From an aff. Roholtiella sp. LEGE 12411 (GTDB lineage Bacteria > Cyanobacteriota > Cyanobacteriia > Cyanobacteriales > Nostocaceae), in contig NZ_JADEXR010000031.1 of assembly GCF_015206995.1 (NCBI RefSeq), forward strand, positions 1-52,181: a DNA stretch of 52,181 nucleotides. The letters run 5' to 3'. The notes below the pieces were generated by a model that was not told the DNA's origin, made no database searches, and saw only the letters and a list, made by a program, of their open reading frames with translations. Both the position numbers and the translations under genes were made by a program. Shown piece after piece: positions 1 to 52,181 of the stretch; the first letter of the stretch is position 1; the number at the start of each line of letters is the position of its first letter.

Positions 1-35
1 TCTTAGTGTAGAAGTTTTCATGCTTACTTATTAGA

Positions 36-91
36 AGGGGGGTGGAAGCCCTTCCACCCCCTCTGTATGAGAATAATAATAATTCTCATAC
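36..91. terminator. Two stem-loops downstream of cysK
   Basis: Two adjacent inverted repeats lie just past the cysK stop. One at 36-62 pairs a G-run plus TGGAAG with CTTCCA plus a C-run. The other at 65-91 pairs GTATGAGAAT with ATTCTCATAC. They probably end or stabilise the rrf2-cysK transcript. Neither has a strong U-tract on the minus strand, so factor-independent termination is uncertain. Confidence 0.5.
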
Positions 92-108
92 GGAGTCTTT
101 TCTATATT

Positions 109-1077
109 TTATTTTCTGGAAGTCCCTAACCACTCATTCTCTTCTGGGTCTTTGAACAGTGAGGTACTGAGGTAGCGTTCGCCAAAACTAGGCTGTATCA
201 TCACAATCAGGCGACCTGTATTTTCAGGTCGCTGTGCTACTTGAATAGCAGCGTATAAAGCAGCTCCAGAAGAAATGCCCGATAGTAATCCTTCTTCTTT
301 TGCTAATCGGCGACTGTAAGCGATCGCCTGTTCATCCGTCACCTGAATGACCTCATCTATCAGTTCCGCACGGTAAATAGCTGGAACAAACCCCGCGCCG
401 ATACCCTGAATTTTATGAGGCCCTGATTGACCACCAACTAGTACTGGACTGCTGCTTGGCTCAACTGCGATCGCTTGAAAACTAGGTTTGCGCCCTTTTA
501 TAACTTCTGCAACTCCCGTAACAGTCCCACCAGTACCTACTCCGGCCACGAGGATATCTACCTTTCCTTCGGTGTCTTTCCAGATTTCTTCTGCTGTAGT
601 TTGGGCGTGAACTTTGGGGTTGGCGGAGTTGCGAAACTGCTGCAACATATAGGCATTGGGCGTTTGAGCGACAATTTCCTCTGCACGAGCGATCGCCCCT
701 CGCATCCCTTCCACACCTGGCGTTAACTCTAGTTGAGCGCCATAAGCTCTGAGCATAGCTCGCCGTTCTTGGCTCATCGTGTCAGGCATCGTTAGAATAA
801 GATGATAACCCTTGGCGGCTGCCACCATTGCCAGGGCAATTCCTGTATTACCAGAAGTCGGCTCCACTAAGGTGGTTTTTCCAGCGTAAATCAAGCCCGC
901 TTTCTCTGCTGTTTCCACCATGCTCACGCCAATCCGGTCTTTGACAGAAGCCGCTGGGTTCATGCTTTCTAGCTTCACAACAATCTGAGCCACGGCTCCT
1001 GATGATTGGGGAATCTTGTTTAATTGAACTAAAGGAGTCCGTCCGACTAATTCTGTGATATCTTTCGCTATTCCCAT
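109..1077 (-). CDS. cysK: Cysteine synthase A (O-acetylserine sulfhydrylase)
   Basis: This PLP enzyme makes cysteine from O-acetylserine and sulfide in the cytoplasm, the last step of assimilatory sulfur metabolism. The 322-residue length is normal for CysK. The PLP lysine is K46 in ASVKDR, the substrate loop is TSGNTG at 74-79, and the glycine-rich phosphate cradle GVGTGGT is near 179-185. The start fits the conserved N-terminal GRTPLVQLN block. It lies 19 bp downstream of an Rrf2 regulator on the same strand, so the two are probably co-transcribed. cysE, which makes its substrate, is divergent just beyond. Cyanobacteria usually carry several cysK/cysM paralogues, so the A assignment is by overall resemblance only. 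Confidence 0.95.
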
Positions 1078-1096
1078 ATTCGGTACTCCTTGTTGA

Positions 1097-1621
1097 CTAA
1101 ATATAATACATTGGATTTTGCTGGGCGCGAGCTTCTCTTTCCTGGCACAAGTCTTGCAGTGTATGGCGTCTCAAAACCTCAACTGAAGCAGCATTGGCTT
1201 GCTCCCAAATTTCATAAACCAGACACCTTTCAAGCGTGGGAGGCTCGGAGCTTTCTTTCTCTTTGCGCTCACCTTCGACCAAAGTGACAATCTCCAGCAA
1301 TGTAATTTGCCAAGGCTCACGAACTAAAACGAAACCTCCTTTAGAGCCGCGTTGACTCTGCACCACACCAGCACGCCGGAGGTTGGTCAAAATTTGTTCT
1401 AGATAGCGTTCGGGTATGGGTTGTTTAGCAGTGATCTCGCTCATGGTCAGAGGAACTTTTTTTCCGTGATGGCTTGCCAGTTCTAAAAGTGCCAGTAACG
1501 CGTATTCAACTTTGGAAGACAGATCCAAAAGAGTGTAGTTTTGGCTATTCAAGTCTGTACTCAGTATATTACGGTTAATCGATTGATTTATCGTATTTGT
1601 AGCAAAGTTAATTTTTCTCAT
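1097..1621 (-). CDS. Rrf2-family transcriptional regulator (CymR-like)
   Basis: This is a winged-helix regulator of the Rrf2 family. The core reads [15 protein letters not shown], then [18 protein letters not shown], and the wing [11 protein letters not shown], followed by the [10 protein letters not shown] dimer helix. The usual IscR/NsrR cysteine trio for an Fe-S cluster is not visible, which favours a CymR-type, cluster-free regulator. Family proteins start just before the SSKVEYALL block. The annotated ATG adds about 30 residues and has no clear ribosome site, so a TTG at 1528 giving a protein starting DLSSKVEYA is a real alternative. It sits immediately upstream of cysK and divergent from cysE, so regulation of cysteine synthesis is likely (inference from context). 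Confidence 0.85.
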
Positions 1622-1778
1622 AAGGTCAAATGTGATAGCATTTCACTACCCAAAAAGCCACAACTCTATCGACTTACCGTAGATTATCTTACAAAATTCC
1701 CAATAATGGCCTAATTTTTGTAGGAATTATTAAAGTTTTTTCAGAGCTTCGCCTACCTAATGATGATCTCAACTGAGT
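1622..1778. promoter_or_regulatory. Divergent control region between rrf2-cysK and cysE
   Basis: This 157-bp AT-rich gap lies between the minus-strand rrf2-cysK unit and plus-strand cysE. It must hold both promoters. No operator could be assigned with confidence. Confidence 0.4.
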
Positions 1779-2504
1779 ATGTTACTAAATGATTTGCGAA
1801 CCATTTTTGAGCGTGACCCCGCAGCCCGTAACTGGCTGGAAGTATTGTTCTGTTATCCTGGACTCCAAGCTCTACTGTGCCATCGAACGGCACACTGGCT
1901 ATATAAAATAGGAGTCCCCTTTATACCCCGGTTTATTTCACACGTTAGTCGGTTTTTAACTGGAATTGAAATCCATCCTGGGGCGTTAATTGGTCAGGGA
2001 GTGTTTATTGACCACGGGATGGGAGTAGTGATAGGTGAGACAGCAATAGTGGGTGATTATGCTCTGATCTATCAAGGTGTCACCCTTGGTGGAACTGGTA
2101 AAGAAAGCGGCAAACGCCATCCGACTTTAGGCTCTCATGTAGTTGTGGGAGCAGGTGCGAAGGTATTAGGCAATATTCAAATTGGCGATCGCGTCCGTAT
2201 CGGAGCAGGTTCGGTAGTGCTGCGAGATGTGCCTAGTAATACCACTGTAGTCGGGATTCCAGGACGCGTGACTCGTCAGAACAACTTGAGTGGGAACGTT
2301 CTGGATCATGATAAAGTCCGGGATGTGGAAGCTGAAGTGATTCGAGCTTTATTTGAACGAGTCAAAGCTCTAGAGAAACAGTTCGAGCAGTTGGAATCTC
2401 CGCCAATGTCTCCAATTAAAGTTGGCAACGGACAAACCGACAAAGGTAAGAGCAATAATTCTGATGGGATAATTGAAGATTTTCTTGATGGTGCGGGAAT
2501 TTAG
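1779..2504 (+). CDS. cysE: Serine O-acetyltransferase
   Basis: It acetylates serine with acetyl-CoA to give O-acetylserine, the substrate of the neighbouring cysK. An N-terminal helical part ([17 protein letters not shown]) is followed by the left-handed beta-helix with hexapeptide repeats: [33 protein letters not shown], and [22 protein letters not shown]. The DHG motif carries the catalytic His. Beyond about residue 185 is a charged, probably coiled-coil tail ([21 protein letters not shown]) and a low-complexity end that is not part of the catalytic fold. It is divergent from rrf2-cysK, so one shared control region could set both steps of cysteine synthesis. Confidence 0.95.
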
Positions 2505-2532
2505 GCATTTTTCAAAATTGCTGTATGTATGG

Positions 2533-2564
2533 GCTGCGATGCCTGCGGCGGGCGTAGCCATCGC
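2533..2564. repeat. Short dispersed repeat (GCGATGCCTGCGGCGGGC family)
   Basis: This is an intergenic copy of a short repeat. The first 22 bases match a copy inside hetF at 26602-26633, and both end in a short inverted GCGTAGCC/GGCTACGC-type tail. The family is common in Nostoc genomes (from memory). Confidence 0.6.
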
Positions 2565-2622
2565 AACTCTTGTTAGTAACTGGAGTTTAAATATAATGCC
2601 CTGTTAATTGCAATACTCATAC

Positions 2623-2767
2623 AGGACTTACGCAAGTGTCATATTTTTAACGCCAGAGGTTGTCCAGAGTCAAAGGTCAAAAGTCCAAAAAACCTTGATT
2701 TTTGACCCTTGACCCTTGACCCTTGACTCTTATACCAGAAGCCTTGTGTGCCAGTTGCGTAAGTCCT
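2623..2767 (+). repeat. 145-bp MITE-like element, copy 1
   Basis: It has terminal inverted repeats of 13 identical bases (AGGACTTACGCAA at the left, TTGCGTAAGTCCT at the right) and an internal run of TGACCCT-type heptamers. A second copy of the same length lies at 5608-5752 in the opposite orientation with only about half a dozen differences by eye. It carries no gene, so movement would need a transposase in trans. Its right end is 68 bp before the cysR start. Confidence 0.85.
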
Positions 2768-2835
2768 ATCATAGTTTGTCATAAGCTGATATATATATAC
2801 TACGGTTAGTTTATCGGAAAACAGATTTAGATATC

Positions 2836-3426
2836 ATGGTGTCTTCATACTCAAGCTTTGCTAACCCGCGCAGTAAAAATTCTAAGCAGCTATTTACACG
2901 CCGATCATTCTTGCCAGAGCATGAAAATAATCTTTGGAAGATTCAAGCGGGTTTTGTTCGGACTTTTACCTATCTAGAAGATGGTACAACCGTTGCACTA
3001 GGATTGTGGGGGCCTGGAGATATCGTCGGGAAAGCTTTGTCAAAATTAGAACCCCATCAGATGGAATGTCTGACTAAAGTAGAGGCAACAATGTTACCTC
3101 TTGAGGAGTGGCCGCAAATAACAGAAATTCTACTTGCCCACATCCAGCAGGCTGAAGAATTGATGGTTATTCGTAGTTACAAAAAGGTGGATACTATGCT
3201 CATCAAGCTGTTAGCATGGTTATCCAAAAAATTCGGTTCGGAAGTTGAGAAAGGACGTTTAATAGATATGCGTCTGACTCATGAAGATCTTGCAGAAATG
3301 CTGGGGTCAACTCGTGTGACAATCACTCGTATTCTGGGACAGTTTGAGCAGGAAGGCTTAATTGATCGTCTCTCTCTGCATCGAATTGTGCTACGAGAAG
3401 AAGACATTTGGTACTATGAAATTTAA
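2836..3426 (+). CDS. cysR: Crp/Fnr-family regulator, CysR-like
   Basis: A 196-residue transcription factor with a shortened cyclic-nucleotide-binding-type barrel (IQAGFVRTFTYLEDG, LGLWGPGDIVG), a long dimer helix, and a C-terminal winged helix with recognition segment THEDLAEMLGSTRVTITRIL. The barrel lacks the RxS-type phosphate-binding signature of true cAMP receptors, so the effector is probably not cAMP. In Synechococcus PCC 7942 a Crp-type protein, CysR, lies among the sulfate-permease genes and is needed for the sulfur-limitation response. Here the gene is beside cysT-cysW, which supports the same role. NtcA-type function is less likely because the core sequence differs. The gene starts 68 bp from a MITE end, which may affect its promoter. 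Confidence 0.75.
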   Translation: MVSSYSSFANPRSKNSKQLFTRRSFLPEHENNLWKIQAGFVRTFTYLEDGTTVALGLWGPGDIVGKALSKLEPHQMECLTKVEATMLPLEEWPQITEILLAHIQQAEELMVIRSYKKVDTMLIKLLAWLSKKFGSEVEKGRLIDMRLTHEDLAEMLGSTRVTITRILGQFEQEGLIDRLSLHRIVLREEDIWYYEI

Positions 3427-3447
3427 ACTTTGATCAACTAAACAAAC

Positions 3448-3717
3448 TTACCAATCGTCTGTTTTGGTGTCATCCCAGACTTCAAGTTTTAAGTCATAAA
3501 GATATGTCAATCCATTTTGGATTTTTACATCTGTTCCTTGCAGTTCAAGGTCAAACCAACCATCTCCAACAGCATTAGCTCCCAGAATTGCCGCAGTAAT
3601 GTTAACAGTCAGACCATAATCAGACACCAGGCGAGAAATGACAGGTTCTTGGTGATAGTCCTTGGGAATCCTGACTCGAATCCTTTTATTGGTAAGTGTA
3701 TTGTTGTCGCTAGCCAT
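3448..3717 (-). CDS. NIL-domain protein
   Basis: A small soluble protein of 89 residues. The body (RVRIPKDYHQEPVISRLVSDYGLTVNITAAILG, then DGWFDLELQGT) matches the ferredoxin-like NIL fold often fused to, or found beside, ABC-transporter ATPases, where it senses or binds ligand. The ATG at 3717 is preferred over an upstream TTG. It is on the same strand as cysT-cysW and lies directly downstream of them, so it probably belongs to the sulfate-uptake operon, possibly as a regulatory subunit (inference). Its 3' end nearly meets that of cysR, which converges from the other side. Confidence 0.75.
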   Translation of the reverse strand: MASDNNTLTNKRIRVRIPKDYHQEPVISRLVSDYGLTVNITAAILGANAVGDGWFDLELQGTDVKIQNGLTYLYDLKLEVWDDTKTDDW

Positions 3718-3826
3718 AATTATCACTTTCAAGGGGACTGGAGAATAGTTTAAGAGGGGGAAAGGTTAAAGGGCAAAGGAATAGTTCTTTGCTTTTCCCC
3801 TTACCCCTTACCCTTTTCCCAATTCC

Positions 3827-4702
3827 TTATTCGACATCTTTAATACGGGTTTTCCGTTCTAAAATCTCCTTCAGCACCAAAGTCACTACTGCTAGTAGAG
3901 CCAACAGTACAGCTGCGGAGAAAGCAGCTTCAGTTTCATACTGTTTGTAAGCGTCTTCTACAAATAGTGGTAAGCTCTGGGTTGTATTAGCAATATTGCC
4001 AGATACTACCGAAACCGCCCCAAATTCACCCATTGCTCTGGCATTGGTCAGAATTAAGCCGTAGAGCAAACCCCAACGGATACTGGGCAAGGTGACGCGC
4101 CAAAATATCTGCCAATCGTTTGCACCTAGGGTCTTAGCAGCTTCTTCCTGATCCTTGCCGAACTCTTCTAAGACAGGAATTACTTCCCTGGCGACAAAGG
4201 GCATACTAACAAATGCCGTAGCTAGAACCATACCTGGAAAGGCAAAGATAATCTTGATATCATGTGCCTGGAGCCAAGGGCCAAACCAACCATTCCGCCC
4301 GTAGAGGAGTACAATCATCAATCCTGCAACTACGGGCGATATCGAAAAGGGTAGGTCAATAATGCTCAGAACTACGGCGCGTCCGGGAAACTTATGGCGA
4401 GCGATCGCCCAAGCTGCACACAGTCCAAATACTGTATTTATAGGTAGAGTAATGATAGCCAGCAACAATGTCAGCCCAGCTGCATGGAGAAAGGCGGGGT
4501 GTGTCAGGTTAGATAAAAATGGCCCAACTCCCTTTCTGAAAGCTTGGAAAAAAACGTTGAGTGCAGGGATGTATTGAACTAGGGCTAAATAGACAACTGC
4601 TATACCAATCAAAAGTGTTGGTACCCAGCTCTTCTGCCGTTTTGGCTTGACTGTACCTGTATTAGACCCAGATGAGTGAAAACTTGGCTCATTTACTGTC
4701 AT
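3827..4702 (-). CDS. cysW: Sulfate ABC transporter permease CysW
   Basis: One of two inner-membrane permease subunits for sulfate/thiosulfate import. The 291 residues contain about six membrane helices. The cytoplasmic EAA loop that contacts the ATPase is visible as [22 protein letters not shown]. Family hallmarks [15 protein letters not shown] and [12 protein letters not shown] are present and separate CysW from CysT. The start overlaps the cysT stop by 14 bp, so translation is probably coupled. The C-terminus ends in a charged tail. No cysA ATPase gene follows, so the transporter must borrow an ATPase encoded elsewhere. Confidence 0.95.
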
Positions 4703-5564
4703 ATCGTCTCGCCCACGCTTGTAAGAAATTAATTGCTAGTAACAGCACCAACGAAATCGCTAGTAAAACTACACCAATGACAGTTGCACCAGAATAGTCA
4801 TACTGCTCCAAGCGTTGGAAAATTAGCACAGGTGCGATCAAATCTTGGAAGGGCGTATTGGAAGAGATAATCACCGTTGAACCATACTCCCCAACTGCAC
4901 GAGAGAAACCCAAGGCAACACCAGTCAAAATCGTGGGAAATAAGGGTGGTAAAATCACTTTCCAGAAAGTTTGCCATTGAGAAGCACCCAAACACCAGGC
5001 GGCTTCTTCAATTTCATGCTCCATTTCCTGAAGCACAGGTTGTACAGTTCTCACCACAAAAGGCAGTGAAATAAATACCATTGCTACCCATAAGCCCAAA
5101 CGCGTGAAAGATACCTTAATTCCTAGAGGTTCTAGTAGCGAACCAATCCAGCCATTATTACTGTAAACTGTTGCCAATGTTAACCCTGCCACGGAAGTTG
5201 GCAGTGCAAAGGGTAAATCCACAGTGGCATCAATCACCCGTTTTAACGGAAAGTCATAGCGAACTAAAACCCAAGCAATCAGAGTACCAAAGATTCCATT
5301 GATGAGAGCCGCTAGTACCGAGGTGACAAAAGTAACATTGTATGTTGCTAGCGCGATATCACTGGTTGCGATCGCCCAAAATCTAGCTGGAGGTTCCGTA
5401 CTTGCTTTTAAGAACATCGCAGCTATGGGGATAAACAACATCACTGTCAAATATCCCAAGGTAATTCGCCAAGTCCAGGGAAGGTGCAACAACTGATGTA
5501 GAAACGCCTTCCAGACTGGAATTCTACGGTCAATTTCTACCGGAGGAGATAGAGTCATAGCCAA
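4689..5564 (-). CDS. cysT: Sulfate ABC transporter permease CysT (CysU)
   Basis: The second membrane subunit of the sulfate importer, 291 residues with about six helices. The EAA loop reads [22 protein letters not shown], and CysT-type signatures [16 protein letters not shown] and [15 protein letters not shown] are clear. It is transcribed with cysW, with a 14-bp overlap. The gap to sbpA upstream is about 254 bp and holds a stem-loop and a 145-bp MITE, so expression may be uncoupled from sbpA compared with the compact operons of other cyanobacteria. Confidence 0.95.
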
Positions 5565-5607
5565 TAATTCAAAATTTAAAATTCAAAAGAAGTTTTTTGT
5601 TAGTAGT

Positions 5608-5752
5608 AGGACTTACACAACTGGCACACAAGGCTTTTGGTATAAGAGTCAAGGGTCAAGGGTTAAGGGTCAAGAATCAAGGTTTTTTGGACTTTTGACC
5701 TTTGATTCTGGACAACCTCTGGCGTTAAAAATATGACACTTGCGTAAGTCCT
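5608..5752 (-). repeat. 145-bp MITE-like element, copy 2 (inverted)
   Basis: This is the reverse-oriented partner of the element at 2623-2767. It has the same length, nearly the same sequence and the same terminal inverted repeats; its left end reads AGGACTTACACAA. It sits between sbpA and cysT. Together the two copies bracket 2768-5607 like the ends of a composite unit. Confidence 0.85.
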
Positions 5753-5765
5753 GAGTAGTTAGGAG

Positions 5766-5799
5766 GAGCCAGTGGGTAGGGTAAGCACTGCACTGGCTC
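5766..5799 (-). terminator. Stem-loop between sbpA and cysT
   Basis: A 9-bp perfect stem (GAGCCAGTG at 5766-5774, CACTGGCTC at 5791-5799) lies 20 bp past the sbpA stop. There is no U-tract, so it may be a 3' stabiliser or attenuator that lets the abundant binding protein be made in excess of the permeases. Confidence 0.45.
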
Positions 5800-5818
5800 A
5801 CCACTGAGTATTGACTAA

Positions 5819-6961
5819 TTACCGTTTCCTTTGGGCTTGAATCTTATCAAACACACCCCCATCTGCAAAGAACTTCTGATCAATTGCTTCCCAACCGCCG
5901 AAGTCTTGAACTGTACCCAGAGTTTTTACCTTGGGAAATTTGTCTGTAACTTCTTTCGTTTGGCTGAGTTTCTCATTCACAGGTCGAAATCCCAACTTGA
6001 CAAACTCTTGTTGTGCTTCTGGAGTATAGAGGAATTTGACAAAACCTTCAGCAACTTCGCGGGTATTGTGCTTATCAACGTTTTGATCCACCACAGCAAT
6101 GGGATTGTCGATAGATATGTTCACTTGCGGAACCACATACTCAACCTTTTCGCCCTTTTGCTGTGCCAAGATAACTTCGTTTTCGTAATTGATCAAAGCA
6201 TCTCCCTGACCTTGCTTGGCAAATGTGTCCGTGGCTTCTCGCGCATCCTTAGTTAGGATTGGCACATTATTGTAAACTTTAGTTACAAATTCTGTCGCTT
6301 TAGCATCATCTCCACCAGTTTTAATCACAGCATTCCACAATGCTAAGAAATTCCACCTAGCAATGCCTGATGTTTTGGGGTCAGCGGTAATCAGTTTTAC
6401 ATCACCTTTCGCCAAATCTCCCCAGGTCTTGATCCCTTTAGGATTACCTGGGCGAGTTATGAGTGCCGCCACAGATTTGGAGATAATGCCATTATTGGGA
6501 ACTTCCTTTTCCCATCCTGGTTGAATTAATCCAGCCTTCTCAATCTTTTGGGTATCTCCAGCCAGGGCCAGATGGACAATATCTGCTTCCAAACCGTCGA
6601 TAACAGCGCGAGTTTGAGAACCAGACCCACCATAGCTTTGCTTAAAGGTAACAGTTTGGTTATGTTCTTTCTTCCACTGCTCGACAAATTTGGGAATGAT
6701 CGCTTCGTGAGCCGCTTTGGTAACTGCAAAGGAAACTAGGGTTAGCTCAACATCCTTGTTGGCAGCAACAGCAGGACTAGCAGCAGGAGTTTCAGTGGTC
6801 GAATTGCTAACATCTCCACCAGAGCAGGCGGCGAGTGTCACACTCAAAACGGCTCCTACCAAAAAGAGCGATACAAAGCCTTTGAGCGAATTCAGTCTGA
6901 ACCGTGTTTTCTGTTCAGCCATCGCTTGTAATCTTTTCAGTGGGCGCTGCCACAAAGTCAT
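5819..6961 (-). CDS. sbpA: Sulfate-binding lipoprotein
   Basis: The substrate-binding component of the sulfate ABC importer, 380 residues. The start is set by an AGGAGG ribosome site at 6969-6974, 7 bases before the ATG at 6961; an upstream in-frame extension is not needed. A signal peptide ends in the lipobox LAAC with Cys46, so the protein is probably lipid-anchored on the periplasmic side. The family core is clear: ELTLVSFAVTKAAHEAIIP, SYGGSGSQTRAVIDGLEADIV, TADPKTSGIARWNFLALW, and FRPVN near the end. cysT and cysW follow on the same strand after a stem-loop and a MITE. Confidence 0.95.
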   Translation of the reverse strand: MTLWQRPLKRLQAMAEQKTRFRLNSLKGFVSLFLVGAVLSVTLAACSGGDVSNSTTETPAASPAVAANKDVELTLVSFAVTKAAHEAIIPKFVEQWKKEHNQTVTFKQSYGGSGSQTRAVIDGLEADIVHLALAGDTQKIEKAGLIQPGWEKEVPNNGIISKSVAALITRPGNPKGIKTWGDLAKGDVKLITADPKTSGIARWNFLALWNAVIKTGGDDAKATEFVTKVYNNVPILTKDAREATDTFAKQGQGDALINYENEVILAQQKGEKVEYVVPQVNISIDNPIAVVDQNVDKHNTREVAEGFVKFLYTPEAQQEFVKLGFRPVNEKLSQTKEVTDKFPKVKTLGTVQDFGGWEAIDQKFFADGGVFDKIQAQRKR

Positions 6962-7351
6962 CTCATATCCTCCTCTAAAACTACAGCTTATTGATGGGAA
7001 TACAGTTATATACTGTTTATGGTAATAGATGATTGCAGGTATCCAGTCGCAAAGGCAAGAGGATAACAGCATATTCTCGATAGGGAATATGGAGATTCTA
7101 CCAGTTCAATGAGCATTAAAACTGCCGTAGGTTTCAAGTAACAAATTGTGCTCACAATTAGGCGGTGGATGTCTCAAGGAATGTACTGGGTAAATGACTG
7201 ATTCAGAACAGTTGTGGGGCAATCTCCCCAATATTTACCAAAATAGTAGAGACGTTGTAATGCAACGTCTCTACAGAGGTTATGGGTGGTGCTAATTGGC
7301 TTATCTGAACCGCCATAGATAAATTTCTTCTGACTGGTGACTCCTTTTAAT
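6962..7351. other. Gap upstream of sbpA
   Basis: About 390 bp without a credible gene. It carries the sbpA ribosome site (6969-6974), presumably the sbpA promoter, and the palindrome at 7246-7274. No sulfur-responsive operator could be assigned. Confidence 0.5.
7246..7274. repeat. GTAGAGACG palindrome, copy 1
   Basis: An inverted repeat, GTAGAGACGTTG / CAACGTCTCTAC, with a short loop. A related palindrome is at 33463-33490. Similar dispersed palindromes are common in Nostocales (from memory). Here it lies between the convergent-side 3' end of the amidotransferase gene and the sbpA upstream region and could act as a terminator. Confidence 0.7.
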
Positions 7352-8125
7352 TTATGCAAATTTTAAGGGTAAACCGTCCTGAAATACTAGCAATTCTCCC
7401 ACTGGGATTGGCGTCCAAACTTCGTTGTCGGTGAGGGGAGTAGTGGCGATGACGGCGACGCGATCGCGCTCAGTAGTCAACTCCCGAAAATCTACGGTCA
7501 TGTCTTGATCAATTAAGTGAGCAGCGGCAAAGGGTGCTTGACGCACAATGTAGCTGAGCTTAGTTGAACAGTGAGCAAAAAAGTGTTCTCCATCTGACAA
7601 CAGGTAGTTAAAGACGCCTGCTGACGCAATTAAGCCAGTAATTTCCCGTAAGACTAAGTACAGTTCCTTGATCGTAGGCTCACCTTCAGGAAAGCGTTGA
7701 CGCAACGTTTCCAATATCAAGCAGAATGCTTTTTCACTATCGGTGTTACCTACGGCTTGATAAAAGCCCATATTTTCCGGTTGAAAATCTGGCAAATTTC
7801 CATTGTGGGCAAACACCCAATACTTCCCCCACAATTCTCTGCGAAAAGGATGACAGTTGTGTAGGGCAACTTCACCCTGAGTAGCTTTGCGGATATGAGC
7901 AATTACATGGGTTGAATGGATGGGATAGCTTCGGACGAACTCTGCTACCGGAGAAGCAACAGAAGGTTGGGCATCCAAAAACATCCGGCATCCCTTTCCT
8001 TCAAAGAAAGCAATGCCCCAACCATCGCTATGATCGTCCGTTTTCCCTCCCCGTGCAGAGAACCCTTCAAAAGAAAAGCAAATATCCGTTGGAACATTGC
8101 AGTTCATTCCGAGTAGTTGGCACAT
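7352..8125 (-). CDS. Class II glutamine amidotransferase (YafJ-like)
   Basis: A stand-alone Ntn-type glutamine amidotransferase domain of 257 residues. The catalytic cysteine is Cys2, exposed when Met1 is removed (MCQLLGMNCN). Family motifs HSDGWGIAFFEGKG, VIAHIRKAT, HNCHPFRRELWGKYWVFAHNG and GNTDSEKAF follow in the expected order. The family releases ammonia from glutamine or hydrolyses gamma-glutamyl bonds, but the acceptor for YafJ-type proteins is not settled, and no synthase domain is attached here. No close neighbour suggests a pathway. Confidence 0.88.
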   Translation of the reverse strand: MCQLLGMNCNVPTDICFSFEGFSARGGKTDDHSDGWGIAFFEGKGCRMFLDAQPSVASPVAEFVRSYPIHSTHVIAHIRKATQGEVALHNCHPFRRELWGKYWVFAHNGNLPDFQPENMGFYQAVGNTDSEKAFCLILETLRQRFPEGEPTIKELYLVLREITGLIASAGVFNYLLSDGEHFFAHCSTKLSYIVRQAPFAAAHLIDQDMTVDFRELTTERDRVAVIATTPLTDNEVWTPIPVGELLVFQDGLPLKFA

Positions 8126-8443
8126 CGATGTTGAGCTTCTGAATTTTCGACTAATGGCTGAGGATTAAGATACTTCAGAATGCCTCAAAATTTCTGGAGC
8201 GATCGCTTCAATCTTAAGATTTAAGGAGCTTGATATTTTAGATGAACCCCACTTTCCCTACATCTTATCCCCAACCCCTTCCCTCAACGACCGATTTCTA
8301 CGTTTTCGATAATGCCGAGTGCGTCACATCTGGTAGAGAAGCGGTACTAGGCTCTAGCTGTGAGGTAAATCTCCATCATTTGGAATCAGTGCAGAGATTG
8401 CGATCGCTCTAGAGTATACGCTCAAGTGCAAGAGTGACCGTTC
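8126..8443. other. Gap with no gene seen
   Basis: 318 bp between the amidotransferase gene start and the response-regulator stop. It has HIP1-like GCGATCGC sites and a pyrimidine-rich stretch near 8265-8285. No ORF, hairpin or RNA gene was recognised. Confidence 0.5.
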
Positions 8444-8887
8444 TTATTGTTTCCCATTGTTCAACAGTTTTTTTATCTCTGTTATTAAGAGAGTAGGTTC
8501 TACAGGCTTATTCACGTAGCTTTGAAAACCAGATGTCAAAGCAAAGCTGCAACCTTCTTCAGAACCTAAAGCAGTTAAAGCAATAGCTGGAATCTTTCGT
8601 TTTTCTGAGAGCGTCATCTTTCTAATTTTGCTCATTAACGAAAATCCATCCATATCTGGCATAGCGATGTCAAAAATGAAAATATCAAATTTGAATTGTT
8701 TGATTGCCTCAAGAGCTTGTAAAGCTGATGACGCTGCGATTACCCGACTACCGCAGCTTTCAAGAATACAGGTAGTTAAAAAAAGACTATCGGCGTTATC
8801 ATCTACTACAAGAATCTGTATACCATCTAGAGATTGAAAATCTGTTGTAACATCTAGAGGATGTAGATCTTCAGGGTTATTTGCCAT
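8444..8887 (-). CDS. Single-domain response regulator
   Basis: A CheY-like receiver of 147 residues without an output domain. The acidic pocket DDN (29-31), the phospho-acceptor Asp73 in FDIAMPDMDG, the conserved LTA switch residue and the KP pair near the end (YVNKPVEP) are all present, so it should be phosphorylated by a histidine kinase. A 20-residue N-terminal extension precedes the fold. No kinase gene is adjacent, so it is an orphan that may act in a phosphorelay or by protein contact. Confidence 0.9.
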   Translation of the reverse strand: MANNPEDLHPLDVTTDFQSLDGIQILVVDDNADSLFLTTCILESCGSRVIAASSALQALEAIKQFKFDIFIFDIAMPDMDGFSLMSKIRKMTLSEKRKIPAIALTALGSEEGCSFALTSGFQSYVNKPVEPTLLITEIKKLLNNGKQ

Positions 8888-9170
8888 GATAATATCGCCT
8901 CCTTAGTTGCCGTAATCAATTACGGAGGAAATCCACTAGGCAGCTAGCTCAGTACTGGCTGCTTAGAGGATATTTATTATTAAGCTACCATGACCTTAGT
9001 CTCATCTCTTGAGTAATATTTGTTAGTTGTTAAAATGCTTTTTCGTTGGTGTTGTGGGCTTTTGAGAAGAAGTTAACAGCATAATTGAGGTAATAGTATA
9101 ATATGTTACCTCAAAATGCCAAAAAACCCCATGAGCTATGACATAGGGGGTTTTAAATTTAAGTACCTAG
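8888..9170. other. Upstream gap with bidirectional terminator
   Basis: This gap holds the presumed response-regulator promoter and, at 9121-9160, the terminator of the small gene beyond. Nothing else was recognised. Confidence 0.45.
9121..9160 (-). terminator. Intrinsic terminator after the small gene at 9171
   Basis: The inverted repeat AAAACCCC(A)TGAGC..CATAGGGGGTTTT has A/T flanks on both sides. On the minus strand it reads as a CCCC/GGGG stem followed by six U residues. It is 11 bp past the stop at 9171. It could work in both directions. Confidence 0.75.
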
Positions 9171-9365
9171 TTAATATAAGTCAGTCTTTATCTTAATTTT
9201 TCCTACAGCTCTGGCAACTTTTTCCCAGGCTCTAGCAGTGTCGGGGTCTTGCCAATTGGTTCTTAGATGTTCAGCTTTCTCGTAACAAACTTGAGAAAGT
9301 ATCTCTAACACACCAGATAGACTCATGCCATCAATCATTGTCTTTATATCATCTTTGTCGTACAT
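9171..9365 (-). CDS. Small hypothetical protein
   Basis: A 64-residue acidic/basic helical protein with no recognised family. The ATG at 9365 (MYDKDDIKTMIDGM) is preferred over an upstream in-frame ATG because the charged start looks natural. It contains LSGVLEILSQVCYEKAEHL and a tryptophan-bearing segment NWQDPDTARAWEKVARAV. Its own terminator follows, which supports a real transcribed gene. Function unknown. Confidence 0.6.
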   Translation of the reverse strand: MYDKDDIKTMIDGMSLSGVLEILSQVCYEKAEHLRTNWQDPDTARAWEKVARAVGKIKIKTDLY

Positions 9366-9561
9366 TTTTAAAACTCCATATTGAGAATCTTTCAAATTTG
9401 TTAAACAGATTGGAGATCAAGTCATCATCCACAACACCTGGTTGTGATAATACCTGGGATCATGGTGTATGTACAAGTTTCAATGGAATGACATGAAAAG
9501 GACTGCATAAAAACTGGATATATCTCTAGAGGCTAACTACTATCTCCATTGACACAGATGA

Positions 9562-9780
9562 GAGGACAAGAAGATCAGAGTTCGGCTTAAGTCTCAAATT
9601 AAACTTCAGCAAGCTGGAATTAATTTAAAAACAGTTGTACGCAAAATCAATACTATCAAAGATGATATAGCACACTCTGCCAAAGCGAAAGTTACTCAAG
9701 CTCAAGCTGATGACAAGCGTTTATTAACAAGGCGCGATCGCTCCAAGAGATTTTCCTCAGACACATTGACCGAGTGGTGA
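9562..9780 (+). other. Open stretch without a start codon, possible gene remnant
   Basis: An open frame without ATG encodes a lysine-rich helical peptide (KKIRVRLKSQIKLQQAG, then a lysine/alanine-rich part) and ends in TGA at 9778-9780. It overlaps the recombinase remnant in another frame. No family was recognised; it may be the broken 5' part of the same lost element. Confidence 0.25.
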
Positions 9781-9890
9781 AGCGGGCTGCGGCGGAATTG
9801 GAGAATGTGATGAATGTTTCAGCGCACTGGTTTAGGTACAGTTATGCTACCCACACATTACATGAATGTGTTCCGTACTTAAGAAGATAA
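9723..9890 (+). pseudogene. Tyrosine recombinase (XerC/D-type integrase) remnant
   Basis: Only the middle of the catalytic domain survives. The reading frame through 9774-9890 gives RVVKRAAAELE, then VSAHWFRYSYATHTLHE, which matches the HxLRHxxAT(H) box II block of tyrosine recombinases (VSPHWLRHAHASHAL in intact relatives). The frame is closed by stops upstream near 9710 and by TAA at 9888-9890, before the catalytic tyrosine. It is a decayed mobile-element or phage integrase, and its 3' end runs into the truncated HNH gene on the other strand, so the junction near 9880 is probably a deletion scar. Confidence 0.55.
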
Positions 9891-9983
9891 AAAATCAACT
9901 ATTTGGCAATATTCGCACATAAACTTAGCTCGTTGTCGTACTTGATTTTGAGTAGCTTGACTAATGTAACGATTCGCAGACAA
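9879..9983 (-). pseudogene. HNH endonuclease, N-terminal stub
   Basis: Thirty-four residues remain, reading NRYISQATQNQVRQRAKFMCEYCQ then a short unrelated tail. In intact cyanobacterial HNH endonucleases this N-terminal block, with the zinc-like CEYC pair, comes just before the DHxxP and HNH-type core. Here the core is missing. A TTG at 9983 with GGGA upstream is the probable start, 12 bp after the stop of the small upstream gene and in the same frame. The break at about 9885 abuts the integrase remnant. Confidence 0.65.
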
Positions 9984-9995
9984 ATCTCTAATTCC

Positions 9996-10274
9996 CTATG
10001 ATTCACTTTGGTTTTGAGTTAGCGATGAATTTCTGATCATCCGATTCACCAAACTCAGATAATCGTCTAATTCTTCATATTCATCTAATTCTTTTTCTTC
10101 CTGTGAAGTAAGTGCAGATTCTTTTTGCTTAATTAATAATGCTTCAATTCGCCCCTGTACTAAACTGGAAGCTCGAAATATCGGCACTCCTTCTACTAGC
10201 TCGATGCGGACAGCACCATCTAGTGGCAAACTGTTGGGCAAGTGTGACAATTTCATCGGTAAATTGTTTGTCAT
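9996..10274 (-). CDS. Small cyanobacterial protein, partner of HNH endonucleases
   Basis: A 92-residue soluble protein with the pattern SLPLDGAVRIELVEGVPIFRASSLVQGRIEALL, then an acidic helical tail (EEKELDEYEELDDYLSLVNRMIRN). From memory, proteins of this pattern are frequent in cyanobacteria directly upstream of small HNH endonuclease genes, and the stub of such a gene follows here. A role as antidote or regulator of the nuclease is inference. The gene looks intact although its partner is broken. The antitoxin-like gene at 10280 lies 5 bp upstream. Confidence 0.6.
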   Translation of the reverse strand: MTNNLPMKLSHLPNSLPLDGAVRIELVEGVPIFRASSLVQGRIEALLIKQKESALTSQEEKELDEYEELDDYLSLVNRMIRNSSLTQNQSES

Positions 10275-10279
10275 CGCAT

Positions 10280-10612
10280 CTAGGGGTCATCGTGTCCTAA
10301 CGATGCCTGAATTGGTTGCACACTCAGGCGATAGCCGAGATTGTGCAGGATAAGGCTGATAGTTCGCAGTTCTGGGTTGCCTTCTGGCGACAAGACTCGG
10401 TAAAGATTCTGGCGGTTCAAACCCGTTTTTTCCGCAAGGCGCGTCATCCCCTCCCGTGCTTCCACCACGTCACGCAGCGCTTCCAGAAAAAACGCAATAT
10501 CCCCATCCTGCTCGTACTCTTCAAGGGCAACGTCCAGGTAAGCCTTTGCCATTTCCGGGTTCAGCATCTGCTCGAACACAACCTCGTCATGGTTTCTCAG
10601 TTTCTTGCTTAT
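10280..10612 (-). CDS. HigA-type addiction-module antidote with ATA at the start position
   Basis: The C-terminal half is a helix-turn-helix antitoxin of the putative addiction-module antidote family: YLDVALEEYE, FFLEALRDVVEAREGMTRLAEKTGLNRQNLYRVLSPEGNPELRTI. The homology extends upstream of the first standard start, as ISKKLRNHDEVVFEQML, the normal N-terminus of the family. In that frame a good AGGAGG site at 10619-10624 is followed, 6 bases later, by ATA (10610-10612) where ATG is expected. Either ATA is used, or the start was lost and weak translation begins at GTG 10579 or ATG 10567. It overlaps the truncated toxin stop by 26 bp, the usual toxin-antitoxin coupling. It would bind toxin and operator if expressed. 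Confidence 0.65.
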   Translation of the reverse strand: MSKKLRNHDEVVFEQMLNPEMAKAYLDVALEEYEQDGDIAFFLEALRDVVEAREGMTRLAEKTGLNRQNLYRVLSPEGNPELRTISLILHNLGYRLSVQPIQASLGHDDP

Positions 10613-10708
10613 CCTGTTCCTCCTGATAAGCCTGCCAATATCCTTTAGCGTTTTCTATGTCTCTATCCTGGCTGTCCTTGTCGCCACCACATAGAAGAAT
10701 TACTATTA
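10587..10708 (-). pseudogene. RelE/HigB-type toxin, C-terminal remnant
   Basis: The frame ending at TGA 10587-10589 reads VIVILLCGGDKDSQDRDIENAKGYWQAYQ (in two pieces: VIVILLCGGDKDSQ and DRDIENAKGYWQAYQEEQ). This is the last beta strand and C-terminal helix of RelE/ParE-like HigB toxins, which end LLLCGGDKxxQxxDIxxAxxYWxxY. The N-terminal two thirds, with the RNase or gyrase-contact residues, is gone. The homology begins right at the stop codon of the helicase-partner gene (10706-10708), so that cassette seems to have replaced the 5' part of the toxin. Confidence 0.7.
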
Positions 10709-11746
10709 CTTGCTCCAAACTGTTGGTGAGATAATTTTGGCTGATTGATCATCTAAATAGAAATTGTAAACAGGTTCTCCTGATAATTCACAGCGAAGCG
10801 GCTCAAGAATTTTAGTGAACGGATTCCAAACTGCTGTTACAGTCCGTTTCGCTTTCTTTCGTTGCAACTCACACTGAATATGTACTGTAGGTAGATGGAT
10901 AATCATTGCACTGTGCAAGGAAGCTTCTACACTCATTGCATAACGCTCTTGGATGTCCAGCAATTTTCTCTCTAACTCTCTATTAGTGGCTTCAATTCGT
11001 GCTAATTCTTTGTCTTTGTCATCACCAATCAAATGTTTTGACTCAATTTTGTTGCGAATTTCCGAGCTAATTGTGTTGTAATAATCCTTGAGTCTTTCTT
11101 CATCCCTAGCTCTTGCTCTTGTTAATTTAGCTTGCCAATTATCTAGAGATTTTCCAATTGATATTGCACTTTGATGTTCGATTAACCTCAACAAATCTTC
11201 AATTGGAATTGCCAATGGTGTCTCTTGATGCTCCACAGTCATTAGGTCAGACTCCCAAAACAAAGCATCACCAATTTCTACTGGTGTTACTCCTGTTATT
11301 TCATTGATAATGAACGAAACTAAACCAATCCTTTTTTCGGAAGCATTGGCTGTGTAAGCGACATTACACAAGATGTAACGAGTAATTTCTGGTTTAGCAT
11401 CTAAAAAACGAATTAAGCCATTTTGAGGTGTGAGTCTCTCCAATAAAATTTTCTCAAAGCCTGTGTTTTTAAGATGTCCATCGATTTTAACACCCAACGC
11501 ACTAATAAGTCCTTTAACAGCTAATAGTTCAGATAGCTTATTTAAGACTTCTGAATGATAGGTGACAAAAACACTTTGGGGTACATCAGCAATAGTTGTA
11601 AAAGTAACTTCTTCTGGGAGCGAAAGCAGCGATGCTATATTTGATGTTAACAACACATTTAAAATGTGTTCACCAGCAGGTTCTGCTATCCCGTCATGGA
11701 GAGAAACAATTTTTTCTAAGGTAGCAATAATTGGGTCTGATAACAT
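10706..11746 (-). CDS. Partner of SNF2 helicase, coiled-coil protein of unknown function
   Basis: A 346-residue soluble protein lying 19 bp downstream of the SNF2 helicase gene. No catalytic motif is recognised. The N-terminal half is a helical/beta mix. The middle (about 200-270) is a charged coiled coil with RARARDEERLKDYYNTI and ELARIEATNRELERKLLDIQERY. The C-terminal part reads RKKAKRTVTAVWNPFTKILEPL then CELSGEPVYNFYL, which resembles the zinc-finger-like tail of some larger bacterial SNF2 proteins but has only one of the expected cysteines. It may be a detached C-terminal half of a longer helicase or a specificity subunit (inference). Confidence 0.55.
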   Translation of the reverse strand: MLSDPIIATLEKIVSLHDGIAEPAGEHILNVLLTSNIASLLSLPEEVTFTTIADVPQSVFVTYHSEVLNKLSELLAVKGLISALGVKIDGHLKNTGFEKILLERLTPQNGLIRFLDAKPEITRYILCNVAYTANASEKRIGLVSFIINEITGVTPVEIGDALFWESDLMTVEHQETPLAIPIEDLLRLIEHQSAISIGKSLDNWQAKLTRARARDEERLKDYYNTISSEIRNKIESKHLIGDDKDKELARIEATNRELERKLLDIQERYAMSVEASLHSAMIIHLPTVHIQCELQRKKAKRTVTAVWNPFTKILEPLRCELSGEPVYNFYLDDQSAKIISPTVWSK

Positions 11747-11765
11747 ATTTCATCAAATCAATATC

Positions 11766-13475
11766 TCAAGCTTCAAAATCTTCGCCAAAAATCTGTTCAT
11801 CCAATTCCTGAATTTGCTGATACTGGTTTTTGGCTTTCAATAAATTATCTGCCAATTGCTCGAAGGCTGTATCTAATTCTGGTTTAACCTGATGCTTGAG
11901 CCAGATATCCATAACAATTTCACTAAAGTCAAATTCATCATCCACGTTCCCTAAAATTGTTTCAATCTCTCCCACCACTAGTTCAAACATATTAATTTTG
12001 TCATGCAAGATCCGTAGAATATACTCTTCGATACTGCCTTTTAGACAAAAGTTAAAAATAAAAACATCCTGGGTTTGTCCAATGCGGTGAATACGACCAA
12101 TGCGCTGTTCTATTTTCATTGGGTTCCAGGGCAGGTCATAATTAACGATCGCGTTCGCAAACTGGATGTTACGTCCCTCTCCGCCTGTTTCGGATGCCAG
12201 CAGTACAGAAACTGTATCTCGAAATGCAGCGATCGCCTCATCTTTCTGTTTAAGGGACATCCCACCAGTAAATTCTGCAAAGGGGATATTTGCAGCTTGC
12301 AGAGTTTGAGCCAAATAAGTGCTAGTTGCTTTATGGGTTGTGAAGACCAAGGTTTTCTGGGAAGATTTTGAGAGCATTTCTACCAATACTTTTGCTTTTT
12401 CGACCTGCTTGACTTGGGCTGCTCGTCTTGCTAAAGACTTCAGTTCTTCATCAGGTAGGCGTTTGGTCAATTGCTTGAGGGAGTCAGCCAAAGCACCAGG
12501 GGATGAACCAGCACGCATCAGCAAATTGGTGCGAGAGAGTCTGTCTAGTTTATCTTCTGAAGAACGTAGATACTCGCTCAAATCTTGGTAAAGTTTCTCC
12601 TCCCCTGCTGCTGGGGTAACGGTAATTGTGGTGGCGAAGCGTTTAGGCAGTTTGACATCTACTAGGGCGCGGGTATTTCGCACCATGACTTCCCGCATCA
12701 GAGAGCGTAACTTTTCGGGATTTTTCGGGACTCGTCCATTTTTGGAATCGACATATTCTTTTTTAAAAGCGGCTTCTGTTTGTAGCAGTCCTGGTTTGAG
12801 GAGGGTGAGCAGATTAAACAGTTCAATAAGGGAGTTCTGCACTGGCGTAGCAGTGAGCATGAGGATAAACCGCTTATTGAGGGCATTGACCAGTTTCCAG
12901 TTTAGGGTAGTGCGATTTTTCAGGTGGTGGGCTTCATCAACAACAACCAAATCCCAAGTGCGACTAGTGACGTGGGGATAATGTTTAGCAGACTTAGCCG
13001 TGTTTAATGAAGCGATAATTCGCGGATTATTCGTCCAAAATTCGTCTATCGGTTGTTGCGGGTCACGGTTATCTGTGGTGATAGTAGCAATATTAAATTT
13101 ATCACTTAACTCTGATTGCCACTGGGAAACTAGGGATGCGGGAGTTAACACCAGCATGGACTGTACCATACCCCTTGCTAAGTACTCGGCTATGATTAGT
13201 CCCGCCTCAATGGTTTTGCCCAATCCGACTTCATCCGCTAGTAATGCGCGTCCACCCAGTTGTCTAAGTACTTTTCGGGCTGTTTCAATCTGATACCAGT
13301 ATTTGTCGATAGCAGTTAGTGTGGGCAGGCAAATTAGCTGATCGTAGTCTGCCATTACCGAGAGGTTGAACAGGTCTAAACGCGCCTCGTAGAAGTTAAT
13401 CGGGTCGTATAAACCAGCTTTCAGGGCTGATAAGGCAGTGTCAGAATTGAATTTGAATGTATAGTTTGTCTCCAT
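11766..13475 (-). CDS. SNF2-family (RapA/HepA-like) DNA translocase
   Basis: A 569-residue SF2 ATPase that should move on duplex DNA. Motif I is DEVGLGKT (81-88), motif II DEAH (180-183), motif III MLTATPVQN, and motif VI QRIGRIHRIGQ. The final IEEYILRILHDKINMFELVVGE resembles RapA, which recycles RNA polymerase, and the whole protein is little more than the motor. It ends in a coiled acidic tail. No nuclease or methylase domain is attached. Together with the partner gene it forms a compact two-gene cassette beside toxin, HNH and integrase remnants, so it could belong to a defence island or be a transcription-recycling factor. miaB, upstream on the same strand, ends 24 bp before it. Confidence 0.88.
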   Translation of the reverse strand: METNYTFKFNSDTALSALKAGLYDPINFYEARLDLFNLSVMADYDQLICLPTLTAIDKYWYQIETARKVLRQLGGRALLADEVGLGKTIEAGLIIAEYLARGMVQSMLVLTPASLVSQWQSELSDKFNIATITTDNRDPQQPIDEFWTNNPRIIASLNTAKSAKHYPHVTSRTWDLVVVDEAHHLKNRTTLNWKLVNALNKRFILMLTATPVQNSLIELFNLLTLLKPGLLQTEAAFKKEYVDSKNGRVPKNPEKLRSLMREVMVRNTRALVDVKLPKRFATTITVTPAAGEEKLYQDLSEYLRSSEDKLDRLSRTNLLMRAGSSPGALADSLKQLTKRLPDEELKSLARRAAQVKQVEKAKVLVEMLSKSSQKTLVFTTHKATSTYLAQTLQAANIPFAEFTGGMSLKQKDEAIAAFRDTVSVLLASETGGEGRNIQFANAIVNYDLPWNPMKIEQRIGRIHRIGQTQDVFIFNFCLKGSIEEYILRILHDKINMFELVVGEIETILGNVDDEFDFSEIVMDIWLKHQVKPELDTAFEQLADNLLKAKNQYQQIQELDEQIFGEDFEA

Positions 13476-13499
13476 GATGCACCCTTAGTAGTCTAAATA

Positions 13500-14870
13500 T
13501 TAGACTGGTATGGCTTGGCGTACTTCAACTGGTTCACCAGTCAAACTAAAAGGACGAACTTCGGTAATTTTTACCTTTACTAATTGCCCTTTAAGCTCAT
13601 TGATATCGCCAGTGAAGAAGGTCAGACGATTACCGCCTGTGCGTCCCATCACCTGAGTTGGATCTTTGGGGTTTTGGTCTTCTACCAAGACTTTTTCGAT
13701 GCGTCCAAAGTAACGTTGCGATCGCTGTGCTACTTTGACGTTTACTAGATGATTTAATCTTTGTAAGCGATCGCTTTTTACTTCTTCACTCAACTGATTT
13801 GTCCACAAAGCAGCGGGTGTACCTGGACGGGGCGAATATGCTGCGGTATTCAACATGTCAAAGCCAATATCGTCCACCAATTTCAGGGTATTTTCAAACT
13901 GTGCTTCTGTTTCTCCAGGGAAACCCGCGATCGCATCGGCACTAATTGACGCATCTGGCATATACTGCCGAATAGTATCGATGATCCGGCGATACTTCTC
14001 ATGGGTATAACCCCGGGCCATTGCTTTCAAAAGTTCGTTATCTCCAGATTGGAAGGGAATGTGAAAGTGTTCGCACACCTTGGGCAACTCGGCACAAGCC
14101 CGAATTAGCCTCTCCGTGAAATAACGAGGGTGACTAGTAGCGAATCTTAGCCGTTCAATTCCTGGTACATCATGGACATAATAAAGTAAATCTGTAAAAT
14201 TGTGCAGATGTCTACCTTCGGCTGTGGCACCGGGTAAATCTCTACCGTAAGCGTCAATATTTTGACCAAGTAGAGTTACTTCTTTGTAACCTTGCTGTCC
14301 TAGTTCTACCATTTCGGCGCGAATGGCTTCTGGTGTGCGCGATTGTTCTACTCCACGCACATTAGGCACTACGCAGTAAGTGCAGCGCTCGTTACAACCA
14401 TAAATCACATTTACCCAAGCGGTTACTTTACTATCCCGTCGTGGTTTGGTGATATCTTCGATGATGTGAACTTGCTCGGTTGCCACAACTTGATTACCAG
14501 CAAACACTGACTCCAGTAAATCTTTGAGACGGTTGGCGTGTTGTGGCCCCATTACTAAGTCTAATTCTGGGACTCGCCGCAACAGTGTTTCACCTTCCTG
14601 CTGGGCAACGCAACCAGCAACAATAAGAGTTAAATCGGTTTGCTCGTGCTTGCGCTTTGCTTGTCTACCTAGGTAAGAATAGACCTTTTGCTCGGCATTA
14701 TCCCGAATTGTGCAGGTATTGTAGAGAATCAAATCTGCATTATTTGGATCTTCTGACCATTCAAAGCCCATGTCTTCCAAAACGCCAGCCATGCGCTCTG
14801 AGTCAGCTTTATTCATCTGGCAACCGAAAGTAGTAATGTGGTAGCGGCGTTTAGAAGTGGTCATGGGCAA
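13500..14870 (-). CDS. miaB: tRNA-2-methylthio-N6-dimethylallyladenosine synthase
   Basis: A radical-SAM methylthiotransferase that modifies A37 of tRNAs reading U-starting codons. It has an N-terminal UPF0004 domain with three auxiliary-cluster cysteines (C17 in GCQMN, C53 in NTCTIRD, C87 in VAGCVAQ), the radical-SAM CxxxCxxC at C159, C163 and C166 (GCNERCTYC), and a C-terminal TRAM domain (about 390-450). The length of 456 is typical. The SNF2 gene follows after 24 bp on the same strand, which suggests read-through but no functional link. Confidence 0.97.
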
Positions 14871-14920
14871 TTATGCTTAATTAGCGTAATGTATATAAGC
14901 TTTATTTGTCTTCACTCTAT

Positions 14921-14957
14921 TAAGAGTTGGGTGATTTTAACAACCCCCTCAACTCTT
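14921..14957. repeat. Inverted repeat between miaB and chlM
   Basis: TAAGAGTTG (14921-14929) pairs with CAACTCTTA (14949-14957) around a loop. It lies between the divergent starts of miaB and chlM, so it may be an operator or an mRNA leader structure rather than a terminator. Confidence 0.45.
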
Positions 14958-15034
14958 AAAATCCTTAAGAGCGCTCTTGTGGGTTCCTATCAATGATAAT
15001 TTTAATCATTGGGAACCCTAAAAAATCAAAGTTT

Positions 15035-15721
15035 ATGAACGCAGCCGACGATAAAACAATTGTTCGCGAGTATTTCAACTCCACAGGGTTTGACCGTTGG
15101 AGGCGGATATACGGTGATGGCGAAGTCAACAAAGTCCAACTAGACATTCGTAATGGACATCAGCAAACTGTGGATACAGTTCTTGGCTGGTTGAAAGCTG
15201 ATAATAATTTAGCAGAGCTATCAATCGGTGATGCAGGGTGTGGTGTAGGTAGCCTCAGCATCCCTTTGGCGGCAGAAGGTGCTAAAGTCTATGCTAGCGA
15301 TATTTCTGAAAAAATGGTGACAGAAGCCAAGGATAGAGCTTTAGAAACCTTGAAAAACGCTGAAAATCCTACCTTTGCCGTGCAGGATTTGGAATCGTTA
15401 AATGGTAGTTACCACACTGTTATTTGCTTGGATGTTCTCATCCACTATCCCCAAGAAAAAGCAGATGAGATGATTTCTCACCTCTGTTCTTTGGCGCAGT
15501 CGCGGATAATTCTCAGTTTTGCACCAAAGACTTTCGCTCTAAGTATACTCAAGAAAATTGGTAGTTTCTTTCCTGGAGCAAGTAAAGCTACTCGTGCATA
15601 TCTGCACCGTGAGGCTGATGTGGTGAAAATCCTAGAAAGTAACGGTTTTGCAGTCCAAAGAAAGTCAATGACTAAAACTCGCTTCTATTTTTCCCGTTTA
15701 CTAGAAGCTACATGTAAATGA
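15035..15721 (+). CDS. chlM: Magnesium-protoporphyrin IX methyltransferase
   Basis: It transfers a methyl group from S-adenosylmethionine to Mg-protoporphyrin IX, a step of chlorophyll synthesis at the thylakoid or envelope membrane. The start MNAADDKTIV is chosen because family proteins begin shortly before VREYFNSTGFDRWRRIYG; an earlier in-frame ATG at 14993 gives an unlikely hydrophobic addition. The SAM loop is IGDAGCGVGSLSIPLA, with the acidic YASDIS after it. The C-terminal part (LSFAPKTFALSILKKIGSFFPG, then TRAYLHREADV) is diagnostic of ChlM/BchM. The length of 228 is normal. Confidence 0.93.
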   Translation: MNAADDKTIVREYFNSTGFDRWRRIYGDGEVNKVQLDIRNGHQQTVDTVLGWLKADNNLAELSIGDAGCGVGSLSIPLAAEGAKVYASDISEKMVTEAKDRALETLKNAENPTFAVQDLESLNGSYHTVICLDVLIHYPQEKADEMISHLCSLAQSRIILSFAPKTFALSILKKIGSFFPGASKATRAYLHREADVVKILESNGFAVQRKSMTKTRFYFSRLLEATCK

Positions 15722-15773
15722 GTGTAAAATCGCGGCAAGATAAATACTAGAGTTTTGCTGCGATTTGAAAATT

Positions 15774-17327
15774 TTAAGACTCAACATTGCTAGATATTAC
15801 AGTTGACTCTAAATTCTGCGATCGCTCTTGACGATCGCTCTGCTTTGCAGAATAAATAATGATCATAAAAGAAGCGATCGCAGCTACTCCTAAGAGAATA
15901 ATTCCAGCCACTAACCAGATTTCACGTTTAGTCAGATAAATTTTATTCTTTGCCGTTTTGACAGAGGATACATCATGATTAAAACTTGGAGGATGGTAAT
16001 TTAAATCCTGGCTCTGAATCAGAGTACTTTGCTTTGGATTTAGTGGTTCATTTCTGACTTGATGATTCAAATCCTGGCTCTGAATTAGAGTATTTTGCTT
16101 TGGATTTAATGGTTCATTTCTGACTTCTTTGCTAATTGGAGGTATTTGATGAGGCGTTTTGTTGGTAGTATCAATCTCTTGCTGATTTAGTTTCTCTAAT
16201 TCTTTGATTTCTTCCCATAACGGGTGACGTTGCAGTATCCAACGCCGGACTAATTCTATTCTTACTCTATTGCCTTGCTCGTTTAAAAAACCCTTATAGG
16301 TTAGTTCTCCAGCTAGTTTTTCCAACACATATCTTGACAACACATCAGAGCCTTGTAGTAGCAATAATGGGTTTTCCTTTAGCTCTTGATCTTTCTTTTT
16401 AGCAGCTATTTTTTGCGCCTCTGCTATTGTAGAAAACACTACTTTCTCTAGTACAGATAAAGCGTCCCAGTACCAAGCAAAACCAGCTTCTCCAACTTCA
16501 ATAGCCCTATCTACAATAATTTCTACATCTTCTTCAGTTACTTGCCATTTTTCAAGTTCCCGTGCTCTACTAAAAATCGCAAAACATAAAACTTGAATAA
16601 AGTATGGATGTCCTGCGGATAAGTCAAGAATTGCTTGTATAGCTTTTGGTTCGTACTTTAGAGAAGCCGCAGCAGGTTTCACAATCAACTGCTTAATGCT
16701 TTCGTCATCTAGTAATCCAACTTCTGCAATGGGTACATCCTGAAATATTTCTATTAAATTTGATAAATCTGCTGATTTTCTACCAGCAAATATAATCACG
16801 AATAATCTTTTGTTTTGAGCAACAGTATTTTTTAGCTGCTTGAATAATGATTCTAATGTTGCGCCTATATTTGTATCATTAAAAGCATCAAATTCATCTA
16901 ATAACAATACTAAATTAGTAGCTTTTAAGTTTTCATAAATTTGATTGAGAAACTTATTAGAAAAAATATCTTTTTGTTCTTGTATTTGTTGTCCTCTTGG
17001 TATTGTTACTTTGTTTGGAGCGATTTCTAATTGCTCAATTACAGTTTCTGCTAAACTTTCTAACAGATACTCAATCTTTTCTTGTCTATAATGCTCTAAA
17101 TCAAAGGTCACAAAAGCAAATTTATCTAGTTGAACGAATTTAGGAATATTTTGAAGAAGAGATGACTTACCAATACGTCTTTGACCATGTACTAATATGA
17201 CTTTCTCGCCTCGTTTCAGATTTTCTTCAATAAACGATAATTCCTCCTGTCGCCCAAAAAATAGTTCCGGTTCACTAATAGGACGACCAATGATATAAGG
17301 ATTTCTCTGAGACGGTAATGGTATCAT
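15774..17327 (-). CDS. AAA-like ATPase with C-terminal membrane anchor
   Basis: A 517-residue P-loop protein of the AAA-like/STAND-type group often found in cyanobacteria. Walker A is GQRRIGKSS (48-56), Walker B LVLLLDEFDAF with D144-E145, and a sensor-like FAGRKSADLSN follows. A winged-helix-like region (about 270-370) comes next, then a low-complexity linker with two 22-residue repeats (NEPLNPKQ, TLIQSQDLN) encoded at about 16003-16130, and a single membrane helix near 468-490. The C-terminus outside the helix is short. The ATG at 17327 is preferred over an upstream one. Signal-transducing or scaffold use is inference; no substrate can be named. Confidence 0.8.
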   Translation of the reverse strand: MIPLPSQRNPYIIGRPISEPELFFGRQEELSFIEENLKRGEKVILVHGQRRIGKSSLLQNIPKFVQLDKFAFVTFDLEHYRQEKIEYLLESLAETVIEQLEIAPNKVTIPRGQQIQEQKDIFSNKFLNQIYENLKATNLVLLLDEFDAFNDTNIGATLESLFKQLKNTVAQNKRLFVIIFAGRKSADLSNLIEIFQDVPIAEVGLLDDESIKQLIVKPAAASLKYEPKAIQAILDLSAGHPYFIQVLCFAIFSRARELEKWQVTEEDVEIIVDRAIEVGEAGFAWYWDALSVLEKVVFSTIAEAQKIAAKKKDQELKENPLLLLQGSDVLSRYVLEKLAGELTYKGFLNEQGNRVRIELVRRWILQRHPLWEEIKELEKLNQQEIDTTNKTPHQIPPISKEVRNEPLNPKQNTLIQSQDLNHQVRNEPLNPKQSTLIQSQDLNYHPPSFNHDVSSVKTAKNKIYLTKREIWLVAGIILLGVAAIASFMIIIYSAKQSDRQERSQNLESTVISSNVES

Positions 17328-17724
17328 AATACGTTTTACCCACAAACTAAATTATGACTCATGGTAGTTGACTAGTTCAATTGCTATTGTTGAGTTTTTA
17401 ATCTTGTATACTTGCGGAATGATGTTGATGGTTTGCTCAGATGGTCATTTCCCCTGTTCTTGCGTTTTGGTGACGCGCAGGATGTTTACCTCACAATCAT
17501 TATCTTGAAATTGTGTAACGCCGAGTTTTTACAGAGAATAAGTATATTAAAATATTACATGATTGCTGAGATATATTGTACGCGCTGAATAACTCTGCTT
17601 CTTCAAGGTGCTAGAGTTGGCGAAAAAGTACGATATAACAGCTAAAAATCCCAAATTAAGATACTGGAACCTTTGCGAAAGTAAAGTTAGAATCGCTAGC
17701 AAAGTTAAAATCTGAAGTGGAAAT
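17328..17724. other. Gap with no gene seen
   Basis: 397 bp between the divergent AAA ATPase and the membrane protein at 17725. It holds both promoters. An antisense frame through it lacks coding character. No repeat or RNA was recognised. Confidence 0.45.
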
Positions 17725-18204
17725 ATGAAGACTGCTGAAAAATTGGCCGCAGGTTGGCTGCTCACACTCGGATTCATGTTTGTAACGCTATCAGTCTCCG
17801 CGGTACTAGAAAAAAATGCTACAAACAACGTAAGCGTATATCCCAAAGATGAGTATGATTTTCCAGCACCAAATCCTACTTACGAAGATGATAATACTGC
17901 CGTTGGCGGTCTTGTTTTTGGTGTACCTACCTTAATATTGGGGGGATGGTTAGCATTAGGATTGTACAGTCAAAGTCGGCAACAGAAAAAGGCACTGAAT
18001 CAACAAGCGAGCGATCGCCTGCAATCGGTTTTTTATGAGATGTTGGAAGAAAATAATGGGCGTATGACTGTATTAGGCTTTGCCATGCAATCACAACTGC
18101 CAGCAGCCGACGCCAGACAATATCTAGATAAGAAAGCTAAAGAATTCAATGCTAATTTTAAGGTGAGTGAAGAAGGGGCTGTATTATATCATTTTGAAAT
18201 CTAA
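17725..18204 (+). CDS. Hypothetical two-helix membrane protein
   Basis: A 159-residue protein. Membrane helix 1 is WLLTLGFMFVTLSVSAVL (11-28). An acidic lumenal/periplasmic loop (KDEYDFPAPNPTYEDDN) precedes helix 2, VGGLVFGVPTLILGGWLALGL (60-80). The C-terminal cytoplasmic part has helices and an end resembling a small winged fold (GRMTVLGFAMQSQLPAADARQYLDKKAKEF, then YHFEI). The topology is conserved-looking, and I recall similar cyanobacterial hypotheticals, but no function can be given. The next gene is 66 bp downstream on the same strand. Confidence 0.75.
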   Translation: MKTAEKLAAGWLLTLGFMFVTLSVSAVLEKNATNNVSVYPKDEYDFPAPNPTYEDDNTAVGGLVFGVPTLILGGWLALGLYSQSRQQKKALNQQASDRLQSVFYEMLEENNGRMTVLGFAMQSQLPAADARQYLDKKAKEFNANFKVSEEGAVLYHFEI

Positions 18205-18270
18205 CTTTCAATTCAATCAAGGGATTTCTACTTCATCTCTGTCAAATACAACAATTTACGGCTAGGTTTA

Positions 18271-18651
18271 ATGACGCAGATTTTTTTGAGCGTAGCTGCT
18301 GTTTTAGGCGGTTTGTCTGTTGCTGCTGGTGCTTTTGCTTCTCATGCCTTACGGGAAAAAATTAGTGCGCGCTCGCTGGAAATTTTTGAAACAGGCGCTC
18401 GCTACCAAATGTATCATGCTCTGGCACTTTTGCTAGTAGCCTTACTAATTAGTCGCATTGAGTCACCTCCACCCACCCTAATCGCCAGTGGATGGCTGTT
18501 TATTATTGGCATCGCTATTTTTTCAGGAAGCTTGTACGTTCTTAGCTTAAGTGGTATTAAATCCTTGGGAGCGATCGCACCATTAGGCGGTGCAGCCTTC
18601 CTTGCAGGTTGGGGTGCTTTAGCTTTTGCCGCTTGGAATTTAAAGTTGTAA
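18271..18651 (+). CDS. DUF423-family membrane protein
   Basis: A 126-residue integral membrane protein with four predicted helices. The family hallmarks are at the N-terminus (GAFASHALREKI, FETGARYQMYHALALL) and in GWLFIIGIAIFSGSLYVLSLSG. Its function is unknown across bacteria. The length is typical. It may be co-transcribed with the membrane protein 66 bp upstream. Confidence 0.9.
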   Translation: MTQIFLSVAAVLGGLSVAAGAFASHALREKISARSLEIFETGARYQMYHALALLLVALLISRIESPPPTLIASGWLFIIGIAIFSGSLYVLSLSGIKSLGAIAPLGGAAFLAGWGALAFAAWNLKL

Positions 18652-18732
18652 TTTTACAAAGAAACTGAGCACTAAATAGAGATGCATTTACGAAGTCTGC
18701 GATCGCAAACTTTAGCATTACGCTTAGTTTGA

Positions 18733-19074
18733 GTTTTTTCAAAAATCAAATTTGTTGATGATTCTTCTAATAGTGTGGATGCTTCCACTACCTTTACAAG
18801 TTGGATGGTGGGAGTTCACTTGAAAGATTTATTCAAGTCAGGAAACAATGCAGGTATTATTTTTGGTCAGCCACTTTACCGTACTGATGCTAGTGGTTCT
18901 GCTCAACTTGGTGAAAATCGAGCTACTCCTTACCATTTAGAGGCTTATTATCGCGTTAAATTGAATGATTATATCAGTATCACCCCTGGTGCGTTTATTT
19001 TGTTTAACCCAGAGGGTAATAGCACAAACGATACAACAACTGTAGGTGTACTTCGTACTACTTTTACGTTTTAA
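18733..19074 (+). pseudogene. Iron-uptake/OprB-type porin, C-terminal fragment
   Basis: The open frame begins after a stop at 18730 without a start codon and ends at 19074. It gives FVDDSSNSVDASTTFTSWMVG, then LFKSGNNAGIIFGQPLY, YHLEAYYRVKLNDYISITPGAFILFNPE, and a final strand VGVLRTTFTF that ends in Phe. This is the last third of the beta-barrel of cyanobacterial SLH/OprB porins, with an outer-membrane insertion Phe. The SLH domain, coiled coil and most strands are missing. A GTG at 18775 could start a 99-residue product, but it would have no signal peptide. Confidence 0.75.
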
Positions 19075-19348
19075 CGAAAAGGGGATTAGGTTTGTGAAAC
19101 TATTGAGGCAATAGTACCAACTTCATCTAACTTACGAGTGAAGTTTTACCAATTGAGCGTAGCTAGCATCAAATGAACATAAAGCAGAGAACCCACTACC
19201 TTTAGTCTCCAACTCATTTTTGAGGGTTTATTTATGGGTTGATTGATTGTTTATCCGGTAATGGTTCCCGGTTAATTGAGTGTTGGTGGCTATGGGGAAG
19301 GAGGCGATCGCTTACTTGACTTAAATCAATTTAAGGAAGAATCTCAAT
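19075..19348. other. Gap upstream of aqpZ
   Basis: 274 bp with no gene. It presumably contains the aqpZ promoter; AAGGAAG just before the start may serve as the ribosome site. No repeat was recognised. Confidence 0.4.
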
Positions 19349-20107
19349 ATGATGACGATGCCACTTTCTACGCGATGCATTGCAGAATTCATTGGGACAT
19401 TTGTGCTAGTACTCGGTGGATGCGGTAGTGCGGTTTTTGCAGCAGCATTTCCTGATGCAAAGGCTAATGAACTGGGGATTGGTTTTGTAGGTGTTGCTTT
19501 AGCATTTGGTTTAACAGTGCTCACTATGGCCTACGCAATTGCTCATATTTCAGGTTGTCATCTTAACCCGGCTGTATCATTTGGACTTTGGTCAGGAAAC
19601 CGTTTTCCCAGTTCTGATTTACTTCCGTATATCATTTCTCAGGTATTAGGAGCAATAGTAGCCGCAGGACTAGTTTATTTAATTGCTAGTGGTAAATCAG
19701 GATTTGTACTTTCTGGTTCCAATCCACTAGCGACAAATGGTTTTGGTGTACATTCTCCCGGTGGTTATTCACTCGCTGCCTGTTTTGTTACAGAGGTTGT
19801 ACTTACCTTCATTTTTTTAATTGTGATTTTAGGTGCAACTGATGGTCGTGCTCCTAAAGGTTTTGCACCTATTGCCATTGGTCTGGCACTGACACTTATT
19901 CACTTAATCAGTATTCCGATAACTAATACATCGGTTAATCCTGCTCGTAGTACTGGCCCCGCACTTTTCGCTGGTGTAGAATTGTTTGGGCAACTATGGA
20001 TGTTTTGGGTAGCTCCAATTTTAGGTGCAATATTGGCAGGTATGTTCTATTCCAAAGTATTAGGTGAATCAGGATCGCAAGTTGTGGGTGACGTTCAACC
20101 GAGATAG
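19349..20107 (+). CDS. aqpZ: Aquaporin Z
   Basis: A six-helix water channel of the plasma membrane, 252 residues. The two pore motifs are NPA (73-75) and NPAR (197-200). The selectivity-filter residues inferred by spacing from E. coli AqpZ are F53, H185, T194 and R200, all four as in the water-selective protein, so it should pass water rather than glycerol. Two close ATGs at the start make the exact first residue uncertain by one codon. It stands alone, with no osmotic-response neighbour. Confidence 0.95.
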
Positions 20108-20298
20108 GGTTTTGAGGGGAATAGTACTAAGTTAAAATACGTTATTAATTGGGGTCGGAAATCAAATTTTTGATAACTTAAGACAATGATTTTGTCTGAG
20201 GCGAATTCTGAACCCCTTTTATGGCAATGTGTAGTTAGTAGGATAAGCGATCGCTCATCAAAATACCAAGCATCAACTTCCAGTCGCTGCCGAATAAT

Positions 20299-20511
20299 TC
20301 ACTTTAAAACTTCAACTTCGTGAGCGATGCTTGTAGGTTTGGGAATAGCCAAACCATCTTCAAGCATCCCTTCTATATGAAATTCAATAGCTTCTGCAAT
20401 CATCTGCTTGACTTCTTCTATGGTTTTACCTGTAGCCACACAACCTGGTAAATCAGGAACATAAGCAGAGTAATTGCCATCTGCCTTTTCAATCACCACT
20501 GTGTACTGCAT
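20299..20511 (-). CDS. hicB: HicB-type antitoxin
   Basis: A 70-residue partial RNase-H-fold antitoxin: QYTVVIEKADGNYSAYVPDLPGCVATGKT, then IEEVKQMIAEAIEFHIEGMLEDG. It neutralises the HicA RNase. The ATG at 20511 has AGGAG 7 bases upstream. It lacks a C-terminal DNA-binding domain, so repression of its own operon may need the complex. The hicA gene is 11 bp upstream on the same strand. Confidence 0.92.
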   Translation of the reverse strand: MQYTVVIEKADGNYSAYVPDLPGCVATGKTIEEVKQMIAEAIEFHIEGMLEDGLAIPKPTSIAHEVEVLK

Positions 20512-20522
20512 TACTATTCTCC

Positions 20523-20705
20523 TTACAACTGTGCTTGTCTCCAAATACTACTTAAAGTACCAGGTGCTAAATCATCAGACAATTTACCTGGAACTGTAAC
20601 CACGCCGGGTTTATCGAAATGTTTGAACTGCCTATGACTACCTTTCGTTCTATCAAGACACCAACCATCGGCTTCTAGTCGCTTAATAACTTCGCGTACT
20701 TTCAT
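20523..20705 (-). CDS. hicA: HicA-type mRNA interferase toxin
   Basis: A 60-residue double-stranded-RNA-binding-fold toxin. Motifs VREVIKRLEADGWCLDRTKGSHRQFKH include the GSHRQF catalytic His; VTVPGKLSDDLAPGTLSSIWRQAQL completes the fold. HicA cuts mRNA to slow growth under stress. It precedes hicB, the normal order. The pair looks intact, unlike the HigBA module at 10.6 kb. Confidence 0.93.
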   Translation of the reverse strand: MKVREVIKRLEADGWCLDRTKGSHRQFKHFDKPGVVTVPGKLSDDLAPGTLSSIWRQAQL

Positions 20706-20842
20706 CTTACTGCTTATCTGTACAGGAACAATTTATGTTACAGATATAGTGCCTTTTTGAATGAGGAAAGTAAACGATATGATGTCGTAATTTTGTCCGT
20801 CATTTCATTGGTAAGCTTCAATATTGATACACAAGGTATCAA

Positions 20843-21451
20843 TCAACCAATAGGGCGATTTCCAGGATTCACCGCATGAATATACTCACTACCCGATCGC
20901 GGTCTTCCTCGTTTATAATAAGCTTCTTCTGGTTTGCCCCATCCTAACTGCAAAATCATTTCCAAAAAGCTAGAGTTTTCCCATTTCCATAAACTTGCCC
21001 ATTCTGTTCTTTGAGCCATTCTATCTATATCAATTGTGATAATTTGTTGGTATTGTTTGCTATTATTAAAACTCAAATATAACTCCATCCCTTCAGTAAC
21101 TTCATACCAAAATTCTAAAATAGAATTTTTTGCAGATTTCAATATTTCTAAGTCATTAGTTAGTGCAATTAATTCCGTGTCCACTTCTGGATACAGCAAG
21201 TTTTTACCTTTGACTTTCACCTCTTTCCAAACGATACCTGAAACTTGATATTTTCTCTGGTATTCGTGAATGGCAGCTTTGAAATCTTGATAGGCAGTAA
21301 ACTGTTGTAGCCCATCAGTTCTGATAAATTGGTCAATTACGGGATTACCAGAGATTGGGACTTCTAATTTCAAGCGTTTTCCTTTAAGGCAAGCTTGGCG
21401 TTCAGCTGCCAGAATTTGGATTAGCTCCTCGGTAGTGTAAAGCTTTGACAT
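20843..21451 (-). CDS. Hypothetical cyanobacterial protein
   Basis: A 202-residue soluble protein of unknown family. It has a helical start (YTTEELIQILAAERQACLKGKRLKL), aromatic-rich beta segments (SILEFWYEVTEGMELYLSFN) and a C-terminal GRPRSGSEYIHAVNPGNRPIG. No catalytic motif is seen. Standard ATG start and good coding character. It stands alone between hicAB and the thioredoxin-fold gene. Confidence 0.7.
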   Translation of the reverse strand: MSKLYTTEELIQILAAERQACLKGKRLKLEVPISGNPVIDQFIRTDGLQQFTAYQDFKAAIHEYQRKYQVSGIVWKEVKVKGKNLLYPEVDTELIALTNDLEILKSAKNSILEFWYEVTEGMELYLSFNNSKQYQQIITIDIDRMAQRTEWASLWKWENSSFLEMILQLGWGKPEEAYYKRGRPRSGSEYIHAVNPGNRPIG

Positions 21452-21657
21452 CAGAACATACTCTATTAGTCATTAGTAATTAGTCATCAGTCATTAGTTA
21501 TTTGCTATAGACTATGAACTAGGGATTAACTCCTAACTTGTTGTCAGATGGTAGATATTTCAGGCAGGTATTTAAATATTATCCCTTGCCATAATGGCGA
21601 ATGCAGTAACAGATAGCACGAAAAATTAGGGCAGACCAATTTAGCCTACCCTAAAAG

Positions 21658-22248
21658 TTATTTAGCTAACTCACTACTGAACTCGTTGAAAGCACGCCGT
21701 TTTAACTGCGTTGTTTCGGTGCGAGGTAATAAATCAAACACTTGCCGAAGGCTATCGTCTATTTCTTCATAAGGCACTTGACCTTTCTTATTCAAAACTA
21801 CCTCACCTGACTTATTAAACACTACGACTTGAGGAATACCCCCTGAATAGTAATATCCTGGTTCTGTAGGGTCATAAGTTTTTTTGAATGGGATAGTATC
21901 TACATTGAGCGGGATAATTTCTGCTACTCGACCATAGAATTCCTGTATCCGTGAAATGGAAATAGCGTATCTTTTGCAATCGCTGCTGTCATCCACATAG
22001 AACGCTAATACTGTGGGTTTATGTTCTGCTAAAGACTGTGCCAAGGTTTGTCTGGGAGGAACTAGTGAGCCATTGCCAGCATAAACTACAAAAATGTTGC
22101 CGTCATACAAATCATTATCGATACCAGCATACGCAGGTTGTATACCTATAATGAATAGGCAACTGAGCAACAGCAAGCATTTAGACACAAACCGCTGCCA
22201 GTCAGTAATTTTGTTATGTAAAAAAAGAAACTTTATGCTATTCATCAA
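21658..22248 (-). CDS. Thioredoxin-fold lumenal/periplasmic protein (PSI-accumulation-factor-like)
   Basis: A 196-residue exported protein with a signal peptide ending PAYA before GIDNDLYDGNIFV. A thioredoxin-like fold follows: KPTVLAFYVDDSSDCKRYAISISR, IPLNVDT, GGIPQVVVFNKSGEVV with the cis-Pro. The site of the CxxC has only one cysteine (DCKRY), so it cannot form an active-site disulfide by itself. From memory, cyanobacterial proteins of this type are annotated as thylakoid-membrane photosystem I accumulation factors. A chaperone-like role in photosystem I assembly is plausible, but it is not shown by the sequence. Two adjacent ATGs leave the start uncertain by one codon. Confidence 0.7.
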   Translation of the reverse strand: MMNSIKFLFLHNKITDWQRFVSKCLLLLSCLFIIGIQPAYAGIDNDLYDGNIFVVYAGNGSLVPPRQTLAQSLAEHKPTVLAFYVDDSSDCKRYAISISRIQEFYGRVAEIIPLNVDTIPFKKTYDPTEPGYYYSGGIPQVVVFNKSGEVVLNKKGQVPYEEIDDSLRQVFDLLPRTETTQLKRRAFNEFSSELAK

Positions 22249-22511
22249 AGAGAACCTTGCAAGCTACTATTTGTCGTAAGTTTGTGCTGAATTCGGCAAA
22301 CTGGGCTGGATATATAATTGCGCCCACGCACTATTTTTTAAGATAACGCCTACTGAGATTATCTCTTGCAAGCGGCTGATATTACCGTCCAAGATTCTTT
22401 GCAGAGTGATATTATGGCTGGCTTTTTAAGCCAGGATTCGCTAAACTCACAGGATCAAATTTAAAACTAAAGACTATCAGTTAGTAATCGCCAGAAGATT
22501 AGGGTACGGAT

Positions 22512-23870
22512 GTGGGAAAAAAAATACAACTCATAGATAGACTGCGACTTGGTTTAGCGGTGTCAGTGGCAAAAAGCGTGACGTTTTTAGTGCGATTTCT
22601 TCGACGGGCTGCGCCTACGCTGCGTCTAGGTGCTGCTAGTGTATTACCAGGCTCAATTGCTCGTCGTATCGAACCCCGATTATTGCAACTATTAAGTCAG
22701 CAAGCAAAAAACGGGGTGATTTTGATTGCTGGTACTAATGGCAAAACTACCACAGCGCTACTTTTATGCACAATCCTAGAACGCAAAGGCTACCGCATCG
22801 CTCATAACTCTACAGGTGCAAATCTGGAAAATGGCTTGATGACAGCACTTATAGAGAACACCAACTTAGTGGGTACGCTAGATGTTGATTATGCCATTTT
22901 GGAAGTGGATGAAAATATTGTACCGAAGGTATTGACACCACTCCAACCTCGAATTATCCTTTGTTTAAATTTGTTCCGCGACCAACTCGATAGATACGGG
23001 GAAGTAGACACAATCAGCAAGCGTTGGACAAAGGTAATCTCCACCTTACCAGCAGAAACAGTGGTAATTCCCAATGCTGACGACCCAACTTTATCTTATT
23101 TCGGTCAGCAGTTACCCCAACGGGTGTTATTTTTTGGCTTGAATGAACCACAACACTATCTAGAAGCAATTCCTCACGCCGTTGATTCTATCTATTGTCC
23201 TAGATGTGGACACTCCCTAGATTATCAAGGTGTTTACTTGTCTCACTTGGGAGATTTTACCTGTCCTAGCTGCGGCTTTAGTAAAAGTCAACCGACTCTA
23301 GAAAGCAGCGAATGGCAACAGATTCTTGTTGGTTTGTACAACAAATATAATACTTTAGCTGCTGCTACTGCGGCTATTGAGTTAGGAGTTGATGAAGGGA
23401 CAATTAGAGATACTATTAACAATTTCCAAGCTGCTTTTGGTCGTGCTGAAGATTTGGTAATAAACGGTAAACGGGTACGGATTCTATTATCCAAAAATCC
23501 CGTCGGGACCAATGAAACAATTCGCGTAGTGACTCAAAGTACTGACAAAACCACGCTGCTAGTGTTGAACGATCGCACGCCCGATGGTACTGATGTATCC
23601 TGGATTTGGGATGTTGATACAGAGAAATTAGTAGAACGGGGAGGGACTTTAGTAGTGAGTGGCGATCGCGTCTATGATATGGCACTACGTCTGCGCTATA
23701 GTGAAAAGTCCGCTCAGAGTAACTTAAATTTGATTGTCGAAGAAAATTTAAAGCGGGCGATCGCTACTGCATTAGAGCATACACCAGAGAATGAGACTTT
23801 ACACATTCTCCCTACTTATTCAGCCATGCTAGAAGTGCGAGAAGTACTAACTGGTCGTAAAATTCTCTAA
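22512..23870 (+). CDS. murT: Lipid II isoglutaminyl synthase subunit MurT-like (Mur ligase family)
   Basis: A 452-residue Mur-ligase-like ATPase starting at GTG. P-loop GTNGKTT is at 74-80, a four-cysteine zinc ribbon (C229, C232, C251, C254) is inserted in the central domain, and the C-terminal DUF1727 domain carries the acid used with GatD. In Gram-positives MurT-GatD amidates D-Glu of lipid II to D-isoglutamine; the cyanobacterial product is not established. Residues 31-38 (RAAPTLRL) look like an in-frame insertion of a short GGGCTGCGCCTACGC-type repeat. The gatD gene is on the same strand but 926 bp away, with an inverted gene between. Confidence 0.9.
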   Translation: MGKKIQLIDRLRLGLAVSVAKSVTFLVRFLRRAAPTLRLGAASVLPGSIARRIEPRLLQLLSQQAKNGVILIAGTNGKTTTALLLCTILERKGYRIAHNSTGANLENGLMTALIENTNLVGTLDVDYAILEVDENIVPKVLTPLQPRIILCLNLFRDQLDRYGEVDTISKRWTKVISTLPAETVVIPNADDPTLSYFGQQLPQRVLFFGLNEPQHYLEAIPHAVDSIYCPRCGHSLDYQGVYLSHLGDFTCPSCGFSKSQPTLESSEWQQILVGLYNKYNTLAAATAAIELGVDEGTIRDTINNFQAAFGRAEDLVINGKRVRILLSKNPVGTNETIRVVTQSTDKTTLLVLNDRTPDGTDVSWIWDVDTEKLVERGGTLVVSGDRVYDMALRLRYSEKSAQSNLNLIVEENLKRAIATALEHTPENETLHILPTYSAMLEVREVLTGRKIL

Positions 23871-23938
23871 GTTAGGGATTGGGCATTGGGCATTGGGCAT
23901 TGGGAAAGAATTATTTTTTTGGTTCCCAGTCCCCAGTC
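23871..23938. repeat. Tandem heptamer repeats (GGGCATT)
   Basis: Three-plus units of TTGGGCA followed by a pyrimidine-rich CCCAGTC tract. Like other short tandem repeats in the window it lies between converging genes. Confidence 0.6.
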
Positions 23939-24340
23939 TTATTGCAATTTAACTGCTGCACGCTGTATTGGTAAAACCTCTTCTAAACTCATTTCGTGGT
24001 CAGCGGTAATATGACTATTACAACAAATAGTGCTAAAGAAAAGTTGCTGACCAACTAGTTTAGAAAAATGTTTTTCTAGAAGTAACCGCGATGTAATATC
24101 ACCTAATAAATCGGCTAGGTCTTTTGTTAATTGATCTTTGTCATCACGGTGAACCATTCTATATTTGAAATTGGATTCACCAATTAAATCTTTTACTGCC
24201 AAGTCAAACTTGTTTTCCTTCCCCTGAACATAAGCAAAAGATTGTTCCTCTAAAAACTTCCAAGCCTCTGGAAAAATCTCACGAATTTTTTCTAGATGAT
24301 TCTCAGTCTGGTAGACCAAAGTAGCAGTTTTACAATCCAT
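23939..24340 (-). CDS. Hypothetical protein between murT and gatD
   Basis: A 133-residue, mostly helical, charged soluble protein of unknown family. Readable segments are HLEKIREIFPEAWKFLEEQSFAYVQG, the middle LTKDLADLLGDITSRLLLEKHFSKL, and three cysteines including an adjacent pair (STICCNSH). It is inverted between murT and gatD, which are adjacent in many bacteria, so it may have been inserted later. No function can be assigned. Confidence 0.6.
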   Translation of the reverse strand: MDCKTATLVYQTENHLEKIREIFPEAWKFLEEQSFAYVQGKENKFDLAVKDLIGESNFKYRMVHRDDKDQLTKDLADLLGDITSRLLLEKHFSKLVGQQLFFSTICCNSHITADHEMSLEEVLPIQRAAVKLQ

Positions 24341-24796
24341 ACGGCAATTTATTAGGTTATTAGATAAACTTTACAACTCTGTAATATTACGGCTAAATAG
24401 GAAGCTTTGAACTAATAACGAAATATTTATTCAAATTGGTCAACTAGTATTTTGAGAGTATTTCAATACTATTACCAAAAAACTGTTACATAAAATACTG
24501 AAACAAATTATTTTTGTAGTTAATTAAATCTGTAACATAGACCCAAGCAAAGGTAAAAGCATTGCTAAAACGGTTAAGCATCAAATCTTGATTTCTATTT
24601 TTCATCAAGATTTCTTGACGAGATGAACTAATTACATGAATAATCAAGGTAAGATTTATACCTATTCGTTTGACTAGTTGGTGACACACTTTTTTGTACC
24701 AGCGAATTACGCAACCGAGAGTAGATTACCATACACACCGGATTATCGAAGCATAGAAAGAAAAAGTTATGAGTTATCAGTTATGAGTGAGGAGTT
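24341..24796. other. Gap upstream of gatD
   Basis: 456 bp, AT-rich. It ends in short imperfect repeats of GAGTTAT just before the gatD start. A 67-codon antisense frame at 24486-24689 lacks coding character. No RNA gene was recognised. Confidence 0.45.
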
Positions 24797-25624
24797 ATGA
24801 GTTCTCAACAGTTAGAATTAACAATCGGTTGGCTGTATCCAACCTTAATGAGTACTTATGGCGATCGCGGCAATGTTATTACTATAGAACGTCGTGCCCA
24901 GTGGCGCGGATACACCGTTAAAGTATTACCTCTAGATCAAAACGCCACAGCCGCAGATATTAAAACTGTAGACGTAATAGTTGGCGGTGGCGCACAAGAT
25001 CGCCAGCAGGAAATTGTCATGCGTGATTTGCAGGGTGCAAAAGCTGACGCCATGCGCGATCAAATTGAAAATGGTACACCAGGAGTGTTCACCTGTGGTT
25101 CACCCCAATTACTAGGACATTATTATGAACCAGCATTTGGACAGCGTATTGAAGGTTTGGGGATACTCGATTTAGTTTCAATTCATCCTGGTGAAAATAC
25201 TAAGCGCTGTATTGGCAATTTAGTAATTGAAGTTACAGCCACACGTTTAGCGCAGGATTTAGGAGAAATGACGGGTAGCATACCTTATTTAGTTGGTTTT
25301 GAAAATCATGGCGGACGCACCAAACTAGGAAAGGTGGAAGCTTTGGGAAGAGTAGTATACGGCTTAGGCAATAATGGCGAAGATGGGACAGAAGGAGCAT
25401 TTTATCAGAATGCGATCGCTACTTATTCTCACGGGCCCTTGTTACCAAAAAATCCCTTTGTCGCTGATTGGTTAATTCAAACAGCATTGCGACTAAAGTA
25501 TCAGGAGGCGATCGCACTGCGACCGTTAAATGATACCTTGGCTATGCAAGCACGGGAAGCAATGTTTAAGCGGTTGAAAGTCAGTATGCGTATGCCAACT
25601 CCTGCTACTAGTCAGTCAAATTAG
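24797..25624 (+). CDS. gatD: GatD-like glutamine amidotransferase (CobB/CobQ-like)
   Basis: A class I-type amidotransferase of 275 residues that supplies ammonia to the MurT subunit. The nucleophile is C100 in GVFTCGSPQLLGHYYE, and the catalytic His is H212 in YSHGPLLPKNP. The segment GFENHGGRT is typical of the MurT-partner branch and separates it from true CobQ. No cobyrinate-binding N-terminal domain is present. The cognate murT is upstream on the same strand but not adjacent. Confidence 0.92.
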   Translation: MSSQQLELTIGWLYPTLMSTYGDRGNVITIERRAQWRGYTVKVLPLDQNATAADIKTVDVIVGGGAQDRQQEIVMRDLQGAKADAMRDQIENGTPGVFTCGSPQLLGHYYEPAFGQRIEGLGILDLVSIHPGENTKRCIGNLVIEVTATRLAQDLGEMTGSIPYLVGFENHGGRTKLGKVEALGRVVYGLGNNGEDGTEGAFYQNAIATYSHGPLLPKNPFVADWLIQTALRLKYQEAIALRPLNDTLAMQAREAMFKRLKVSMRMPTPATSQSN

Positions 25625-25637
25625 ATTTGATAGGTTC

Positions 25638-25671
25638 GTAGTTTGCGCTTTAGCGCTAAAGCACAAACTAC
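25638..25671. terminator. 34-base palindrome between gatD and hetF
   Basis: A near-perfect inverted repeat, GTAGTTTG-GCTTTAG / CTAAAGC-CAAACTAC, lies between the converging gatD and hetF genes. It probably works as a bidirectional terminator. U-tracts are weak. Confidence 0.6.
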
Positions 25672-25750
25672 AAACTTGATCAGCTTGAAAATTTCAAAAA
25701 TCGCGTTGCTAAACAAAAAAATGATGCTGAATGTGATATTAGCTTTTTCA

Positions 25751-28390
25751 TTATTTCTCTTTTTCCTGTAGAAGCGATCGCCAATCTGCAATTGCTTGTT
25801 CTGTCCATAACCAATTGCTACTCAGTTTATTTATCTGAAAATTTATGGGATCATCCTTAAGCACCATTTGGCTTTGTTTTATCGCTTCATTAATATACTG
25901 TGCTTGTTTATTAGCAGGTTGATTAGGCGCAGATTTATACAGCCCAATGGCTAAACCAGCATAAGAAGTTAAGGCATCCCGAGGTAATGCTCCTTTGAAT
26001 AATATAGCAGCGTTAGAGGGAGTGTTCTGCTGTTTGAGAGCTAAATTCAAAGCCTTGAACCAAGAGTCATTAGCTCGATTCAGATTGCCTTCTGCGTAGT
26101 AGGCAAATCCCAAAGCATTATTATATAAAAGCGATTCTGGTTGAGCTTTTGCAGCATTTTCCCAGTAACGGCGGGCATCATCGACACTATATTTATTATC
26201 TCCAGTTTGGATAAACTGCCACGCTAATCGCCCCTTAAAAAAGTTGACAGATGGATCACCTATTTGTTGATTGGGAACCAGCTTCAGAGCAGCTTCAGCC
26301 CCAGCAAGTGCGCCACGATTAAGTAATTCTTCTACAGCTAACAACCCAGCTTGTAAGTCGCCCTGGCTCAGTTTTTGAGTGGCGGTGGCGGTGACAATTC
26401 CAGTTGGGGCTGTATTTAAATCGATAATCGGCTGTTTTTGAATGGGTAGAGACTGAATCGATGGGATCTCAGGTAAAGTTGCTTGAGGTTGTTGTCTCAA
26501 CCAATTGAAACCGATGATAGTGGCGATCGCACTCACGCCCACAATACCAACAATCGGCCACAGCTTGCGGCGTTGGGTACGACGTTTGCCTGAAATTGGT
26601 TGCTGCGATGCCTGCGGCGGGCTACGCCTACGCAAAAGATGGGGACTCTCCCAATCTCTTTCAAAATGCCCAGTCGTTGGTATCTCTGTAACTGGGTCTT
26701 CTCCCCATAATCTTGCTTCTTGAGCCTGGGAAGTTATTTCTTCTGAAACCCGCATTTCCTGAAGATTATTTTCTTGAATTTGTTGCACCAGTTCTGCATT
26801 CATAGAAGTTTTTTCAGGTGCAGCTTTTTGGTTATCTAGCTGGCGAAACAAATCCGAAACGATCGCAGAATCTTCTGCATAGCTGGGGTCATCATACTCA
26901 ATTTCATCAACGAGATCGCCCCAGGTATCTTCACCTAGCCAATCCATCTCAGAATCGCGTGCTAAACCAGAAGGAATCATTTCCTCGATTACTAGTGGCA
27001 CATCGGTATCATCTACCACAGCAGAGTACATTGAACTAGAAGTTGTCGTTAGAGGTGAATGATACTGGCTTAATGACTCTGGACTCTCAGATAAATAAAT
27101 TTCCGGGCTAAGAAAACCATCAAATTCTGGCTGGAGATACAAAATGGGTAATGCCCAATACATCTGGTGAGAACCATAGGCAGAAATCAATCCTTGGCGT
27201 ACGCGACTCACGCACAAATCCACAGGATATCCCTGACTCAAGTTACGGTAAAACAATTGTGTTAGCGTCACCGCCACTTCATCGGGAATGCGTTCTGACA
27301 TCGCCAAAACACTCCGCAGCCCTCGTTTCACCAAACTTTCGGCGAGGTTACGTTCGCCCGTATCTCCAGAGGCATTGTGTGTAGCTGTATATGCCCCCAA
27401 GCAGGAGTTAAACACTGCCATTTGGATATTATTGTTGACGAGCAAGCCAGCCAGATCATCCCCGCTCAAAGTTTCCGTCAAACCAGTTCTCTTACTGACA
27501 AGATAAATTTCTCCGCCATTGGAACCTAAATTACTATGACCAGAGTAGTGCAGAACATGGTATCTTCCTTGTTCAAGCGCCTGCGTCAGTTCTTCCCGCC
27601 CTGGTTGGTCTAACAGAGTAAGTTCAATTTCTGGCAGATGATTGTTACTTTCAACAGATCGCAGTATTTGACGGTGAAGTTCAGCTTGCAGTTTGACAGC
27701 TTCTTGCTTAAGCAAGTCAAGACGGACTTGATCTGTGGGGGAAGCAATTACCATCAACACTTTCACGCCACCTTCTTCCAGTGGTGACGGGATATTTCTT
27801 GAGCGCAACCGAGATGCTCCTAAAATTCCACTTTGAAACCGCGAGAAAGCCACATAAGGCCCAGTAGCCAGAGGGCGATCGCCCGCGTGCATCACTTCCC
27901 AAGGCAGACGAGCTAACCTAGTGTCTTTTAATCCCAAACGCAAGCGTAATACTTGTTGGTGGTTCTGAGCAATACCTTGGGCAGTAATCCAACTATCTCT
28001 GAGAGTGCCTTGAAACAGCGCATTATAAAATTGTTGACCCAACGCCACTAAGTTTACAGAGTTTCTAGCGATGCCTTCGGCGGACTGCATCAACGCATCT
28101 CCCTGTAATACCGACTTCAAAGGGTCATTCATCAAATGTCCAGCAGCTGCTAACCAATCAGCTACCGGCCAAGTCACCAATTCTTCAGCCAATGGCACCC
28201 CAGGCGCGACCTGTTCCGTCCGCACCAAGTAGTCGTTTTGCCCTACTGGGGTTACGGAAATGTGAAATTCCTGGGTCACAGCTTCTGTTCGCCTCCTAAA
28301 TCTGGTTTGAAACGCGAAAGTTTCAAGTCGATTTTTCACTCCCTCTGATAACTTTAGATGCACCCCGCCACTGAATGTTTCTGATTTCAA
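25751..28390 (-). CDS. hetF: Heterocyst differentiation protein HetF (CHAT protease with TPRs)
   Basis: A large CHAT-domain (caspase-like) protease needed for heterocyst formation in Nostoc PCC 7120, where it keeps the HetR regulator at working levels. The CHAT core shows H285 in HYSGHS and the nucleophile C330 in MAVFNSCLG. An acidic linker (about 430-600) follows, then one membrane helix near 610-631 (LWPIVGIVGVSAIATIIGF) and TPR-like helices (about 670-840). No ATG exists near the N-terminus and a stop lies just upstream, so the start is TTG 28390 or GTG 28363. Residues near 588-597 (RRRSPPQASQ) come from an inserted short repeat. The identity is supported by the adjacent NsiR1 array. The 5' leader would be antisense to NsiR1 copy 1. 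Confidence 0.9.
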   Translation of the reverse strand: MKSETFSGGVHLKLSEGVKNRLETFAFQTRFRRRTEAVTQEFHISVTPVGQNDYLVRTEQVAPGVPLAEELVTWPVADWLAAAGHLMNDPLKSVLQGDALMQSAEGIARNSVNLVALGQQFYNALFQGTLRDSWITAQGIAQNHQQVLRLRLGLKDTRLARLPWEVMHAGDRPLATGPYVAFSRFQSGILGASRLRSRNIPSPLEEGGVKVLMVIASPTDQVRLDLLKQEAVKLQAELHRQILRSVESNNHLPEIELTLLDQPGREELTQALEQGRYHVLHYSGHSNLGSNGGEIYLVSKRTGLTETLSGDDLAGLLVNNNIQMAVFNSCLGAYTATHNASGDTGERNLAESLVKRGLRSVLAMSERIPDEVAVTLTQLFYRNLSQGYPVDLCVSRVRQGLISAYGSHQMYWALPILYLQPEFDGFLSPEIYLSESPESLSQYHSPLTTTSSSMYSAVVDDTDVPLVIEEMIPSGLARDSEMDWLGEDTWGDLVDEIEYDDPSYAEDSAIVSDLFRQLDNQKAAPEKTSMNAELVQQIQENNLQEMRVSEEITSQAQEARLWGEDPVTEIPTTGHFERDWESPHLLRRRSPPQASQQPISGKRRTQRRKLWPIVGIVGVSAIATIIGFNWLRQQPQATLPEIPSIQSLPIQKQPIIDLNTAPTGIVTATATQKLSQGDLQAGLLAVEELLNRGALAGAEAALKLVPNQQIGDPSVNFFKGRLAWQFIQTGDNKYSVDDARRYWENAAKAQPESLLYNNALGFAYYAEGNLNRANDSWFKALNLALKQQNTPSNAAILFKGALPRDALTSYAGLAIGLYKSAPNQPANKQAQYINEAIKQSQMVLKDDPINFQINKLSSNWLWTEQAIADWRSLLQEKEK
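26602..26633. repeat. Short dispersed repeat inside hetF
   Basis: This copy of the GCGATGCCTGCGGCGGGC repeat (see 2533-2564) keeps the hetF frame and adds a peptide reading about RRRSPPQASQ in the linker before the membrane helix. Confidence 0.65.
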
Positions 28391-28454
28391 CGGCTTTGCT
28401 TTTCTGCCTTTACAACTTTATCCGGATCGGATTGCTTACGCCTAGAACACTTGA

Positions 28455-28516
28455 TTGGTAGATGCACCTTGATCTTCAACTCCCCTGGTTGGCTAACACC
28501 CACTGGGGGTTTTTTT
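28455..28516 (+). ncRNA. nsiR1: NsiR1 sRNA, copy 1
   Basis: The promoter is TCCGGA at 28421-28426, a 16-base spacer, and TAGAAC at 28443-28448. A stem of CCCC/GGGG ends in seven T's at 28510-28516. It differs from the consensus by TTGATCTTCAACT in the middle. It is the copy nearest to hetF and is transcribed away from it; the hetF leader must cross it in antisense if its start lies upstream. Confidence 0.85.
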
Positions 28517-28593
28517 AATTTTGGCAAACAACAGCAACCCTTTGATGCAGTTATTCTTGAGCAGAAAATTGTGCTTAACCCTAGAATACTTTA

Positions 28594-28640
28594 CTGGTAG
28601 ATGCACCTTGATCTTCAACTTCCCTAGTCAGTTAAGTAAG
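28594..28640 (+). pseudogene. Decayed NsiR1 unit 2
   Basis: It retains TAGAAT (28582-28587) and the start CTGGTAGATGCACC with the same TTGATCTTCAACT variant as copy 1, so the two were sister duplicates. The -35 box reads AGCAGA instead of TCCGGA, and the terminator half is lost where an inverted-repeat element begins at 28641. Confidence 0.75.
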
Positions 28641-28750
28641 TGGACGTAATTACATGTCAGATAAAACCTTTGTTCGTAGTGAGGGATTTATCGCTCTGTA
28701 TCTGTATAAGGTTTCAAAAGCCTAAAACCGTTTCTTACTACGAGCGTCCA
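28641..28750. repeat. 110-bp imperfect inverted-repeat element in the array
   Basis: The outer ends are TGGACG (28641-28646) and CGTCCA (28745-28750). Inner arms are TCGTAGTGAG (28674-28683) and CTTACTACGA (28734-28743). It replaces the 3' half of NsiR1 unit 2, so it is probably a MITE that inactivated that copy. It codes for nothing. Confidence 0.6.
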
Positions 28751-28860
28751 TTTAATTGAGCCATGCTAGTTACTATTCACTAGGTTTTTTTGCACACAAC
28801 AACGAATCGATCTTTTAGTCAATTTCTCCGGAGGATGATGTTCAACCTGAGAACATTTAA

Positions 28861-28922
28861 TTGGTAGATGCACCCTGATAACTAGCTCCCCTGGTTGGCT
28901 AACACCCACTGGGGGGTTTTTT
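28861..28922 (+). ncRNA. nsiR1: NsiR1 sRNA, copy 3
   Basis: TCCGGA at 28827-28832, 16-base spacer, GAGAAC at 28849-28854. The terminator stem has six G's and six T's. Promoter spacer and 5' part match copies 9 and 10, which lie 1 kb away, rather than its direct neighbours. Confidence 0.85.
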
Positions 28923-28988
28923 ATGTTGAGTAAGCAGCAACACCTCCCAACACACCAATTTTTTTACTAGAGCCTACTGGTTATTTAA

Positions 28989-29020
28989 TTGGTAGGTATA
29001 CCCTGATATCTATTCGTGTA
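28989..29020 (+). pseudogene. Decayed NsiR1 unit 4
   Basis: Only the 5' portion is recognisable (TTGGTAGGTATACCCTGAT). It has neither a TCCGGA box at the expected place nor a terminator. Followed by about 200 bp of unrelated sequence. Confidence 0.65.
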
Positions 29021-29218
29021 AACTTAAGAGTAAAATCCTTACCCAATAGACTTTTTCCTCGTTCCTTGCCATAAGCGAAGAAGTGCAATTTGGGAAGTTA
29101 TGCCAAACATTTATCGTACAAGAGGTATCAGCCCCCTAGATAGCATTCCTCGGCTCAACCTGGTAAATAGAAATAGAATGTAGCCCATAAGGAAGCTACA
29201 AGATTAAATTTACAACAG

Positions 29219-29274
29219 TGCCTGACCTGATAACTCACTCCTCTAGTTGGCTAACACCCATTGGAAGTTTTTTT
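29219..29274 (+). pseudogene. Decayed NsiR1 unit 5
   Basis: The 3' two thirds is preserved (CCTGATAACTCACTCC, GGCTAACACCCATTGG, then T7), but the G-run of the stem is changed to GGAAG and the 5' end and promoter are lost. Confidence 0.65.
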
Positions 29275-29471
29275 GGTGAGCAAACATTAATAAAATCAAT
29301 CTAGTTCACATCTTGCACCAGTCAAAAACTGGGTTTCTTACAATTCCTAAACCTGAAAACCTAGATTTTTCATACATAAATCCGGTTTCTCAGATTTTAT
29401 TAAAAACGTTGCCAGATATCAAATATAACCAAATTTGTCCGGTGGATAGCAGTTAACTTTAGAAAATCTAA

Positions 29472-29531
29472 TTCGTACATATACCCTGTTAATTCACCCC
29501 CATAGCTGGCTAACACCCACTGGGGGTTTTT
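29472..29531 (+). ncRNA. nsiR1: NsiR1 sRNA, copy 6 (divergent)
   Basis: The promoter has TCCGGT at 29438-29443 and TAGAAA at 29460-29465, spacer 16. The RNA starts TTCGTACATATACCC instead of TTGGTAGATGCACCC, so its 5' seed differs from the others, while the GGCTAACACCCACTGGGGG terminator is intact. It may target other messages. Confidence 0.75.
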
Positions 29532-29606
29532 CTGGTTAGGATCACCATCAAGGCTTAATTGTGACAATTTTATCCGGAAGGTAGTGCTTATCCTTAGAAT
29601 ATTTAA

Positions 29607-29666
29607 CTGGTAGATGCACCCTGATAACTAACTCCCCTAGTAGGCTAACACCCATTGGGGGTTTTT
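29607..29666 (+). ncRNA. nsiR1: NsiR1 sRNA, copy 7
   Basis: TCCGGA at 29573-29578 and TAGAAT at 29595-29600, the best -10 box of the array. The body matches the consensus. The T-run is five bases. Confidence 0.85.
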
Positions 29667-29741
29667 CCGTTTGGCATCACAATCAACAGTTAATTGTGAT
29701 ATTTTTATCCGGAAGGTAGTGCTTATCCCCAGAATATTTAA

Positions 29742-29803
29742 TTGGTAGATGCACCCTGATAACTAACTCCCCTAGTAGGCTAACACCCATTGGGGGTTTT
29801 TTT
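29742..29803 (+). ncRNA. nsiR1: NsiR1 sRNA, copy 8
   Basis: TCCGGA at 29708-29713 and CAGAAT at 29730-29735. The promoter spacer AGGTAGTGCTTATCC is shared with copy 7, its direct duplicate 135 bp upstream. Strong seven-T terminator. Confidence 0.85.
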
Positions 29804-29851
29804 ATTTTAAAAATTTCTCCGGAGGATGATGTTCAACCTGAGAACATTTAA

Positions 29852-29913
29852 TTGGTAGATGCACCCTGATAACTCACTCCCCTGGTAGGCTAACACCCAT
29901 TGGGGGTTTTTTT
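29852..29913 (+). ncRNA. nsiR1: NsiR1 sRNA, copy 9
   Basis: TCCGGA at 29818-29823 and GAGAAC at 29840-29845. Nearly identical to copy 10, exactly 110 bp apart, so this is a recent duplication or conversion. Confidence 0.85.
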
Positions 29914-29961
29914 ATTTTAAAAATTTCTCCGGAGGATGATGTTCAACCTGAGAACATTTAA

Positions 29962-30023
29962 TTGGTAGATGCACCCTGATAACTCACTCCCCTAGTAGGT
30001 TAACACCCATTGGGGGTTTTTTT
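29962..30023 (+). ncRNA. nsiR1: NsiR1 sRNA, copy 10
   Basis: TCCGGA at 29928-29933 and GAGAAC at 29950-29955. Last unit of the array, ending in seven T's. It differs from copy 9 at only a couple of bases in the loop region. Confidence 0.85.
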
Positions 30024-30363
30024 AGCTTGCATACCCTGGGACGATACTGTGGAGTGCGGCATTTTCCCTGTAACTAGTCTGTTATTGCTACTCTTATCGC
30101 CATTACTAGTAGACTTTGATTGTCTTGCTGTTATGTGCAAAGAGCGAAACCTACCCCCTCATTCCCTAAATCGCTTTCCTTATATTGTGAGCCAGAGATG
30201 TCAACCAAAAATGATCGCTGTGATATTTAATCACATTCTTAATTTTTTTTCTATATTTTGACGTTAAATTCTTTAACTTCCATTGTTTAGTCTTTCAGCA
30301 ATATGCTGAGGTTCATAATCTATGCTAAAATATTTTGCCTAAAGCCAAGAGATTCACCAGTCC
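30024..30363. other. Gap after the NsiR1 array
   Basis: 340 bp with no further NsiR1 unit. It presumably holds the promoter of the gene at 30364. An 83-codon frame through the end of the array is an artefact of the repeats. Confidence 0.45.
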
Positions 30364-30687
30364 ATGAATTTAGCTGTGATTAAGTTCTCCTCAGAAGAAT
30401 GTGGTATCTGCCACAAAATGTCATTTTATGACAAAAAGGTAGCTGAGGAATTAGGTTTACAGTTTATCGATGTGAAAATGCAGGATACGGCTTCTTACCG
30501 CAAGTATCGCAAGATTTTACTAACTCAGTATCCTGATAAATCTGAAATGGGATGGCCTACTTACATCATCTGTGATTCTCCAGAAGCAGAATTTCAGATT
30601 GTGGGTGAGGTAAAAGGTGGTCATCCCAAAGGGGAGTTTAGAAGTCGTCTACAAGAAGTTCTGAATTCCACAGTTAGTCAGAACTAA
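30364..30687 (+). CDS. Thioredoxin-like protein with CGIC site
   Basis: A 107-residue cytoplasmic protein. The start AVIKFSSEECGICHKMSFYDKKVAEELGL has the beta-strand/CxxC/helix of thioredoxins, with C13 and C16, and a cis-Pro segment GWPTYIIC follows near 60. The spacing and a KYRKILLTQYPDKSEM insertion are unlike classical thioredoxin, so it is a divergent family member. Redox activity is likely. It converges with the next gene, and the 3' ends overlap by 14 bp. Confidence 0.8.
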   Translation: MNLAVIKFSSEECGICHKMSFYDKKVAEELGLQFIDVKMQDTASYRKYRKILLTQYPDKSEMGWPTYIICDSPEAEFQIVGEVKGGHPKGEFRSRLQEVLNSTVSQN

Positions 30688-30907
30688 TCACCTCAAAGGT
30701 TTTGACTTCTAGGACAGGGCCAATCATGGCAATTGTCATGACATCTTCACGTACTTGTCCTTTAACTTTTGCTTTTTGTCCAGCTTTGAGTAAGTTTTTG
30801 TCAACACCTTTGAGGATTTCGTAGGTAACACCCTCGTCTGTGACTAACGCCCATGTGCCCATGCCAATATCACGGCGTTCAATTGTTCCTGTAACTGTAA
30901 TGCTCAT
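30674..30907 (-). CDS. Small OB-fold-like hypothetical protein
   Basis: A 77-residue beta-rich protein: VTGTIERRDIGMGTWALVTDEGVTYEIL, then AGQKAKVKGQVREDVMTIAMIGPVLEV. The pattern of five strands with a glycine-lysine-valine-glycine turn resembles a small OB-fold or Bof-like domain. No binding partner can be named. It overlaps the end of the thioredoxin-like gene on the other strand by 14 bp. Confidence 0.65.
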   Translation of the reverse strand: MSITVTGTIERRDIGMGTWALVTDEGVTYEILKGVDKNLLKAGQKAKVKGQVREDVMTIAMIGPVLEVKTFEVISSD

Positions 30908-31044
30908 ATTCTTATCGAGTGCTGAGTGTTGTTAGCAGTAGCGGGGCGTTTAGCCCATGCTTAGTATTGAGTAGGGAGTGAGGGAGTGGGGGAGTGGGAG
31001 AGGAGGTTCAATATCCTCTTGTCTCCCCATCTCCCTCTCCTCTT

Positions 31045-32889
31045 TTATGCTGGTTCTCCGTTGTTTTTCAATGCTAAACGAGCAAGTCCATAACAGAGTA
31101 GGGCATTGACTATGAGAAAGACGCGTGCTATGTTACCACTTCCTAATCCCCATACTGCTGGGTCGTAAACTGCACTTATTGTTAAACATGCAGCTATACC
31201 TAGGGTTGAACCAATCGCAAACCATTTCCAACTAGAATTCCCTAGCAGCAATGCCATTAACACAATGGGAATTAGCACGCTAGCAAATAGAGGATTAAAA
31301 GCATCAGTTCCCTGAAGCGTATTGCCTAATTCGGGAATTGAACTGCCTAAAACTCGCAAAGGCCACTGAGGAAGATCAAAGATATAGATTCCCTTGAGGA
31401 AAAATAACCCAGAACTGCCAGCAATTAAGCCACTGGATAATGGCCAACTCCAAGAGAAGGGGAAGTAAACCCGTAAAAACCAAGCCAGCAAATAGGAACC
31501 AACTACCATTAAAACCTTGGGTATTAGTGCTACTGCACCACCATCAATCCAAAAGCCGGGGTTAAGATAGCCGCTATCCCGTAACCATCGGAAGAAATCT
31601 TGAAAACTGATTTGCCCCCCGAAGGCTAGTTTGACTGCTGCTTCGGCATTGAGTTGCCCAGCGCCATAATAGTTCAAACCATCATCCTGGATAACTCGTG
31701 CTGACTGCTTAAGAACTTTTAAAATTTCATCTGGTTCTTTGATTCCAGCGGCTTTGATTAATGCCGTAACACCAGCAACATGTGGGGAAGCCATGCTTGT
31801 ACCCTGCAAGCCAAGAAATACCCCTTCGCCGTTTTCGTCGATAGTTTCTTGCAGAATCTTACCAGCATCGCTACCACCAGGAGCGGAGATGTCTACCCCT
31901 CCACCAAAGTTGGAATAGGGTGCTCTTTCGCCATCTGGGCCAAATGCTGAAACACCGATGACGTGGGGATAGCGGGCTGGATAGCTTGACCCATTGGCAT
32001 TTTCATTCCCAGCTGCTGCAACGATCGCTACACCTTTTCTATGAGCATACTCGATCGCTTGCTTCAATAACTGACTTTCACCACCACCACCCAAGCTCAT
32101 ATTAATTACATCTGCGCCTTGATCAGCAGCAAATTTAATCGCTTCGGCGATATCGGCAACTGTACCACCGCCATAGGAACTGAGTACCTTTAATGGCATC
32201 AGATTGGCTTCGTAGGCAATTCCAGCGACGCCATATTTGTTATTAGTGGCTTGGGCTATAGTACCAGCAACATGGGTTCCGTGTCCGTTATCGTCTTTGG
32301 CTTCTTCTTGGTCGTTCACAAAATCATAGCCTTTAACGAACTTTGTCTCATACAAGTCCCGCACACGCGTAATCCCGGTGTCAATTACAGCAACTGTGAT
32401 GCCGCTACCTTTGGTTTGACTCCATGCGCCTTCAATGCCGATTTTGTGTAGGTTCCATTGCTTGCTGTAATATTGGTCGTTGGGGCCTGTTAATGAGGGA
32501 CTTGCTTCGTCTTCTTGGGGGCGTAAAAATTCTCCCAGCCAAGCTGTTTTACCGGGATTTGGAATCTTGTATATGTAATTTGGTTCGATGAATTCCGTAG
32601 TTTTAGCGAATTGGGATTTTTTCAGTTCCTTAAGCCGCTGGCGATCGCCCTTGATAATATATACATTATCCTTCGCCGAAAACTTGTTGTCTAATTGGGG
32701 TGTAACGTTATATTGTTTTGCGATCGCTTGGAGATTTTGCTGCACTATCTCTGGTGGAATATCTTCCCGAAAATCAAGCAAAATGGTCTCAAACGCGCCT
32801 TTAGCTGCCAGTCCCTGAAAATTTAGGAAGCCAAATATAGCAGATCCCAACCCAATGACAAACAAGCACAATAATATAAGTCTTCTCAT
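31045..32889 (-). CDS. Membrane-anchored subtilisin-like serine protease (S8)
   Basis: A 614-residue secreted peptidase. An N-terminal signal/anchor (LILLCLFVIGLGSAIFGFL) is followed by an I9-type propeptide region to about 110. The catalytic triad is D170 (VAVIDTGI), H203 (DNGHGTHVAGT) and S365 (GTSMASPHVAG), with oxyanion N295 (AAAGNENANG). After about residue 440 come four to five membrane helices (VALIPKVLMVVGSYLLAWF, FNPLFASVLIPIVLMALLL), which ordinary subtilisins lack, so the protease domain is held at the membrane facing the periplasm. Substrate unknown. It is divergent from the gene at 33010. Confidence 0.92.
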   Translation of the reverse strand: MRRLILLCLFVIGLGSAIFGFLNFQGLAAKGAFETILLDFREDIPPEIVQQNLQAIAKQYNVTPQLDNKFSAKDNVYIIKGDRQRLKELKKSQFAKTTEFIEPNYIYKIPNPGKTAWLGEFLRPQEDEASPSLTGPNDQYYSKQWNLHKIGIEGAWSQTKGSGITVAVIDTGITRVRDLYETKFVKGYDFVNDQEEAKDDNGHGTHVAGTIAQATNNKYGVAGIAYEANLMPLKVLSSYGGGTVADIAEAIKFAADQGADVINMSLGGGGESQLLKQAIEYAHRKGVAIVAAAGNENANGSSYPARYPHVIGVSAFGPDGERAPYSNFGGGVDISAPGGSDAGKILQETIDENGEGVFLGLQGTSMASPHVAGVTALIKAAGIKEPDEILKVLKQSARVIQDDGLNYYGAGQLNAEAAVKLAFGGQISFQDFFRWLRDSGYLNPGFWIDGGAVALIPKVLMVVGSYLLAWFLRVYFPFSWSWPLSSGLIAGSSGLFFLKGIYIFDLPQWPLRVLGSSIPELGNTLQGTDAFNPLFASVLIPIVLMALLLGNSSWKWFAIGSTLGIAACLTISAVYDPAVWGLGSGNIARVFLIVNALLCYGLARLALKNNGEPA

Positions 32890-33009
32890 ATTAACTAATT
32901 ACCGCTTTTTGCCAGTTTGTTCACTACCATAACTTAATCTCTGTTTCTTTTTGATGTATTTTGCGCTTTAGTTACAATATTCACTCAGGACTCAGGACTT
33001 TTTTAAACG

Positions 33010-33444
33010 ATGGAACGAGGTCTTTTGTGGTTGCCGCTGTTAGCAATGTTTTTCTGGTTGGCTTGGCAAGGCTCGAAGGAGTATCAAAAAGTTGAAGCCT
33101 ATCGCACTTGGGCAGAGCAATTTGAGCGGGCTAAGTACGATATTTATGCCGTATTGGGTCAAAAAGGTAACAATATTACTTGGGGTAAACCCACACCAAA
33201 AGGCCCAATTAAGTTAGAAACATTCTCTTTGCTTGACGTTCAGCAAACCCGTCTTTTGGTAGATGACAAACCAGTAGATATTGAAGCACTGCCGGAAAAA
33301 GGTCGGGCTATTGAGTTAGAATTTGTACTTACCGAACCTGCTAACTCGGTGCGCGTTCCGTTTACAGAAATCCCTTTGGCCGCAGAATGGAGCAAGTATT
33401 TGCACAGAGCATTACAAGAGTTGCGATCGCAACAAAATCAGTAG
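33010..33444 (+). CDS. Hypothetical protein with N-terminal membrane helix
   Basis: A 144-residue protein with an N-terminal hydrophobic segment (LLWLPLLAMFFWLAW) and a soluble domain with a beta pattern (ITWGKPTPKGPIKLETFSLLDVQQTRLLVDDKPV, then IELEFVLTEPANSVRVPFTEIPLA). I recall similar conserved cyanobacterial hypotheticals of this size but no function. It is divergent from the subtilase, with a 120-bp shared promoter gap. Confidence 0.7.
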   Translation: MERGLLWLPLLAMFFWLAWQGSKEYQKVEAYRTWAEQFERAKYDIYAVLGQKGNNITWGKPTPKGPIKLETFSLLDVQQTRLLVDDKPVDIEALPEKGRAIELEFVLTEPANSVRVPFTEIPLAAEWSKYLHRALQELRSQQNQ

Positions 33445-33773
33445 TTAGTAGTCATTAGTTATGTAGAGACGTAAAATTTCGCGTCTCTACAAAGCTTAAA
33501 ATCTATTTTAAGGCTTGGGCTAGCAGCAAATAATAGCCTAAAATCAGCAATTTTTCACCAGTTACGGCTTAAATCTCCGTGCCACAAAGTGTTGCTCCAA
33601 AATATAGATGTGGCATCATTAAAACTATGTTATTTTTCATATTTATAAAATTTTAGTATTAGTATATTAATTATTCCAAAAAAAATAGAAACCTTGGAAT
33701 TTTATCAATAGATTTTGTAGTTATTTTTGTGAATTAAAAAAAGATTAGCTCTTTTTAAAGGGTAACATTTACT
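33445..33773. other. AT-rich gap upstream of the lipoprotein gene
   Basis: 329 bp. It holds the palindrome at 33463-33490, then a very AT-rich stretch to 33770 that should contain the promoter of the lipoprotein gene. Nothing else was recognised. Confidence 0.45.
33463..33490. repeat. GTAGAGACG palindrome, copy 2
   Basis: GTAGAGACG and CGTCTCTAC arms around an AT-rich loop; the same family as 7246-7274. It lies 18 bp past the stop at 33444 and may serve as its terminator. Confidence 0.7.
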
Positions 33774-35417
33774 ATGAAACGAATTATTCCAATGTTCGGT
33801 ATTATTTTAATGCTTAACGCCTGTGTCTCAAGCGTTAAAAGTTTCTCTCAGGCGACTAATGATGTCAACCCTAAAGCGGCAAACTGTCCAAAGGCTACAG
33901 TCGTCTCTTTACCTGTTTCCAATAAAAATGAAAGCTTTTATGACAGCTTTAATTATCATATCCGCAATATTGTAGCTGATGCTGAAAAAGTAAAGTTTCA
34001 GGCTTTAAAGCAGGATTTTGTTTTCTGCCGAGGTAACAACACTTGGACAGTGCAACCAGGAAGTTTACCCAAGGAATTACAGCCACAAAGCAACTATGTA
34101 GAATTTGCACAAGATTTAGTAAATCCTAAGTTAAAAAATCTTGGTTTTCAAGGTAAAACTTATCAGTATCGAGTTGTTAGGGAGCCAAAGTTCTCTTTGG
34201 AGGAAAACAACAATATATCAAGAACAGTTGAGCCAAAGCCAGCCGATGACAAAGTTGTTTTTGAGCTAGTTACTTCTAATAGTAAAAAGCCTCTTAAGCA
34301 AACGCTATATACTCTCAAAAACTTGCAGGACGTAGCAGTAAAAGCGGGATATTCGGCAACGGGAAATCAACTGGGTTTTCCCCGAATTACAGCATCTATA
34401 ATTTATGACAATCGCATTTGGTGGTCAGTGGCTTTTGAGCAAGGTGAAGGTAATAACGGTATTGCGACTATTGTTAGTTATGACCCACAAACTGATAATT
34501 TTACGCTCATTCAACCAGAAAAACTTGGGTTTACACAAATTACTGATTTAGCCATAACTGGAGATGCAAATAGTCCGACTTTTTGGATGGCTACTAATAT
34601 TAGTGGAGAAGGAAATATTTACATTCCTGCTAAAGGTTTAGTTGCTTATCGTCCCAATTCAAAAAACCTAAATTCTGGTTCTTTGACTTCCTACACTGTT
34701 CATAACAGCCCATTGGTTGGTGCAATTCCTGACAAGCTTAGGTTGGAAAACGATCAGCTTTGGGTTAGTACCGCTAACGGTGTTTGTCAAGTTAAATGGC
34801 AAGCTGCTGATAATCCTGAAAGTTGGTCTTGTTGGCGATTTACAGCAATGGCTAAACTGCCATCCAAGGGACTACCGCTTTATAGTAAGTTGAGTAATAA
34901 AACTTCTACTGCATCTTTATCATCTGGCAACAGTGAGGAAAATGTAGAAGTGTTGTGGTGGAGTCCTATTGACTTACAAACTCGCAAGGGACGCTATGAG
35001 GTACGATATCCTCAAGGCTTCACAGTGAAACTGGATGAAGGTGCAAGTATTTACGAGTTTCAGCGCTCTTTGCCACCAGGAAAACCCGCCGTTAATTGGC
35101 CTGGTTTTGAATGGCATTGGAATGGAAAACGCTTTGTGCGAGGATTGGATGAAGTTTCTCTTAATTTAGTTGGTGGTGGCCCTCAAGGCATTGGTTCTGG
35201 TCAACTCTCACCACAAGTTCCTATCAATTGGAATGCTATGCGTGGCGATTTAGAATTACTTCAGCTTTCCCCCAAATCTACCAGCATAAAATATTACTCT
35301 GGCTGGGTTGATGAAGCCATTCAACCATACTTGACGGTTGTAGCGCAAGAAAAGCCGCAAAACCCAGAACCAAATCCTTTGGAAGCTATCATCAAGCAAC
35401 TACAATCTGGCAAGTAA
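33774..35417 (+). CDS. Large hypothetical lipoprotein
   Basis: A 547-residue exported protein. The signal peptide ends in the lipobox LNAC with Cys17. The mature part is beta-rich: NNTWTVQPGSLP, IASIIYDNRIWWSVAFEQGEG-like segments (here RITASIIYDNRIWW), LWVSTANGVCQVKW and WNGKRFVRGLDEV. The repeated blades suggest a beta-propeller of the kind found in cell-surface or sensor proteins. No catalytic motif is seen. thiD starts 9 bp downstream, so they may be co-transcribed though unrelated in role. Confidence 0.75.
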   Translation: MKRIIPMFGIILMLNACVSSVKSFSQATNDVNPKAANCPKATVVSLPVSNKNESFYDSFNYHIRNIVADAEKVKFQALKQDFVFCRGNNTWTVQPGSLPKELQPQSNYVEFAQDLVNPKLKNLGFQGKTYQYRVVREPKFSLEENNNISRTVEPKPADDKVVFELVTSNSKKPLKQTLYTLKNLQDVAVKAGYSATGNQLGFPRITASIIYDNRIWWSVAFEQGEGNNGIATIVSYDPQTDNFTLIQPEKLGFTQITDLAITGDANSPTFWMATNISGEGNIYIPAKGLVAYRPNSKNLNSGSLTSYTVHNSPLVGAIPDKLRLENDQLWVSTANGVCQVKWQAADNPESWSCWRFTAMAKLPSKGLPLYSKLSNKTSTASLSSGNSEENVEVLWWSPIDLQTRKGRYEVRYPQGFTVKLDEGASIYEFQRSLPPGKPAVNWPGFEWHWNGKRFVRGLDEVSLNLVGGGPQGIGSGQLSPQVPINWNAMRGDLELLQLSPKSTSIKYYSGWVDEAIQPYLTVVAQEKPQNPEPNPLEAIIKQLQSGK

Positions 35418-35426
35418 TTTTCACTT

Positions 35427-36248
35427 ATGAACGCTCAAACAATATCCAGAGTGCCTGTTGCTTTAACTATTGCTGGTTCTGATAGTGGTGGTGGTGCGGG
35501 AATTCAAGCTGATTTACGCACCTTTGCCTTTCATTGTGTTCACGGTACTAGCGCTATAACCTGCGTTACGGCACAAAATACCTTGGGGGTAGTAAGAGTT
35601 GATGCTATGCCAATCGAGGCTGTTGTGGCGCAAATTCGGGCAGTGGTTGAGGATATTGGCGTGCAAGCTGCAAAAACCGGAATGTTGCTTAACCAGGAAA
35701 TTATTTTTGCTGTTGCCAAGCAGGTAGAAGCTTTACAAATCGATAATTTAGTGGTTGATCCAGTTATGGTATCACGCACGGGGGCACAATTGATTGATGA
35801 TGATGCTGTGAAAATTCTTCGTAATGCCTTGATTCCTAAAGCAGCTATTGTCACACCAAATCGCTATGAAGCCCAAATTTTGAGTGGTTTACAGATTCAT
35901 TCGCTGGATGATATGCAAGCTGCGGCCCAAATCATTCAGCAAAATTTCGGGGTAAAAGCTGTTTTAGTCAAGGGTGGAGGGATGCAAGGGAATTTGCGTG
36001 GTGTTGATATCTGGTTTGATGGGCAAAAGCTCGAAACTTTGACAACAAAACTGGTAGAGACAAAAAATACTCACGGTACTGGTTGTACCTTATCAGCTGC
36101 GATCGCTGCTAATCTGGCGATGGGAAAAAACTTGTGGGAAGCAGTAAAACAGGCAAAGGAGTATGTTACAACTGCACTCACTTACGCCCTCGACATTGGC
36201 AAAGGACAAGGCCCTGTGGGACACTTCTTCCCATTGTTACAAACTTAA
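35427..36248 (+). CDS. thiD: Hydroxymethylpyrimidine/phosphomethylpyrimidine kinase
   Basis: It phosphorylates HMP and HMP-phosphate for thiamine synthesis. It has a ribokinase fold of 273 residues with GSDSGGGAGIQADLRTF near the start, VVDPVMVSRTGAQL in the middle, VTPNRYEA, LVKGGG and the anion-hole NTHGTGCTLSAAIA near 230. No ThiE domain is fused. It follows the lipoprotein gene by 9 bp. No TPP riboswitch is visible. Confidence 0.95.
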   Translation: MNAQTISRVPVALTIAGSDSGGGAGIQADLRTFAFHCVHGTSAITCVTAQNTLGVVRVDAMPIEAVVAQIRAVVEDIGVQAAKTGMLLNQEIIFAVAKQVEALQIDNLVVDPVMVSRTGAQLIDDDAVKILRNALIPKAAIVTPNRYEAQILSGLQIHSLDDMQAAAQIIQQNFGVKAVLVKGGGMQGNLRGVDIWFDGQKLETLTTKLVETKNTHGTGCTLSAAIAANLAMGKNLWEAVKQAKEYVTTALTYALDIGKGQGPVGHFFPLLQT

Positions 36249-36431
36249 CCTCTTGGTCAGTTATCAGTGTTCAAATTGCTCCCTGTTCACCGACTACAGA
36301 CGATATTCAAAAAAATCTTTGCCCTCTGGGAATTTTTCTATTATTCTTGGGCATAGTTTCGGAGCTAACTTAATAGTCTGTTAGCATCTCTGTACGATCT
36401 AATAACCTTGATTTTTAATACCAAGTCCCCG

Positions 36432-37037
36432 ATGCGAGCAACCACAGGTTCCGTTCACCGGCATTTACCAATACCGACCACTCAAGCCTACCCTCCTTCT
36501 GTACCATTATCTGTATACCGAGAATTATCAACTGAGTTGCAAGCAACACAGGCAAGGTTAAATGCACTCACCGCCCAAAATCAACAATTAGCGCAGGAAA
36601 ATCAACTACTTCGCCAAGAAATTACCAAAGTCGTTCAGTCTTTTTTACACTTGCAAAAGCTTGTTGATTCCGGTGCTCAGCCCAGTTATCATCAAGCTAA
36701 CCATGCTGCTGGCGCTGTGAAAAGTGCAGCCAAGCCAGTTACCGAAGCACGCCAAAGTCAGCAGGTTTCACGTCCACGTCAACCCGCAGCGTCTAAAGTG
36801 CCTCCCGGAAAAAGCCGCCGTAAACACTTCTCTGCGCCTGTAATGGAAATGGGTTTCCCAATACCAGAACCAGTCTTTATAGAAGAACAGCAAGTACGCT
36901 ACTATCCCATTGCTGAGCCTGAGATAAAAGAACTCAGTGGCTGGTGGTTAGTTATCACCATTATATTAATCATGCTTACTGCTTTTGGCGCTGGGTATTT
37001 GGTGGTACGTCCCCTGTTTGAACATCAAAATCGTTAA
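36432..37037 (+). CDS. Hypothetical coiled-coil protein with C-terminal membrane helix
   Basis: A 201-residue protein. The ATG at 36432 is used rather than an in-frame TTG at 36408. A leucine-zipper-like coiled coil (SVYRELSTELQATQARLNALTAQNQQLAQENQLLRQEI) is followed by a basic, proline-rich linker and one C-terminal membrane helix (WWLVITIILIMLTAFGAGYLVV). Tail-anchored topology with the coiled coil in the cytoplasm is likely. Similar proteins are common in cyanobacteria (from memory), without known function. The glnB gene follows after 358 bp. Confidence 0.7.
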   Translation: MRATTGSVHRHLPIPTTQAYPPSVPLSVYRELSTELQATQARLNALTAQNQQLAQENQLLRQEITKVVQSFLHLQKLVDSGAQPSYHQANHAAGAVKSAAKPVTEARQSQQVSRPRQPAASKVPPGKSRRKHFSAPVMEMGFPIPEPVFIEEQQVRYYPIAEPEIKELSGWWLVITIILIMLTAFGAGYLVVRPLFEHQNR

Positions 37038-37734
<697 letters not shown>

Positions 37735-38156
37735 GTGCTAAATACTGAATACTAAGTGGCAGTATGGTGGGCCTTGCTGAATAGTAGGATGAAATATATC
37801 GAAAAGGCTAAACTTTTAGATAGTTTTTTATTTCTTAAATCAGCAACGCTTCCTATTAAGTTGGATATAGTAGCGAAAGTAAGTAAGAAACTGTAACGAG
37901 GTTTCTTACTTTTTTGCACTTTATTCTCTTGTAATTGGTTATTTTCACCTACTAATTTTGCTCCCCTTTCTTGGGCGATCGCGCCTGGGATCACTTGCTT
38001 AAGGATTTTATGAGGTGAGTTGCCAAATTAGGCGATCGCTGTTGTGTGGAAGAGGTGAAAAAATGCTTTTGAAAAGTTGAAAGTAAGAAATGTTAAAACT
38101 GAGTTTCTTAATTGAGTTGTCATAATGAAATGTTAACTCTTCTTGCGCGGTAATGG
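37735..38156. other. Gap between glnB and the acetyltransferase
   Basis: 422 bp with several inverted repeats, the clearest at 37881-37911 (AAGTAAGAAAC / GTTTCTTACTT followed by T's), probably the glnB terminator. An 80-codon minus-strand frame over this repeat (37752-37994) is rejected. Confidence 0.55.
37881..37914 (+). terminator. Stem-loop terminator after glnB
   Basis: An 11-bp stem AAGTAAGAAAC/GTTTCTTACTT, with TTTTT following on the plus strand. It belongs to a common Nostoc repeat type. 147 bp after the glnB stop. Confidence 0.6.
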
Positions 38157-38597
38157 CTATTGCACTGTTTTTGACATCATAATTATTTTGGAGTTATTAC
38201 AAAACTCACACTTCTCATAGAATGCTGAGGCTGGACTATCTTGCGCTGTCAATAGATAGATATTATTGACACCTTGACTCACTAAATTTTGGGAAAGTAC
38301 ATCCATAATTTTCGTACCAATTCCGCTTCGCTGCTTAGTGGAATCAATACACATTTCTCTCAGGTAAAAGCTTTTACCTTGATACCATCTTTCAATATAA
38401 CCAATAGCAAAACCGATAATTCTATCCTCTGAGATTGCAACAACACTGTGTGACCTTGGCATATTATAAAAATCTTCCAATCTGTTCAAAGCTGATTCAA
38501 TCTCCCAGTTTTCATTCCAAGGAGGATTGCTAAAAACTGAAACAAACAAGTCCGCGCATTCTTTCAAGTGTTGATGTTCAATTGGTTGTAGTTTCAT
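38157..38597 (-). CDS. GNAT-family N-acetyltransferase
   Basis: A 146-residue acetyl-CoA-dependent transferase. Acetyl-CoA motif A is REMCIDSTKQRSGIGTKIMDVLSQ, with VVAISEDRIIGFAIGYIE before it and NIYLLTAQDSPASAFYEKCEF after it, the standard GNAT order. The N-terminus (VFSNPPWNENWEIESALNRLEDFY) resembles the aminoglycoside 6'-acetyltransferase-like branch, but the substrate cannot be read from sequence. It stands alone, next to the gene remnants at 38.6-39.1 kb. Confidence 0.88.
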   Translation of the reverse strand: MKLQPIEHQHLKECADLFVSVFSNPPWNENWEIESALNRLEDFYNMPRSHSVVAISEDRIIGFAIGYIERWYQGKSFYLREMCIDSTKQRSGIGTKIMDVLSQNLVSQGVNNIYLLTAQDSPASAFYEKCEFCNNSKIIMMSKTVQ

Positions 38598-38640
38598 TTG
38601 AAATCATTAGGAATTACGCTCCCTAACTGCTCACGTATCA

Positions 38641-38784
38641 TCATGATTTGACTCCTAGTTCATCTTCCAAACTGCGAATCTGCTGTCTAAGTGGGGGCTG
38701 GGAAATACACAACCGCTCTGCTGCTCTACTAAAGTGCAGTTCCTCAGCCACCGCGATGAAGTAGTGCAGATGCCGTAGTTCCAT
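38641..38784 (-). pseudogene. LysR-family regulator, N-terminal stub
   Basis: Forty-seven codons from an ATG at 38784 to TGA at 38641 give a textbook LysR helix-turn-helix: [20 protein letters not shown], then [25 protein letters not shown]. The effector domain of about 250 residues is missing. A normal gene of this family, divergent from an oxidoreductase, was probably here; both partners are now truncated. Confidence 0.85.
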
Positions 38785-38902
38785 CACACTTATATGTCTA
38801 ACCTATTAATCCTAGTCAAATATATATTGGACAGTCGCATAGCTGTCTCCTATCTTAAGAAATATGAGGCGCGTCTCATCATTTTTGTATTGGAGAAAAC
38901 AA

Positions 38903-39001
38903 ATGAACTCAGACAGAAATCGTGTCGCTCCTAAAGTTTGGTTGATTACAGGAGGCGTTGCTGAATCCAGGTATGAATTATGCAGGAACCTTTCCGCCTA
39001 A
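38903..39001 (+). pseudogene. Short-chain dehydrogenase, N-terminal stub
   Basis: From ATG 38903, with GGAG upstream, the frame reads NSDRNRVAPKVWLITGG. VWLITG is the first strand and start of the TGxxxGxG loop of SDR enzymes. After GG the frame continues into an unrelated tail and stops at 39001. The break coincides with GGCGTTGCTGA, which resembles an insertion-sequence end (inference). It was probably the target gene of the divergent LysR stub. Confidence 0.7.
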
Positions 39002-39122
39002 ACACCTCTAGCAGCGTACTATGCGGAAAGATTCTGCCTAAACGCCGAATTGGGATCTTAGGCGGAAAGTCTCTGTCTATTCAACCACCGTGAGGTCTTA
39101 GGCAGAATGTTTCCGTCTAATA
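38951..39122. repeat. Repeat-rich scar with CCGCCTAA inverted repeats
   Basis: From GGCGTTGCTGA to about 39122 the sequence holds TTTCCGCCTAA (38991-39001), TTCTGCCTAA, TTAGGCGGAAA (from about 39059), and TTAGGCAGAA, an interleaved set of inverted repeats. No ORF is present. It is probably the remnant of a mobile element that broke the SDR gene. Confidence 0.55.
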
Positions 39123-39159
39123 TAGTTAGGTACTGTCCCATCTCCTTCACCTACCTCTT

Positions 39160-39576
39160 ATGCCAGATCAACCTGCACCAGAAATCGAGCTGCTACGTGC
39201 AGCGTACGCAGCCTTCAACGCGCGTGACATTGATGCCGCCCTCGCCCTCATGGCTCCCGACGTGGTTTGGCCGAGGGCATTCAAAGGCGGTTTTGTCCGT
39301 GGGCCTGAAGAAGTCCGCGCTTACTGGACGGAGCAGTGGAGCGAGATCAATGGACACGTCGAGCCGGTTGCCTTTCACCCGGAGGAGGCCGGGCGCATTT
39401 TGGTCGATGTGCATCAGGTCGTGCGCGACAAGGCTTACGCAGTTCTTGCCGATGAGCACGTGGGCCACCGTTTCACCATTGAGCATGGCTTGATTCAAGC
39501 CATGGAAGTCTGTCCACTTCCATCGGAGGATTTGGCTACTCGCTGGCAGGAGATTGCTGCGGATGTTGCGTTTTAA
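39160..39576 (+). CDS. NTF2/SnoaL-like protein, probably horizontally acquired
   Basis: A 138-residue cone-shaped alpha+beta barrel protein: IELLRAAYAAFNARDIDAALALMAPDVVWPR, then GPEEVRAYWTEQWSEI, and VDVHQVVRDKAYAVLADEHVGHRFTIEHGLIQAME. The family includes ketosteroid isomerases, polyketide cyclases and many uncharacterised members. Codon use is strikingly GC-rich (GCC, CTC, GTC, CGC) compared with every neighbour, and no HIP1 site is present, so transfer from a high-GC bacterium is likely. It lies next to truncated LysR/SDR genes and repeats. Confidence 0.85.
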   Translation: MPDQPAPEIELLRAAYAAFNARDIDAALALMAPDVVWPRAFKGGFVRGPEEVRAYWTEQWSEINGHVEPVAFHPEEAGRILVDVHQVVRDKAYAVLADEHVGHRFTIEHGLIQAMEVCPLPSEDLATRWQEIAADVAF

Positions 39577-39772
39577 GGACTGGGCTTGTACTTCGAGATG
39601 GTCTTTCGGGAAACAACCCTTGATTATTGGTGGGAGAGTAGTTGAAAGGATGTGGGTAAGGGGCGATCGCTTCTAGACTTGGGTTTGACGTTTTGCCTAA
39701 TAATCAAGCATGGTCTTGTGTTGGGCTATTTCGGCAAAAACTAGACTACTTATTTTTTGGCTACTGAAAATA

Positions 39773-40354
39773 CTAATTCTCAGATAGCTTTTCTAATTGC
39801 GGAAGTAAAGCTGTAAAAGCCTTGCCGCGATGGCTAATTGACCCCTTAAATTCTCGCGTCATCTCAGCAAAGGTTAATTGCTTATCTGGAACGTAAAAAA
39901 TTGGGTCATAGCCAAAACCACCATCACCACGCGGTGCATGGAGAATTTCACCACGACAAACTCCTTCAGCTTGTAATACGATCGCACCATCAGGACGAGC
40001 GATCGCTACTGCACAAACAAATTGAGCTTGGCGATTTACTTCATCGCCTAATTCCCGCAATAGCCTAGCAATACGTTCTACATCAGTTTTGCCGTAACGT
40101 GCAGAATATACCCCTGGTGCGCCATTGAGGGCATCTACTTGCAAGCCAGAATCATCGGCGATCGCCCACTGTCCTGTTGCTTGTGCGATTTGGGAGGCTT
40201 TGAGACAAGCATTTGCTGCAAAGGTGTCGCCTGTCTCTTCAATTTCTAATTCTTCGGGTTTGAGAGTTAATTCCCAACCAGAATTTTCCAGGTAAGCTTG
40301 CATTTCCCGCAATTTACCTGGGTTTCCTGTTGCTACTACGAGTAATTTGGGCAT
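39773..40354 (-). CDS. rdgB: RdgB/HAM1 non-canonical purine NTP pyrophosphatase
   Basis: It removes dITP, ITP and XTP from the nucleotide pool by hydrolysis to the monophosphate. It has 193 residues, the family length. The N-terminal VVATGNPGKLREM, ADDSGLQVDALNGAPGVYSARYG and the C-terminal SHRGKAF motif are all present, along with GFGYDPIFYVP. It is followed upstream by the phosphohexomutase on the same strand, with heptamer repeats between. Confidence 0.96.
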   Translation of the reverse strand: MPKLLVVATGNPGKLREMQAYLENSGWELTLKPEELEIEETGDTFAANACLKASQIAQATGQWAIADDSGLQVDALNGAPGVYSARYGKTDVERIARLLRELGDEVNRQAQFVCAVAIARPDGAIVLQAEGVCRGEILHAPRGDGGFGYDPIFYVPDKQLTFAEMTREFKGSISHRGKAFTALLPQLEKLSEN

Positions 40355-40440
40355 GGGGCATTAGGCATTGGGCATTGGGCATTGGGCATTGGGCATTGGT
40401 CATTATTTTTAGACAAATGACAAATGATTAATAACCAATT
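40355..40440. repeat. Tandem GGGCATT heptamers
   Basis: About six consecutive units of (A)TTGGGC occur at 40358-40402. They lie between the rdgB start and the mutase stop. Confidence 0.75.
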
Positions 40441-41877
40441 TTACTCTGCCCAGTGTTTCGCCCAAGCGAGAGTTTGATGCACTTGTTCGAGTGTAGGGGC
40501 TTCACAGTAGAGGCGTAAAACTGGTTCAGTACCGCTAAAGCGAATCATTAACCAGCTTTTGTCGGCTAGGCGATACTTGTAGCCGTCAATTGTTTGACAA
40601 TCAATCACTGCTTTACCAGCGATTTCTGTTAAGGGTTGGGTTTGCAGTTGTTGCAAAAGACGCGATCGCACTTCCATACTTGCTAAGGGCAAATCAACGC
40701 GATCATAAGCTGAGCTAAACCCTGTTTGTTCCTGCAAGTGGCGATAATACTCACCTAAATCTAACCCGGATTCGACGATCGCTTCTAGTACGTACAATGC
40801 TGATAGCAGTGCATCGCGTTCGGGAATATGGCTACCATAACCAATTCCTCCCGATTCTTCGCCACCGAGTAATACCTCGGCTGTTAACATTCGGTCAGCA
40901 ATATATTTATAACCAACTGCTGTCTCAAATACAGACAAATTATGCAATGCTGCTACAAGGGGCATCAAGTCAGAACCACTGACAGTTTTAACTATTTCAC
41001 CCTTGAAGCCGCGTCGTAAAGTTAAGTGGTCGATTAATATTGGGATTAACACTTGGGAACTCAAGAAGTTGGCTTCTTTGTCCACAGCCGCGATGCGATC
41101 GCAGTCCCCGTCAAATACCAACCCCACTGTTAAACCTGATTTATCCGTTTCTCCATGAGTTTTAATGACTTCAAATAGACGCGAAAGGTATTTAGGTAAG
41201 GGTTCCGGCGCACCACCACCAAACAAGGGGTCACGTTCGCTGTTGATTTCTTTGACTTGATCGCCCAGTAATCTTGGTAGTCCGCCAGCAGCAGCGCCAT
41301 GCATGACATCAGCGAATAAAGTTAGTTTGCCAGAGGCGATCGCCTCCCGAATTTTGGCAATATCAACTTTACGTTCTAATGCTTCGGTATAGCTGGGCCA
41401 AGGATCGAATTTCTCTTGCTTGCCTGGGGTAGTTGTTGGTGGTACTCCCTCTGACAACAGCGCTTCTATCTCCTTTGTGACTTCTGGCGGTACAGAGCCA
41501 CCAAAAGAACCCTTGACTTTGAGACCTAAATATGTACCTGGATTGTGACTCGCGGTAATTACTAACGCCCCTAAAGCATTAAGTTGTTTTGCTGCCCAGC
41601 TAAAAGCTGGAGTTGGAGCAAAGGTTTCACTGAGCAAAACATCAAATCCGACAGCGCTAACAGTATCGGCAACAGCACGAGCAAAGTCTTCCGCCATAAA
41701 TCGGCGGTCATAACCGACAATAATCGTCCGGCTACCGACCGCAGAATAATATGTATTAAATAATACTTTTGCAGCAACTGGCGCGACCAGGGCTAGGCGT
41801 TCAAAGGTGAATTCATCACCAATAATGCCCCGCCAGCCGTCTGTACCAAACTTGATTGAGTTAGCTACAACTGGCAT
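40441..41877 (-). CDS. Phosphoglucomutase/phosphomannomutase family protein
   Basis: A 478-residue alpha-D-phosphohexomutase. The phosphoserine is S110 in ITASHNPGTYLGLK, the metal loop is FDGDCDRIAAVD, the sugar loop GGEESGGIGYG, and the phosphate-binding C-terminal domain has RFSGTEPVLRLY. It interconverts hexose 1- and 6-phosphates for glycogen or surface-sugar synthesis. Glucose versus mannose preference cannot be set by reading alone. The length is on the shorter, PMM/PGM-like side rather than the 540-residue Pgm type. Confidence 0.93.
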   Translation of the reverse strand: MPVVANSIKFGTDGWRGIIGDEFTFERLALVAPVAAKVLFNTYYSAVGSRTIIVGYDRRFMAEDFARAVADTVSAVGFDVLLSETFAPTPAFSWAAKQLNALGALVITASHNPGTYLGLKVKGSFGGSVPPEVTKEIEALLSEGVPPTTTPGKQEKFDPWPSYTEALERKVDIAKIREAIASGKLTLFADVMHGAAAGGLPRLLGDQVKEINSERDPLFGGGAPEPLPKYLSRLFEVIKTHGETDKSGLTVGLVFDGDCDRIAAVDKEANFLSSQVLIPILIDHLTLRRGFKGEIVKTVSGSDLMPLVAALHNLSVFETAVGYKYIADRMLTAEVLLGGEESGGIGYGSHIPERDALLSALYVLEAIVESGLDLGEYYRHLQEQTGFSSAYDRVDLPLASMEVRSRLLQQLQTQPLTEIAGKAVIDCQTIDGYKYRLADKSWLMIRFSGTEPVLRLYCEAPTLEQVHQTLAWAKHWAE

Positions 41878-42313
41878 CTAAGTATCCTAACTGTCTACTT
41901 GAAGATTTTAGCATTTATACAGGATGCAATGTAAAAAAAAGATATAGTAAAAATATGTACGGATGAAATTAGGCTATTTTGAAACAAAAATAAGCAAATT
42001 TGTACAATATATCATAGGTGCGATCGCCTGCATAGATACAAGTTTATTGAAAGCGACGGGAAACTCCATCCCCAGGTATATGTAGAGAGATAGCGCCCCG
42101 CCGCTTTGGGCATAGGGCATTGGTAGCTTCTTTCCCATGCCCCATGCCCCATGCCCCATGCCCTTGTGCATGGAGTTTTTCATTGTGCCCAATCGCCTTC
42201 AACAAGTTACCTATGGCAGCATATAGTAGCCCTCCTAGTTTTTTTCTGGGAGGGCGTTTTATTGTTTAACTGTCTCAAAGCGATCGCCCACGTATACTAA
42301 CTAGCAACTTGGG
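41878..42313. other. Gap with repeats and a lone stem-loop
   Basis: 436 bp. It holds a heptamer tract of CCCCATG units (about 42135-42165) and the stem-loop at 42229-42260. A 72-codon frame across the repeats is rejected. Confidence 0.5.
42229..42260 (+). terminator. Strong stem-loop without an upstream plus-strand gene
   Basis: GCCCTCCTAG (42229-42238) pairs with CTGGGAGGGC (42246-42255) around a T7 loop, followed by GTTTTATT on the plus strand. No plus-strand gene precedes it. It may end an unannotated small RNA, or simply serve the minus-strand gene at 42314 as a 3' structure. Confidence 0.5.
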
Positions 42314-43249
42314 TTAAGCAATTGCGATCTTGGAAACGTTAAACGCAGTTAGTCTCTTTAACTCCCCAGTCTTACCATCTATCAGGTGTATGTAATTAGG
42401 AAATTCGTAGCGACGGGCACCCACGGCAAACAATTGGTTAGATGCAGAACACACCAAACCAATAAAACCACTATTCCAAGGTTGCCCCTCTAACTCCAAT
42501 GGGGTTTTTTGCCCTTCTTTAATCTGGTAGAGACTAGTTATACCTGATTGTTCGGTAGCGATCGCATAAAGAGTTCCGTCAGTACACTCCGTTAGATTGC
42601 TATATTGCTCTTGATCTGGTAGCTGGTTTTTTACCGTCACCTCTCCTGTTTTAGGGTTTACAGCTACTAAGCTATAAGGGGGTACACCATTGGCACCACT
42701 GACTATACCTATTAATGAGTCATCCTGAGAACGAGCTAAACTCAACAGTTCTTGCCGATCTTTCAGACCTGACAGAGGTAGAGTCTTAATAGACTTGCCC
42801 AAAAATATCAAGCGAATATTGGCATTTGCCTGGTTTTTCTTACTTAGACCACCACCGCTTGCAGCTACTATTAAGGTGCCATCTTTTAAAGTAGCAAAAC
42901 CGCTCAATTGTTCCCCAGGCAGCAAAATAGCTGAGGTTGTCAAAACTGTTTTTACCTGAGAAGTCGCCAAATCATAGGACTCTACAACAATAGGTATACT
43001 ACCGTTTGCAGCGCTCCTATTTGCAGTATTAGCAGCAATGGTTGCGGTTGTTGATTCTTCAGTATTATCAATAGCGTTGGTTTGTGTTAAACCAGTTGAC
43101 TTGTCCATTCTGGGTAAAGCACCAGGATGTACACCCAAAATAACTTGACTGGGTGTTTGGGCAATGCCTTTAGTCGACAATACTCCTAGTGCAGTTGCCG
43201 CAGTGCCAGCGATTGCCAACTTACCAAATTGTCTGCGTGTTACACTCAT
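42314..43249 (-). CDS. Tat-exported beta-propeller-like protein
   Basis: A 311-residue protein. The ATG at 43249 gives SVTRRQFGKLAIAGTAATALG, a twin-arginine signal, so it is exported folded. The mature part has repeated blade-like units: LSGFATLKDGTLIVAASGGG, DSLIGIVSGANGVPPYSLVAVNP, LTECTDGTLYAIATEQSGITSLYQI, and LVCSASNQLFAVGARR. It is probably a beta-propeller, which may bind a cofactor given the Tat route (inference). It lies 107 bp downstream of the copper radical oxidase gene on the same strand, so the two may work together. Confidence 0.75.
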   Translation of the reverse strand: MSVTRRQFGKLAIAGTAATALGVLSTKGIAQTPSQVILGVHPGALPRMDKSTGLTQTNAIDNTEESTTATIAANTANRSAANGSIPIVVESYDLATSQVKTVLTTSAILLPGEQLSGFATLKDGTLIVAASGGGLSKKNQANANIRLIFLGKSIKTLPLSGLKDRQELLSLARSQDDSLIGIVSGANGVPPYSLVAVNPKTGEVTVKNQLPDQEQYSNLTECTDGTLYAIATEQSGITSLYQIKEGQKTPLELEGQPWNSGFIGLVCSASNQLFAVGARRYEFPNYIHLIDGKTGELKRLTAFNVSKIAIA

Positions 43250-43259
43250 AATTTCCAAT

Positions 43260-43335
43260 TTGTTGGTTATTGGTTGTTGATTGTTGGTTGTTGCTATTTA
43301 CAAACAACACTCAACAATCAACCACTAAAAAAGAC
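43260..43335. repeat. TTGGTTG-type short repeats
   Basis: Imperfect GTTGGTTATT units followed by the complementary AACAATCAACC type form a loose hairpin between the oxidase stop and the propeller gene. Confidence 0.5.
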
Positions 43336-43355
43336 TAACCACTAACAACGAAGCT

Positions 43356-44774
43356 TTATCTAATTTGAATCCAAGTCCCTACAGAAGGCACATTATTGTT
43401 ATCAACAATGAACAACATATAGAAGCCAGGATGTGCAAGATTGCGGTTATTTGTTACCCCAACGTTGATAGAAGTGCTATTTCTAGATGTGATCGGTAAG
43501 TCTATTAATCGTTGAGATGTATCTAATCCATGAGTAGTCGCCATTGGATTAATTAAATGTGCCCATTTGATGTTGGCAGCTTGGGGTGTTTGAATTGCAA
43601 ACGTTCTGTTGTAGTTAGCAAATTGAGGGACACTTTGAATTACAGGCCGCAGTTGCGCCATATACGCTGGGCTGTAAATTTCTAGCCGGGCTTCATAAGA
43701 ACCGCGGTTGGGATTTCCTCCAGCTGCGACGACTCTACCATCTGGTAATAGCAGCGCTACAGAATGATATACTCGACCATTGACCGCAGGTGTTTCTACT
43801 ACTGTCCAAGTATTTGTTGCTGGATTGTAAATCTCCCCTGGAACGGTAGATTGTGCGACATCTTCGTTCATGCCGCTGCCGTTGCAAACAAATACTGTGC
43901 GATCGGGCAATAAGACTGCGTTGTGGTGCATTCTGGCACTATTGAGAGACGCAGCCGCTGTGTAAGTGGGACTAGCCGCTTTGAGATCAACAATATTGAC
44001 TCGGTTGGTTGCCATCCCACCGCCATTACCCCCACCAATAATCATCACTTTTTGGTCTTGGGCTGGCGGTAACAACACGCTGGCTGCTTGGTTGCCAAAA
44101 TCAGCTTGTTGCAAGCCAGATACTGCTTGTTCGGCGATCGCTACACTAAAACTTGAGGGTAAGGTAAGGATACGTGGCGAGACACTGTTATTGCCGCCTA
44201 GCTGGGCACCCGTATAAAAAAGTTTCCCAGTACTAAGTAGAAATAGGTGGGCATAAAGAGAAAAGGAGCTAGTCGGTTGGGAAAAAATTTCCCAGCCAAT
44301 GCTACCACCAGAAAAAACTTCTGGTGTGACGCTCAGACCACCATTTTCAGTCGAACCCGATAGGGCGAATATCTTACCGCTACCCAAAGTCAAAACAGTT
44401 GGATACCAGCGCCCTTGATTCATGGATGCCACTCTGATCCATTTTTCAGTGGGGGGATCGAAGACAAAAGCAGCTGTTTGCCCAAAGAACGGGTCATATT
44501 GCTTTGTACCCCCTGCTATAAACAGTCTGCCATTCGGTCGGAATGATTGACCTGCACAGAAAACATCAATGACGCTGCCATCTTTTTCCAAGGGGATCTC
44601 AGGTCGGGAGAAGGTACCATTATTCACATCCCAAACTGCGGAACCTTGAGGGGAATTTGCTACATTACTGGGATCGTTCCCTGAGCCAGTGAAGAAGAAT
44701 ACTTTACTCGTGAGTAATACAGCAGCATGGACAGGATTTATCGGACAGTTATAAGGTAGTAGTTGCCAAGCCAT
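43356..44774 (-). CDS. Galactose/glyoxal oxidase-like copper radical oxidase
   Basis: A 472-residue kelch-propeller plus DUF1929 protein. Aligning by motif with galactose oxidase, all five active-site residues are present: C73 (VFCAGQSF) and Y124 (GRWYPT), which form the thioether cofactor, and copper ligands Y336-H337 (GRVYHSV) and H415 (TTHGLDTSQR). The DUF1929 domain at about 375-472 supplies the last His. So it should form a Cys-Tyr radical and oxidise an alcohol or aldehyde to give hydrogen peroxide. The predicted protein starts directly in the propeller and shows no signal peptide. Substrate unknown. Such enzymes are best known from fungi and plants and are sporadic in bacteria. Confidence 0.88.
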   Translation of the reverse strand: MAWQLLPYNCPINPVHAAVLLTSKVFFFTGSGNDPSNVANSPQGSAVWDVNNGTFSRPEIPLEKDGSVIDVFCAGQSFRPNGRLFIAGGTKQYDPFFGQTAAFVFDPPTEKWIRVASMNQGRWYPTVLTLGSGKIFALSGSTENGGLSVTPEVFSGGSIGWEIFSQPTSSFSLYAHLFLLSTGKLFYTGAQLGGNNSVSPRILTLPSSFSVAIAEQAVSGLQQADFGNQAASVLLPPAQDQKVMIIGGGNGGGMATNRVNIVDLKAASPTYTAAASLNSARMHHNAVLLPDRTVFVCNGSGMNEDVAQSTVPGEIYNPATNTWTVVETPAVNGRVYHSVALLLPDGRVVAAGGNPNRGSYEARLEIYSPAYMAQLRPVIQSVPQFANYNRTFAIQTPQAANIKWAHLINPMATTHGLDTSQRLIDLPITSRNSTSINVGVTNNRNLAHPGFYMLFIVDNNNVPSVGTWIQIR

Positions 44775-45394
44775 TTTGTAGATGTTCCTAGCAAAAAAAA
44801 GTAGATATTTTACTCCACACCTATATACTTTTCGTAAGTACAGAGCGCAAGGCTCGTACAGAATTCAACTGAATTGAACGGCCAACAAGAACTGTTGAAT
44901 CTGTGTCAACATTGCTTATTAGCAACGATTCTCACTGTCTAGCTTCGTCATTAATTTGGATTATAGCAACTAGATAATTCTTAGAATAAATATGATCCCT
45001 CATCCAACACAAAAGTTTATTTTTAAATAGCTATGTTGGGAATTCCGCACTATTTTACTTTGATTGAAAAGTTAAGTTATAGGACTTAGGTATTGACAAA
45101 AAGACTAACAAACTATTTATTAAGTAAATCTTTAGTCCGTCTTTTCAGTAGCTTAATCTATGATTATTTGCTATTGCAAGCGATCGCTACACCTGCAAAA
45201 ACTTCAATAATTCCAAAATTTCTTTGTAGAATTGCTCTTGCAGATAAGTTGATCAGACATAAGATGCATAGCGGCTTGTCGCCAAACATTGCATCTCTAA
45301 ATAATTTATATAGTAAATATTAATAATCCTTAATAGTGTTTACTATTAAGGATTGTTGACTTGAGCAAAAGATGCTCGAAACCCTTATTACTCC
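44775..45394. other. Long gap upstream of the copper oxidase
   Basis: 620 bp, AT-rich. It must hold the oxidase promoter at its left end and the terminator-like palindrome 45325-45354 at its right end. A 76-codon plus-strand frame (45093-45323) has no family features. No RNA was recognised. Confidence 0.5.
45325..45354. terminator. Perfect 13-bp palindrome after the ParR-like gene
   Basis: AATCCTTAATAGT and ACTATTAAGGATT arms with a 4-base loop. It lies 41 bp past the stop at 45395 and should end the parM-parR-like transcript. No long U-tract on that strand. Confidence 0.6.
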
Positions 45395-45886
45395 TTAAAA
45401 ATCATCAAGAAACTGGCTAAGGCGACTAATAACAGGGTCAACCTCTTGAGGAGGGGTAGCAGCAGTATAAGAAGTATTATTTATTATTGATACATCTGAT
45501 ACTGATTGATTTGGGGACTGAATGACTGATGGATCGTTGACAATGAGCGCCAATTGTGCAAGCTGCTGACTAAGTTGCATAATATGGCGTTCCATCGCCT
45601 CCAAACGATTGGATTCCTTGGCAAAAAAACGTTCCTCAAGGCCAGCCACTTGACGTTGCAGCTCACCGATTTGTTGTTCAATCGGTGCTGTTGCTGCGGT
45701 TTTCGGAGCAGGTCGTACAGATTCCGGTACACATAAAGATTGCCATAAGGCTTCTTTGCAGAGGTCACTGAAAGTCTTGTCGGGTTGTTTTTCCAAATGG
45801 CTTTCTACTTGTGCCAACAAGCTTTCATCAGCAACCCCTGGGTTGAACGTAACGGATTTAACTACCTTTTTTGACCATTGGAACAT
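45395..45886 (-). CDS. ParR-like ribbon-helix-helix adaptor
   Basis: A 163-residue protein 5 bp downstream of an actin-like ATPase gene. The N-terminus (KSVTFNPGVADESLLAQVESHLEKQPDKTFSDLCKEALWQSL) has the strand-helix-helix pattern of ribbon-helix-helix DNA-binding proteins. A coiled coil (IEQQIGELQRQVAGLEERF, LEAMERHIMQLSQQLAQL) and a disordered acidic tail follow, ending in the hydrophobic RLSQFLDDF. By analogy with ParR, the tail could bind the filament end. Function is inferred from fold and position. Confidence 0.65.
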   Translation of the reverse strand: MFQWSKKVVKSVTFNPGVADESLLAQVESHLEKQPDKTFSDLCKEALWQSLCVPESVRPAPKTAATAPIEQQIGELQRQVAGLEERFFAKESNRLEAMERHIMQLSQQLAQLALIVNDPSVIQSPNQSVSDVSIINNTSYTAATPPQEVDPVISRLSQFLDDF

Positions 45887-45891
45887 CAGCT

Positions 45892-47046
45892 TTAGGCCCT
45901 AGCAGCGCGATTAGAGGACAATTGTGCCTCTCCATAAATATACTGCCCCAAAGCATTCGCCTGGCGGGAAGGTGCAGCTAAATGTGCGCTAATTTTTGCC
46001 TCTTTGAGCAGACGTTGAACATCTTCCCAGAAAAACTCACCTCCTCCTCCAGTGAGAATCACATCGGTGACGCGTTCTGGCAACCAGGCTAGCACGCGAC
46101 TACAGATTTCTCGAGAAAACATCTCTGTGAGGTTAGGAAGAAAATCGTCTAGGTTGGCGGGCTTACTAGCGCCTTTAGGACGGTAAAAACGCTCACCCTT
46201 GGGTTTGTTAACAGCGGAAATCAAAGCCAGAGATTGACTATCTGCTCCTTGGATCTCGGCAGCTACCAGTTCATAAAACTTGTTCATCCCGAAGTCTTCA
46301 CTTTTAGAAGCACCTCGCGCAAAGCGGAAGTTATCTACCATTAAAAGATCGACGGTTTGATGCCCAATATCAACAATTGCCACCGAGATTTTCGTAAAAT
46401 CGGGAACCGTAGTGCTCTTTTTAGGTTGAGCTTCAGACCACAAAAGACTGCCGTAGCCTTCTGGCATTACCCATACCTTATTGACGTTCAGCGATACAGA
46501 TTCGCCTCGGAAGTTCAACACATGAGGGCCACCTACTTGGCTGATTAACTGTGCTTTTTCCTTTTCAAATTGCTCTAAGGAGAGGAAAGGCAGACCAAGT
46601 ACAACAGAAATCTCATCTTTGAGTTTGAAGTAGCTGGCACATGCCAAGACTTTCACCAGTGCAGCCTCTACCTTAGACTGACCGACTCCTAGATTCGCTC
46701 CAAAATCTGCTGCTAGCTGACCTACAGCATATCCATTGCCTTGATACTCCAACCACAAATCCATTAAAGGGTCAGTAGCTCTGGCTTCAAAAACGCCCCC
46801 ACGTACCTGTTCTATTGACATTTGCTTGACATTGGCAGGTATAAACACCACACTATTGGGTTCGCGGCTTACACAAGTTTTTGTGGAAGTTCTGCCTAAA
46901 TCAACACTGAGAATTGTTTTCCCTGAACCGATGCCGCCGCCTGGCTTGGGAGTATTAACAGCATTTATGGGAGTTGACGCCGACACTCTATTCATTGGTA
47001 TAGCAGCGGCATTCATTGGAGTAGCGGCGGAAGGTTGGTCTGTCAT
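45892..47046 (-). CDS. ParM-like actin family ATPase
   Basis: A 384-residue actin/Hsp70-fold protein. Phosphate-1 loop is SVDLGRTSTKTCV, phosphate-2 VAIVDIGHQTVDLL, and the adenosine motif VILTGGGGEFF. The N-terminal 30 residues are low-complexity with three (T/I)P(M/I)N units. It resembles ParM/StbA and archaeal Ta0583-type proteins more than MreB or DnaK. Such proteins polymerise to push plasmid copies apart; here the gene appears chromosomal and is followed by an RHH-type partner. Cell-biological role unknown. Confidence 0.82.
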   Translation of the reverse strand: MTDQPSAATPMNAAAIPMNRVSASTPINAVNTPKPGGGIGSGKTILSVDLGRTSTKTCVSREPNSVVFIPANVKQMSIEQVRGGVFEARATDPLMDLWLEYQGNGYAVGQLAADFGANLGVGQSKVEAALVKVLACASYFKLKDEISVVLGLPFLSLEQFEKEKAQLISQVGGPHVLNFRGESVSLNVNKVWVMPEGYGSLLWSEAQPKKSTTVPDFTKISVAIVDIGHQTVDLLMVDNFRFARGASKSEDFGMNKFYELVAAEIQGADSQSLALISAVNKPKGERFYRPKGASKPANLDDFLPNLTEMFSREICSRVLAWLPERVTDVILTGGGGEFFWEDVQRLLKEAKISAHLAAPSRQANALGQYIYGEAQLSSNRAARA

Positions 47047-47254
47047 GAAAGCTCCTAATCTGAACTTAACTGTAAAAAGTTGTCATGCTCATCTTACAAA
47101 AATGCGAGCAACCAGAAATTTTTGGTTGCGTCAAGTGTAGCTAGAAATACGCCAAAAATTAATTTCAGCAATCGCGCTTTTAGTATTATTTGGCATAGTG
47201 TAGGCGAATTTTTAGCAGATGTAACCCTGCTTCCAAACTAAAAACGATTGTGTT

Positions 47255-47869
47255 TTATCTCCGGGTGCTTTTTCGCTTACGTTTGAGCACCCAGAAAACA
47301 AATGCCAATACCAAGACCCCAAACACGATTTTAGATACCGGAGCAAGGTACTTGTCCACAAGCTCATACTGACTTCCCAGTATATATCCTGAGTATGTTA
47401 ACAAACCTACCCACGCAGCGCTACCTAGGGTTGTGTAAAATAGGAATGGGAGCAAGTGCATACTACTGATGCCTGCTGGCACAGAAATCAATGTCCGAAC
47501 TCCCGGCACAAGCCGACCAATAAGTACTGCTTTGTTACCTTGTCTATCAAACCAGCGTGTCGCTTTGGTAATATCTTTGCTCGATATAGCCAGCCATCTG
47601 CCGTACCTATCAGCCCAGGTTTTCAAACGTTCTTCGCCCAAAAATTTACCTGGATAGTACCAGACTAGTGCCCCCAGCACAGAACCTATTAGCCCCGCGA
47701 AAAATACGCCAATAATATTAAGCTTGTCCGGGGTTGCTCGTGCTGTAAATCCTGCCAGTGGCATAATCAATTCTGAAGGGATGGGGGGAAAGAGGTTCTC
47801 TACAAACATCAGCAGAGCGATTCCCAAATAACCCATGTAGTTGATAGTATTGGTTATCCATTCAAGCAT
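47255..47869 (-). CDS. DedA/VTT-family membrane protein
   Basis: A 204-residue multi-helix membrane protein. DedA motifs are clear: ENLFPPIPSELIMPLAGF, the GxxxGxLVWYYPGK segment, and GRLVPGVRTLISVPAG, with the conserved F/R/P residues of the re-entrant loop. Recent work links the family to flipping of undecaprenyl phosphate or phospholipids; which applies here is not readable. The basic KRKRKSTRR tail is at the C-terminus. It stands alone. Confidence 0.93.
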   Translation of the reverse strand: MLEWITNTINYMGYLGIALLMFVENLFPPIPSELIMPLAGFTARATPDKLNIIGVFFAGLIGSVLGALVWYYPGKFLGEERLKTWADRYGRWLAISSKDITKATRWFDRQGNKAVLIGRLVPGVRTLISVPAGISSMHLLPFLFYTTLGSAAWVGLLTYSGYILGSQYELVDKYLAPVSKIVFGVLVLAFVFWVLKRKRKSTRR

Positions 47870-48196
47870 CGAGTCGATTCCTGAAATTATTGCACTAATT
47901 TTTGTTGCTCAATTTAGTATTAACTTTCGCAAAAGTTAATTATCTGCTCTTAATTAGAGCTTAAGTGTTAAGTTAGCTTCACTAAAATTGGCACTGAACT
48001 CAGACACAGGGGAAGAAATGGAAAGGAAGTTTTGATTTCAAAAGTTGAGATCCCCCTTAGCCCACTTATTAAAAGAGCTAGGGGGGATCTAAATAAAATT
48101 TGAAAACACACTCCAGGTTACTTCTAAAATTGGGGATATGGGGGAGGAAAGTAGACAACGACTGTTCCTCCATCTTCCCATCTGCCCTTTGTTTTT
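47870..48196. other. Gap with a GATCCCCC hairpin
   Basis: 327 bp. The clearest element is the inverted repeat at 48048-48090. The rest is AT-rich, presumably the DedA promoter, with no ORF of note. Confidence 0.5.
48048..48090. repeat. GATCCCCC / GGGGGATC inverted repeat
   Basis: AGATCCCCCTTAG and CTAGGGGGGATCT arms around a 17-base AT-rich centre. This is a typical dispersed cyanobacterial hairpin (from memory) and could terminate the oxidoreductase transcript coming from 49303. Confidence 0.65.
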
Positions 48197-49303
48197 TTAG
48201 ACTGTCGGCGTCAATGATTGTACTCTCTGTTCCGATTGCCAGTCTAATGGATTCCAAACTCGATCTTCTAAAGCCATCTGCTCAATTAAACTTGCCAACC
48301 TCAAAGCTTTAAGAGCTTGTTCGCCACCCACTGAAGGTTGGTTCCCGCCATGTACGCAGTTGACAAAATGTTCTAACTCTGCACTTAGAGGTTGAATATT
48401 ACTGGTGTAGACTTTTTCAATCACACCATCTTGCCTATAAAGTACTTGTCGGTGGTCATTCAGAGTGTTAGCTGTCGTTTGTCGGTGAATCAAAATTTCA
48501 TTCTTGAGAAAATCTGCCTCAGTGAATGAGTTTTTACAGTGGGCGACAATCCGACGGATTTTTCGGTGAGTGACTTTACTGGCAGTTAAAGTAGCGACAA
48601 TGCCATTAGCAAAACCCAAGGTGGCAGTGACGTAATCTAAATAACCAGAGTCCAAGGCACGAGAACCGCTAGCGGTTAATTTTACTACAGGAGAGGCGGC
48701 TAATTCCAAAAGTAGGTCAATGTCGTGGATCATTAAATCCAGCACAACCGACACATCATTTGCCCGATCTGAGTAAGGACTCATGCGGTGAGCTTCTAGC
48801 GCCAGCAGTTCCTCAGTTTTCAGCACTTGGCTCAGTTCCCGAAATGCTGGATTGAAGCGCTCAATATGACCTACTTGCAGGATACACTGAGACTCAGCTG
48901 CGGCATTTACCAGGGATTCTGCCTCAGAAATACTTGCAGCGATCGGTTTTTCAACTAAAACATGAATTCCCGCCAAAAGACAGTTAATGCCTACAGCATA
49001 GTGCAGGCGAGTGGGAACGGCCACGCAAACTGCTTCCACAAGGGGTAGCAAGTCACAGTAGTCTTCAAAAAAACGCACTTTGTATTTACTGGCGGTTTCT
49101 AACCCCCGCTCTACGTTAATATCTGCCACTCCAACCAGTTCAACATCTTTCATTGAACTCAGCACGCGAGCGTGATGTTGTCCCATGTTACCCACCCCAA
49201 TCACGCCTATGCGGATCGGTCGTGGCTGGTTGCGCTGTGTATATGGATTCGGTTCTGCCACTGACATGCTATCTTGCACTATTATTCTCTCCTCAACCAC
49301 CAA
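48197..49303 (-). CDS. Gfo/Idh/MocA-family oxidoreductase
   Basis: A 368-residue NAD(P)-dependent sugar-type dehydrogenase. The Rossmann loop is RIGVIGVGNMGQHHARVL, the EKPIA motif (EKPIAASISEA) holds the catalytic Lys, and a beta-sheet substrate domain follows (NDVSVVLDLMIHDIDLLLEL with the typical HDID). Family members act on UDP-sugars, inositols or similar. No sugar-pathway neighbour narrows the substrate. An in-frame ATG 12 codons downstream (SVAEPNPYTQR) is an equally possible start. Confidence 0.9.
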   Translation of the reverse strand: MVVEERIIVQDSMSVAEPNPYTQRNQPRPIRIGVIGVGNMGQHHARVLSSMKDVELVGVADINVERGLETASKYKVRFFEDYCDLLPLVEAVCVAVPTRLHYAVGINCLLAGIHVLVEKPIAASISEAESLVNAAAESQCILQVGHIERFNPAFRELSQVLKTEELLALEAHRMSPYSDRANDVSVVLDLMIHDIDLLLELAASPVVKLTASGSRALDSGYLDYVTATLGFANGIVATLTASKVTHRKIRRIVAHCKNSFTEADFLKNEILIHRQTTANTLNDHRQVLYRQDGVIEKVYTSNIQPLSAELEHFVNCVHGGNQPSVGGEQALKALRLASLIEQMALEDRVWNPLDWQSEQRVQSLTPTV

Positions 49304-49950
49304 ATTTAGAGACGCTACGGTCGTTGGCGTTTATACTGAACGGCCAGTTATGATCCGTCTAAAACCATCCAGATGGTAACATAGAGGCTCTGTTTATGAA
49401 GAATTTCAAAGTTTGCAATCAGTTCCCGTAATCTGGCTGTCTTTTGTATAAACAGTTCGATATTGCTCAATTTTTTTGTCTAAAGCACAAAAACAAGATG
49501 TCTGTTTATTAACTTTTAAAATTACGTAATACCTCAGGAAAAATTATCTAAAGTTTTGATAGTCCAAAGTCTTAAATTTAACTTTTTTTGAGGTGTCAAT
49601 TAGCCAATTAACTACCAAGCTTAATATCAAATTGACACTATTGAAAATGGAGAACTTTTTTGTGAGTAAAATAACAGAATGACTAAAATATCACACTGAG
49701 ATCGGTTTATTCAGAAAGAATGTATTAGGAATTACCACGATCAATTCCTAAAATGATTTTTGCATAATTATTTGTAGTACCCAGCGATCGCACCACATTT
49801 TGAGAGAAACTTGTAACTTGTATAGATAGTTTCCTCTGACATGAATATATTTAAGTACGGTGGTGTTTGCCTTACTTAACTAATAAAAATTCAAACATCC
49901 TCTGATTGAAGTGTGATTGAACGATTTAAAATCCAAAATGGAAAACTGAG
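49304..49950. other. Long AT-rich gap between the oxidoreductase and queC
   Basis: 647 bp. It holds an inverted repeat GTGTCAATT (49593-49601) / AATTGACAC (49630-49638) and otherwise featureless AT-rich DNA. Both divergent promoters must lie here. No preQ1-type aptamer was recognised before queC. Confidence 0.5.
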
Positions 49951-50625
49951 ATGAAAGCTGTAATTCTGTTGTCCGGTGGATTAGACTCTTCCACAATTCT
50001 GTACAAAGCGAAGACTGATGGCTGTGAGTGTCATGCCATTTCCTTCGATTACCAGCAGCGACATCGGCGAGAATTACAGTCAGCCCTCCTCGTCGGTGAG
50101 AAAGCTGGGGTCATAAAACACCAAGTGGTTAATTTTGACTTACGGCAATGGGGCGGTTCAGCACTTACAGACGACGCCATTGATTTACCCCAGGAGCGTT
50201 CCTTAGATGAAATGTCTCAAAATATTCCTGTCACCTATGTCCCTGCTCGTAATACTATATTTTTAAGCTTTGCCCTTGGCTACGCCGAAGCGATCGCTGC
50301 TGAACGTGTCTATATCGGTGTCAACGCCTTAGATTACTCTGGATACCCTGATTGTCGTCCCGACTATATCCAGGCGATGCAGGAAGTTTTTCGCCTAGGA
50401 ACCAAACAAGGACGTGAGGGCCAACCAATAAGTATTGTTGCACCCCTAATAAACTTGAAAAAAACCGAAATTATCCAGTTGGGCAACCAATTGGGAGTTC
50501 CCTGGGAGTTAACTTGGTCTTGCTATGCCGGTGGTAATATCGCTTGTGGTGTCTGTGATTCTTGCCGGTTACGACTAGCAGCTTTTGCCGAATTGGAATT
50601 AAAAGATCCGCTTCACTATGCTTGA
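49951..50625 (+). CDS. queC: 7-cyano-7-deazaguanine (preQ0) synthase
   Basis: It turns 7-carboxy-7-deazaguanine into preQ0 with ATP and ammonia, on the path to queuosine in tRNA. It has 224 residues. The PP-loop is LLSGGLDSST (6-15), and the zinc site is C191, C199, C202 and C205 in SCYAGGNIACGVCDSCR. FSFALGYAEAIAAERVYIGVNALDYSGYPDCRP is the substrate part (here LSFALGYAEA). queD, queE and queF are not in the window. Confidence 0.96.
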   Translation: MKAVILLSGGLDSSTILYKAKTDGCECHAISFDYQQRHRRELQSALLVGEKAGVIKHQVVNFDLRQWGGSALTDDAIDLPQERSLDEMSQNIPVTYVPARNTIFLSFALGYAEAIAAERVYIGVNALDYSGYPDCRPDYIQAMQEVFRLGTKQGREGQPISIVAPLINLKKTEIIQLGNQLGVPWELTWSCYAGGNIACGVCDSCRLRLAAFAELELKDPLHYA

Positions 50626-50633
50626 GTGCTGAG

Positions 50634-50733
50634 TCATTTGTCCAAAGTCAAAAGTCAAGGGTCAAAAGTCAAGAGTCAATGGTCATTAATTATTCTCTGC
50701 TCCCACTCCCCCACTCCCCACTCCCCTGACTCC
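50634..50733. repeat. Tandem AAAGTCA-type and CCACTCC-type short repeats
   Basis: CAAAAGT/CAAGGGT-type heptamers at about 50644-50690 resemble those inside the 145-bp MITE. They are followed by CACTCCC repeats to about 50735. They lie between the converging queC and CNNM genes. Confidence 0.65.
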
Positions 50734-52104
50734 TCACTCCTCCAAGCGTCGCAGTTGGATTTGGTGCAGACGTGGCCCAACAACTGAGACTACAGTGAAT
50801 TCGAGATTTTCATAGAATAAGGTTTCGCCTTTGGCAGGAATTTTCTGCAACTGATAGAGCAAAAACCCTCCAAGTGTTTGGTATTCTCTTGTTAAAGGCA
50901 AATTGAGATGCAAAACTTCGTTGACGTCTTCAAGGTTGATCTGTGCCTGCACCAGAAATTTATGCTCATCTAACATTTGGATCAGCAAATCATCGCTGCT
51001 TTCGGGTTCGCTGGCGTCACCAATAATTTCAGCAATAACATCTTTGATAGTTACCAGTCCCACAGTACCGCCAAATTCATTTACTACCATGACCATAGCT
51101 GATTTCTCTTGCTGCATCATTGGCAAAAGTTCACTCAAGGACGTGTGTTCTGGGACAAACTGGGCGGGACGCATCCAAGGTTCGATCTGTGTCTCTAAAG
51201 ACAACTTTCCTACAGCCAGAGGTTTTGCCAGATCTTTAAAGTAGACAATCCCACGAATGTTGTCTAAAGATTCACCAATCACAGGATAGCGGGAGTGGCC
51301 AGTAGAAGCCATTTCCGTGAGTAATGTCTGGAAAGTAGCATCTTTTGGCAGTGCTACAATGCTGGTGCGTGGAATCATCACAGCTTGCGCCGTTACATCG
51401 CTAAACTCAAAGACATTATTGAGCAGTTCTCGTTCTGAAAGCTCTAAACCAGTGGATTCGCGTTCTGTAGAGATAATCAGTTGCAATTCCTCTGGAGTAA
51501 CAGGTGGCCTCCAGCTTTGACCTGTGTATTGGATGCCAAAGATTCGTAATAGACAGCGGGTTGATTGGTTGAGAATCCAAATGAAGGGTCTGAAAAAACG
51601 TACGATCGCTTTTACCGAAGGCCCTAAAAACCGAGCCAGCTGTTCCGAGTACAGCATAGCTAATGATTTGGGACACAGTTCCCCTAACACAATTTGCAAA
51701 TAGGCAATTAGAAAAAAGGCGATCGGAATTGATAAAGAATGAGCTATGAAGATATTCATTCTACTGGGTAAAGGCAAGGATTTTAGCCATGCATCCACCA
51801 GCATCACAATTGTACTTTCTCCAATCCATCCCAACGCCAAACTAGAGAGGGTAATGCCTAATTGGGTTGTAGATAATAGTCTATCGATACTACGTTGCAG
51901 TGTTTCAACAGCGATCGCTGGAATATCACCAGCTTCAACTAGCTGGTGAATACGCGACCTCCGCACACTGACCATCGAAAACTCTGCTGTCACAAAAAAG
52001 GCATTTATCGCAATCAGTAGTAGCACTGACAACAATCGCAGCCCCACATCTGTCCAAATTAATCTAGGAAAACCACTCACCGCCAAAGATCGTGTAAAAC
52101 TCAC
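50734..52104 (-). CDS. CNNM/CBS-domain membrane protein (hemolysin C/CorC-like)
   Basis: A 456-residue protein. The N-terminal CNNM (DUF21) membrane domain has three to four helices (LLIAINAFFVTAEFSMVSVRRSR, STTQLGITLSSLALGWIGE). Two CBS motifs follow (VMIPRTSIVALPKDATFQTLL and RGIVYFKDLAKPL), and a C-terminal CorC_HlyC domain ends VSVVGPRLHQIQLRRL. The family is linked to magnesium or cobalt efflux in other bacteria; hemolysin naming is historical. CBS pairs bind adenine nucleotides. The start MSFTRSLAVSGF lies close to the window end, but the gene is complete. Confidence 0.93.
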   Translation of the reverse strand: MSFTRSLAVSGFPRLIWTDVGLRLLSVLLLIAINAFFVTAEFSMVSVRRSRIHQLVEAGDIPAIAVETLQRSIDRLLSTTQLGITLSSLALGWIGESTIVMLVDAWLKSLPLPSRMNIFIAHSLSIPIAFFLIAYLQIVLGELCPKSLAMLYSEQLARFLGPSVKAIVRFFRPFIWILNQSTRCLLRIFGIQYTGQSWRPPVTPEELQLIISTERESTGLELSERELLNNVFEFSDVTAQAVMIPRTSIVALPKDATFQTLLTEMASTGHSRYPVIGESLDNIRGIVYFKDLAKPLAVGKLSLETQIEPWMRPAQFVPEHTSLSELLPMMQQEKSAMVMVVNEFGGTVGLVTIKDVIAEIIGDASEPESSDDLLIQMLDEHKFLVQAQINLEDVNEVLHLNLPLTREYQTLGGFLLYQLQKIPAKGETLFYENLEFTVVSVVGPRLHQIQLRRLEE

Positions 52105-52181
52105 GCCCCCATTTAGAGAGATTAGGCATTGGGAACTGGGGATTGAATTCTTCCCAATACCCAGTCCCCAGTCCCCAGTCC
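52105..52181. repeat. Short tandem repeats at window end
   Basis: TTAGGCATTGGGAACTGGGG followed by CCCAGTC heptamers runs to the window edge. It is upstream of the CNNM gene. Confidence 0.55.

Follow-up and report, generated by a model that had tools for sequence, protein, structure and literature searches.

NsiR1 is a known cyanobacterial small RNA that helps to settle which cells turn into nitrogen-fixing heterocysts, and a repetitive stretch upstream of hetF in aff. Roholtiella sp. LEGE 12411 raises the question of whether this organism encodes a tandem array of such RNAs and, if so, what the individual copies do. The stretch lies in a window of 52,181 nucleotides (the whole of the DNA analysed; contig C155 of the genome), in which the original prediction, made from the sequence alone, placed ten NsiR1 units.

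Scanning the window with Rfam recovered the NsiR1 covariance model (RF02399) above its gathering score of 39 bits in six units (63.4-72 bits), at 28456-28517, 28862-28923, 29608-29669, 29743-29804, 29853-29914, and 29963-30024, all with E-values no higher than 2.8e-10 across the whole window. The covariance-model check proposed with the prediction was positive for these six, and four weaker stretches fell below the cut-off—29223-29275 and 29473-29534 at 29.7 bits each (E about 0.003), and those starting at 28990 and 28595 at 18.2 and 17.9 bits (both E about 2). NsiR1 was likewise above the cut-off in 118/118 genomes sampled from the window's family and in none of 14 control genomes in any of four genome-level searches (of the window's own genome and of sets of 118, 11, and 388 genomes); below the cut-off, 10 of the controls matched at E 1 in the first of these, and one did so in the searches of 118 and 11 genomes. 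The stretch is a genuine NsiR1 tandem array, one more case of a known system, and is made up as follows:

28421-28517, plus strand: NsiR1 unit 1; box TCCGGA at 28421-28426, RNA at about 28456-28517; 67.2 bits; box distance 35
28595-28791, plus strand: NsiR1 unit 2, interrupted, without a TCCGGA box; 5′ part at 28595-28634, 3′ stem arm and T-run at 28773-28791; 17.9 bits
28635-28772, no strand: insertion of 138 bp inside unit 2, with dispersed relatives elsewhere in the genome
28827-28923, plus strand: NsiR1 unit 3; box TCCGGA at 28827-28832, RNA at about 28862-28923; 72.0 bits
28990-29275, plus strand: interrupted NsiR1 unit (units 4 and 5 of the original prediction); 5′ half at 28990-29008, 3′ half at 29226-29275; 18.2 and 29.7 bits
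29438-29534, plus strand: NsiR1 unit 6, divergent; box TCCGGT at 29438-29443, terminator retained; 29.7 bits
29573-29669, plus strand: NsiR1 unit 7; box TCCGGA at 29573-29578, RNA at about 29608-29669; 63.4 bits
29708-29804, plus strand: NsiR1 unit 8; box TCCGGA at 29708-29713, RNA at about 29743-29804; 70.5 bits
29818-29914, plus strand: NsiR1 unit 9; box TCCGGA at 29818-29823, RNA at about 29853-29914; 68.0 bits
29928-30024, plus strand: NsiR1 unit 10; box TCCGGA at 29928-29933, RNA at about 29963-30024; 67.3 bits

The array is better counted as nine units than as the ten first proposed. The stretches at 28990 and 29223 look like the halves of one copy split by an insertion: the same seven bases, CCTGATA, occur on both sides of the 224 bp between the 5′ half and the 3′ half, and on this evidence we rejected units 4 and 5 as separate units. 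The 224-bp insert has no other copy in its own genome at E 0.001. A 5′ half that runs into other sequence also occurs in two of the three same-genus arrays, which would make the split an old one. The split copy lacks a TCCGGA box, as does copy 2 both here and in three same-genus relatives (G046, G084, and G105; stretches L096, L097, and L098). Among the four same-genus genomes, copy 2 is interrupted only here, the orthologous units of the other three being whole. Relatives of its 138-bp insertion (AGTTA, perhaps a 5-bp duplication, is counted once in this length) occur at 8 places in the genome including itself, the best other one at 75% over 154 bases.

All seven intact units carry a TCCGGA (six) or TCCGGT (one) box whose first base lies exactly 35 nt before the model's opening T, and in all seven the stem is followed by a T-run that begins at nucleotide 54-55; the claim that each has its own promoter and terminator holds at the level of sequence, and the predicted 16-base spacer and TAGAAT-like box are readable directly in the sequence. 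The 5′ end of the intact units is nearly invariant (UGGUAGAUGCACCCUG), and their stems differ. Of 123 distinct units from loci of the window's family, picked by their exact 5′ core, 117 have a box within one mismatch at a distance of 34-35 nt, as do 28/29 units of L202, G150, G364, G377, G180, and G225 and 19/21 others picked likewise; a hairpin adjoining the T-run was predicted in 121 of the 123. Selection by box and terminator, in which the core served only for choosing between two neighbouring offsets, gave 238 candidates—139 with the exact core, five with one to three changes, none with four, and 94 with five or more—so that 139 of the 144 units identified in this way have the exact core. 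Among the 94 are at least two true copies of a further locus, locus C (L093 and L094; see below), read out of register. Copy 6 (29473) does have the divergent 5′ end that was predicted. With three changes in the otherwise nearly invariant 11-nt core, it departs further than any other of the 144 units, and its function may be in the course of being lost.

Covariation among 17 array units from nine genomes supports a stem of 11 pairs: 90.9% of cells are paired, against no more than 65.2% in slid controls, and at 5 of the 11 pairs both sides vary. Covariation was counted within array units only, because stems differ in length across loci and lie out of register in a joint alignment of 27 units; RNAalifold run on that MAFFT alignment (loci A, B, and C) returned five pairs and no covariation.

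Spacings between array copies picked up by a repeat finder include 110, 135, and 139 bp, with units 8, 9, and 10 at 110-bp steps. Units 7 and 8 are identical over their first 59 nt, which lowers the predicted number of variants from about seven to six. Copy number is nothing unusual beside three same-genus arrays, which have 8, 8, and 9 units. The accessible text on Nostoc PCC 7120 describes 12 tandem NsiR1 copies upstream of hetF, transcribed in the opposite direction from individual DIF1 promoters, with HetR-dependent, heterocyst-specific early expression (PMC9045159, PMC8406250), and that on Nodularia spumigena CCY9414 also gives 12 repeats upstream of hetF (PMC3610870); the expected departure from about twelve copies is borne out to that extent. 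In our searches the genome matched to CCY9414 (G103) had 12 array matches, more than here, together with a match to a second locus, locus B, and no locus C match under laxer filters. The present array resembles that of PCC 7120 in its tandem units of ~60 nt upstream of and divergent from hetF, in its DIF1 promoters, in a copy 1 placed antisense to the hetF 5′ UTR, and in the divergence of copy 1 from later copies that are more alike. It differs in having six units above the cut-off and seven with box and terminator, against 12 published; in that identity over 59 nt is limited to copies 7 and 8, where PCC 7120 has seven identical central copies; and in its two interrupted copies and one damaged core. 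Other multicopy "sibling" sRNAs, mentioned in general terms in PMC9045159, likewise come in several nearly identical copies that have some targets in common and others of their own; no sequence relation to them is claimed, and the NsiR1 copies each have a cell-type promoter.

Three neighbouring genes frame the array:

25751-28279, minus strand: hetF, encoding the CHAT-domain protein HetF; open reading frame 25751-28390; NF045509 and Pfam CHAT
30364-30687, plus strand: conserved gene of 107 aa (open reading frame), found beside arrays in relatives; thioredoxin/glutaredoxin-like by eye only
31045-32889, minus strand: subtilase (S8) with DUF5942; Pfam PF00082 and PF19366

The first scored 1495.6 bits against the HetF equivalog NF045509 (cut-off 1200), lies beside copy 1, and is divergent from the array, which upholds the predicted position upstream of hetF. 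Its start is likely the GTG at 28279, relative to which copy 1, antisense to the upstream region, covers -177 to -238. By analogy with PCC 7120, where the hetF start site is given at -256 (PMC8406250, in part), this position fits antisense repression of hetF. The accessible portion of the same paper reports that inactivation of nsiR1.1 changed a hetF promoter-gfp fusion little, and a strong cis effect is thus not supported at the level of the promoter fusion. At E 1e-5 neither Pfam nor NCBIfam gave a match for the 107-aa gene, and the glutaredoxin-like label, given by eye, was dropped. In Oscillatoria nigro-viridis PCC 7112 and in two same-genus genomes, a homologue of the subtilase likewise lies next to the NsiR1 array.

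The order hetF, array, 107-aa gene is syntenic in relatives. G033 and G078 each have a divided array, one part lying at hetF and the other at the 107-aa gene, and Nostoc sp. HK-01 (G098) and G026 have two arrays each with hetF elsewhere in the genome: no hetF lies within the array flanks of 1.7 to 3.8 kb, and no NsiR1 in about 2.3 kb upstream of their hetF genes. Lineages of this last kind, with detached arrays, offer a natural separation of cis and trans roles. They also bear on the possibility that the array is transcribed and only copy 1 matters, as a cis-antisense RNA of hetF, the other copies being passive tandem duplicates. Tandem arrays grow and shrink easily, as the 110-bp steps and the interrupted or diverged copies 2, 4/5, and 6 illustrate, and the linker of copy 1 is common to copy 1 of same-genus relatives. 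Yet HK-01 and G026 keep their arrays away from hetF, the exact core is retained across nearly all units selected by box and terminator, and in PCC 7120 it is NsiR1.4, from the central copies, that pairs across the start codon of the hetP-like gene alr3234, NsiR1.1 doing so weakly (PMC9045159, accessible text). We regard a role confined to copy 1 as improbable.

A comparable trans target is predicted here in the C115 HetP-like gene, where copies 3 and 7 match, through their 5′ part and their linker, a two-part site made up of UAUCAGGG before the AUG and CUACCA just after it. The calculated energies, which ignore accessibility, were -26.1 kcal/mol for copies 3 and 7 (including a far second helix; 0/56 background start regions as low), -24.1 for copies 9 and 10 (1/56), and -19.7 for copy 1 (4/56); the compact site alone, paired with the first 20 nt of the RNA, gave -19.8, with 1/100 shuffles as low. 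Altogether 24 RNA-gene pairs were tried, and the other two HetP-like genes gave ordinary values with most copies. Pairings of -30.4 near two HetP-like genes were dropped, being due to a repeat beside both. Of 36 HetP-family loci in 12 genomes, 34 were examined and 10 were of the C115 type, as judged by the common sequence PLHFIPQRTYSRL. With one sRNA sequence used for all genomes, and with related genes sharing sites by descent, the site fell at the start codon in nine of the ten, with moderate shuffle ranks (shuffles as low, out of 100: 0, 1, 4, 6, 7, 8, 8, 12, and 16); the remaining gene, in G078, had its best duplex elsewhere (33/100). Some HetP genes of other types also pair at the start codon (L275 and L282, 0/100 shuffles), and many do not. 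The predicted site agrees with the published mechanism, an agreement that supports, rather than shows, pairing of this kind in the present organism.

Could the repeats instead serve as DNA, as a recombination-prone spacer or as binding sites regulating the hetF promoter, with the RNA a by-product? Rearrangement at the arrays, split in G033 and G078 and detached in G026 and HK-01, would suit this role, as would the location of the PCC 7120 hetF start site inside nsiR1.2 (accessible text of PMC8406250), but the features of an RNA are what is retained—fixed box spacing, covarying stems, and a conserved core—and the single-copy locus B is far from hetF in 12/12 genomes compared, so that we consider a DNA role very unlikely. 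That chance or low-complexity repeats were mistaken for sRNA genes is refuted by the six matches at E <= 2.8e-10 and the 0/14 control genomes above the cut-off, individually weak as the stretches at 28595, 28990, 29223, and 29473 are.

Further NsiR1-type loci lie in the same genome on contigs C175 (locus B) and C145 (locus C). Locus B is a single 51-nt copy (51.5 bits, RF02399) between cobM and lgt. When 11 hand-chosen genomes of the 118 from the family were searched with laxer filters, it was found with nearly the same sequence in all 11 (12 genomes including its own), preceded by TTCCGGAT in 11/12 and by TTCCTGAT in one. A cobM gene (TIGR01465) adjoins it in 12/12 genomes and lgt (TIGR00544) lies on the other side in 11/12, the exception being G078, because its contig ends there. 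An exact 24-mer of locus B occurs in at least 116 stretches of named genomes, and in G302 and G227 locus B is itself a tandem array, of five and four copies, respectively. Locus C has three tandem copies (41.0, 34.9, and 33.4 bits; one of three above the cut-off) beside an ExoD gene, with CCCGGA, TCCTGA, or TCCGGA as candidate boxes; a gene of this family (PF06055) adjoins it here and in 7/8 other genomes with such a match, and 3 of the 11 genomes searched with laxer filters had no locus C match. A ninth stretch with a locus C-like match (G105, C54) represents another place.

NsiR1 also extends to Oscillatoriales. Oscillatoria nigro-viridis PCC 7112 (G377), which is not known to form heterocysts, has five array matches above the cut-off (39.4-53.5 bits) with TCCGGA promoters, as well as a locus B match. 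Locus B lies between cobM and lgt in O. acuminata PCC 6304 (G225) and beside cobM in Argonema antarcticum (L202, Oscillatoriales), and in Allocoleopsis franciscana PCC 7113 (G180) the core lies beside lgt, with the Rfam match elsewhere. The presence of NsiR1 in relatives without heterocysts hints at an older role.

We searched the same 388 genomes of the order for NsiR1, HetR_C, and HetP. NsiR1 was found in 258 at E 1e-4 (256 above the cut-off), a lower bound given the strict filters, HetR_C in 235, and HetP in 181; a 21-mer search allowing up to 2 mismatches matched 182/388 genomes, and its reversed control one. All three families were present in 71/71 genomes of the window's family. Outside it (n=317; relatedness uncorrected), NsiR1 occurred in 162/164 HetR-positive vs 25/153 HetR-negative genomes—both present in 162, HetR only in 2, NsiR1 only in 25, and neither in 128. 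For HetP, the presence or absence of which is no guide to heterocyst formation, the corresponding counts were 66 with both, 44 with HetP only, 121 with NsiR1 only, and 86 with neither, an odds ratio of 1.07, and we rejected the idea that NsiR1 tracks HetP. In these 388 genomes, uncorrected for relatedness, NsiR1 follows HetR and not HetP. Among the 25 genomes with NsiR1 only, 10 belong to family f32 and 6 to f18, three matches in f8 are weak, and several of the genomes are incomplete.

The wider distribution is partly in print already, through RNA162 of Limnospira indica PCC 8005, a 57-nt NsiR1-like RNA in a HetR-bearing cyanobacterium without heterocysts; as far as its accessible text goes, that report covers one strain, with no arrays, promoters, syntenic loci, or survey (PMC8400943). 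Loci B and C and the co-distribution with HetR were not found described in the accessible parts of the literature on NsiR1 paralogues and non-heterocystous strains, a scope that included PMC4734099, PMC3610870, PMC6133370, PMC8406250, PMC3141674, PMC10287535, PMC8400943, PMC4365693, and PMC9170634; a motif search of the literature returned unrelated work only, among the matches listed.

Taken as a whole, we hold it very probable that the stretch is this organism's NsiR1 array, whose copies, each with its own promoter, would be HetR-dependent and act in cis on hetF and in trans on a HetP-like mRNA, the wider family suggesting an older HetR-linked sRNA. Each intact copy would be its own transcription unit, in which a TCCGGA (DIF1-type) -35 element and a -10 box drive an RNA of ~60 nt that runs from a nearly invariant 5′ end through a linker to an intrinsic terminator. 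Judging from PCC 7120, expression would depend on HetR and take place in differentiating heterocysts. As an antisense RNA to the hetF 5′ UTR, copy 1 would work in cis, and the other copies would work in trans, pairing over the start codon of the C115 HetP-like mRNA and so releasing a brake on commitment. Multiple copies would raise the dose and free the linkers to diverge, such that copy 1 could fit hetF perfectly and hetP less well. Loci B and C, together with the arrays in HetR-bearing genomes outside the heterocystous family, would mark an older HetR-linked sRNA that hetF regulation joined later. The broader proposition, for which we see the balance as even, is that NsiR1 is an ancient sRNA family of HetR-bearing filamentous cyanobacteria rather than a heterocyst RNA by origin—one with a fixed 5′ pairing region, TCCGGA promoters, and several conserved loci, with arrays expanded more than once, that would predate heterocysts and have acquired its link to hetF later.

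In strains that carry the conserved locus B, a second RNA sharing the 5′ core may persist after the hetF array has been deleted. If NsiR1 follows HetR, it would provide a specific RNA and promoter measurable in non-heterocystous filaments that keep HetR; and if the family is indeed that old, the DIF1 promoter and NsiR1 would be parts of an original HetR programme in filaments without heterocysts, and the role of HetR in such cyanobacteria would become testable via NsiR1 output.

Outside the main array beside hetF, NsiR1-type sequences were found as a single gene between cobM and lgt (locus B) and as an array adjoining an ExoD-family gene (locus C), and a further unit was found in a genome of the same genus, G105 (L-numbers denote fetched stretches, C-numbers the organism's own contigs):

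L010:4156-4206 (C175:32655-32705): single 51-nt NsiR1-type gene, locus B
L009:3160-3526 (C145), minus strand: three-copy NsiR1-type array, locus C
L095:1501-1554 (G105): NsiR1-like unit, 34.7 bits

The locus B gene, which is preceded by TTCCGGAT, proved nearly identical across 11 other genomes in a hand search. Locus C carries degenerate boxes (CCCGGA, TCCTGA) and has a counterpart with 1-3 copies in seven of the eight other genomes fetched for this locus; the G105 unit has a different upstream region, with the TCCGGA box absent.

Within the main array, the second NsiR1 copy is interrupted by a 138-bp insertion at positions 28635-28772 of the window. Related sequence occurs at seven other places in the organism's own genome (best, 75% over 154 bases), and the insertion has the look of a small, dispersed mobile element.

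Across 1.4 kb of contig C49, three stretches match Rfam RF02596 (cyano_het_sRNA) below its threshold of 35.7 bits, possibly representing another repeated heterocyst sRNA:

L012:538-588, minus strand: 27.0 bits
L012:843-895, minus strand: 34.2 bits
L012:1871-1923, minus strand: 25.2 bits

Among protein-coding genes, a second, shorter HetF-like protein (524-531 aa; 32-37% identity over part) was present in 9/9 genomes, and HetP-family genes numbered 2-4 per genome in all 11.

Finally, NsiR1 matches occurred in genomes that gave no HetR_C match at E 1e-10, in two families of the order—f32 (G148, G170, G188, and seven more genomes) and f18 (G161, G293, G311, G329, G343, and G348). The NsiR1 family may thus persist, or serve another role, without HetR.
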